From Candidatus Jorgensenbacteria bacterium GW2011_GWA1_48_11 (lineage in GTDB: Bacteria > Patescibacteriota > Minisyncoccia > UBA6257 > GWB1-50-10), in NCBI GenBank assembly GCA_001003475.1, contig LCPF01000001.1, positions 1-37,909 on the forward strand: a DNA stretch of 37,909 bases, written 5' to 3'. Position 1 is the stretch's first letter. Each line of letters begins with the position of its first letter. The notes under the pieces were generated by a model that worked only from the letters and a program-made list of their open reading frames with translations, was not told the origin of the DNA and ran no database searches. This document shows, piece by piece, positions 1-37,909 of this stretch. Both the position numbers and the translations under genes were made by a program.

Positions 1-1602
1 GACCACCGCCGGATTCCTGACTCTTGCCAATTTCCTCGCCCGAAAAGCCGGATCCGTGAAAACCCGCGCCACCTCCATTAAGGTCGCCGGTTCATTCGCC
101 GCGTCTTCCATCAGGAGCAAAAGGGCGTTCCTCATGTATTGCTCGAACATCGGGCCCATCGTCTCCTGGGCAAAAAGCTTGTTAAAAATGCTCTGCATCT
201 CGTTCACGATGAAAGTCTTTTCCTCGGGCCGGTTCGGATCGTATTCGATCATGTTCAGGCCCAGTGGACGATTCAGATCCGACGGATCGAAAATGATCAC
301 GTCGCCCACCCTGCGCTCCGGTATCAGCCCCAAAATATCTTCGATAAAATCACCGTGCGGATCCAGAACCGCGACGCCCTTGCCTCGCTTGATGTCGTCC
401 AAAGCCATATTGGTCAAAAGATTGGATTTGCCGGTGCCGGTTTGACCGATCATATAAGCGTGACGCCGCCGGTCGTCGTCGGTAATCCTTATCTCCTTGA
501 TTTGCCCCCGATAGACGCTCTCTCCGATCAAAACGCCGTCGCCCGCCAAATCCGCTGGCGGCGGCGCTTCTTTCGCTTTCGGGGCTTTAATTTTCGGCAT
601 TTCCGTGAAAACAGTCGGCAAATGGAAAAGACTTGCCAACTCGCCGCTCGTCAAGACCATCGCTTCTTCGTCAACGAAACGGCGGAAAGAAAAATTATGG
701 ACCAAATTCTGCAAATTTTTCGGCCTGACGACCTTAAATTCGTTGCGGTTCGGCGCCGCAAATTGGGAAAAACCCGCCAAAATCCCTTCCAGGATCGAAT
801 CGGCCTGATACTGGCTGGGTCCCGAAGTGACTATTCTTACATTCACTTCAAAGAGAGGCTTGCTGAGTTTATTGCCGACCGCCTTGATCGCTTCTTCGTC
901 CAAGACCTTTTCGGTTTCCCCGTCTTTCTTGTCCTTGGTTTGAAACGCTTCCGTTATGTCCGACACGGAAACCGAAAAATTTGTATTTAAAACGTCTTTC
1001 AGCTTCCAACCCTTTTTTAAATTCTGTAGAGCCGAGCGAATCTCTTTTTTGACGCGTGGTTTTGCCGGCCGGGCTACAACCTGCAAGGCGCCGCCTTCGC
1101 CGACTTCGTTGATCTTGGCCAAGCCGCCCAAGATCGGCAAAAAAGTATCGGCATTCACTTCTTCATAAGTCCGAACGGGTAAAACAAAACGGTCCCTTTG
1201 CCCCACGAAAGCGCCGCCGGCCCGGCCGGAAGAATTAAAAACATTGTAATCTTCGGCCGGTTCGACTTGCCCGTCAGGCCACAAAGACTGAATCTGGCGG
1301 CTAAGGGCTTCCCCCAAATAGTCCGGCACAGCCGCATAAAAATGGATTTCTTCGCCGACGTAGGGAACGGCCGCTTCGAGAACGAAGGGTTTTTTGAAGG
1401 CCGCGAGAGTGCTGAAGAGCTGTTCCGAAACGTTGATTTCCTGCTTGATTTCCCGGCCCTCCCGTTTGCCGCGCGGCAAACGGATCAGAAAAAGTTTTAA
1501 TTGAAGCTCGCTCAAAAACCTTTTTCTTCTCGCCTGCCGCCAAAAAAAATAAAAAGCCCCGACGGCCGCAACAATGAGGATTATAAGAAAAAGGGCGGTC
1601 AT
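1..1602 (-). CDS. Conjugation-type DUF87/VirB4-VirD4-like ATPase, C-terminus off window
   Basis: Reading the minus strand from an ATG at 1602 gives 534 open codons running off the window, so the C-terminus is missing. The protein starts with one membrane helix (about residues 2-21, MTALFLIILIVAAVGAFYFF) followed by a basic stretch. A long alpha/beta region precedes the nucleotide-binding domain, whose Walker A GQTGTGKSN lies near residues 385-393. The family motif LDPHGDF follows about 25 residues later. The last visible residues (VFTDPAFRARKLARV) fit the DUF87/TraG-like 'type IV secretion DNA-binding' family common in CPR genomes. A membrane-anchored ATPase moving DNA or protein is the likely role; attachment to a pilus or conjugation machine is inference. 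The start follows the stop of the upstream 132-aa gene by 3 nt, so they are probably co-transcribed. No SD is visible. Confidence 0.85.
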   Translation of the reverse strand, partial: MTALFLIILIVAAVGAFYFFWRQARRKRFLSELQLKLFLIRLPRGKREGREIKQEINVSEQLFSTLAAFKKPFVLEAAVPYVGEEIHFYAAVPDYLGEALSRQIQSLWPDGQVEPAEDYNVFNSSGRAGGAFVGQRDRFVLPVRTYEEVNADTFLPILGGLAKINEVGEGGALQVVARPAKPRVKKEIRSALQNLKKGWKLKDVLNTNFSVSVSDITEAFQTKDKKDGETEKVLDEEAIKAVGNKLSKPLFEVNVRIVTSGPSQYQADSILEGILAGFSQFAAPNRNEFKVVRPKNLQNLVHNFSFRRFVDEEAMVLTSGELASLFHLPTVFTEMPKIKAPKAKEAPPPADLAGDGVLIGESVYRGQIKEIRITDDDRRRHAYMIGQTGTGKSNLLTNMALDDIKRGKGVAVLDPHGDFIEDILGLIPERRVGDVIIFDPSDLNRPLGLNMIEYDPNRPEEKTFIVNEMQSIFNKLFAQETMGPMFEQYMRNALLLLMEDAANEPATLMEVARVFTDPAFRARKLARVRNPAVV

Positions 1603-1605
1603 GAA

Positions 1606-2004
1606 TTATTTTAAAACGCCTCGTTTCTTGAGTTCAGGCAGGAGCTTGTCCACGAGGGCGTCATGAAAAGCGTCTTCGATGAAAGGCGACTGCTTCTTTG
1701 CTTCCCGGACGGCTTTTTCGAGATTTTCCCGGAAAACCAAATCCACCAACTTCTCGACTTCCAGCTTCACCTTGGGATCACTCACCTGCAAATAACTGGG
1801 CAGGGCCGGGTTTGAAACAGTATCTTCCGTTACCGGCGGTCTCGCCGGCGTCTGGGCGGCGGCGAAGGATCGAATTGATTGCTTCACCAAATCTCTTTCC
1901 GGCAAGTCATCAACCGCCATCCGTTCTCTTTGCTCCTTGATTTCCGCTGTAAGGCGAGCCAGGTCTTTTTCCAAAGATTCCTGGAAATTTTTGATGCGCA
2001 CCAT
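1606..2004 (-). CDS. Conserved-looking hypothetical protein, 132 aa, upstream partner of the DUF87 ATPase
   Basis: I do not recognise a named family. The protein is charged: an N-terminal helix likely to form a short coiled coil (residues 1-45), a Pro/Ala-rich linker (about 50-70), then a helical C-terminal region rich in Lys and Glu ending FHDALVDKLLPELKKRGVLK. It has no signal peptide and no membrane segment. It ends 3 nt before the start of the ATPase and is preceded by its own -10 box, so it is probably the first gene of a two-gene unit. A role as a soluble partner or regulator of the ATPase is inferred only from this position. Confidence 0.7.
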   Translation of the reverse strand: MVRIKNFQESLEKDLARLTAEIKEQRERMAVDDLPERDLVKQSIRSFAAAQTPARPPVTEDTVSNPALPSYLQVSDPKVKLEVEKLVDLVFRENLEKAVREAKKQSPFIEDAFHDALVDKLLPELKKRGVLK

Positions 2005-2012
2005 TTGTCCTC

Positions 2013-2018
2013 ATTATA
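2013..2018 (-). promoter_or_regulatory. -10 box TATAAT, 8 nt before the 132-aa gene
   Basis: The minus strand reads TATAAT then 8 nt then ATG. No convincing -35 is seen; TTTCGC at an 18-nt spacing is the best. The GAGGA in the gap could pass for an SD, but transcription would begin in or after it. Confidence 0.45.
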
Positions 2019-2125
2019 AAACAAAAGGCTTTAAATGCGAAAAAGCAATTCTTGTTTTTCTGGTAATTTTAGGAATTGCCGCACCCAATCAGCCGCGGTT
2101 ATCCCCCGCCTCATTGGCTAATAAA

Positions 2126-3424
2126 CTAGGGCGTCAGGTCCAAAATCTGAATTGAGCCGGGATTCGATTGTCCGTCGATGTTCGTACCGGTCGAATAGCC
2201 CCTCCCGGGCGACGTAAAAGGCCCGTCCTGGCCGGCCCCGCCGGTCCAATCAGACTGATTAAAAACCTGGTTTTGCCAGCGGGTTATGTAATTGGACAAT
2301 TTTAACTGGGGCGAACCGGTATTATTCGGCAGCCAGCTCGTGTAAACGCTTATTTTTTGAGTCGAGGGATCGTTAATGGAGCCGCCGCCGCAAGGCGCAA
2401 CGCCGCTGATGGAACTCGAAGAATTATTGGTTCGGCAAACGTTTTCCACGGTAAAGTAACGGATGAAAGCGGTGCTTCGGTATAAATTGCCGACTTCGGC
2501 CGCAGAAAGAGCGCTGTTGTAAATTCGAGCGTCATCAATGTAGCCGGCCCAGCCCCGAGCAACGCCATTGCCGCCGATGCGAATACCGACATTCGAATGG
2601 GATTGGCCGGTCGGGTAGTCCGATCTACTGCCTAAAAGCTGGCCGTCAATCCAAATTTCCATGACATTGGAACGGATAATCCCCACTGCATGATGCCAAT
2701 TATTGTCGACGAAGGTTGTGCCCGCGCTGACAGACGGCGTCCCTGAGGCGTTATTATCCTTGAAAATAGCGCCATTGCTGAAAGTCCCGAATTCAAGCCA
2801 GTTGATGGTGCTATTCATCCAATAATTCCAATCGCTCGCGGTCTGACCGCCCCCCTTGAACCAGACGGATGCAGTGACGTCGTTACTATAACTACTCGTG
2901 GCCGGCGCATTGACATAAGTGCTGGTACCGTCAAAAAGCAAACAATAACCGATCTGACAGCCGGAAGTAGTCCTGACCGGCCCGTTCGTAAGCGTGCCGG
3001 TTTTGTTATCACCCGTCGAGTCGTAAGCTGTGGTGCTGGTCGCCTCGTCAAACTTCCACTCACCAACGAGACCGCTCGTCACGTCGTTATCAAGCATCCC
3101 CTCCTGGCCTTGAACCGAGAAAAGGGCGGTGCCCGAAGCGTTCAAAAAATACTGGGTGGACGTGCCCTTGATAAGCCCGTAAATATTCTGCCAATTGCCG
3201 CTTGACCAAGAACTGACCTTATCGAACAAACCCCCGGCCAATTGGCCGCCTTTCTGGTAATTCTGGCTCGAGGCCGAGGAACGAAGCATAAAGGTGATGC
3301 CTAAAGAAGCGGCGCCAATCAAAACCGCGCCAAGCCCCAAACCAATCATGATTTCCACAAGCGACTGACCAGAGCGACAATTGACAACTGATAATTGACA
3401 ATTATTTTTTTTCTGTTTTGGCAT
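2126..3424 (-). CDS. PilW/PulJ-like pseudopilin with a LamG domain inserted in its loop
   Basis: The 432-aa protein has a class III prepilin signal at about residues 18-40 (SG|QSLVEIMIGLGLGAVLIG, Glu at mature +5) and a single hydrophobic helix. A LamG/concanavalin-like jellyroll follows at about residues 115-315 (GLVGEWKFDEA near its start, IDDARIYNSALSAAEVGNLY near its end). After it the minor-pseudopilin body resumes (FIRYFTVENVCR, then a DPSTQK..VYTSW region and a Trp-rich end with SDWTGG). So the jellyroll sits in a loop of the pseudopilin rather than at its C-terminus. It would be exported and assembled at or near the pilus tip; sugar binding by LamG is a guess. The N-terminal leader (NNCQLSVVNC) is encoded by an AT-rich AATTGTCA-type repeat. 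A TTGACA lies 29 nt upstream of the ATG, but the -10 is poor. Confidence 0.82.
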   Translation of the reverse strand: MPKQKKNNCQLSVVNCRSGQSLVEIMIGLGLGAVLIGAASLGITFMLRSSASSQNYQKGGQLAGGLFDKVSSWSSGNWQNIYGLIKGTSTQYFLNASGTALFSVQGQEGMLDNDVTSGLVGEWKFDEATSTTAYDSTGDNKTGTLTNGPVRTTSGCQIGYCLLFDGTSTYVNAPATSSYSNDVTASVWFKGGGQTASDWNYWMNSTINWLEFGTFSNGAIFKDNNASGTPSVSAGTTFVDNNWHHAVGIIRSNVMEIWIDGQLLGSRSDYPTGQSHSNVGIRIGGNGVARGWAGYIDDARIYNSALSAAEVGNLYRSTAFIRYFTVENVCRTNNSSSSISGVAPCGGGSINDPSTQKISVYTSWLPNNTGSPQLKLSNYITRWQNQVFNQSDWTGGAGQDGPFTSPGRGYSTGTNIDGQSNPGSIQILDLTP

Positions 3425-3467
3425 TTATTAATTTAATTGTTATGTGTCAAATATTAATGGTTAATTG

Positions 3468-4652
3468 TTACTTGAGGTCATTATACAAATTTAAAATCTC
3501 CGTAGAGGTTAAAGCACGGTTATATATACGAACCTCATCTATTGTGCCCTGAAATTGACGTGCGGTTGTTTCCGCGCCAATAACAACCAAGGTCGGTGAA
3601 ATTCCAACGCCAGTTACAGAAGTGGTGCTTGCCAACAAACCATTTATGTACTGATTGATATTAGACCCGTCCCAAACACAAACAAGATGCGACCATTGAT
3701 TTAAAGGAACAGAATTATTAGAGGTTGTGTGATAACCAGCGGGAGTTGTACCATACCAATAGCAACTCAAAGCATTAACCGAATCATTAAAACTCAAATA
3801 ATAGGCCGGTGAGGAAAGCCCTTGAATTATCGTGCTCATCGTATCCGAACCGCCATTCCCGGTAGGATAGACCCAAGCAGAAAGAGTAAGGGTGGCTCTT
3901 GAACTAAGACTGGTCGAGGTTGAAATTAAAACCCTCTGAAAAGACGGGGTATTGAAACTCAGACAACTACCGGCTTTACAGTTCGAGCCGGAAATCCAAA
4001 CAGTGCCAGACGCACTGCCAAAATTTCCCATACCCGAAGCGTCATAGGTAGTTGTCGCTACGCCTTCGTCCAAATGCCAGTAGCCGATCAAGCCGTTTTC
4101 CTGCCGCGTGGTAATAGTGCCCTGGGAGCGCAAAATAATGTCGCCGACCAAACCGTCCTCTTTGCCCGTCACGAGCGAAATTATTTTATTGACCCCTAAC
4201 TGACCAGTAATCGGGCTGAAAATCTCGTCAACGCTGAAACCGTTCCCCGGCTCGCCGAACTGGGTGCCGTTGCTCAAATAAAACGTTCTGTCAACGGAGC
4301 TTGTCGCATAGCTCGTGCCGCTGAAGGTCTGATAGGTATCCGCACTGCTGCTCGTCGCGTTCGTGAGGCGGATCCCCCACCGCAAGCCGCTTTGCTGAGA
4401 AACAGAACGGTTCTGAACGTCATGAAGAACGGCTGCGACCTGATTCGCCGAATTGACGAGAATTTGCTTGTTTCGGTAATTAGTAACATTTATAAAGCCG
4501 GCCACCGAAACGATCACCACGATAGCGACCACGACCAGTAATTCGATGAGAGTAAAGCCTGCCGATTTTTCCCAAGAGCGAAGCGACTGTTTGAAAAATC
4601 GAGCACCGAGCACATAAATGAGAAATTTTGGCCTACTGTTTTTATCTTTCAT
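3468..4652 (-). CDS. GspH/FimT-like pseudopilin fused to a C-terminal LamG domain
   Basis: ATG at 4652 is chosen over an upstream TTG (4661), giving 394 aa. The prepilin signal is AGFTLIELLVVVAIVVIV (about residues 32-50), preceded by an unusually long 32-residue leader. The pseudopilin body runs to about residue 190 and ends in an IILRSQG segment typical of GspH-like minor pilins. A LamG jellyroll follows from GLIGYWHLDEG to FQGTIDEVRIYNRALTSTEI at the C-terminus. This is a likely surface-exposed minor pilin of the same pilus as PilB and PilC, which lie just upstream on the strand. The leader contains one arm of a 13-bp inverted repeat (4605-4617 with 4695-4707), suggesting the 5' end was remodelled by an insertion. 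A TATATT -10-like box ends 8 nt before the ATG. Confidence 0.82.
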   Translation of the reverse strand: MKDKNSRPKFLIYVLGARFFKQSLRSWEKSAGFTLIELLVVVAIVVIVSVAGFINVTNYRNKQILVNSANQVAAVLHDVQNRSVSQQSGLRWGIRLTNATSSSADTYQTFSGTSYATSSVDRTFYLSNGTQFGEPGNGFSVDEIFSPITGQLGVNKIISLVTGKEDGLVGDIILRSQGTITTRQENGLIGYWHLDEGVATTTYDASGMGNFGSASGTVWISGSNCKAGSCLSFNTPSFQRVLISTSTSLSSRATLTLSAWVYPTGNGGSDTMSTIIQGLSSPAYYLSFNDSVNALSCYWYGTTPAGYHTTSNNSVPLNQWSHLVCVWDGSNINQYINGLLASTTSVTGVGISPTLVVIGAETTARQFQGTIDEVRIYNRALTSTEILNLYNDLK

Positions 4653-4707
4653 AAAAAACAAATATAAAATTTAATTTCGTATTCTTTTTGTTGATTATGT
4701 GCTCGGT
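4605..4707. repeat. Inverted-repeat pair spanning the start of the LamG pseudopilin
   Basis: ACCGAGCACATAA at 4605-4617 is the exact reverse complement of 4695-4707. The 103-bp interval is AT-rich, holds the start codon and first codons of the pseudopilin, and resembles the ends of a small inserted element. No target duplication was recognised. Confidence 0.5.
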
Positions 4708-4763
4708 TAAAGTTTGGCAGTCAAAAACCTTTTTTCTGCGGCTCAAATTTTTGAGCCAAGCCT

Positions 4764-5969
4764 TTAAAATTGCGTCGTTAACTGGTAAATGGGGATGATG
4801 ATGGCCAAAGCAATGAGACCGATAATCGCGCCGATGAAAAGCAGCATCACCGGTTCCAGAAAAGAAACCAAAGTCTTCAAGGAACTGTCTATTTCGCTCG
4901 TATAAAAATCCGCGAGGGTGGCAAGTACTTCTTCGATATGGCCGGCTTTTTCAGAAATCGCCATCAGGTTCACGACGGTCTTGGGGAAAAACGGCTCTTT
5001 TTTGAAAGCCTCGCCGATCGTAAGCCCCTTGGCCAATCCTTCCTGGGAAATCCTCATGAGCGCTTCCTGCAATTCCGGATTGCCGACGGCCTGGGCCGTA
5101 ATTTCGAGTCCGGTCGTGATCGGCATGCCGGCCTTGATCAAGGACGAAAGGGTGGCGGCGAATCTCTGCAGGGCGATCTTTCTGATTACGTCTTTAATGA
5201 TTGGAATTTCGCCGACCAAACTCGAAACGAGCTTTCTGAAAATGACGGACTGGCGATAAGCGAATAAAAAACCGATCAGGGCCAATATAAATAGCCCCAG
5301 CAAATAAAAGCCGATCTGGCCGAAAAATAAGCCGACGCTGAAAACGACCCGGGAAAAAGTGGGCGGCTGGAAACCGGATTCCAAAAATACCTTGGCGATC
5401 TTGGGCAGTGCGAAAGTCACCAAAAATATCAGGATTAAAATTGACATCGCCAAAAGTAAAATCGGATAAATGAGGGCGCCTCGCGTCTGGTCCCGCAAAG
5501 CCTTCTCCTTGCTTAAAGAAGTGGTTAGGTTTTCAAAAACCGCCTCCAGATCGCCTGAGGCCTCGCCGGCCTTGATCAAATTAACGTAAACTTGGCTGAA
5601 GATTCTCGGATATTTCGCGAAGGTGGCGTAAAAGGGCTGGCCTTTTTCCAAATTGGAACGTATTTCGAGAAGCAACGATTTCATCGCCGGCTTGGCGAAA
5701 TCCTCGATCAAAATATTGATCGCTTGGAGAAGCCCCGTGCCGATCTTGAGCATCAACGCCAGATATTTGGAAAGGAAAATCTGATCGGTCAAATTGATCC
5801 GGCCCTTGAAAATGCGCAATTCGAGACGGTTCTTCTGGATCGGTTTTACGGAAACCGGCCTTAGGGCATGGGCCGTCAAAAATTGCAAAACCTCGGCAAT
5901 GTCTTTGGCGTCTATGTCTCCTTCCGCCAATTTGCCGTCGGCCTGTGAAGCGATGAAATGATACTGCAT
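4764..5969 (-). CDS. pilC: Type IV pilus inner-membrane platform protein PilC/GspF
   Basis: The 401-aa length and layout are typical of the PilC/GspF family: a cytoplasmic N-terminal part, then two T2SSF domains (about residues 65-190 and 270-395), each followed by strongly hydrophobic helices (ALIYPILLLAMSILILIFLVTFALP; IGFYLLGLFILALIGFLFAY; C-terminal LLFIGAIIGLIALAIIIP). The platform couples the assembly ATPase PilB to pilin polymerisation in the inner membrane. It lies directly after pilB. The ATG at 5969 is the last base pair of a 136-bp MITE-like element, whose terminal repeat supplies the sequence GGGTGAGGG immediately before the ATG. No other start is reasonable, since the family N-terminus (MQYHFIASQADGKL) begins here. 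Confidence 0.93.
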   Translation of the reverse strand: MQYHFIASQADGKLAEGDIDAKDIAEVLQFLTAHALRPVSVKPIQKNRLELRIFKGRINLTDQIFLSKYLALMLKIGTGLLQAINILIEDFAKPAMKSLLLEIRSNLEKGQPFYATFAKYPRIFSQVYVNLIKAGEASGDLEAVFENLTTSLSKEKALRDQTRGALIYPILLLAMSILILIFLVTFALPKIAKVFLESGFQPPTFSRVVFSVGLFFGQIGFYLLGLFILALIGFLFAYRQSVIFRKLVSSLVGEIPIIKDVIRKIALQRFAATLSSLIKAGMPITTGLEITAQAVGNPELQEALMRISQEGLAKGLTIGEAFKKEPFFPKTVVNLMAISEKAGHIEEVLATLADFYTSEIDSSLKTLVSFLEPVMLLFIGAIIGLIALAIIIPIYQLTTQF

Positions 5970-6105
5970 CCCTCACCCTTCGAAGATTACGCTTCTTATG
6001 AAGCGGTCTTCCAAGACTAACGACCGTTTATTGAATTGTTTTATCTTATTGCTAAACATGATTTTTATTGATTTGACTAAGCTTCCTATCTTCGAAGGGT
6101 GAGGG
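5970..6105. mobile_element. 136-bp MITE-like element, copy 1, inside the pilB/pilC TAATG junction
   Basis: Ends are perfect inverted repeats (CCCTCACCCTTCGAAGAT at 5970-5987, reverse complement ending at 6105). Both ends are flanked by AT (5968-5969 and 6106-6107). Removing the element and one AT restores TAATG, the stop of pilB overlapping the start of pilC. A second hairpin (GCTTCTTATGAAGC) lies just inside one end. It carries no ORF. The other copy is at 20210-20340, with conserved ends and a diverged middle. Confidence 0.8.
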
Positions 6106-6106
6106 A

Positions 6107-7825
6107 TTACTCCCGAATAACCCTGAATAACTCCTCAATGGTCGTAAGGCCCCGTTCGACTTTCTTCAACCCGTCTTCGAACATCATTGTCATGCCCTGC
6201 GAACGTCCTAATTTCACCAAATTATCCAGATTGAAATCGGGACTAATAATTAACTTTCTCACCTCCTCGGTGATGTTCAAAACCTCAAAAATGCCGATGC
6301 GGTCGAAATACCCGGTATGATTGCAGGCGGCGCAACCCCGGCCGCGATAAAAAGTCTTGGGTACTTTCAAATTGGCGGGATTCACGCCCGGATTCGCCTC
6401 CTGAAGCTGCTTATAAATGCTTTCGATCACGCCTTTTTCCGGCACGTAAGATTCGATGCAGTCCAAATGGATCCTTCTCGCCAAACGTTGGGCAGAGACG
6501 ACGTTCACGACGGCGGCCACCAAAAAAGGCGGAATGGCCATATCGATCAGCCTCGGCACGGCGGTCGGCGCGTCGGTTGTGTGAAGCGAGGAGAGGACCA
6601 GATGGCCAGTCAGGGCCGCTTGAACGGAGATGTTGGCGGTCTCGGCGTCGCGAATTTCGCCGACCATAATCACGTTCGGATCCTGCCGCAGGATCGAGCG
6701 CAGCCCGGCCGCAAAAGTGATGCCGGCCGCCACATTCACCTGCATTTGGTTCGCGTAACGCATGTCGTATTCAATCGGGTCTTCTACGGAAACGATGTTC
6801 ACCTCCGGCCGGTTCAAAATGTTCATCACGGAATAAAGCGTCGTGGTTTTGCCGGCGCCAGTCGGCCCGCAAACAAGAATCATGCCGTAAGCCTTGGCCA
6901 CCGCTTCCTGAATCATCTTTATGGTTTCATCGAACATACCCAATTCCTGGAAAGAAAGGGGTTTTTGGGCGGCCGAAAGAAGACGCATCTCAATCTTTTC
7001 GCCGTAAAAAGTCGGAATAACGGAAACGCGGATATCGATCATGTTGTCGCCGATCTTGTAGCGGAAGCGGCCGTCTTGGGGATGGGTATGCTCATCAACC
7101 CTCAAATTCGAAAGGATTTTTATTCTCGCGACGATCGCCGGGTGGATTTCTTTGGGCATGCGGATGATTTCGTGCAAAATGCCGTCCACTCGGAAACGCA
7201 CCAAAATGCCGTCGTCCAAAACCTCAAAGTGGATGTCGGAGGCCCGGGAAGAAACGGCGTAAGAAAGAAGGTTATCAACGATTGCCACGATCGGCAGTTC
7301 GGCCGCCGATTCCTCAAGGCCCTTGGCCTTGGAACGCAGCGATTCCCGGATGCTGTCTTCAATGATTTTTTTGAAATCCTGGGTCGCCTGCTTCTGATAA
7401 AGCATGAAGCCGCGGTTCAAATCATCGTCGGTCGCGAGATACGGCTTGATCGGGCCGCCCAAACGCAAAGCCAGAAAATCAATGGTCTCCAAATCGGTCG
7501 GGTCTTCCATCGCCACCCTGAAACGGCCATCCGGTTCCTTGCCGAAAACAATGGATCGCCTCTTGCGGGCGATGTCTTCGGGTAAAAGCTTCAAAGCGGT
7601 TTCGTCGATATTGATGACGCCCAGATTTATCCTTTCCGAGCCGATGTTTCGGGCGACCAAAATCAGGAAATAATCCTTGTTGATCAAGCCCTCGGAAATC
7701 AGGATGTCGATCGGGCTTTGTTTTTTACGCTGGGCCTCAACCACGACCGAATCGAAAATTTCCGGCGAAATAATGCCCGAGGTGACGAGGATTTCCTTAA
7801 GCTTGGCTGGCGGGAGCGTTATCAT
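6107..7825 (-). CDS. pilB: Type IV pilus assembly ATPase PilB/GspE
   Basis: The 572-aa protein has an N-terminal GspE-N/MshEN-like domain (about 1-160) and a AAA-type secretion ATPase core. Motifs are Walker A GPTGAGKTTTL (about 318-328), an Asp box, Walker B region VIMVGEIRDAETA (about 380-392) and a His box LSSLHTTDAPTA. It drives pilin polymerisation from the cytoplasm through PilC. The usual zinc site of two CxxC pairs is reduced: CAAC is present near the C-terminus (GRGCAACNHTGY), but the partner motif reads LDCIESY with one Cys. It is followed by pilC and preceded by the pilins. A TATAAT box ends 8 nt before the ATG. Confidence 0.95.
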   Translation of the reverse strand: MITLPPAKLKEILVTSGIISPEIFDSVVVEAQRKKQSPIDILISEGLINKDYFLILVARNIGSERINLGVINIDETALKLLPEDIARKRRSIVFGKEPDGRFRVAMEDPTDLETIDFLALRLGGPIKPYLATDDDLNRGFMLYQKQATQDFKKIIEDSIRESLRSKAKGLEESAAELPIVAIVDNLLSYAVSSRASDIHFEVLDDGILVRFRVDGILHEIIRMPKEIHPAIVARIKILSNLRVDEHTHPQDGRFRYKIGDNMIDIRVSVIPTFYGEKIEMRLLSAAQKPLSFQELGMFDETIKMIQEAVAKAYGMILVCGPTGAGKTTTLYSVMNILNRPEVNIVSVEDPIEYDMRYANQMQVNVAAGITFAAGLRSILRQDPNVIMVGEIRDAETANISVQAALTGHLVLSSLHTTDAPTAVPRLIDMAIPPFLVAAVVNVVSAQRLARRIHLDCIESYVPEKGVIESIYKQLQEANPGVNPANLKVPKTFYRGRGCAACNHTGYFDRIGIFEVLNITEEVRKLIISPDFNLDNLVKLGRSQGMTMMFEDGLKKVERGLTTIEELFRVIRE

Positions 7826-7833
7826 CTGAGATA

Positions 7834-7839
7834 ATTATA
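7834..7839 (-). promoter_or_regulatory. -10 box TATAAT, 8 nt before pilB
   Basis: TATAAT on the minus strand with ATG 8 nt downstream and no SD between. The -35 is weak. Confidence 0.55.
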
Positions 7840-7900
7840 ACAGAAAATCCCTCGCTACATTGGGAGGTTTTTACCGGCTAAAAAGCAGTATCGCTTCCTT

Positions 7901-8488
7901 TTATTGGGTTAGGCTGTTTCCAACTTCGTAAACGTTGGTGTTGTCGCCGCCGTCGGCATTGGTCACACTCGAGCTGCTCGTGTTGTATTTCGTGCTTTCC
8001 ATATAAGCGTCAATTTCGTAATAGGTGGAGCCGCCGTTGCCGCAGGCGTAAGAATAAGCACAAACGATATTGCCGGCCGAGCCGCAGGCTGTCGTGTCGT
8101 TCGCCGGATCAATGGGCTCTCTAGGCAAAGGCGAACCGCTCGAGATCAAACCGAAATTCACGTCCACCCAGCCGCCGCCGGTCACGGCCCCCGTGCTTGT
8201 CGTGTTGCAACCGCTCGAATGATTGGTAAAAGGACTGGTGGTCGTAGCCGTGCATCTCGGATTTCCAGTAGAAGGGCAGGCCGTAATGGTTCCCAGGTTC
8301 GGCGTGGAAACGTCGGCCAGATATAGCGCAAGAGCGCTGTTTAAGGCCGCCAGGTCGGAAATTCTTGTCGAGTCCCGGCCCTGTTTCAATAACTGGGCCG
8401 GGTTCAGGACCAAAACCACGGCGGTCGCCAAAACCGCGAGAATCGCTATCACGACCAGAAGCTCAATCAGAGTAAAACCCCGCTGCAT
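7901..8488 (-). CDS. Type IV major-type pilin 3
   Basis: ATG at 8488 gives 195 aa starting MQRGFTLIELLVVIAILAVL, a minimal class III leader. An upstream GTG (8509) lies inside or before the probable -10 box TACAAT (8500-8505) and is rejected. The N-terminal helix and the NPAQLLKQGRDSTRISDLAALNSALALYLAD stretch (about residues 25-55) are nearly the same as in the two neighbouring pilins. The C-terminal half is Ser/Thr/Gly rich with Cys pairs, typical of Parcubacteria pilins. It follows pilin 2 by 24 nt and precedes pilB. Confidence 0.88.
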   Translation of the reverse strand: MQRGFTLIELLVVIAILAVLATAVVLVLNPAQLLKQGRDSTRISDLAALNSALALYLADVSTPNLGTITACPSTGNPRCTATTTSPFTNHSSGCNTTSTGAVTGGGWVDVNFGLISSGSPLPREPIDPANDTTACGSAGNIVCAYSYACGNGGSTYYEIDAYMESTKYNTSSSSVTNADGGDNTNVYEVGNSLTQ

Positions 8489-8512
8489 TGATACTACTAA
8501 TTGTAGCACTCT

Positions 8513-9160
8513 TTAAAGATTGAGAGCGGGCGCGTTGCCTGTTTCAAACCAAGCGGTAGAACTGGCGTTTTTATCACCGCCATCCTTGCTCTCAACGTCG
8601 CTGCCGCCGTTAGACGAGAACTTAACGCTTTCCATGTTCGTATCGAGTTCGTAGATGTAATTCGGCGAAGAACCGGTGTTCACGCAGGCATAAGCATAGT
8701 AATAAGTGTCGTTGTTCACAGGATCAATCGGTTCCCTAGCCAAGGGCGAACCATTCGAGATGTCGGTTAAGTCCACGTCGACCCAGCCCGTCCCCGAAAC
8801 GGCGGTTGATGTCGCGACCGAACAGGTCGCGCGCGTCGTAAAGGGGCTGGCGCCGCTGTTGTTCGCTGTACACCTCGCGACCGTTGCCGAACAAACGCCC
8901 AATGACGGCGATGTGACGTCAGCCAAATAAAGCGCAAGAGCGCTGTTTAAGGCCGCCAGGTCGGAAATTCTGTTGGCGTCGCGGCTCTGCTTTATGAGTT
9001 CCGCGGGATTTAGGACTAAAATAACGGCGGTGGCCAACACCGCCAAAATCGCAATCACGATCAAAAGCTCAATGAGCGTGAACCCCGTACCAAAACAAGA
9101 ATTAGCATTCTTTCGAAGCCGGCTTTTTATTGAGAAATCTTTTATTTTCCAAAAAGTCAT
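8513..9160 (-). CDS. Type IV major-type pilin 2, with 5' end replaced by an inserted element
   Basis: This 215-aa pilin has the conserved helix GFTLIELLIVIAILAVLATA at about residues 26-45 and the NPAELIKQSRDANRISDLAALNSAL segment. Its leader is long and odd (MTFWKIKDFSIKSRLRKNANSCFGT) because it is encoded by a 137-bp element (9083-9219). On the far side of the element the original beginning survives: a TATAAT box, 7 nt, then ATG AAG AGA GGG TTC AC (MKRGFT). Removing the element and one TTCA copy restores MKRGFTLIE. So the present start at 9160 lies within the insertion. Whether the long leader is still cut by prepilin peptidase is not known. Confidence 0.82.
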   Translation of the reverse strand: MTFWKIKDFSIKSRLRKNANSCFGTGFTLIELLIVIAILAVLATAVILVLNPAELIKQSRDANRISDLAALNSALALYLADVTSPSLGVCSATVARCTANNSGASPFTTRATCSVATSTAVSGTGWVDVDLTDISNGSPLAREPIDPVNNDTYYYAYACVNTGSSPNYIYELDTNMESVKFSSNGGSDVESKDGGDKNASSTAWFETGNAPALNL

Positions 9161-9219
9161 ATTACGGAATTAAAACCAAGGAATGCCCAAGCTTCGCAAT
9201 CCTTGTTTTGGTAACGGGG
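9083..9219. mobile_element. 137-bp MITE-like element after codon 6 of pilin 2, with 4-bp target duplication
   Basis: Terminal inverted repeats are CCCCGTACCAAAACAAGAAT on the left and, reverse-complemented, CCCCGTTACCAAAACAAGGA on the right (one base longer). Flanks are TGAA at 9079-9082 and TGAA at 9220-9223. The inserted DNA stays open in the pilin frame and supplies the new start. Similar terminal motifs occur in the tkt and rpmE leaders. Confidence 0.75.
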
Positions 9220-9232
9220 TGAACCCTCTCTT

Positions 9233-9248
9233 CATTCATTTAATTATA
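9233..9248 (-). promoter_or_regulatory. Original pilin 2 promoter and start, stranded upstream of the insertion
   Basis: TATAAT (9243-9248), 7 nt, then ATG (9233-9235) AAG AGA GGG TTC AC. The reading frame is interrupted by the 137-bp element, so this start no longer leads into the pilin. Confidence 0.6.
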
Positions 9249-9261
9249 ACATTCCCGAAAA

Positions 9262-9846
9262 TCAGAGCGACAGATTGCTGCCGATCTCGTACCAGGTGCT
9301 CAAAATGCCGCCGTCTTTGGTATTCGATTCGACGTCGCCGCCGCCACTCGTCGTATACTTCGTGCTTTCCATATTGGCCATCAACTTATAAACGCCGGTG
9401 GTCGATGAGGCCTTGAAAACATACTGGCAATAGCTTGTGTTAGCGGCCGTGCTCGCGCAGTTCGTAGAACCGTTATTGGGATCGAGCGGCAATCTCGGCA
9501 AGGGCGAACCGCTCGAGATGGAAGAAAAATTCACGTTCACCCAGCCGGTGCTGGTCACCGAGGTGGAAGAAATAAGAGAACAAGTGGTAGTGGCAGTATC
9601 GGTCGTGTGGGGGGTGCCGTAGCTCGCAATGTAAGAGCAGGTTGTAGTCGCGGTCCAAGTCGTATTGCCGTCGGCAACATACAAAGCCAGGGCGCTGTTT
9701 AAGGCCGCCAGGTCGGAAATTCTTGTCGAGTCCCGGCCCTGTTTCAAAAGCTCGGCCGGATTCAGGACTAAAACCACGGCGGTCGCCAAAACCGCGAGAA
9801 TCGCTATCACAACCAGGAGTTCAATCAGAGTAAAACCTTTGGTCAT
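9262..9846 (-). CDS. Type IV major-type pilin 1
   Basis: The 194-aa protein begins MTKGFTLIELLVVIAILAVL, a canonical short leader with cleavage after Gly4 and Glu at mature +5. The NPAELLKQGRDSTRISDLAALNSALALYVAD segment is shared with pilins 2, 3 and the LamG pilin at 22303-23556, also at DNA level. The C-terminal part (residues 60-194) is Thr/Ser rich and variable. It would form the pilus fibre. The gene has the clearest promoter of the pilin group (TTACCG, 16 nt, TATAAT, then 13 nt to ATG). Confidence 0.9.
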   Translation of the reverse strand: MTKGFTLIELLVVIAILAVLATAVVLVLNPAELLKQGRDSTRISDLAALNSALALYVADGNTTWTATTTCSYIASYGTPHTTDTATTTCSLISSTSVTSTGWVNVNFSSISSGSPLPRLPLDPNNGSTNCASTAANTSYCQYVFKASSTTGVYKLMANMESTKYTTSGGGDVESNTKDGGILSTWYEIGSNLSL

Positions 9847-9859
9847 TATTTATACGGTA

Positions 9860-9887
9860 ATTATAGCACAATTGCAGCCGGCGGTAA
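9860..9887 (-). promoter_or_regulatory. Promoter of pilin 1
   Basis: -35 TTACCG (9882-9887), 16-nt spacer, -10 TATAAT (9860-9865), 13 nt to the ATG. No SD in the gap. Confidence 0.5.
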
Positions 9888-10271
9888 TCAGGCTTTGGAC
9901 AAAAAATCTTTTATTTGCCCGACCAATTCTTCGATTGAAAGCTTCGCCTTCACGAAATAGCCGATCGCCCCGAGCACCTGCCCTTTCTCGATGTCGCTTT
10001 CCTGGCCTAAATTGGAAACGATCACGATCGGCGCCGACTGCACCGAGGGGTCGTCCTTGAGTTTTTCCATGAGCTCGAAGCCGGAAATCTTCGGCAAAAT
10101 GATGTCCAAAAGGATGAGGTCCGGCTTATTGGTTTTCAAAAAATTCAGCGCTTCCTCGCCGTCATGGACCGGACTGACCTCGAAATTCTCCTTTTCCAGT
10201 CTTTGCTTCAAGAGATTCGCCAAAAGCGGCTCGTCCTCGACTAAAAGAATTTTTTTAGGAATATCGGCCAT
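9888..10271 (-). CDS. REC-only response regulator
   Basis: ATG at 10271 (MADIPKKILLVEDEP) is preferred over an earlier start because a TATAAT box ends 7 nt before it. The 127-aa protein is a single receiver domain with all key residues: acidic pair Glu12/Asp13, phospho-acceptor Asp56 (LILLDIILP), Ser86 and Lys108 (YFVKAK). There is no output domain, so it must act by protein contact, as CheY- or PilG/PilH-like regulators do. Its place just upstream of the pilin genes suggests control of pilus function, but no kinase lies in the window. Confidence 0.9.
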   Translation of the reverse strand: MADIPKKILLVEDEPLLANLLKQRLEKENFEVSPVHDGEEALNFLKTNKPDLILLDIILPKISGFELMEKLKDDPSVQSAPIVIVSNLGQESDIEKGQVLGAIGYFVKAKLSIEELVGQIKDFLSKA

Positions 10272-10278
10272 TGGAATA

Positions 10279-10284
10279 ATTATA
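10279..10284 (-). promoter_or_regulatory. -10 box TATAAT, 7 nt before the response regulator
   Basis: TATAAT then TATTCCA then ATG on the minus strand. No SD and no clear -35. Confidence 0.5.
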
Positions 10285-10318
10285 TCACACAAAACCGTCC
10301 TATCGTCTCTCCGAAAAA

Positions 10319-10374
10319 CAAAATACTCTCATAATTTTTCGGTCGGTTCCGAAAAAATTTAGGAGAGTATTTTG
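10319..10374 (-). terminator. Terminator-like hairpin downstream of 16S
   Basis: CAAAATACTCTC at 10319-10330 pairs perfectly with 10363-10374, and the inner arms (TTTTTCGG/CCGAAAAA) extend the stem. On the minus strand the stem is followed by TTTTTCGG. It probably ends the 16S transcript before the response regulator promoter. Confidence 0.65.
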
Positions 10375-10377
10375 CTT

Positions 10378-10400
10378 AAAAACTTTTTTAGTTGTCCCAA
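10378..10400 (-). repeat. 3' arm of the 16S precursor processing stem
   Basis: These 23 bases are the exact reverse complement of 12091-12113 on the other side of the 16S gene. Such a stem is the usual RNase III substrate in 16S maturation. Part of this arm (TTAGTTGTCCC) can also pair locally with GGGACAAACTAA near 10487-10498. Confidence 0.8.
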
Positions 10401-10526
10401 GACGAAGCTTGCGCTTCACCAGCCGAAACTTGAGGCTTCTCGGCCAATACCTTCCGCCTTTAGGGCGGATCGACGCGAACTTCTGAAGGGACAAACTAAC
10501 GGCTGTTAGATTATATTCAGAGTTTT

Positions 10527-12014
<1,488 letters not shown>

Positions 12015-12020
12015 AGCATT

Positions 12021-12083
12021 CAAGCTCTCAACGGATTCGACAACGCTCACCGTGGTGAGTTTATCGAAACCATTGAGGAGCTC
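12021..12083. repeat. Compound palindrome (REP-like) in the 16S leader
   Basis: The segment folds back along most of its length (AGCTCTCAACGG..TTCGA with TCGAAACCATTGAGGAGCT) around CTCACCGTGGTGAG. The core resembles the widespread palindromic repeat family with CTCACCACG and TCGA motifs. It lies between the mature 5' end and the processing stem. Confidence 0.5.
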
Positions 12084-12090
12084 AAATGAT

Positions 12091-12113
12091 TTGGGACAAC
12101 TAAAAAAGTTTTT
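12091..12113 (-). repeat. 5' arm of the 16S precursor processing stem
   Basis: Exact reverse complement of 10378-10400, 23 bp, about 80 nt upstream of the mature 16S. Confidence 0.8.
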
Positions 12114-12192
12114 AATTGTTTACTTCACTTAATTTGGGTGGAATATAAGTGCTTTCTAAGCACTGTTTTTTAAATTGCGTTCGGAGCCATCG

Positions 12193-12253
12193 CCTAAGAA
12201 CAAAACATCCCTCGTGAATCTCCTTTTCTTCGGAAACTCACGACGGATGTTTT
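12193..12253 (-). promoter_or_regulatory. 16S leader hairpin with boxA-like motif
   Basis: AAAACATCCCTCGTGA (12202-12217) pairs with 12238-12253 with one mismatch. Immediately downstream on the minus strand comes TGTTCTTAG, which resembles boxA (TGTTCTTTG) of rRNA antitermination. A further small hairpin (AGTGCTT/AAGCACT) lies near 12150-12166. Confidence 0.4.
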
Positions 12254-12312
12254 AATCGAAAACTCAGGATGTTTAATTTTTAAGTCTCATACCCGCCTAT
12301 CATGATATTGTC

Positions 12313-12340
12313 AGTATATAAAACCCCTGAGGTTTGTCAA
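12313..12340 (-). promoter_or_regulatory. Promoter of the 16S transcript
   Basis: -35 TTGACA (12335-12340), 16-nt spacer, -10 TATACT (12313-12318) on the minus strand, close to consensus. A second, weaker pair (CTGACA, 17 nt, TATGAG) follows immediately, so tandem promoters are possible. The leader to the mature end would be about 290 nt. Confidence 0.7.
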
Positions 12341-12383
12341 TCCCCACGCGAATTCTTATTTTGCAGGGGCAACCCGAAAAAAC

Positions 12384-12412
12384 TTGCCTAAATCTGGCCT
12401 TTTATTTACAAT
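12384..12412 (+). promoter_or_regulatory. Promoter of the rpmE-rplY operon
   Basis: -35 TTGCCT (12384-12389), 17-nt spacer, -10 TACAAT (12407-12412). An ATG follows after 9 nt and opens a 21-codon leader ORF, not rpmE itself. Confidence 0.65.
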
Positions 12413-12421
12413 AATCAGGTT

Positions 12422-12487
12422 ATGAAACAAGACCCCACACCAAAGCTACGCGTTGGTACGGGGCAGGCATTCATCCTAAAAATATGA
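12422..12487 (+). CDS. 21-codon leader ORF overlapping the rpmE start
   Basis: The ORF ([20 protein letters not shown] plus Ile) starts 9 nt after the -10 box and stops in an ATGA overlap with rpmE, so ribosomes ending here could restart on rpmE. Its first codons (MKQD) resemble those of rpmE (MKKD). It contains the hairpin CCCC-ACACCAA/TTGGTAC-GGGG (12433-12463). It may be an attenuator-like leader for the L31/L25 operon, or just the residue of a small inserted element after the original start codon. Translation is unproven. Confidence 0.45.
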
Positions 12488-12735
12488 AGAAAGATATACA
12501 CCCTCAATACTATCCAAAAGCTAAAGTGGAGTGCGCCTGCGGCAATCATTTCACGGTTGGCGCGACGAGCCCCGAAATCAAAGTGGACATCTGCTCCAAC
12601 TGCCATCCTTTTTATACCGGCGCCAAGGATCTGATCGACACGGCCGGCCGGGTCGAGAAATTCAAAGCCCGTCGAGCCAAGGCTTCGGCTACGCCCCGCA
12701 AAACGAAAAAAGTTAGGGTTAAAAAATCAAAATAA
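12484..12735 (+). CDS. rpmE: 50S ribosomal protein L31 (zinc-binding type)
   Basis: The 83-aa protein begins [20 protein letters not shown] and carries the L31 zinc ligands as CxC (Cys17, Cys19) and CxxC (Cys37, Cys40, in [12 protein letters not shown]). A basic tail (about residues 62-83) extends beyond the usual length of about 70. It binds the 50S central protuberance and bridges to the 30S subunit. The start overlaps the leader ORF as ATGA. The rplY gene follows after one base, so L31 and L25 form one transcript. Confidence 0.95.
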
Positions 12736-12736
12736 A

Positions 12737-13396
12737 ATGGAACTGCAGGTCAAAGCCAGAACCGTCTTGGGCAAAAAGGTCCGCGCCCTCCGCGCCGCCG
12801 GCATCATTCCGGCCGAAATCTTCGGCCGCGGCCTTGAAAACCGCCACGTCGAAGTTTCGGAAAAAGACTTCACGAAACTTTACAAAACGGCTGGCGAACA
12901 CACCGTCATCACGGCCGTGACCGATAAGGGCGAAAAAATCCCGGTTTTGGTCTCCGCGATCAACCGCGACCACTTCACGGGAAAATTCCTCTCGATCGAC
13001 TTCCACCAGATCCGAATGGACGAAAAAATCCAAACAAAGATCCCGATCCGCTTCATAGGCGAAGCGCCGGCCGTCAAGAGCGGCCTCGTCATCGTCAAGG
13101 TCATTGAGGAAGTCGAAGTCGAATCCCTGCCCGGAAAAATCCCCTCCCACCTCGAAATTGCCCTGGACAAGATGGCGGAAATCGGCCAAAGCATTCACGT
13201 GAACGATCTCAAGGTACCGGTGGGCGTAAAAATACTCTCGCCGGCGGGCATGGTCGTCGTGACCGTTACGGAAAAGACCAAAGAAGAAGTGGAAGCGCCG
13301 AAAGCCGCGGCCGAAGCCGCTCCCGGCGAAACGACGGCCCCGAGCGAAGCGCCGGCCGAGCCCAAGCCCGAAACAGCCGGCCCCGAAAAGAAATAA
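12737..13396 (+). CDS. rplY: 50S ribosomal protein L25, long TL5/CTC type
   Basis: The 219-aa protein has an N-terminal 5S-rRNA-binding L25 domain (about 1-90, starting MELQVKARTVLGKKVRALR, with an IPAEIFGRG loop) and the C-terminal TL5/CTC beta domain (about 95-180, with GEAPAVKSGLVIVKVIEEVEV). It ends in a low-complexity Ala/Glu/Pro tail (about 185-219). It starts one base after the rpmE stop and has no SD in front, only AAAATCAAAATAAA. A terminator follows. Confidence 0.93.
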   Translation: MELQVKARTVLGKKVRALRAAGIIPAEIFGRGLENRHVEVSEKDFTKLYKTAGEHTVITAVTDKGEKIPVLVSAINRDHFTGKFLSIDFHQIRMDEKIQTKIPIRFIGEAPAVKSGLVIVKVIEEVEVESLPGKIPSHLEIALDKMAEIGQSIHVNDLKVPVGVKILSPAGMVVVTVTEKTKEEVEAPKAAAEAAPGETTAPSEAPAEPKPETAGPEKK

Positions 13397-13404
13397 AACG
13401 ACTT

Positions 13405-13427
13405 CCCTGCTTTTATCGCGGGGTTTT
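13405..13427 (+). terminator. Rho-independent terminator after rplY
   Basis: CCCTGC (13405-13410) pairs with GCGGGG (13418-13423, one G-T pair), followed by TTTT. Confidence 0.6.
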
Positions 13428-13454
13428 GATTAACGAAAATCGCTTTCTTTACGT

Positions 13455-13478
13455 TATAATCTAAGAAGGGTGTTTATG
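13455..13478 (+). promoter_or_regulatory. -10 box and SD-like motif before the lytic transglycosylase gene
   Basis: TATAAT (13455-13460), then AGAAGGG (13464-13470) 5 nt before ATG 13476. This is one of the few non-cassette genes here with an SD-like motif. Confidence 0.45.
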
Positions 13479-14867
13479 AAAGAAAAACTTTCGAAATTTT
13501 TTCTTGTTGCCTTTTTGGCCCTTGGCTTTTTCGGCACGGCGGCTTTGGGTTTGGCCGAAACCGCTTCTTCCACGGCCGAAAACGCCTCGAGCACCACAAT
13601 TTCCTCGGCCGACGCCCAGCGGGCGGCTCTCGAGGCCCAATTGGCGGATCTTGAAAAGCAGATCGACGAAAACCAGAAAACCATCAATGATTACCAAAAA
13701 CAGGGCAAAACCCTCCAGGGCCAAATCAATGCCTTGAACGCCCAAATCACCAAAGCCAATCTTCAGATCAAGGCCGTTAACTTGAGCCTGACCGAACTCA
13801 ATCAGAATATCTCGAACACCCAGGCCCAAATCAACAAGACGGAAAATAACATCGACACGCACAAAGACGCCATTACCCGTCTTTTGCAGGCGCTCTACGA
13901 AAGCGACCAGCAAAACATGGTTTCCATCGTCCTCGCCAACAAAAACCTCTCCGATTTTTTCAGCAGCGTGAACAATCTCACTCTTGCCCAGACAAATCTA
14001 AGGCAGACCCTGGATGAGATCGTAAAACTGCGGCAGGATCTCTTAAGTCAAAAACAGGAATTATCGCAGGAAAAAACCGATACCGAAAACCTGAAAGCGA
14101 TCCAGGTCGCCCAGCAGCAAAATCTCAAAGCGACCCAAAACCAAAAATCCAGCCTCCTTAAAGAAACAAAAGGGAAAGAATCGAATTATCAGAAAATTCT
14201 GGCCCAAAATAAGGCGACGGCCGCCCAAATCCGCACGCGCATCTTCGAGCTCATCGGCGGCGGCGAACTGACCTTCGCCAAGGCTTACGATTACGCCAAA
14301 CTTGCTTCGGGCGCGACCGGCGTCCGGCCGGCTTTCCTCCTGTCGATTTTGAGCCGGGAATCGCTCCTGGGAAAAAACGTCGGCCGCTGTTCCTATAAAA
14401 CGGCAATGAACCCGACGCGCGATACCCCGATCTTCCTGGCTCTCCTCGCCAGCTTGAACATTGATCCCTCTTCCCAACTGGCTTATGTTTCCTGCGCCAA
14501 TGCCCATGGCGCCTACGGCGGCGCCATGGGGCCCGCCCAATTCATCCCTTCCACCTGGAAGCTTTACGCCGACGAAATTTCAAAAGTCACCGGCAACAAA
14601 CCGGCTAACCCCTGGAACAATTCCGACGCTTTTGTGGCGACCGGCCTCTATATCCAGGACTTGCTTGGCTCCCAAAGCTGCAAAAGCTATGCCGCCGCCA
14701 ATCAGAATGTCCTGCCCTATCAAAGCCTCCTCGAACGCTGCGCCGCGGCCAAGTACTACGCCGGCGGCAACTGGTACACTTACCGTCTCTGGTATGGTCA
14801 GCCGGTCGTTGATAAGGCCAATCAGTTCGAACAGGATATCGCCGTCTTAACTGGCGCGAACTCTTAA
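13476..14867 (+). CDS. Secreted coiled-coil lytic transglycosylase (CwlO-like N-terminus, SLT-like C-terminus)
   Basis: ATG 13476 gives 463 aa; a GTG at 13470 lies inside the SD-like motif and is rejected. A signal peptide (about 1-27, KFFLVAFLALGFFGTAALGLA) is followed by a Ser/Thr linker and a long coiled coil (about 45-265) like that of CwlO/PcsB or the EnvC type. The C-terminal domain (about 270-450) is SLT-like: LSRESLLGKN has the catalytic Glu, and GGAMGPAQFIPSTW is the hallmark motif. Family knowledge predicts cleavage of peptidoglycan glycan strands outside the membrane, probably in cell division or wall growth. Its stop overlaps the remnant prfA tail on the other strand by a few bases. 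Confidence 0.85.
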   Translation: MKEKLSKFFLVAFLALGFFGTAALGLAETASSTAENASSTTISSADAQRAALEAQLADLEKQIDENQKTINDYQKQGKTLQGQINALNAQITKANLQIKAVNLSLTELNQNISNTQAQINKTENNIDTHKDAITRLLQALYESDQQNMVSIVLANKNLSDFFSSVNNLTLAQTNLRQTLDEIVKLRQDLLSQKQELSQEKTDTENLKAIQVAQQQNLKATQNQKSSLLKETKGKESNYQKILAQNKATAAQIRTRIFELIGGGELTFAKAYDYAKLASGATGVRPAFLLSILSRESLLGKNVGRCSYKTAMNPTRDTPIFLALLASLNIDPSSQLAYVSCANAHGAYGGAMGPAQFIPSTWKLYADEISKVTGNKPANPWNNSDAFVATGLYIQDLLGSQSCKSYAAANQNVLPYQSLLERCAAAKYYAGGNWYTYRLWYGQPVVDKANQFEQDIAVLTGANS

Positions 14868-14941
14868 AAGTTATTCTCAAAGAAGGCCTTTACTATCGAT
14901 TCCAGATTGCCTTCTAAGACCTTTTCGATATTGTGAAACCC
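14864..14941 (-). pseudogene. Diverged second copy of the prfA 3' end
   Basis: The minus strand encodes FHNIEKVLEGNLESIVKAF followed by FENNF and a stop. It matches the last residues of the intact prfA next door ([19 protein letters not shown]), with most codon differences synonymous. It is not in frame with prfA and has no start. It is separated from prfA by a hairpin (14941-14969). It looks like the tail of another allele left by recombination. Confidence 0.7.
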
Positions 14942-14969
14942 CTGCACTAAAACTCCGCTTTAGTGCGGG
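14941..14969. repeat. Hairpin between prfA and its duplicate tail
   Basis: GCACTAAA (14944-14951) pairs with TTTAGTGC (14959-14966), extended by CC/GG. The arm motif resembles the CCCCGCACCAAA ends of the elements in the tkt leader and pilin 2. It may double as a transcription terminator. Confidence 0.5.
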
Positions 14970-14981
14970 ACTCCGCTCGCT

Positions 14982-15722
14982 TTAGCTCGCTTCGCTTTTT
15001 GCAAATGCCTGCACGATAGGGTCTAGAGTGCCCTCAAGAATTTTTTCTATGTTATGAAACTTTTTGCCGAGCCGGTGGTCGGTAATCCGATCTTCCGGGA
15101 AATTGTAGGTTCGGATTTTTTCCGACCGCTCGCCCGTGCCGATCTGGGCTTTTCGGATGTCGCCGACCGAGCCCACGGCCTGCTCTTTCTGGATCTCGAA
15201 AAGCTTGGCCCGCAGGATTTCCATAGCCTTCTCGCGGTTGGCGTGCTGGAACCGTTCCGTGCGCGAAGAAACGACGATGCCCGTCGGCTTATGGAGAACC
15301 CTCACCGCGGTTTCCACCTTGTTCACGTTCTGGCCACCCGGGCCGCCGGCCCGGGAAAAAGTCACTTCCAAATCGCTGTCCCTAATTTCCACCTGTCTGG
15401 CCTCGACGACCGGCAGAACCGCCACCGATGCGGTCGAAGTATGCACCCGGCCTTGCCTTTCGGTCACTGGCACTCTCTGGACCCGGTGCACGCCCGATTC
15501 TTGTTTTAAAGCATCATAAACTTCCGGTCCCGACACTTCGGCAATTAGGGTTTTATAGCCGCGGGCGCCGGATTCGCTCGCGTCCAAAATAAAAAATTTC
15601 CAGCCGCGCCGGGACGAATATTTCTGGTACATCCGCGCGAGGTCGCCCGCGAAAAGCGAGGCCTCATCCCCGCCTGTCCCGGCCCTGATTTCCAAGATAA
15701 TTTTATTGATGCCTTGTTCCAT
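14982..15722 (-). CDS. prfA: Peptide chain release factor 1, short form lacking domain 1
   Basis: The 246-aa protein has the RF1 stop-recognition motif PVT (PxT class, [16 protein letters not shown], about residues 80-95), which reads UAA and UAG. It also has the catalytic GGQ loop ([13 protein letters not shown], about 125-137) that triggers peptide release. It lacks about 100 residues at the N-terminus compared with standard RF1 (about 355 aa), which is the L11-contacting domain 1. The start is well supported: an in-frame TAA lies four codons upstream and a good promoter ends 7 nt before the ATG. The very C-terminus (KSEAS) is encoded by repeat-like DNA. Confidence 0.92.
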
Positions 15723-15729
15723 GCCAAGT

Positions 15730-15758
15730 ATTTAATCCCAAAATTGGCGCAAACGCAA
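15730..15758 (-). promoter_or_regulatory. Promoter of prfA
   Basis: -35 TTGCGT (15753-15758), 17-nt spacer, -10 TTAAAT (15730-15735), 7 nt to the ATG, no SD. Confidence 0.55.
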
Positions 15759-15761
15759 TCT

Positions 15762-15830
15762 TTATAACTTTCCGAACAACCTTAATTTCTCCTCCACCAC
15801 ATTTTCCATTACTTTCAAATCCTCGGGCAT
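15762..15830 (-). pseudogene. Second copy of the aldolase 3' end
   Basis: The minus strand reads MPEDLKVMENVVEEKLRLF then GKL and a stop. It matches the end of the aldolase at 17689-18570 (MPEDLKVMERVVEEKLRLF then NKTHSL). The DNA of 15774-15830 is 55/57 identical to 17710-17766. It has no promoter or upstream coding part. Confidence 0.8.
15774..15830. repeat. 57-bp direct repeat, copy 1
   Basis: Differs from 17710-17766 at two positions. The two copies bracket the 590-aa coiled-coil gene. Confidence 0.85.
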
Positions 15831-15863
15831 CACAAAAAATACTACACCGATTAGCGGTTACGC

Positions 15864-17636
15864 TTATTCTTTGCCAAACTGGCTTTTTCTCCTCTTTAAT
15901 TCCTGCTCGGCGCGAGAAAGATCGTAGCCTTTTCTAGACTCTATATTTGATTCAATGTTTCTTCGCTCCAATATTTCCTGCTCATCGGGATACTTTGCCA
16001 TTGCCGCCAAGGTTTCTTCGATTTTCTTTCTAGAATCCTCCGAACCGTCAAAATAAGAAATGTCTCTGGCGCCCGCTTGCCTAAGCTTACCCCCTAATTT
16101 ATGTTTTTTATCCCAAAACTCTTCGTCCTTTCGCCGCATCTCTTTAAATTCCTGTCTGGCTCCTTCCAACTGATCTTCTAAAACGTCTATCTCCGTCTGA
16201 AGTTTAGCTTTTCTGCCCCTCAAGGAAGCCCAAAAGCCTGTTTGCCGCCACTCCCGCTTTTTTGATTCAACGTCTACCTCAAGCTGCCTAATGGTTTTTT
16301 CCTTAGCGGCTATCTCTTGCCATAATTTCTTTTGCTCTTCATCAATCCTCTTCCATTCCTCGGCCTCCGGACCAAAGACAATATTACGAATAGCCCTTAT
16401 TCTTATTTCTGTTTCTCTCCTTAACTTTTCAATTTTTTTAGGCAACTCCTCAAGCTCGCGTTGAAGAGATTGTATACTGTATTTTCTCCCGCTATCGAGG
16501 GTTTCTTCGCTTTTCCGAACTTTTGATTCCGCGTCTTTAATATATCCTTCCCTTGCCTCCTCTTGAATTTTCGCAACATACTCCGTGTCCATAAGTGCTT
16601 CTTCATAATGCCTAGTCGCAAAACGATCTTCGGTCCGTTTTAACGCTTTAAATTTCTTACTAACTTCATAAAAATCAAAACGCGTCTTAGAACCATATTT
16701 ATCTTTATCGAGACCAAAATGTTCAGCTAATTCTCCTAATTCCTCGGCGATTCTTCTCTCCCGCGGCAATAGTTCTTCTTTCTTTTCTGGATAAGGCAAC
16801 GGCAACGCTTCCACGTCGGGCACATAGTTACCTATAGCAAGATTGATATAAACATCTCGCATTTTTTCCATTGTCTCCTTTCTTTTTGCTTCAGAAATGT
16901 CCGGCGCCTCAAGTTCAAAAAGAAGCTTCATTAATTTGCTTTGGTTACTTATAAAATTATCCGCCATCATTGAGGGAGTAGTTGGGCGGTTTGTAAAAGG
17001 ATTTTTAAAATATCCTAGAAGGCCGTTCGCTTCTTGGGATAACGAGGGTAGATCCTTGATGTCTTCCGGCTTTCTAGCGAAAATGGCGGTTTCGTAGACT
17101 ACTTTCACTTCTTTGCGAAGATCCTCAATCCCATCCTGTTCGTGAATCAAACCCATCGCTCTATCCAAAAGGGCGGTCTCGTATAAATCTTCGGCTAATT
17201 CCGGGTTAACCGCGGGGTCTTCGATAATGCTTAAAGCTTTCTGCTGCAATGCTTCTATTTCTTCGAAATGGGTTATTTTTAATCCGGCCAATTTTTCTAT
17301 TTCTTCTTGAAGTTTCGTAACAGCGACCCCAACAGACTGCGCCATTTCCGGATGGGCCTGAATTATTTTTTCCGCTTCTTTGATTTGCGCCTCGAGACTG
17401 GACCGTGTTTCCTCGAGAAACCTGATTGCTTCTTTTCTTCTCAATTGTTCCCGCCGCAAATCCTCAAAGTCCAGCACGCGTTCTCCGGCTTTAGTTTTCC
17501 TCTGTTTTTGGCGTTCTTTCTCTTGCTCTGCTTCTTCTCTTTCCCGCCGCGCTTTCTCCGCGTCAAGATTCGCCGCCTCCCTTTTCAAGGATTCCAGAAT
17601 TTCTTGAGGATTATTTTCACCTTTCTCGAAATTCAT
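15864..17636 (-). CDS. Large coiled-coil protein of unknown function, 590 aa
   Basis: I recognise no family. The protein is cytosolic in appearance, with no signal peptide or membrane helix. Almost all of it is predicted helical and highly charged, with coiled coils at about residues 5-160 (long EREEAEQEKERQKQRKTKA-type runs) and 335-590. A less charged middle part (about 165-330) is perhaps globular (for example LGYFKNPFTNRPTTPSMMADN). It is more AT-rich than its neighbours. It has one of the best promoters in the window (TTGACT, 18 nt, TAAAAT, 9 nt to ATG). It sits between two copies of the aldolase 3' end, which suggests it was inserted. A structural or scaffold role is possible but unproven. 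Confidence 0.75.
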   Translation of the reverse strand: MNFEKGENNPQEILESLKREAANLDAEKARREREEAEQEKERQKQRKTKAGERVLDFEDLRREQLRRKEAIRFLEETRSSLEAQIKEAEKIIQAHPEMAQSVGVAVTKLQEEIEKLAGLKITHFEEIEALQQKALSIIEDPAVNPELAEDLYETALLDRAMGLIHEQDGIEDLRKEVKVVYETAIFARKPEDIKDLPSLSQEANGLLGYFKNPFTNRPTTPSMMADNFISNQSKLMKLLFELEAPDISEAKRKETMEKMRDVYINLAIGNYVPDVEALPLPYPEKKEELLPRERRIAEELGELAEHFGLDKDKYGSKTRFDFYEVSKKFKALKRTEDRFATRHYEEALMDTEYVAKIQEEAREGYIKDAESKVRKSEETLDSGRKYSIQSLQRELEELPKKIEKLRRETEIRIRAIRNIVFGPEAEEWKRIDEEQKKLWQEIAAKEKTIRQLEVDVESKKREWRQTGFWASLRGRKAKLQTEIDVLEDQLEGARQEFKEMRRKDEEFWDKKHKLGGKLRQAGARDISYFDGSEDSRKKIEETLAAMAKYPDEQEILERRNIESNIESRKGYDLSRAEQELKRRKSQFGKE

Positions 17637-17645
17637 ATTTTTCTA

Positions 17646-17675
17646 ATTTTACCAACTTTTTATGGAAAAAGTCAA
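17646..17675 (-). promoter_or_regulatory. Promoter of the 590-aa coiled-coil gene
   Basis: -35 TTGACT (17670-17675), 18-nt spacer, -10 TAAAAT (17646-17651), 9 nt to the ATG, no SD. Confidence 0.65.
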
Positions 17676-17688
17676 GTCTCTCCCATTT

Positions 17689-18570
17689 TTATAAAGAATG
17701 GGTTTTATTGAACAACCTTAATTTCTCCTCCACCACTCTTTCCATTACTTTCAAATCCTCGGGCATTAGTTTGTAGGGCGCGACTTCTTCGGGATTGTCT
17801 CTCAACGATTCTTCCAAACCCTGGCGCCAGGCCACTCTTAATTCCGTGGAAATGTGAATCAGTGAAATGCCTGCTTTAATCGCCGCCAAAAAATCCTCAT
17901 CCGTGTTGCCGGAGCCGCCGTGGAGTACGAGCGGGATCTTGACCGCCCGTTTTATCTCGCGGATCCTCCCGATGTCCAATCTCGGTTCCGGAGCGTTCGC
18001 GAACATCCCGTGGATGTTCCCGACAGCCGGCGCGAGCATGTCCACGCCGGTTTCCTCGACGAAGCGCGTCGCCTCTTCCGGCTTGGTCAAATCTTCCGGG
18101 TTTATGGCCACGCCTTTGGGAATTTCACGCCTCACTTCCGAAGAACTGCCAATATATCCTAATTCTCCCTCCACCAAAATCTCCGGGTTTATCCCTTTCG
18201 CGATTCTCACCGCTTCCCTTGTCAGTTTTATATTTTCTTCCAACGCTTCTTTTCCGCCGTCAAAAAGAATGGCGTCATATCCCGCCTCCGCCGCAATTTT
18301 CACGCTCGCCAAGGAATGGGTGTGGTCGGCGTTCAAGAACAAGCGATAACCGCCTTTTGCGTGTTCTTTGTTGTAACTCGCTATGAGATCGACGGCGTGA
18401 TGAACCCCCAAATAATCGCGTTCGCCCTCGGAGGTGCCGATGACGACCGGCACGTCGAGTTTCGCGGCCGCGTGGGAAATCGCTTTCAGTTGCTCCAGAT
18501 TGGAAATATTAAAATGCCCCACCGCCACACCTTTTTTCTCGGCAGCTTTGATAACTTCCAACAAATTCAT
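17689..18570 (-). CDS. Class II fructose-bisphosphate aldolase family protein
   Basis: The 293-aa protein has class II aldolase motifs in order: GHFNISNLEQLKAI (about 18-31), NADHTHSLASVKIAAEAGYDAILFDG (about 80-105, catalytic Asp and a zinc-ligand His in DH), VEGELGYIG (about 132-140), AVGNIHGMF with a zinc His (about 182-190), HGGSGNTDEDF (about 218) and the substrate loop HISTELR. It cleaves or condenses fructose-1,6-bisphosphate (or tagatose/sedoheptulose analogues) with glyceraldehyde-3-phosphate and DHAP, fitting the GAPDH and pentose-phosphate genes nearby. A TAAAAT box ends 6 nt before the ATG. Its 3' end has a near-identical copy at 15762-15830. Confidence 0.92.
   Translation of the reverse strand: MNLLEVIKAAEKKGVAVGHFNISNLEQLKAISHAAAKLDVPVVIGTSEGERDYLGVHHAVDLIASYNKEHAKGGYRLFLNADHTHSLASVKIAAEAGYDAILFDGGKEALEENIKLTREAVRIAKGINPEILVEGELGYIGSSSEVRREIPKGVAINPEDLTKPEEATRFVEETGVDMLAPAVGNIHGMFANAPEPRLDIGRIREIKRAVKIPLVLHGGSGNTDEDFLAAIKAGISLIHISTELRVAWRQGLEESLRDNPEEVAPYKLMPEDLKVMERVVEEKLRLFNKTHSL
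17710..17766. repeat. 57-bp direct repeat, copy 2 (within the aldolase gene)
   Basis: Partner of 15774-15830, 55/57 identical. It encodes the last residues of the aldolase. Confidence 0.85.
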
Positions 18571-18976
18571 ATCTATATTTTATCACAACAAAGCCAAATA
18601 TATTCCTTCGCTCATGCGCTTCCACTCGCTAAAATGAACTTCGCTCTTCCTCAAGCGTCACGGAATTCAGCAAGCTTAACCTCAAGGCGCTTCGGGATTC
18701 AAACAATGCTGAATTCCTACGCTTTCCGTCATTGCTCAGTAATTTTTACGCTCGTTCCGGCAATATTCGCTCAAAAATATATTTAACTTTTTCATAAAAA
18801 CTTCTTTCCTTTCCGAGAAAGCCTGTTCGGAGGGATAGCTATAAATTACCGAAACGAACGAGAGGAAAGCCGGAACTGACCCGCTGGGAATTCCGGAAGG
18901 CTGCCCGAAACGAGCGAGGATAATTTATCTAGACCGGAGATTTCGGCTTTTGAGGAAAGGAAAGAAGTTTCCGATC
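18571..18976. other. 406-bp non-coding stretch with foldback repeats
   Basis: No credible gene. The aldolase -10 box (TAAAAT, 18577-18582) is at one end. A looser palindromic part lies at 18596-18784 (AAATATATT/AATATATTT outer arms; GGAATTCAGCA/TGCTGAATTCC inner arms). The rest is the foldback element listed at 18798-18970. Confidence 0.6.
18798..18970. repeat. 173-bp foldback element with 17-bp perfect terminal inverted repeats
   Basis: AAACTTCTTTCCTTTCC (18798-18814) is the exact reverse complement of 18954-18970. Internal blocks also pair loosely (AAAGCC/GGCTTT; TAAATTA/TAATTTA). No ORF and no clear target duplication. It ends 6 nt after the stop of the 410-aa gene. Confidence 0.6.
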
Positions 18977-20209
18977 TCAAAATCTAATCACGCCTTTATC
19001 GAAATTCTCGATCAAAAGTTTCTCCATTGCTTCCTCGCCTCCCACATATTCTTTGAAAATCTCCGTCCACATGCTCTCCCGCTGGTGGTAATTGAAAGAC
19101 TCTTCCTTGCCTTCCATGAAAGAAACCAGGGACATGGCGTTGTCCTCCAAATCAAAGCTCACTACCTGCTCGTTGTTCTCGGCGCAAACGCAACCGACCC
19201 AATCAAGGCCATGCCAAAGCTTCAGGTCCAAATGCGCTTCGGGCGCTTCAAAAGTCGTGAGGTCGTGCTCGCCCCTCGCCCAATGCATTGATTCGGGATT
19301 CACCCGCGGCATGAACAAGCGCGGGTCATTGGGATTCACCTTCCAAAGATACTGCTGAACGATCAGCCACTCGCCCGGTTCAGACTTGTAGATTTCTGGC
19401 ACGTCGCCGCGCAAGAACATCTTCAGTTTTTCGGCGAAATCCGGCGCCGCTGAATAATGCCGGAATAATTTCGAATAAAATTCGATTTCGTGGAAATAAT
19501 GCAGCAGCAGGGCGAAATCCCGCAGGAATTTCCCGGGAATGTTCTCGCGGATCGGATTCAGGAAAATCACGCCGAATTCCTTGAGATGGCTCACGTTATG
19601 ATGCTTCTTGGCGACGAATTTTTCCGAAACAGTTTTCCATTCCGGCCCCAGCACTTTTATCTCGATTTCCCGATCTTCGAAATCCTTAGCCGTAAAACCG
19701 CTGTAAGCGGCTTCGAAGGTCTGGTGCATCCACTCGTCGGATTCCGTGAACCGCAAAGCGCTCATGAGCTCGGTTACGTCGTGGCGCTTCAAAGCCTCGC
19801 CGACCGTTCCTACTTTCAGGTATTTCAAAAGTTCTTCCGGTTTCCCTTTTTCCAATATTTCCGCCGCCAATTCTTTCTTTAGAAAAAAACCCGGGCCGCA
19901 CTTGGCTATTTTTTTGGCCAGCTTAGACGCTTTATCGAATTCGGTCTTGCCTGGCATCTCCTCCACGAAAGTCATCAAATGCTTTTCGTGCCCCAGGATC
20001 GTCTGCCGCAAAATGCTCCGGATGTGCGGCGCCGACCGATTGGCGCTGTTCAAAATATCCAGGGTTCGGCTCACGGTTTCGGCGTTCATGGCCGCCACTT
20101 TTTCCATGACGCCCGTCTTCCCGCCACGCTTCGCCATTTCCCGGCCCAACCCTTCGAGAAAGCCCTCGTCCACCCCCAGAATTTTCGCCAAAGAATCCAA
20201 ACCAACCAT
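18977..20209 (-). CDS. Unknown 410-aa protein
   Basis: I do not recognise the family. The N-terminal half is helical and charged (about 1-150). The middle and C-terminal part (about 170-410) is rich in aromatics, His and Trp (for example PESMHWARGEHDLTTFEAPEAHLDLKLWHG cut short, and FNYHQRESMWTEIF). There is a Cys pair (GCVCAENNEQVVSFD). No signal peptide or membrane helix is seen, so it is probably cytoplasmic. The start codon is the ATG formed at the edge of the MITE-like element (20210-20340), exactly as for pilC. It was probably co-transcribed with the PfkB kinase gene upstream before the element arrived. Confidence 0.7.
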   Translation of the reverse strand: MVGLDSLAKILGVDEGFLEGLGREMAKRGGKTGVMEKVAAMNAETVSRTLDILNSANRSAPHIRSILRQTILGHEKHLMTFVEEMPGKTEFDKASKLAKKIAKCGPGFFLKKELAAEILEKGKPEELLKYLKVGTVGEALKRHDVTELMSALRFTESDEWMHQTFEAAYSGFTAKDFEDREIEIKVLGPEWKTVSEKFVAKKHHNVSHLKEFGVIFLNPIRENIPGKFLRDFALLLHYFHEIEFYSKLFRHYSAAPDFAEKLKMFLRGDVPEIYKSEPGEWLIVQQYLWKVNPNDPRLFMPRVNPESMHWARGEHDLTTFEAPEAHLDLKLWHGLDWVGCVCAENNEQVVSFDLEDNAMSLVSFMEGKEESFNYHQRESMWTEIFKEYVGGEEAMEKLLIENFDKGVIRF

Positions 20210-20340
20210 CCCTCACCCTTCAAAGATTACGCTTCTTATGAAGCGGTCCCTGAAATTTAACGTCCTTTTCTTTAAATATTTATTTTTTGAAAACATTTTT
20301 TATTGACCTAATTAAGCTTCTTATCTTCGAAGGGTGAGGG
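20210..20340. mobile_element. 131-bp MITE-like element, copy 2, inside a TAATG junction
   Basis: Same ends as copy 1 (5970-6105): CCCTCACCCTTCAAAGAT at one end and ATCTTCGAAGGGTGAGGG at the other. It also shares GATTACGCTTCTTATGAAGC just inside. AT flanks both ends (20208-20209, 20341-20342). Removing it and one AT joins the PfkB stop and the next start as TAATG. Confidence 0.8.
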
Positions 20341-20341
20341 A

Positions 20342-21346
20342 TTAAAGCGGGTCAACGCCCAAGTCCAGGTATTTAAAACGATTTTGATTCAACTCTTTTC
20401 TCGTTAAGATCCCCTCCTGGGCGCCCACCGATTCCACGACCGAAGTGGCGTTGGCCGAGGCCAGCCGCAAAGCGAAGTTAATGTCGTGCTTAATCATGAG
20501 CCCGGCCACGAAACCCGAGCCGAAGGCGTCGCCGGCGCCGGTCCGGTCCACCAGCTTTTTTTCCTTGAAAGCCGGCGCCGTGTAAAGGTAACGGCCGTTC
20601 GAAACTTTGGCGCCCTTGGCGCCGTCCGTCATGACCGCGATCCCTTCGATCAAACCGTCGAATTTCTTGAAGATCCCCCGGTCGTTTTTGTAGGGCACGC
20701 CGGTGAGATACGACGCTTCTTCGCGGTTAACCAGGACCAAATCCAGGTATTTAAAAAGATTTTGCGGGTGCTTGGCCGCGATCTCCAAATAATATCGCGA
20801 AGGATTCATCGCGATTTTCGTGCCCCGTTTCTTCAGGGTTTTTAAAATTTCTTCCATCAAAACCAAGGGCATCTTGCCGGGCGCAATATAGGCCCAGCGG
20901 GCCTTGAGCCTTGACCAGGGAATTTCCCGCCTCGCCCAATCTTCCGAAGCGCCGCGGTAAACCAAAATCGTCCGCTCGCCATTGGGCGTCAAAAGGATGG
21001 TGGAATAGGCCGTGCCTTCCTTTTTGTCTCTTACCGCAAGCGGCGCCACTTTTTCTTTTTTTAAATGCTTGATGATGGCATCGCCCGATTCGTCGTCGCC
21101 GATCTTAAGGACCGCTGCCGTGCGGAACCCCTGGCGGCTGAAAGTCACGGCCGCATTGGCCGCGCCGCCGCCGATCGTCATGACCGGTTTTTTTACCTCG
21201 ATTTTCGAGCCCAAGGCGAAACATTCGGCTTCGCCGGTCTTAAAACCGATCTTTTCCAAATGGGCCTGATCGCGCAAAACCTTGAAAAGCGGGCTCGTTA
21301 GAAAGACGTCCCGCGTTACCGTACCGATCGTAATAACATCGAACAT
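20342..21346 (-). CDS. PfkB/ribokinase-family carbohydrate kinase
   Basis: The 334-aa protein has both PfkB signatures: GGGAANAAVTFSRQGF (about residues 59-74) and DRTGAGDAFGSGFVAGLM (about 267-284) with the catalytic Asp of GAGDAF. NREEASYLTG (about 206-215) is the usual NxxE-type metal/phosphate motif. Such enzymes phosphorylate sugars or nucleosides with ATP. The substrate cannot be read from sequence; ribokinase, adenosine kinase-like or fructokinase-like activity is possible. The promoter is close to consensus and the -10 ends 7 nt before the ATG. Confidence 0.88.
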   Translation of the reverse strand: MFDVITIGTVTRDVFLTSPLFKVLRDQAHLEKIGFKTGEAECFALGSKIEVKKPVMTIGGGAANAAVTFSRQGFRTAAVLKIGDDESGDAIIKHLKKEKVAPLAVRDKKEGTAYSTILLTPNGERTILVYRGASEDWARREIPWSRLKARWAYIAPGKMPLVLMEEILKTLKKRGTKIAMNPSRYYLEIAAKHPQNLFKYLDLVLVNREEASYLTGVPYKNDRGIFKKFDGLIEGIAVMTDGAKGAKVSNGRYLYTAPAFKEKKLVDRTGAGDAFGSGFVAGLMIKHDINFALRLASANATSVVESVGAQEGILTRKELNQNRFKYLDLGVDPL

Positions 21347-21353
21347 TTATTTG

Positions 21354-21382
21354 ATTTTACCACGGAATCCGCTTATTGCCAA
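21354..21382 (-). promoter_or_regulatory. Promoter of the PfkB kinase gene
   Basis: -35 TTGGCA (21377-21382), 17-nt spacer, -10 TAAAAT (21354-21359), 7 nt to the ATG, no SD. Confidence 0.65.
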
Positions 21383-21413
21383 AATTTTTGTTTTTTATAT
21401 GGGGACTTTGAAA

Positions 21414-21449
21414 GCAAAACTGCCCTCGGGGTCGGAACCCCGAGGGCAG
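21414..21449 (-). terminator. Strong terminator of the 211-aa cassette gene
   Basis: CTGCCCTCGGGG (21420-21431) pairs perfectly with CCCCGAGGGCAG (21438-21449). The minus strand continues TTTTGC. Confidence 0.85.
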
Positions 21450-21472
21450 CGATATCGCCTATCGCCTGTTGC

Positions 21473-22108
21473 TTACGCGATCTTCCCCTCGCGGACAGCC
21501 GCGAAGTAGAGATCCTCCACGTAATAGCAGATGTCGCCCAGCATATAGTGCGTGTACTCCCAGCCGCCCACGCTATCCGCAGAGAAGAGCGGAACGGCTG
21601 AACCTTGCGCCGAGATGTGCGAGCCGCTGGCAACGATGTTGGGAAATCGCTCGCCAAGCTTCGGATAATGCTCCAGAAGCGCGAATACCTCCTCGTGCTT
21701 GGCGGGACGACACTGTTCACTCTCGATTTTTCTTCCCATCTCCAGTTCGTCGGGAAAGTCCTTGCCTGCGTCTTGAACCACAGCGAAGAGAACGATCTCC
21801 ACCCCAGCCCGACCCGTGCGCCAGAGAGGAAACACTTCTCGGTTCAGGCGGTGCTTGAAACTGCCGCGACAGCGGGCCCGAGCGTAAGCCTCTTTTGGGT
21901 CAAGGTCGTAGTCAACCTCAACCCGGAATGAGGGGCGCGTGAGGATGAAAGCACCGGAAGCGAACCGCATGACCTCCCCGAAGAAGGCTTCGTTGTCGGC
22001 CAACTTCGTCCAGAACCACCTGCCAGCCCCAATCTTACGGCCGGTTACCACTGCCTTATGAAGCAAGCCAGTGTCCTTCCCGAATTCGGAATCCGCCTCG
22101 CGCGACAT
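21473..22108 (-). CDS. GC-rich hypothetical protein, 211 aa, cassette-type
   Basis: ATG 22108 is chosen because AAGGAG (22117-22122) sits 8 nt upstream; an earlier GTG (22117) overlaps that SD. No family recognised. The protein is soluble-looking and rich in aromatic and charged residues, with a Gly/Ser/Ala middle part and a C-terminal VGGWEYTHYMLGDICYYVED. Base and codon use (GAG, CTC, CGC) are more GC-rich than its neighbours. It has a perfect TTGACA -35, a leader of about 90 nt with a hairpin (GTTCCGACAGCTTCGGAAC), an SD and a strong terminator. This matches the plus-strand cassette genes at 30.7-33.1 kb rather than the genes beside it, so it is probably of the same foreign origin. Confidence 0.7.
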   Translation of the reverse strand: MSREADSEFGKDTGLLHKAVVTGRKIGAGRWFWTKLADNEAFFGEVMRFASGAFILTRPSFRVEVDYDLDPKEAYARARCRGSFKHRLNREVFPLWRTGRAGVEIVLFAVVQDAGKDFPDELEMGRKIESEQCRPAKHEEVFALLEHYPKLGERFPNIVASGSHISAQGSAVPLFSADSVGGWEYTHYMLGDICYYVEDLYFAAVREGKIA

Positions 22109-22198
22109 GAGACACACTCCTTAGATCGTGGCATACCCTTTCGGATGCGCCAGTTGTTCCGAAGCTGTCGGAACCACAGATTACGAATAGCTAGAAAC

Positions 22199-22227
22199 AA
22201 AATAATACAAATTCTTTATTATGTCAA
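22199..22227 (-). promoter_or_regulatory. Promoter of the 211-aa cassette gene
   Basis: -35 TTGACA (22222-22227), 17-nt spacer, -10 TATTTT (22199-22204). The leader to the ATG is about 85-90 nt. Confidence 0.65.
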
Positions 22228-22302
22228 TAATCTCAAAAAGAATATTTAAAGATGGCAAAAAATGGCGGATTGAATTTCAGTTTTCTAACTTCTAATTGCT
22301 AT

Positions 22303-23556
22303 TTACTGGGTTGCGTTGTATATCGCCTGAATCTCGGCGGCGGAAAGGGCGCGGCTGTAGATGCGGACGTCGTCAATAATGCCTTCAGGGAAAAACCATG
22401 CTCCATTAAAAGACCCGATATATAATGGATAAAGATTTGTTCCTGGAGTTATTGTTTGTGCCTGCGAATTGCTTTGCCCATTCACCGATATCACTAAATT
22501 AGTCCCGTCGGCGGTAAAGGCAACATGATACCAAGTGTCCGTGGTGACGACTACCGGACTTTCTATTCCATTCAATTGCCAGGTGTCGGCATTTCCAACT
22601 CCGGCCGTGAATTTACTGTTCAAAAGATAAAGATAGTAGTTTTCTTGCTGATTAAATCCGCCGGAAGCCTTTGATATGATGCTTTTAGTGCCTACAATAT
22701 TGTTTAACTTAACCCACGCGGAGATGGAGACGGCGCTTATAAGATCTAAACTATTCGAATCGGTCACTACCAGATGATCGTTCGTTCCGTCAAAACTTAA
22801 GGCGTTGCCTGATCTGCCGGTTGCGCCGTAGGTGACGCCTCCGGATTGCGTCCCATTATTGCCATGACCGCTTGAATCATAGAGAGCGCCCGAAGATTCA
22901 TTAAGCTTCCAGTAGCCGACCAAAGACGGATCTCGATCCACGGGCAAAAGAGAAAGGTTTGTCCCGACCTCATAGAGGTTGGGGTAAGAACCGCCATCTT
23001 TAGAGGTCTTGTCATTGCCACCGCCCATTTTTTGTTTAGCTGATTCCGGAAAAGCGGTTAACTCCCAACTCCCTCCAGAAGTGTAGGTGTAGTACTGACC
23101 AGTCGAGGTTGTGTTCACGGGATCAATAGGTAATCTGGCTAATGGGGAGCCGGCCGAGAACAGGGCGAGGTTCACGGGAACCCAGCCCGTGCTATCAACC
23201 CTTGTTAAAGTAGATGAGGGGGCGCAGTGATACGACCAGCCTGACGGCAGAGTTGGCAAACCGAGATTGGCGCAAGTGGCAGAGCTGTCGGGAATGGAAA
23301 CGTAGACCACGCTTGAGGTGCCCAGGGACGAATTATATTGATCCACCTGAAACAAGCCCAAAGCACTGTTCAGGGCAGCGAGGTCGGAAAGCCTGGTTGA
23401 GTCCCGTCCTTGTTTCAAGAGCTCAGCGGGGTTGATAACCAAGACCACGGCCGTGGCAAGAACGGCGAGGATGGCGATGACGACAAGGAGCTCGATTAAA
23501 GTAAATCCTAAATCATCTTTAGATCCGCAAAGCTTCGATTTCGGAAAACGGAACAT
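22303..23556 (-). CDS. Type IV pilin with C-terminal LamG domain
   Basis: The 417-aa protein has a 16-residue leader, then GFTLIELLVVIAILAVLATA (about 17-36) and NPAELLKQGRDSTRLSDLAALNSAL, matching the major pilins at 7.9-9.8 kb. The pilin body runs to about residue 205 (YEVGTNLSLLP). A LamG jellyroll follows (about 215-417: SLVGYWKLNESSGALYDSSG at the start, IDDVRIYSRALSAAEIQAIY at the end). It is a likely surface adhesin displayed on the pilus, although it sits 13 kb from the pilus genes. It follows tkt C by 15 nt and may be co-transcribed with it. Confidence 0.88.
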   Translation of the reverse strand: MFRFPKSKLCGSKDDLGFTLIELLVVIAILAVLATAVVLVINPAELLKQGRDSTRLSDLAALNSALGLFQVDQYNSSLGTSSVVYVSIPDSSATCANLGLPTLPSGWSYHCAPSSTLTRVDSTGWVPVNLALFSAGSPLARLPIDPVNTTSTGQYYTYTSGGSWELTAFPESAKQKMGGGNDKTSKDGGSYPNLYEVGTNLSLLPVDRDPSLVGYWKLNESSGALYDSSGHGNNGTQSGGVTYGATGRSGNALSFDGTNDHLVVTDSNSLDLISAVSISAWVKLNNIVGTKSIISKASGGFNQQENYYLYLLNSKFTAGVGNADTWQLNGIESPVVVTTDTWYHVAFTADGTNLVISVNGQSNSQAQTITPGTNLYPLYIGSFNGAWFFPEGIIDDVRIYSRALSAAEIQAIYNATQ

Positions 23557-23571
23557 AAAAATTTACCGCCA

Positions 23572-24585
23572 TTATTTTCTTTTTATAACCCCCTTCACGG
23601 CTGTCTTGATGTCCTTGACGCCCATACCGTACTTGTTCATCAGTTCTTCGGGCGCGCCTGATTCGCCGAAAGTGTCCTGCATCCCGACAAATTCGATGGG
23701 GGCCGGGAATTTTTTGGCCAGCACTTCGGCCACGGCGCCGCCCAAGCCGCCGGCCACCTGATGTTCCTCGACCGTGACCACGGCCCCGCATTTCTTCACC
23801 GCACTTGCGATCGCCTCTTCGTCAATCGGCTTAATGGAGTGGTTATTTAAAACAATGGTGCCGATGCCTTCATCGTCTAATTCTTTGGCCGCCAAAAGCG
23901 CGTTATGCACCAGAATGCCGCAGGCAATGATCGCGACTTGCGGTTTTCCCCGCCCTGAGCGGGCCGAAGGGTTCGACTGCCAGAAGATTTCCGCCTTGCC
24001 CGGCGTAAACGGCGTTTTTTCCGTCGTGACAACCGCGCTCTTTTCCCGGCCGAAGCGTAGATAAACCGGCCCCCACATCTTAGCCGCGGCAAGTGTTATC
24101 TTTCTCGCCTCGATTGCGTCGCACGGCACGAAAACTTTCATGTTGGGCAGGGCGCGCATGATGGCGATGTCCTCGGTCGCCTGATGCGTCGCGCCGTCGG
24201 GGCCCACCGATACACCGGCGTGGTGGCCGGCAATTTTGACGTTCGAATCGTTATAAGCAATGGTCGTCCGGATCTGTTCCCAGTTCCGGCCGGGGCTGAA
24301 AGTGGCGTAAGAGGAAATGAAGGGAATTTTCCCGGAAATGCCGAGTCCCGCGGCAATCGTCGCCATGTTCTGCTCGGCCACCCCGCACTCGAAAAATCTC
24401 TCCGGATATTTTTTGGCAAAGGCTTCGGCCCGGGTGGACTCGGTGAGGTCGGCGCAGAGCGCGACCACGTTCTTATTGTGGTCGCCGGCCAGAACCAAAC
24501 CGTCGCCGTAGCCGTCCCGCGTCGGCTTCATTTCAATGTCTTTATCGAAAAGTTTGGGATTAAGTTTTGCTTCTAGATTCAGCAT
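23572..24585 (-). CDS. Transketolase C-terminal subunit
   Basis: The 337-aa protein covers the pyrimidine-binding and C-terminal transketolase domains. The PYR domain (about 20-185) has ECGVAEQNMATIAAGL with the Glu that activates TPP. The C domain (about 200-330) ends QDTFGESGAPEELMNKYGM. Together with the N subunit it moves two-carbon units in the non-oxidative pentose-phosphate pathway (a DXS-like role is less likely). The start overlaps the N-subunit stop as TAATG. Residues QSNPSARSGRG (about 205-215) look like an in-frame insertion encoded by a CCTGAGC/CGAAGG-type repeat just before the conserved VAIIACG strand. Confidence 0.93.
   Translation of the reverse strand: MLNLEAKLNPKLFDKDIEMKPTRDGYGDGLVLAGDHNKNVVALCADLTESTRAEAFAKKYPERFFECGVAEQNMATIAAGLGISGKIPFISSYATFSPGRNWEQIRTTIAYNDSNVKIAGHHAGVSVGPDGATHQATEDIAIMRALPNMKVFVPCDAIEARKITLAAAKMWGPVYLRFGREKSAVVTTEKTPFTPGKAEIFWQSNPSARSGRGKPQVAIIACGILVHNALLAAKELDDEGIGTIVLNNHSIKPIDEEAIASAVKKCGAVVTVEEHQVAGGLGGAVAEVLAKKFPAPIEFVGMQDTFGESGAPEELMNKYGMGVKDIKTAVKGVIKRK
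23953..23971. repeat. REP-like repeat read in frame inside transketolase C
   Basis: CCCTGAGCGGGCCGAAGGG, an imperfect palindrome of a widespread bacterial repeat type. It encodes part of SNPSARSGRG, at a place where transketolases normally have only a short turn. Confidence 0.5.
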
Positions 24586-25445
24586 TATTCGTGTTCAGAT
24601 TTTATTCTCTGACCCAATGTTCTGAGTTCGGCCAAAGCCTTTTTCGCTTCATCTCTGGTCGGGGGCTTGCCGTGCCAGGTGTAATCCCGCTCCATGAAAC
24701 TCACGCCCTTGCCCGGGATTGTATGGGCGATAATCACGGTCGGCCGCTCGTAAATCGCCTCGGCTTCGGACACCGCCGAGACCAATTCCTCCATATTGTG
24801 GCCGTCAATCTCCAAAACATGCCAGTTAAAGGCCTCGAACTTCGCCCGCAAAGATTCCAAAGGCATCACGTTCTCGGTGTAGCCGTCAATTTGGATGTTG
24901 TTCCGGTCGGCAATGACCGTAAGGTTGCTCAACCGGTTCTTGCCGGCGAACATCACCGCTTCCCAGTAATTGCCTTCGTCCATTTCGCCGTCCGAGGTGA
25001 CGCAGTAAACTCGGTATTTTTTTTGGTCGAGCTTGGCCGTGAGGGCGCAGCCGATCGCCTGCGACAGGCCCGAACCCAAGGGGCCGGAAGTGGTTTCCAC
25101 TCCCGGCAAAGCGCTCCGATGGGGATGGCCCTGGAGGCGGGAATTGATCTTCCGCAAAGTCTTGAGTTCTTCGATCGGCAAATAGCCGGCGTAGGCCATG
25201 GTGACGTAACGCACCGGGCAAATATGGCCGTTCGATAGGATCAGTCGGTCGCGGTCGGGCCAGTCCGGCCGCTTCGGATCATGCCGCAAAATATGGAAAT
25301 ACAAAGCCGTAAAAATATCAGCCATACCGAGGGGTCCGGCCGAATGGCCCGAACCGGCCTCGAGAAGCGTGGAAATAATCGTTTCCCTAATTCTATTGGC
25401 TTTTTCCTCGAGAATTTTCAATTTTTCTTCGTGTAGCGGTTCCAT
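24585..25445 (-). CDS. Transketolase N-terminal (TPP-binding) subunit
   Basis: The 286-aa protein has the TPP/Mg motif SDGEMDEGNYWEA with NLTVIADRNNIQIDG (about 153-190) and the N-terminal GSGHSAGPLGMADIFTALYF (about 32-50). Splitting transketolase into two adjacent genes is common in archaea and many CPR bacteria. It pairs with the C subunit (TAATG overlap). Its N-terminus MEPLHEE is repeated, with synonymous changes, in a 28-codon leader ORF 109 nt upstream. The true promoter lies before that leader. Confidence 0.94.
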   Translation of the reverse strand: MEPLHEEKLKILEEKANRIRETIISTLLEAGSGHSAGPLGMADIFTALYFHILRHDPKRPDWPDRDRLILSNGHICPVRYVTMAYAGYLPIEELKTLRKINSRLQGHPHRSALPGVETTSGPLGSGLSQAIGCALTAKLDQKKYRVYCVTSDGEMDEGNYWEAVMFAGKNRLSNLTVIADRNNIQIDGYTENVMPLESLRAKFEAFNWHVLEIDGHNMEELVSAVSEAEAIYERPTVIIAHTIPGKGVSFMERDYTWHGKPPTRDEAKKALAELRTLGQRIKSEHE

Positions 25446-25461
25446 AAATTAAGTTTCCCTG

Positions 25462-25536
25462 CCCCGTCATTAAACGAGCGCCCCGTCCGCGCTTCGGCTA
25501 AAGCCGCAAAAGCGAAGCGCTCGTTTTGGTGCGGGG
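25462..25536. repeat. 75-bp hairpin element in the tkt leader
   Basis: Outer arms CCCCG/CGGGG and inner arms AAACGAGCGC/GCGCTCGTTT give a long hairpin. On the minus strand it begins CCCCGCACCAAAACG directly after the copied tkt head, and ends GACGGGG. The ends resemble those of the pilin 2 element and the rpmE leader hairpin. Confidence 0.6.
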
Positions 25537-25556
25537 TCTTCGTGCAAGGGCTCCAT
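25470..25556 (-). CDS. 28-codon leader ORF starting with a copy of the tkt N-terminus
   Basis: The ORF begins MEPLHED and the real tkt begins MEPLHEE. In the shared 20 nt the four base differences are all synonymous. After the head the frame runs through the 75-bp hairpin element and stops 24 nt before the tkt ATG. A TATAAT box (25564-25569), overlapping the pyrG stop, ends 7 nt before its ATG, so this is the start the promoter serves. It may be translated as a leader peptide or be only a remnant. Confidence 0.45.
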   Translation of the reverse strand: MEPLHEDPAPKRALRFCGFSRSADGALV

Positions 25557-25563
25557 TAAACTC

Positions 25564-25569
25564 ATTATA
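25564..25569 (-). promoter_or_regulatory. -10 box TATAAT for the tkt leader, overlapping the pyrG stop
   Basis: TATAAT overlaps the pyrG stop (TTA TAA TGA) and lies 7 nt before the leader ATG. Confidence 0.5.
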
Positions 25570-27184
25570 ACCCAAAGCGTTGTTTTTTCCCCGCGGCGGC
25601 CCTCACTAGTCCCCAAAATAAGGGGTGGGGCCGGACCAATCTTGATTTGAATTCCGGATGGGCCTGGGTCGCGACGAAAAATCTGTGCTTGGGCAACTCG
25701 ACGAACTCAACGATCCGCTTGTCGTGAGCCGCGATCCCGGAAAAAACCAAACCCCTCTTTTTTAAAATCTCGTGGTATTTCGGATTAACCTCATAGCGGT
25801 GGCGATGCCGCTCGGAAATTCTCCTGCTCCCGTATAATTTTTCCACGAGCGTTTTTTCTTTGATTTCGGCCGCATAGGCGCCGAGCCGCATCGTGCCGCC
25901 CAAGTTTTTAATGTCTCTCTGGTCGGGCAAAATATCGATTACCGGATGCTTCGTTTTCCGGTCGAATTCGGTGCTGTTCGCCTTCACGAGCCCGCAGGCG
26001 TTCCTCGCAAATTCGATGACGGCAACCTGCATGCCCAGGCACAACCCCAAAAAAGGAATGTTCGACTCGCGGGCGATCTCTACGGCCCGGATCTTTCCCT
26101 CGATTCCCCTCACCCCGAAGCCGCCGGGCACGACGATCCCTCCCGCGCCTTTCAATTTCTCCCCGATATTGTCGTTTCCCGAATCAATGTGGAATATTTC
26201 CAATTTGACGTTTTCCGACGCGGCCGCGTGTTTCAGGGATTCTTCGACCGAAAGATAAGCATCGACGTTTTCGATGTACTTACCGACCAGGGCGATCCGC
26301 AAGACCCGCCTGGCCGATTTCAAGCGGCCCGCCAATTTATCCCAAATGGTGAAATTGGCTTTTTTGACGGGCAGTCGCAGCCGCTCCAAAAGCGAACGAT
26401 CGAATTTGCATTTCCGGAAATTTATCGGCACTTCGTAGACGGTCTGGACGTCCAGGGCCGGAATCACGTAATCGGGCCGGATGTTGCCGAAAAGGGATAT
26501 TTTTTCCTTGTTGTCGGCGGTCAAAGCCCGCTTGCAGCGGACAATCAAAAAATCCGGTTGGATGCCTTTTTCCCTCAAGATCGCCACCGATTGCTGGATC
26601 GGCTTGGTCTTGGCTTCATCGGACGGAAAAATATAATCCATCTTGACGACGTGGACGAAAGCCACTCTCCCGCTGCCGTATTCGCCGAAAATCTGGCGGG
26701 CCGCCTCGAGGAACGGTTCGGCCTCGATGTCGCCAGCCGTGCCGCCGATCTCGACGATAACCACCTGGGCTTTGTGATCGCGGCCGGCTTCGATGATCCG
26801 CCGTTTTATCTCATTCGTAACGTGGGGGATGATCTGGATCGTCTTTCCCAAAAAATCGCCGTGCCGCTCCATGTGAATCACGTGTTCGTAAACGACGCCG
26901 GTCGTGAAGTTGGAATCGCGGCCCAAACTCAAATCCATGAACCGCTCGTAATGGCCCAAGTCCAGATCCGTTTCGGCGCCATCGTCCGTGACGAAAACCT
27001 CGCCGTGCTGGTAAGGATTCATGGTGCCGGCGTCGCGGTTCAAATAAGGATCTATTTTGATCGGCAAAACCTTGAGGCCCCGCATCTTCAGGAGCGCGCC
27101 GATCGAAGCGACGCTTATCCCCTTGCCGACGCCGGAAACGACCCCGCCGGTTATGAAAATGAATTTCAAATTATCTTTGGTCAT
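25565..27184 (-). CDS. pyrG: CTP synthase
   Basis: ATG 27184 (MTKDNLKFIFITGGVVSGVGKG) gives 539 aa, the usual length; an upstream start at 27235 would lie inside rpe. The N-terminal amidoligase domain has the P-loop-like GGVVSGVGKG and KIDPYLNRDAGTMNPYQHGEV. The C-terminal class I glutamine amidotransferase domain has GGFGVRGIEGK, the nucleophile in FLGLCLGMQ, and QAHPEFKSR with the catalytic His-Glu pair. It makes CTP from UTP, ATP and glutamine in the cytosol. Its start overlaps the rpe stop as ATGA. Confidence 0.97.
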   Translation of the reverse strand: MTKDNLKFIFITGGVVSGVGKGISVASIGALLKMRGLKVLPIKIDPYLNRDAGTMNPYQHGEVFVTDDGAETDLDLGHYERFMDLSLGRDSNFTTGVVYEHVIHMERHGDFLGKTIQIIPHVTNEIKRRIIEAGRDHKAQVVIVEIGGTAGDIEAEPFLEAARQIFGEYGSGRVAFVHVVKMDYIFPSDEAKTKPIQQSVAILREKGIQPDFLIVRCKRALTADNKEKISLFGNIRPDYVIPALDVQTVYEVPINFRKCKFDRSLLERLRLPVKKANFTIWDKLAGRLKSARRVLRIALVGKYIENVDAYLSVEESLKHAAASENVKLEIFHIDSGNDNIGEKLKGAGGIVVPGGFGVRGIEGKIRAVEIARESNIPFLGLCLGMQVAVIEFARNACGLVKANSTEFDRKTKHPVIDILPDQRDIKNLGGTMRLGAYAAEIKEKTLVEKLYGSRRISERHRHRYEVNPKYHEILKKRGLVFSGIAAHDKRIVEFVELPKHRFFVATQAHPEFKSRLVRPHPLFWGLVRAAAGKKQRFGL

Positions 27185-27879
27185 TGGACGGACTTGAGTT
27201 TTTCGAAAGCCTTGGCGTGGTTGAAGCTCCGCCAAATGTAAGCTGATGAGGTAACGATGTCCGCGCCGGCCGCTTTGGCCAGCCTCGCGGTTTCGGGATT
27301 GATGCCGCCGTCAACCTCGATTTTGACGTCCGGCGCTTCTTTTTTCAAAGCCGCGATTTTCTCCAAAATTTTCGGGTTGAATTTCTGGCCGGCCGGCCCG
27401 GGCGGAACGGCTAAAACCTGCGCGCCCCTGATGCTGTAGCGGCCCAAAAGCAGGATCAAGTCCTGGACCGGCGCTTCCGGCGCCAAAGCCGCCATTAGTT
27501 CGGCTTTGTATTCCCCGCACTTGTCCATAATCCTCACCCAGCCGTCCGCCACGGCCTCGGTATGAATGACCACTCTTTTCGCGCCGGTCTTCAACCAGCC
27601 ATCGAGAACCGATTCCGGATTCTGAACCATCAAATGAATTTCTAAATTTATTTCGGGCGACGTATTTTTCCGGCCGAACAAACGTCCCAAAAACGCGGCC
27701 GGGGAAAACCGCTTCTTGTATCTGATGAGGTCTTCCGGTCGGTGCCAGGTGATCACCCGCGTAAAAATTCCGTCGGCCACATCAATGTGCGCCCAGGCAC
27801 TGCCGAGCTTCCGGATCTTCTTCAGGCGTTTCTTGACGCATTTGAAATCCGGACAATTGATGACGGGGATGACTTCCAT
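27181..27879 (-). CDS. rpe: Ribulose-phosphate 3-epimerase family protein
   Basis: ATG 27879 gives 232 aa and forms a TAATG overlap with the rpiB stop; a longer frame would run into rpiB. Motifs of the TIM-barrel epimerase are present in order: AHIDVADGIF (metal-site HxDxxDG), EIHLMVQNPE, VIHTEA, VPPGPAGQKFNPKILEKI and EVDGGINPETARLAKAAGAD. It interconverts ribulose-5-phosphate and xylulose-5-phosphate. Compared with standard Rpe it has an added stretch RFSPAAFLGRLFGRKNTSPE (about residues 55-75), and the usual VNPG is VPPG. The assignment is good but not certain at the substrate level. Confidence 0.88.
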   Translation of the reverse strand: MEVIPVINCPDFKCVKKRLKKIRKLGSAWAHIDVADGIFTRVITWHRPEDLIRYKKRFSPAAFLGRLFGRKNTSPEINLEIHLMVQNPESVLDGWLKTGAKRVVIHTEAVADGWVRIMDKCGEYKAELMAALAPEAPVQDLILLLGRYSIRGAQVLAVPPGPAGQKFNPKILEKIAALKKEAPDVKIEVDGGINPETARLAKAAGADIVTSSAYIWRSFNHAKAFEKLKSVQ

Positions 27880-28361
27880 TAATTTTGTTCTTCTTCGGAA
27901 ATCGGTTTCGAAATTTTGAATTCCAGCTGAACGATCTTCTGGATGCGGCGGAGATGATGCGGATCGCCGGAAAACGGCGTCGAGAGCCAAACCGTCAAAA
28001 TTTTCTGGGCGTCCTCGAGCGCCAGGTAATTGGCGGCTAAGGCCAGTACGTTTGCGTCGTCGTCGTTGCGGCTGTCGAAGGCCTGGTCCGGATTCGCGAC
28101 CAGGGCCGACCGCACTTTCATGAATTTATTGGCCACCACGTCCACGCCCACGCCCGAACCGCAGATGAGAACGCCTCGGGCGTTCTCGTAGTCCTGGTTT
28201 ACCTTGACGGCGACTTTTTCCGCAAAATCCGGATAGTCGTCGTTTTCGTCCAAGTGATCGTTGCCGACGTCAACCACCTCGAAGCCTTTGTTTTTCAAAA
28301 AGTTCTTCAAATATTCCTTCAGTTCAAAACCGCGGTGATCGGCACCGATATAGATGACCAT
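27879..28361 (-). CDS. rpiB: Ribose-5-phosphate isomerase B
   Basis: The 160-aa protein matches the RpiB/LacAB family: IYIGADHRGFELKEYLK (about 3-19), DYPDFAEKVAVKV (about 42-54) and LICGSGVGVDVVANK (about 66-80, with the family CGxG; the base Cys is present). NDDDANVLALAANYL follows (about 98-112). It interconverts ribose-5- and ribulose-5-phosphate. It begins 4 nt after the GAPDH stop and overlaps rpe, so gap-rpiB-rpe-pyrG form one run. The Lys/Glu-rich tail is slightly longer than usual. Confidence 0.93.
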   Translation of the reverse strand: MVIYIGADHRGFELKEYLKNFLKNKGFEVVDVGNDHLDENDDYPDFAEKVAVKVNQDYENARGVLICGSGVGVDVVANKFMKVRSALVANPDQAFDSRNDDDANVLALAANYLALEDAQKILTVWLSTPFSGDPHHLRRIQKIVQLEFKISKPISEEEQN

Positions 28362-28365
28362 AAAC

Positions 28366-29439
28366 CTAAATTAATTTAGCGATGCTTTGGATGTGTTTCA
28401 CAAGCGTAGCGGCGTATCCCCACTCGTTGTCGTACCAGGAAAGAACCTTGACCAGATCGCCGTCAATGACCTTGGTGAAATTCAAATCCACGATGGCGCC
28501 GTAGGGCTCGCCCAAAATGTCCGAGGAAACCAATTGGTCTTCGGTCACGGCTAAGATCCCCTGCCAGCGTTTGTCTTTGGCCGATGCACGGAAAATATCG
28601 TTGATCTCTTCGACACTGGTTTTCCTTTTAGCAACGAAAGTGATGTCGGCAATCGAGCCCGAGATGACCGGCACCCGCATGGCCATGCCGTCGAACCTCC
28701 CTTCTAGGTCCTTTATAGCCCTTGTCACGGCCAAAGCCGCGCCGGTAAAAGACGGCACGATGTTCTGGCCAGCTGCCCGGCCGCGCCTCATGTCATTGCC
28801 CCTGGTCGGCCCGTCCACGATGTTTTGGGTCGCGGTGTAGCCGTGGACAGTGTTTAAAATCGCTTTTTTGATGCCCGGATTTTCCGCCATGATTTGCAAG
28901 ACCGGCGAGGCGGCATTGGTCGTACAGCTCCCGTTCGAGGTCATTTCCACGGTTTTGAATTCGCCCTCGTTTACGCCCATGAGCACTGTTTTGCCTTCGG
29001 TGCCGTCCGGGTCTTTGGCCGGCGCCGTAATCACGACCCGTTTTGCTCCGGCTTCCAAATGAACCTTGGCTTTTTCGTAAGATTCGAAGATGCCGGTGGC
29101 TTCAACCACAATATCAATGCTCAATTTTTTCCAAGGCAATCTAGTCGGGTCTTTTTCCTGAAGGAAAATGATTTTTTTACCGTCAACAATCAAAAAACTA
29201 CCAGATTCTAGATTCTGAATTCTAACTTCTTTACCGTAGCGTCCATAAACCGTGTCGTATTTCAGCAGATAAGCGAGGTTTTCCGCGTCGCCCAAATCAT
29301 TGATCGCCGCAATCTCCAAGCCCCGCTCTTCCAAAGCCTGCCGCAAGAAAATCCGGCCAATCCGCCCGAAACCGTTGATTGCTATCCTTCGACTTCGCTC
29401 AGGATAGTCCTGAACTTGTTGATGGACTATTTTCGCCAT
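28366..29439 (-). CDS. gap: Glyceraldehyde-3-phosphate dehydrogenase, with an in-frame insertion near the N-terminus
   Basis: The 357-aa protein has AINGFGRIGR (NAD-binding), the catalytic Cys in NGSCTTNAASP (about residue 172), HGYTATQNIVDGP and a C-terminal SWYDNEWGYA. It oxidises glyceraldehyde-3-phosphate with NAD(P)+ and phosphate. The family normally starts MAKIAINGFG; here MAKI is followed by VHQQVQDYPERSRR before IAINGFG, 14 extra residues encoded by two adjacent palindromic repeats (29386-29427). The insertion precedes the first beta strand, so the fold may tolerate it. A TATAAT box ends 6 nt before the ATG, inside the 17-nt gap after the DUF192 gene. Confidence 0.95.
   Translation of the reverse strand: MAKIVHQQVQDYPERSRRIAINGFGRIGRIFLRQALEERGLEIAAINDLGDAENLAYLLKYDTVYGRYGKEVRIQNLESGSFLIVDGKKIIFLQEKDPTRLPWKKLSIDIVVEATGIFESYEKAKVHLEAGAKRVVITAPAKDPDGTEGKTVLMGVNEGEFKTVEMTSNGSCTTNAASPVLQIMAENPGIKKAILNTVHGYTATQNIVDGPTRGNDMRRGRAAGQNIVPSFTGAALAVTRAIKDLEGRFDGMAMRVPVISGSIADITFVAKRKTSVEEINDIFRASAKDKRWQGILAVTEDQLVSSDILGEPYGAIVDLNFTKVIDGDLVKVLSWYDNEWGYAATLVKHIQSIAKLI
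29386..29427. repeat. Double REP-like palindrome read in frame inside gap
   Basis: Two adjoining imperfect palindromes: GTCC..GGAC (GTCCATCAACAAGTTCAGGAC cut by one base here) and TATCCTGAGCGAAGTCGAAG. The core CCTGAGCGAAGTCGAAGG is a widespread bacterial repeat. It adds exactly 14 codons to gap. Confidence 0.75.
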
Positions 29440-29445
29440 GAATAC

Positions 29446-29451
29446 ATTATA
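29446..29451 (-). promoter_or_regulatory. -10 box TATAAT, 6 nt before gap
   Basis: TATAAT, GTATTC, ATG on the minus strand. It lies in the short gap after the DUF192 gene, so gap can be transcribed separately. Confidence 0.55.
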
Positions 29452-29456
29452 TCAAT

Positions 29457-29957
29457 TTATTGGAACAAATCTTTCGCGCTGATCAGGGGCCGCACCTTGA
29501 CGTAATCGCCGACCACGGTCTTCAAAAGCCCCACCCGGCCGGCATGGAGTTCCAGAACCCGGTCCACCGGCTCGAGCGGATTATAAACTTTCAAATCCTC
29601 GGGCTTGGCTCCGATTTGCGGGTCGACATTCTCTTCGAAGCCGACAACCTGACCATGGGCAATCCAGACGATGTCAATCGGAAATCTCATGTCTTTCATC
29701 CAAAAACTGTAATTGCCAGGCCTGTCGAACAGAAAAAGCATGCCTTCATTCACGCCGATGCCCTCCCGGCCGCCCAAACCCCGGGTGATGTCCTTGGCCG
29801 AGCTCACCACTTCGACTACAACGCTCTGGTTGTTGATTTTAACCTCGGATTTTCTCTGGACCGAAGAAACCTGGTTGAGATAAGGTGTGATGAAAAGACT
29901 CGTAATCAGAATCATGCCGAAAAAGAGAATCGCAAGTTTTACGAAAAAGCCGGACAT
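29457..29957 (-). CDS. DUF192 family protein, membrane-anchored
   Basis: The 166-aa protein has an N-terminal membrane helix or uncleaved signal (about 5-26, VKLAILFFGMILITSLFI) followed by a DUF192 domain (about 40-160). Typical motifs are TRGLGGREGIGVNEGMLFLF (about 58-77), YSFWMKDMRFPIDIVWI (about 83-99) and VLELHAGRVGLLKTVVGD. The family is widespread in bacteria and archaea and its biochemical role is unknown; it probably sits outside the membrane. A TATAAT box (29969-29974) lies 11 nt before the ATG, with AAGGA between them. Confidence 0.88.
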   Translation of the reverse strand: MSGFFVKLAILFFGMILITSLFITPYLNQVSSVQRKSEVKINNQSVVVEVVSSAKDITRGLGGREGIGVNEGMLFLFDRPGNYSFWMKDMRFPIDIVWIAHGQVVGFEENVDPQIGAKPEDLKVYNPLEPVDRVLELHAGRVGLLKTVVGDYVKVRPLISAKDLFQ

Positions 29958-29977
29958 TGCTTCCTTTAATTATAAGT

Positions 29978-29998
29978 GTTTTCACGCTTAGTGAAAAC
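29978..29998. repeat. 8-bp hairpin upstream of the DUF192 promoter
   Basis: GTTTTCAC (29978-29985) and GTGAAAAC (29991-29998). No T-run follows on either strand, so a terminator role is doubtful. Confidence 0.4.
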
Positions 29999-30105
29999 GC
30001 TTGAAATTCCGTCGCTCGCCCCGAACGAAAAAGAATTTTCGCTTGTGGCTCGCTGGGAATCATAACCAATCCGCTTTTATGAAAAGGCGGGAAGTTTGAG
30101 TTTTT

Positions 30106-30600
30106 TTACGGATGAATCAGCCGGAAAACGGCAATGCCGAAAGCCACGGCCACGTTCAAAGATTCCTTTCGGCCGTGCATCGGAATCTCCAAAATCTTAT
30201 CGGCCGCTTCCAGAATCGACGGCGGAAGCCCCCTCACTTCATTTCCCAAAACCAAAGCTATTTTCAGCGCGCTATGACATGTCATAGCGCTTCTCTTTTT
30301 AATTTTATCGAACGGGATTGATTTTCGCGACTGCTCCACGGCAAAAATTTTATAGCCGCCGGATTTCAATTCGTTTATGGCTTCCGCGGTATTCCTGATT
30401 TTTTCCCAATCTTTCCATTTTTCCGCACCCAGCGAAACTTTCGTGAAATCTTTCCGCCATTTCCCCAGCCGGTCTTTCGGCCCGGGCGTTATGCCGCCAA
30501 GATAGATTTTTCGGACGCCAGCCGCGTCCGCTGTCCGAAAAATGGAGCCGACGTTATGAATACTTCGGACGTTATGAAGCACGACCGCGATTTCCCTCAT
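30106..30600 (-). CDS. SpoU/TrmH-family RNA 2'-O-methyltransferase
   Basis: The 164-aa protein is a minimal SPOUT methyltransferase: motif 1 HNVRSIHNVGSIFRTADA (about 9-26), motif 2 IALVLGNEVRGL (about 113-124) and motif 3 IPMHGRKESLNVAVAFGIAVF (about 139-159). It should transfer a methyl group from SAM to a ribose of tRNA or rRNA; the target is not readable. Between FDKIKK and IALVLG the sequence RSAMTCHSA is encoded by a perfect 22-bp palindrome and looks inserted. A TAAGAT box ends 6 nt before the ATG. It is transcribed away from the cassette genes. Confidence 0.9.
   Translation of the reverse strand: MREIAVVLHNVRSIHNVGSIFRTADAAGVRKIYLGGITPGPKDRLGKWRKDFTKVSLGAEKWKDWEKIRNTAEAINELKSGGYKIFAVEQSRKSIPFDKIKKRSAMTCHSALKIALVLGNEVRGLPPSILEAADKILEIPMHGRKESLNVAVAFGIAVFRLIHP
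30269..30290. repeat. Perfect 22-bp palindrome inside the methyltransferase gene
   Basis: GCGCTATGACA (30269-30279) and its exact reverse complement (30280-30290). It encodes AMTCHSA in frame, just before the SAM-binding motif 2. Confidence 0.75.
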
Positions 30601-30625
30601 CGCTTAATCTTAACCCAATAAACGG

Positions 30626-30655
30626 TTGGACGAAAAAGATTCTTTGTGGTAAAAA
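30626..30655 (+). promoter_or_regulatory. Promoter of the first cassette gene
   Basis: -35 TTGGAC (30626-30631), 18-nt spacer, -10 TAAAAA (30650-30655). The leader is about 65 nt. Confidence 0.45.
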
Positions 30656-30724
30656 TATCGGAGCGCAAGACCGCGATTGCACCCCACACCACGCCCCCCA
30701 GCGGGCCAAAAAAGAGAGGAACTG

Positions 30725-30973
30725 ATGCTGAATCACGAAGGAGGATCGGCGGGCTCGCCCCCGCTGCCGAGCCACGGCCCGGACCAAGTCGCCCACTTCG
30801 GCCGGCCAGGAGAAGAGATGCGCCTGCCCCAGCCCCGCGAAGCGCCCGAGAGCCAGCCAGAACCGGCGGCAACCGCCTGTCCGGACTGCGACACTCCGCT
30901 CCAAGAGGAAGGCAACAGGGCCACGTGTCCACGCTGCGGCTACTGGGAGCCCCTGCCGCGCGACCTCGACTGA
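30725..30973 (+). CDS. Small zinc-ribbon protein, 82 aa, cassette-type
   Basis: ATG 30725 is chosen because AAGAGGA lies 4 nt upstream; a longer frame from 30677 has no such support. The N-terminal two thirds is Pro/Gly/Glu rich and probably disordered. The end is a zinc ribbon, CPDC..CPRC (about residues 55-73: TACPDCDTPLQEEGNRATC then PRCGYWEP). Function unknown; it may bind nucleic acid or protein. GC-rich codon use and its own terminator set it apart from the methyltransferase gene next to it. Confidence 0.6.
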   Translation: MLNHEGGSAGSPPLPSHGPDQVAHFGRPGEEMRLPQPREAPESQPEPAATACPDCDTPLQEEGNRATCPRCGYWEPLPRDLD

Positions 30974-31005
30974 TCCGCCTCCCTCTCCCCGCAACCCAAC
31001 GCCCG

Positions 31006-31045
31006 GCCCCTGCTTGCCTTCAAGGAAGCAGGGGCTCGTTCGTTT
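31006..31045 (+). terminator. Terminator after the zinc-ribbon gene
   Basis: GCCCCTGCTT (31006-31015) pairs with AAGCAGGGGC (31026-31035), with inner CCTT/AAGG, followed by TCGTTCGTTT. Confidence 0.75.
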
Positions 31046-31047
31046 AA

Positions 31048-31077
31048 TTGACACGCAACGGCCAAATAAGCTTTACT
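31048..31077 (+). promoter_or_regulatory. Promoter of the LRV-like cassette gene
   Basis: -35 TTGACA (31048-31053), 18-nt spacer, -10 TTTACT (31072-31077). This TTG is therefore a promoter element rather than a start codon. Confidence 0.5.
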
Positions 31078-31116
31078 GACTATCAGAACCCAATCCCCCA
31101 AACGACCGAGGCGGCC

Positions 31117-31479
31117 GTGAACAGACAAGAGGCGCGAAAAAAGAGAAAGAACGGCGGCTGGGCCAGGTCAAAATCTTCGGCAGGCAAGGCAGAGATCGCC
31201 CGGGTCTTCGCTGAAGTCAAGGCCGCGAGAAAGTGCCCCGCCAAGGAATTGTGGGCCTTCTCCGAAGCCGAGGACTGGCTCGTGCGGAGCGAGATCGCGG
31301 CCCGCAAAGACTGCCCGCCCGATCTCCAACTGTTCCTCGCCGCCGACCCGAGCGACCTGGTCCGGGCCGCGATCGTGAAGAACAAGAGCGCCCCGCCGGA
31401 AGTGCTGGCCAGGCTCCGGAACGACCCCTCGGGCACGGTCCAGCTCGCCTTCCAGGAACGCGTCAATCCGAACGCGTAA
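31117..31479 (+). CDS. Leucine-rich-repeat-variant-like protein, 120 aa, cassette-type
   Basis: GTG 31117 is preferred: a GAGG motif lies 5 nt upstream and the promoter lies between this and the longer start at 31048. After a basic N-terminus (MNRQEARKKRKNGG, first codon GTG) come three helical repeats of about 24 residues: WAFSEAEDWLVRSEIAARKD, PPDLQLFLAADPSDLVRAAI and PPEVLARLRNDPSGTVQLAF. The PP(E/D)xL..L..DP....V spacing is that of LRV/HEAT-like repeats, which usually bind proteins. It is GC-rich and followed by a strong terminator. Confidence 0.62.
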   Translation: MNRQEARKKRKNGGWARSKSSAGKAEIARVFAEVKAARKCPAKELWAFSEAEDWLVRSEIAARKDCPPDLQLFLAADPSDLVRAAIVKNKSAPPEVLARLRNDPSGTVQLAFQERVNPNA

Positions 31480-31486
31480 TACTCTA

Positions 31487-31527
31487 GCGGCCCTGGTCAT
31501 TACGACCGGGGCCGCGCTGCGTTTAAA
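31487..31527 (+). terminator. Terminator, CTGGTCATTACGACC type, copy 1
   Basis: GCGGCCCTGGTC (31487-31498) pairs with GACCGGGGCCGC (31504-31515) around ATTAC. The tail GCGTTTAAATAT is shared with the copy at 32675. Confidence 0.75.
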
Positions 31528-31538
31528 TATGAAAATGT

Positions 31539-31567
31539 TTGACTTTATTGCTTTATTATTGTATTAA
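31539..31567 (+). promoter_or_regulatory. Promoter of the 31632 cassette gene
   Basis: -35 TTGACT (31539-31544), 17-nt spacer, -10 TATTAA (31562-31567). The leader of about 60 nt has hairpins GCGGCT/AGCCGC and GCCC/GGGC. Confidence 0.65.
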
Positions 31568-31631
31568 ATAGATGCGGCTAAGAGCCGCGCACACTACAAC
31601 GCCCTAAATGGGCAAAACACGGGAGAGCTGT

Positions 31632-31997
31632 ATGTCAATCAGGTTCATGGAGCGACAGAAGATGACCAGAGAGGAACACCCTGTTTTCAAAAAGGGCGTT
31701 TCCACCCTGGCTCGCCGATGGCAAGACTGGTACGAGAGCTGGGAAAGCGAGCTGAACAAGCTCGCGCCGAAGGCCGAAGTCCTCATCGGACTTCTCCATT
31801 CGATCTTCAAGATCGGCCCAACCAAGGGCGGCGTGCTCATCTGCCTCGAGTGGGCGGATGGTTACCGCTCGCAGTCCGACTTCCAGGATGACGAGAACGG
31901 AACGACCCTCCACTACTGGAACGGAGCAACGGGAGAATCACGGTATTCGTGGCCTCGCTACGAGGTTGCCCGCACGGCCTTCGAGATGCTCTGCTGA
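31632..31997 (+). CDS. GC-rich hypothetical protein, 121 aa, cassette-type
   Basis: ATG 31632 is chosen because GGGAG (31621-31625) lies 6 nt upstream. No family recognised. The protein is small and soluble: a Trp-rich helix (STLARRWQDWYESWESELNK, about 22-41), then KVLI-type hydrophobic strands (GGVLICLEWADGYRSQSDF) and an acidic loop. Base use is GC-rich. The next gene starts 33 nt after the stop with no terminator between, so the two are probably co-transcribed. Confidence 0.58.
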   Translation: MSIRFMERQKMTREEHPVFKKGVSTLARRWQDWYESWESELNKLAPKAEVLIGLLHSIFKIGPTKGGVLICLEWADGYRSQSDFQDDENGTTLHYWNGATGESRYSWPRYEVARTAFEMLC

Positions 31998-32030
31998 GGT
32001 TTCTTCAGGAACAGCGCCCGGCCGAGCTAC

Positions 32031-32648
32031 GTGATCAAGTCGTGGTGGCCACTCTCTCTCGAGCCGGAGGTTTTCGCAAAGCTCCTCTGGTTCTTCGACC
32101 CGATGCGGGATAACATTCCGCCCCAGAAGAAGCGGGGCGAAGAGCAGGACCGCCACGAAGAGATCAGCCGCGCCTTCCTCGGCGAATTCATTGAATTCGC
32201 CTGGGGTCTCGGCAGCGGTAAGGGCGACCAGAGCTTGATGAGAAGGAATCCCCACGCCCGCGAGATGTACCTCAAGGCCCGGCCCCAACTCATCGAGATC
32301 CTGATGGGAATGGGCCAGCTCAACTGGCTCATCAACGGCGATGTTCGCATCGAGGAATTCGACGAGGCCCTTTTCGCGAAGCTGCGGGAACTCGCCCTTC
32401 AGAAGGACTGGTCCGACAAGGGCGACTACGCTTCCCTCGACGAAACGGCCGCTCACGGCAACGATGCCGCCCTCACGCTCATCGGCCTCGAAGCCATGAA
32501 GCGCGAGCACGACCGGCTCGAAGCCATCGCCCGCGTCGAGTACGAGCGAGATGAGGAAAAGCGCCGGCTGGCCGAGATCGAGCGGCTCCGCAAGGCGCGA
32601 GCCGAGCTCGACGAGCAGATCAGCGAGCTCACCGAGCCCACTGCCTAA
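32031..32648 (+). CDS. GC-rich hypothetical protein with C-terminal coiled coil, 205 aa
   Basis: The frame starts at GTG 32031; no strong SD supports it (GAG 5 nt upstream), so the start is uncertain. No family recognised. The first 150 residues are mixed helical with many charged residues (DPMRDNIPPQKKRGEEQD). The last 60 form a strongly charged coiled coil (AMKREHDRLEAIARVEYERD onward). It probably shares a transcript with the 31632 gene and ends at the terminator 32675-32703. Confidence 0.58.
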   Translation: MIKSWWPLSLEPEVFAKLLWFFDPMRDNIPPQKKRGEEQDRHEEISRAFLGEFIEFAWGLGSGKGDQSLMRRNPHAREMYLKARPQLIEILMGMGQLNWLINGDVRIEEFDEALFAKLRELALQKDWSDKGDYASLDETAAHGNDAALTLIGLEAMKREHDRLEAIARVEYERDEEKRRLAEIERLRKARAELDEQISELTEPTA

Positions 32649-32674
32649 CATCCCTCCCTGTACAGCAACAGCGC

Positions 32675-32716
32675 GCAGCCCTGGTCATTACGACCAGGGC
32701 TGCTCTACGTTTAAAT
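32675..32716 (+). terminator. Terminator, CTGGTCATTACGACC type, copy 2
   Basis: GCAGCCCTGGTC (32675-32686) pairs perfectly with GACCAGGGCTGC (32692-32703), with loop ATTAC and tail TACGTTTAAATAT, as in copy 1. Confidence 0.8.
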
Positions 32717-32760
32717 ATTGGCCGATGTCCGACATTTAACGAAAAACCCGCGCCTCTCTT

Positions 32761-32788
32761 TTGACATTAGCGTCAATTTTATTATGAT
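32761..32788 (+). promoter_or_regulatory. Promoter of the 64-aa cassette gene
   Basis: -35 TTGACA (32761-32766), 16-nt spacer, -10 TATGAT (32783-32788). The leader is about 40 nt. Confidence 0.6.
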
Positions 32789-32834
32789 TTCATCAGGTGT
32801 TTTCCAATTGCCGTTACCCGAGCCGGGAGCCGTT

Positions 32835-33029
32835 ATGTCTCAGAGAAAATCCGATGTTAAGATCGAGCACGAAGCCGTTCCCCAGCCCCGGGGAGAGCAC
32901 GAGAGCTTGGCAGAATCCGTGATGCGATTCAGATCGCAGGGAAAATGCAGTTTTCCGATTCCGCCGAAACAGCCAACCGAGGGCACGGCGACGTTCTTTC
33001 TCCGCCTGTACGCCAGCGAAGAGACGTGA
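32835..33029 (+). CDS. Small hypothetical protein, 64 aa, cassette-type
   Basis: ATG 32835 is chosen because GGGAG lies 5 nt upstream and the promoter is at 32761-32788; a longer frame from 32718 begins before that promoter. No domain recognised. The peptide is polar with one Cys (MRFRSQGKCSFPIPPKQP) and a short hydrophobic end. It has its own promoter and terminator, which supports a real gene. Confidence 0.5.
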   Translation: MSQRKSDVKIEHEAVPQPRGEHESLAESVMRFRSQGKCSFPIPPKQPTEGTATFFLRLYASEET

Positions 33030-33058
33030 ATCATGTACGCACCCCATCGTTCCAGTAG

Positions 33059-33096
33059 AAAGGACACGCCGCGCAATGTTGTAGCGTGTCCTTTTT
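33059..33096 (+). terminator. Terminator after the 64-aa gene
   Basis: AAAGGACACGC (33059-33069) pairs with GCGTGTCCTTT (33084-33094), and the T-run continues through 33096. Confidence 0.85.
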
Positions 33097-33194
33097 GCTT
33101 AGAACCAAAAACTATCATTTGAAATAAGCATCGGCAAACCGCATTAATAAACGAATTTTATTCTTGGAAAAATCGGTAATATAATGAACAAAAT

Positions 33195-33410
33195 ATGAAA
33201 AAATCAGAACGGCTTCATCCCTGCCCCTTTTGCGGCGGCCGGGCCGAGGCAAGAAAAAAGAAGCGCCGGATCGCCAATGAAAAGAACCCGCCCTGGCTCA
33301 TCCAGTGCTCTAACCCGAAATGCTTTGCCGAAAGCGGCGTATTTCTCTCTCAAACCGATGCTGTCGCCGCCTGGAACCGCCGAACACCGATAAGGCAGAA
33401 AATTTCTTAA
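33195..33410 (+). CDS. Lar-like (restriction alleviation) zinc-finger protein, 71 aa
   Basis: The protein follows the Lar family pattern: LHPCPFCGGRAEAR (about residues 7-20, first CxxC), IQCSNPKCFAESG (about 35-47, second pair) and AVAAWNRR (about 56-63), the hallmark ending. Lar proteins of phages and prophages modulate host type I restriction; many homologues have no tested role. A TATAAT box (33180-33185) ends 9 nt before the ATG. It uses the close -10 architecture rather than the SD type of the preceding cassettes. Confidence 0.75.
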   Translation: MKKSERLHPCPFCGGRAEARKKKRRIANEKNPPWLIQCSNPKCFAESGVFLSQTDAVAAWNRRTPIRQKIS

Positions 33411-33457
33411 TAAATATATTCTCTTCGGATTAAAGACTAAAAATCTCGAAAAACAAT

Positions 33458-33493
33458 TACTATTATACTGGACGATCGTCTGGTATAATAGTA
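33458..33493. repeat. 36-bp near-palindrome, copy A
   Basis: Arms of 18 nt around GGACGATCGTC, with TACTATTATA and TATAATAGTA at the outside. The only two mismatches are T-G pairs in the plus-strand RNA. It lies between converging genes. A related palindrome is at 37475-37518. Confidence 0.7.
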
Positions 33494-33515
33494 CTCCTAA
33501 AAAACCGATTCAATA

Positions 33516-36500
33516 CTAACCACCGATAAGACCGTAAATTTTTATGTCGCTTACAGACCAATCGGCATAACCCTGCAAACCGTCGTCAACATAAAATTGC
33601 AGCCAAAAAGTAGCGGGGATAAGGGGACTGTTTTCAAAAACAAAAGAAAAACCTACACAAAGACCCTCTCCATAGCAAAAGTTGGTAGATGAAGCCATAA
33701 TCAAACCGCTCGTCGGGTCCATTATTGCTGCCCGCAAATAACCATAACCACTACGGTTATTATTAGAATTATCCGTATTATTAGTAATATATATTCCCGT
33801 GACGAAATAATTTTCTGCAGTAAGGGTAGTATAAGTGGTGGTAGCGGGACTCAGAGTTTTATACCCCCAAAACGGAAGACCACAGCACATATCCGTTGAG
33901 GCTCGCCAAGTAGTAGTCGCGTCTTCAACTAAAACTTGGGAGTCGGCACTGGTTGAAGTTGCCGCAGAAGTAGAAGCAGAGACAAGCGGAACAAAAATTG
34001 TGGTTGTAGCGCTTAAACCAACAAGGCCGTCCTCATCGGAAGCGACTATTGAAAAAACGTAATCGCGACCGGTAGAGCTCGCCTCAATGGTTTCTGCAAA
34101 CCGATTTGTGCTCGTGCCGTAAAAAACCAGCGTACTCGTCGAAATTTCATCGTTTATTTGATAAAGGACGGTCGTGGTCGCGCCATTTGCGTCTTCTGTA
34201 AAATCCCACGTTAAAGAAAGTTCCATCGTACTCGTAGAAAAACTCGAGGCGAAATTCGAAACCGTAGGCTCACTACGCGGCTCCGGCAAACTCGCTGAAT
34301 TTTGCGGTTTCGAGACAGTGCGAATTTCAAAATCAGAGTCGTTATCAGTATCGCAGCTGTTGCCCAAAAATTCTCCAGCGCCTTCGGCGGAAACGCAGGC
34401 AGCGCCGCTCTCGGCTTTTCTCTCTAAACTCCCGCCGGCCGCCGGCACGGCGAAGGCATAATCAAGATAATCCGCAATATCCGGATCGCTTAAACCGTCA
34501 ATATATTCCTGATTAGAAACCAGAAAAATCTTTGCTCCGGACGAGGCACCCGACAAACTGAAAGTCCGATGGTTCATATCTGGCGCTGTCGTCCCGACGT
34601 ATCCATCTGAACCACCCCCGTCAACGTCTCTCGCAATCAGGAAAAATCTATTTGCGCCTACGGTGCTGGTAGCAAGAAAATTCTTTTTAGAGGCAGTAGA
34701 GGAAGAAATTTCTGTCGCCGAACCGCCCACGTATTGGATGGACCAGCCGGAAATATCGACCGTACTCGTTGTCGGATTGTAAAGTTCAATATTTGAATTT
34801 CAAAATCATTAACGTTGTCATCTGCATCTGTAAAAACGCCGCCAGAATTTTTTCGCTGAATACTTTGGTTAGCGGCTGGACTTAAAGCGGGCCCGCCTTC
34901 ATAATCATTCGCGTTTCCCCACCCGACTTTATCAACTATCTCGCCGTTAGGATTTTTTAACGTCAACGTATTATTGTCGGCTATCCCGTAATCGGTGAAA
35001 ATATCGGCCGAAAAGGTCGACGACGGATGAGCAATCAATAAATAACCGTAAGCAGAAATATTCTTCGAAGAAAATGAACTCTTAGTCGCGAACGTGGAAA
35101 AATTTGAACCGCTTGCCGTTTTCTTCTGCAGATACCAATCGGTTAAATCAACGGAGTTATTGTTGGGGTTATAAAGCTCGACAAACTCGTCATGCATACT
35201 CGAAGCAGAAGCCAATTGAATTTCATTTATGATAATCTTTGGATAAACCTTGTTTGCCGAGACTTCGCCGGATACCCCGCCGCCGCTATAATTCAATACA
35301 ACAACCTGATTTTGGTTAGCGATTCCTTGATTCGATTGAACTTCCTGATTCGATTCTGACTCAACCGAGGCATTTGATTCTGAACGAACAGTTTTATTGT
35401 CGCCGGACGATTTTGTTAAAACGGCTACCAGGAAAGTCAAATCATCAATCTGATCAGTAATGTCATCCAATTGACTCTGAATCGCCAATAGTTCCGCTTC
35501 GCTGATTTCTTCTTTTCGAAACGGTTCAATCGATTGAACCGTTTCAATTTGAACCAAATTCTCTTCTTCTTGAGGCGGACCGATAGCCGATGAATTTAAA
35601 TTCATCTGTAAAGGCGATGTCTGAACCGCTTCGCTACTAATAACCGATTGTTTGTTTTGAATAATTTCTGGTGGTGAAGAAACCGTATTTTTGAAAGGAG
35701 CGACGATAAAATTCACGGCTTTTTGAGCACCGTCGAAAATTGAGCCAAAAAACGATTGGGTCGCAGTCATGATTTTAGCACCCTCACCAATAATCGAAAC
35801 GGCTTTTATCGGCAAAAAGGAGAAATCGTATCTGACAACACGAGTGGAGAATTCTTTATTCTCAATTGCGTCATTGGCTTGTTTATTAAACAAATCAATG
35901 ACGCCAGCGCCGTATAAAACCGTTTGTTTGGAAAGATGGGTGAAATAAGTTTCTAAAATAGGATAATAAATCTCTTGATTTTTTATAGAAAAAATACTTA
36001 GAACATCATTCTTATTATTAGTGATTTTCTTAACTAAAACCAGCGGAATTTCTAAATTATTCTCATCCAAACCATAGCCAAATTTATCATCTTCTCTAAT
36101 AATTTTTGGCAATTGATATCTTTCGTCATTAATCGTGTCCTTGGAAAAGAAATATTTATTTGAATATTCGGCCAAAGCCGCTAGGTAATCGGCAACAGAA
36201 GACTTTATGGGCGGTGTTAAATTCTCTGCCTTAATATTTGGAATAATGTTTAATTCTTTAATGTTGCCAGGATTCCATTTTCTTAAATAATCTTCAAAAG
36301 GCGAGCCATCGTCCCCTACTCCTGCTATAGGCGCATGAGTATCATCGCGCGTATGCTCTGGCACGGCCATATCTTCCAGCAAATGCAAAGCATGGCCAAG
36401 CGTGATATACGCTTCTTTGGCATTACCGGCCGCGTAATCATCCAATCCTTTTCGCCAAGTATGATTGCCGCCATAAAGGCTCAAGTTTTCCTGAAGCGAA

Positions 36501-36865
36501 TTATTATTTAACCAATCAACCGCCGAAACCGGCGCATAGCCGGCATTGCCAGCAACCGCCGCTCTATAAAAAGCGTCCGGCGAAAAAGTGCCGGCTTTCA
36601 AGCCGGTCCAGCCAGTTTGACGAACCGGGTCGTAAAAATGATTAAGCCACCTCGGCGGCGTGTCTTCTTCTTTGCTGCCTAAAATAATCCAATCTTTTTG
36701 TTCGGAAGTAATTTGATGTTCGGAATGGAGAGAATTATAAAAATCAACTATTTCGCTTGTGAGCGCCGGATGAGTGGTTCCATTATCAAAAGCTAAAACA
36801 CTGTGGCTATTCAATAATAATGTCGCAGCGACTGAAAGAAATATAATTAATTTCTTAGTCGTAAT
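33516..36865 (-). pseudogene. Zinc-dependent phospholipase C-like/lamin-tail surface protein, frameshifted
   Basis: Two overlapping frames form one gene of about 1,100 codons. The first (from about 36865 to about 34800) has a signal peptide (KKLIIFLSVAATLLLNSHSV), a zinc-PLC/S1-P1-like domain (about 30-190, LGHALHLLEDMAVPEHT with His and Asp ligands), a linker with a coiled coil, and a lamin-tail domain (IIINEIQLASASSMHDEFVE). The frame then shifts at about 34795-34805. The second frame (to 33516) resumes inside another lamin-tail domain (IELYNPTTSTVDISGW) and ends in a fibronectin-like and a beta-rich domain. The start of the second lamin-tail domain is missing. No ATG, GTG or TTG lies before the signal peptide; ATT at 36865 is the likely position of the lost or unusual start. 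Decay, an assembly error or AUU initiation are all possible. Confidence 0.75.
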
Positions 36866-36866
36866 T

Positions 36867-37397
36867 TTATTTTTCCACTATTTTCCAAATACCACTAGGA
36901 TAAAGTTTAAAATCAGCCGAAAGAGGTTCTCGAATTCCAAATTCCTTACCATCCCAAGAATAACTACCTTTATTTAATATAGTTTGGTTTAACAAATTCA
37001 AAACGTTTCTAATATTTTCTGGCGGGCTACTTTTCAAACTCTTTAATTCTTTATCTTGATAATCCAAAATAAAATACTTGCTCGCCAGCTCATAATCTCC
37101 CTTTTCCACGGCCTCAATATACATTTGCAAAGTCTCCTGCGGCGTTTTGCCGCCGTAAGTATCGGCTAAAGCCTTTCGATATTGGTCTTCTTCGTAATTT
37201 TTAAGAGCCTGCACTGTGTAAGCGGCCTGATTCTGAACCTTCCAAATGTCATAGGCCTGCCACAGAATCACCCCGGCAATAAAAACAAAAAGCGCTATAA
37301 AAGCGCCAACAACGAACCTAAAAAACCTCGGTCTCCTTGTATTCTGGGACGGCTGAGAGGTCAAAATCGGCTTCTTGTCACCAATTTCTCCCGCCAT
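36867..37397 (-). CDS. Membrane-anchored protein with an NTF2-like outer part, 176 aa
   Basis: ATG 37397 (MAGEIGDKKPIL) is preferred over a TTG two codons earlier. One membrane helix (about 26-48, FFRFVVGAFIALFVFIAGVILW) follows a short basic cytoplasmic end. The outside part (about 55-176) is helical then beta, with a TPQETLQMYIEAVEKGDYELASKYF motif seen in small NTF2/DUF4878-like proteins. No precise family is recognised. It ends 1 nt before the probable start of the PLC/lamin-tail gene, so the two form an operon. TTGACA lies upstream with a -10-like TAAAGT at 16 nt. Confidence 0.7.
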   Translation of the reverse strand: MAGEIGDKKPILTSQPSQNTRRPRFFRFVVGAFIALFVFIAGVILWQAYDIWKVQNQAAYTVQALKNYEEDQYRKALADTYGGKTPQETLQMYIEAVEKGDYELASKYFILDYQDKELKSLKSSPPENIRNVLNLLNQTILNKGSYSWDGKEFGIREPLSADFKLYPSGIWKIVEK

Positions 37398-37474
37398 AAG
37401 CAAACTTTTTATACTTTAACGCCGGAAAATAGTTTGTCAAGCCCCTCTTTTCGCAACGTTTCGATTCAAAACCC

Positions 37475-37518
37475 CGACTACTATTATATCGGACGATCGT
37501 CCAGTATAATAGTAGTCG
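37475..37518. repeat. 44-bp near-palindrome, copy B
   Basis: Arms of 22 nt (20 matching) around GGACGATCGTCC. The central 36 nt match copy A at 33458-33493 except near four positions. It lies upstream of the membrane protein gene and downstream of the PaaX/Cas2-like gene. Confidence 0.75.
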
Positions 37519-37584
37519 TAATTTTCGCAAAATTTAAAATACCTGCCCGGATTCCAATGACCACGATGATTTACTGAATGAAAA

Positions 37585-37909
37585 TCAGGAAGATATTGTT
37601 CCTGATTTATGAATCGAAAAAATTTGAACGCAATTCATTAGATTATAATCTCTCAAATCTTTTAAAAATGCCGACGGCAGAGCGTTGTGCCCGAGCCAAA
37701 CGCTTTTCTGAATCATTTTATATCCAAAACCGAGCAGGATCGAACGCAACCATCGTCTTTTCTTCTTATATACCTCCGGTATGTCAAAACTGATAATTAT
37801 CAGATTATTGCTTTTGTGAATCGGATAATTTTTAATCGGTAGTTTCTGGGAAAAAAGCTTTTTTAGACTTTCCAATTTGCCTTTCCCTTTTTTCGTTATT
37901 AACCAATTG
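37585..37909 (-). CDS. PaaX C-terminal/Cas2-like regulator, N-terminus off window
   Basis: The frame is open to the window edge. It shows the end of a winged-helix part (WLITKKGKGKLESLKKLF) and a ferredoxin-like domain: LIIISFDIPEVYKKKRRWLRSILLGFG, MIQKSVWLG and LMNCVQIFSI. These are the motifs of the PaaX C-terminal/Cas2-like domain found in many Parcubacteria and often labelled Cas2. With no CRISPR array or other cas gene in view, a DNA-binding regulator is more likely than an adaptation nuclease. An apparent TTG start at 37875 is not needed. Confidence 0.75.
   Translation of the reverse strand, partial: NWLITKKGKGKLESLKKLFSQKLPIKNYPIHKSNNLIIISFDIPEVYKKKRRWLRSILLGFGYKMIQKSVWLGHNALPSAFLKDLRDYNLMNCVQIFSIHKSGTISS

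Follow-up and report, generated by a model that had tools for sequence, protein, structure and literature searches.

In the window, by which we mean the whole 37,909-nt stretch of DNA analysed here, a pilB-like gene (T2SSE; 6107-7825) and a pilC-like gene (T2SSF; 4764-5969) lie in tandem on the minus strand, separated by a 136-nt element at 5970..6105 (minus strand; copy 1) that was delimited by an end search and by the complementarity of its arms. Read along the minus strand, the junction runs pilB...GAG TAA, T, element (6105 to 5970), ATG pilC: the pilB-like stop codon TAA occupies 6107..6109, a single T at 6106 separates it from the element, and the pilC-like start codon lies at 5967..5969. 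The left (upstream) terminal inverted repeat, CCCTCACCCTTCGAAGAT (6088..6105), matches the right (downstream) one, ATCTTCGAAGGGTGAGGG (5970..5987), which abuts the pilC ATG, perfectly over 18 bp; counting the flanking AT extends each arm to 20 nt (5968-5987 and 6088-6107), with 100% complementarity. A mini-ORF of 28 codons, MFSNKIKQFNKRSLVLEDRFIRSVIFEG followed by a stop (5973..6059, minus strand), is the remnant of a GIY-YIG ORF, and its TGA falls within the right repeat, 3 nt ahead of the pilC ATG. The element thus sits exactly at the stop/start junction, as the initial annotation of this DNA had it, and both neighbours keep their full frames; with whole genes on either side, the insert is harmless by position.

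A dispersed repeat between stop and start codons

When the 18-mer ends were searched for with up to 3 mismatches, the window gave 4 matches against 0.07 expected, and the 691-kb genome to which it belongs (8 contigs) gave 31, while a reversed control pattern gave none. These make up 16 copies in the genome: 14 of ~131-138 nt, one diverged copy of ~105 nt and one 66-nt hairpin. The second copy in the window, found by the same search, is a 131-nt element at 20210..20340 (minus strand), placed as copy 1 is, with a pfkB-family kinase gene (20342-21346) on one side and a 410-aa ORF (18977-20209) on the other, and it carries the mini-ORF MFSKNKYLKKRTLNFRDRFIRSVIFEG, with its stop, at 20213..20296 (minus strand). 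Multiple copies, a length of ~134 nt and 18-bp inverted ends are what one expects of a miniature inverted-repeat transposable element (MITE), and the initial description of the repeat as MITE-like and mobile in type stands. The 66-nt derivative (contig 2, 63743-63808) retains only the hairpin with the same ends and does not adjoin a start codon.

Fifteen of the 16 genome copies lie directly 5' of the ATG of a long frame, and their internal orientation is the same throughout. Thirteen of these begin exactly 1 nt past a TAA or TAG, which for 12 of them is the stop codon of an upstream ORF 66 aa or longer. In L011 the gene's own TAG stop comes 4 nt earlier, followed by TAAT, and at two loci (L016, L017) TAAC or TAAT is found at the usual place although no upstream gene ends there. 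Counting all distinct copies of the family, 37 of 50 adjoin the ATG of an ORF 50 aa or longer, so that the position first noted at pilB/pilC is a rule of the family. The filled junctions include rpoB/rpoC, rplR/rpsE, rpmF/nusB, pilB/pilT and pilT/pilC (names other than those of the pil genes are our reading of the translations), and the genes downstream have no function in common. Repeats with CCCTCACCC from Sphingomonas and Parvibaculum were set aside, as most are flanked by GTCC...GGAC and no copy lies against an ATG; the loci from Sphingomonas, Parvibaculum and Phyllobacterium (L239-L326) comprise many intergenic repeats with the same CCCTCACCCTT core, often flanked by GTCC...GGAC and never at start codons, and are probably an unrelated family.

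As a candidate target-site duplication, the flanks show AT in most copies, AC in several and a 5-bp ATGNN in others, so that its length varies between copies (2 or 5 bp). The initial annotation took TAATG to be the sequence present at pilB/pilC before insertion. That junction can be read in 28 relatives from the host's family, with spacers of 1-380 nt; none of the 28 has TAATG and the nearest (L378) has TAATATG, leaving TAATG an inference. At other junctions, species without the insert show a single ATG behind a short spacer of the usual kind: this holds for rpsE in G028/G029 (located with a partly approximate S5 query, 75% identical to its own gene) and for rpsC, rplX and secY in G036 versus G037. 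In the latter pair, the spacing is 1 nt at filled junctions and 4-15 nt at their insert-free counterparts (rpsC, rplX and one further gene). These comparisons cross species and the spacers differ, so the TAAT class may have arisen by a clean 2-bp duplication at TAATG, by insertion between TAAT and ATG, or by loss of spacer. The simplest reading of the TAA-T copies would be TA^AT^G with duplication of AT, with which the palindromic site TTAAT[element]ATTAA (L092) agrees best. Three loci (L302, L318, L092) follow a stop codon or TTAAT and do not precede an ATG (TAGT[element]ATTAA, TTAAT[element]ATTAA), some of them apparently between convergent genes.

GIY-YIG nuclease genes framed by inverted repeats

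Ends of the window's family occur in 14 of 244 genomes of the order. Two element-bearing contigs deposited as 'Nanoarchaeota archaeon' (JAUYPG01; L265, L317) agree in size with contigs of G040, a member of the window's bacterial family, and probably come from a mislabelled assembly. In relatives of ~290 bp with the same ends, a single protein is encoded, a GIY-YIG nuclease of ~85 aa; examples are L072 (88 aa), L134 (87 aa), the outer copy in G043 and contig ends in G053. The L072 protein is MFFHVYLLRSKLDNSFYIGFAEDLKERMEKHNKGMVQSTKNLRPMELIYFESYKSKRDALIREKRLKQFAKGFSSLKSRLFDSLMLEG, and its TGA sits in the right repeat. Pfam assigns the GIY-YIG domain with E-values of 3e-16 and 9e-15, and PF01541 scores of 59.9, 55.2 and 60.1 bits compare with a curated cut-off of 22.6. 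Short copies retain the first codon or codons and the last ~18 codons of the nuclease ORF, which makes them internal-deletion derivatives, as MITEs are of a transposon; aligned by eye, the mini-ORF C-terminus KGTLIFKDRFKRSVIFEG corresponds to the nuclease C-terminus KGFASLKSRLRNSLMLEG, each followed by its stop. The full-length relatives found code only for the GIY-YIG nuclease, so derivation from a transposase-coding element, a further mark of a MITE, was not seen. One element was found inside another, between TGAT and ATG. No full-length copy of the window's own family was found in the window's genome.

A different end sequence, CCCGTTAGA, marks a second family, found in 77 of the 244 genomes of the order and, in a phylum-wide sample of 380, in 26. 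Six of its short copies and one full-length copy lie in the window's genome, the latter at the fmt start codon (contig 1, 41844) and encoding MNPVRGNQFYYIYVLRS...LPLTG followed by a stop; the genome has no other full-length copy of this design. In this family the upstream flank repeats the start of the downstream gene, as in ATGAA-T[element]ATGAA, ATGGA-T[element]ATGGA and ATGAG-T[element]ATGAG. An exact 5-nt ATGNN duplication is present in 28 of 44 copies, against a mean of 13.6 and a maximum of 20 when flanks are shuffled, and some members of the window's family have it too. We considered whether the upstream ATGAAT merely provides a TGA stop and rejected this, as ATGGA and ATGAG are duplicated as well. 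The ORF within the element often begins at the captured host ATG (MNPVR.., MDPVR.., MSPVR..). At G367 (contig 2, 123993-124108), a CCCGTTAGA...TCTAACGGG pair surrounds an apparent tRNA gene, not an element interior.

Several different end sequences frame small GIY-YIG genes in the order: inverted repeats scoring at least 12 surround the ORF at 19 of 26 GIY-YIG loci, and at none of 102 control placements. Another GIY-YIG family, with ACCCCGCACC ends (L123, L136, L137, L139, L141, L147, L155), is often flanked by TTG/GTCA and TGAC/CAA, not ATG. Of the GIY-YIG elements with other ends, one adjoins a tRNA gene at its 5' end (L138, element 1059-1345, tRNA 988-1060) and two lie directly 5' of AGGAAAGTCCGGAC (L154, 1474-1765; L158, 1475-1765), which resembles RNase P RNA, without Rfam confirmation. 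Other subfamilies may therefore target other conserved sites.

The mini-ORF and translation in the host

A mini-ORF was counted as ending at the host start if it opens with ATG, has at least 20 codons and stops at -12 to +1 relative to the host ATG. Among short copies, 28 of 32 in the window's family carry one (median 28 codons), versus 8% when the interior is dinucleotide-shuffled, and 29 of 42 in the CCCGTTAGA family versus 14%; the copies are related, and the counts are hence not independent events. Of 13 aligned copies in the window's genome, 11 have an ATG-to-TGA distance of 81, 84 or 87 nt; the other two are out of phase, and one of these uses an alternative in-frame ATG. The stretch ahead of the mini-ORF, by contrast, varies by single bases (26, 27 or 28 nt). 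We read this retention of multiples of three beside single-base variation as selection for a frame that ends beside the downstream start. Against this, variability, though lowest at codon position 2, is as high at position 1 as at position 3.

The 16S rRNA gene in the window (10527-12013, minus strand, 3' end at 10527; Rfam) terminates in GGATCTATTAAATT and lacks the anti-Shine-Dalgarno sequence CACCTCCTTT, and Shine-Dalgarno-like tetramers occur 5' of gene starts at background frequency (6 of 85 vs. 6.7%). It is thus unlikely that GGGTGAGGG, which the element end supplies before the new ATG, acts as a ribosome-binding site, as the initial annotation might suggest. In a host without such signals, re-initiation by a nearby ribosome that has just terminated would be the likely route to the downstream gene.

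The copy 1 hairpin is predicted to be stable (z -5.9), and its arms could pair in mRNA. Mismatches between the arms are G-U in 16 cases and A-C in 13 in the window's family, and 6 vs. 24, the opposite trend, in the CCCGTTAGA family. Without an excess of G-U, the repeats look like the ends of a DNA element, not like a maintained RNA stem, and with a double change in just 2 of 26 predicted pairs, we did not retain a structured cis-regulatory RNA. The 16S rRNA was the sole match in an Rfam scan of the window; for elements of 131-136 nt with no Rfam match, neither a self-splicing intron nor membership of a known RNA family is supported.

Origin of the elements and relation to known systems

We think it probable that the repeat is an internally deleted, non-autonomous member of a Patescibacteria class of GIY-YIG elements that has start codons as its targets and provides a translational bridge within the operon. 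The full-length form consists of ~290 bp, with terminal inverted repeats around one ORF of ~85 aa; its nuclease would cut at start codons and drive insertion, and deleted copies would be mobilised by it in trans. In a host lacking Shine-Dalgarno signals, the mini-ORF would convey ribosomes over the insert, allowing re-initiation at the downstream gene, and this bridging would make insertion into essential operons (rpoB/rpoC, rplR/rpsE, pilB/pilC) tolerable.

Terminal inverted repeats, a short duplication and small size are also what a conventional MITE would display, derived from an insertion sequence of the DDE or HUH type whose transposase resides elsewhere or was lost, with the GIY-YIG ORF as cargo or coincidence, and the window's genome indeed has no full-length copy of the window's family. 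However, GIY-YIG is the sole ORF between matching ends of the ~290-bp forms across several unrelated repeat families, with the difference from control placements given above, and ~290 bp leave no space for a transposase, which makes this origin unlikely. We give still less credence to a non-mobile cis-regulatory RNA module, a leader hairpin with a leader peptide that controls downstream translation and has spread by duplication. It would explain why place and orientation before the ATG are invariant, why the copy 1 hairpin is stable and why the mini-ORF is conserved, but the arm mismatches, the silence of Rfam and the unrelated downstream genes argue against it, as do the nested copy, the nuclease-coding full-length versions and the relatives whose junctions have no insert.

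The initial annotation left open whether the element chooses this junction or only survives there. Random insertion, with survivors restricted to the spaces between genes of compact genomes, is improbable as the whole account. Gene-disrupting copies would indeed be lost, and a few intergenic copies lack an ATG (L070, L089, L107), yet a -1 overlap occurs at only 7 of 85 ordinary co-directional junctions in this genome while 13 of the 16 copies lie 1 nt past a stop, and ATGNN is duplicated above the shuffled expectation. Because TAAT or TAAC is present even where no gene ends (L016, L017), targeting appears to be at least partly by DNA sequence, and a survivor effect on top of it is likely.

Our favoured explanation, a nuclease-coding element and its deletion derivatives, has partial parallels in known systems. 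The free-standing GIY-YIG homing endonuclease genes segA-segG of phage T4 also stand alone between other genes and are tolerated by the host genome (PMC2988022). They occupy defined single loci (PMC2988022), whereas the elements described here are framed by terminal inverted repeats, can reach tens of copies in one genome, scattered among unrelated genes, and have deletion derivatives that lack the nuclease. MITEs are likewise short, bounded by inverted repeats, multicopy and derived by internal deletion of a coding element. Here, by contrast, the parent's only gene encodes a GIY-YIG nuclease and not a transposase, the position is at start codons in one orientation, and an in-frame mini-ORF is kept. 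The nearest solved structures by sequence are small GIY-YIG proteins of the UPF0213/YhbQ type (BH0048 and EF2693; PDB 1zg2 and 1ywl; E 1e-4 and 3e-3), which are of the same size; their PDB entries give no sign of a mobile context, whereas the element gene is framed by inverted repeats. LAGLIDADG-coding insertions in rRNA genes of the CPR (PMC11270868) are also small nuclease-coding mobile insertions in the same host radiation, but they are intron-like and lie in rRNA genes (PMC11270868), while the present elements lie at protein start codons, mostly without a body of intron size. A literature search, with preprints and most subscription papers outside its coverage, returned no description of GIY-YIG elements bounded by inverted repeats at start codons, and we regard their novelty as provisional.

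The observation is larger than the initial annotation conceived, which missed the GIY-YIG nuclease origin and the conserved mini-ORF, and its most interesting part is the combination of a nuclease-only parent with a translational bridge. The chances seem to us about even that this is a class of transposable element not described before, whose autonomous form might rank with the smallest: ~290 bp with one ~85-aa GIY-YIG nuclease and no transposase. Such an element would target start codons, re-create the host ATG, in some families start its own ORF at the captured ATG, and be harmless through a bridge ORF kept even in non-autonomous copies. If so, many of the small genes annotated as 'GIY-YIG nuclease family' in Patescibacteria genomes would be mobile elements, and a GIY-YIG nuclease alone may be able to mobilise DNA with inverted-repeat ends. 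The elements would also illustrate by what means a gene-dense genome that lacks Shine-Dalgarno signals can tolerate tens of insertions in essential operons, and the many operon junctions that carry or lack an element in these genomes provide a natural test of translational bridging.
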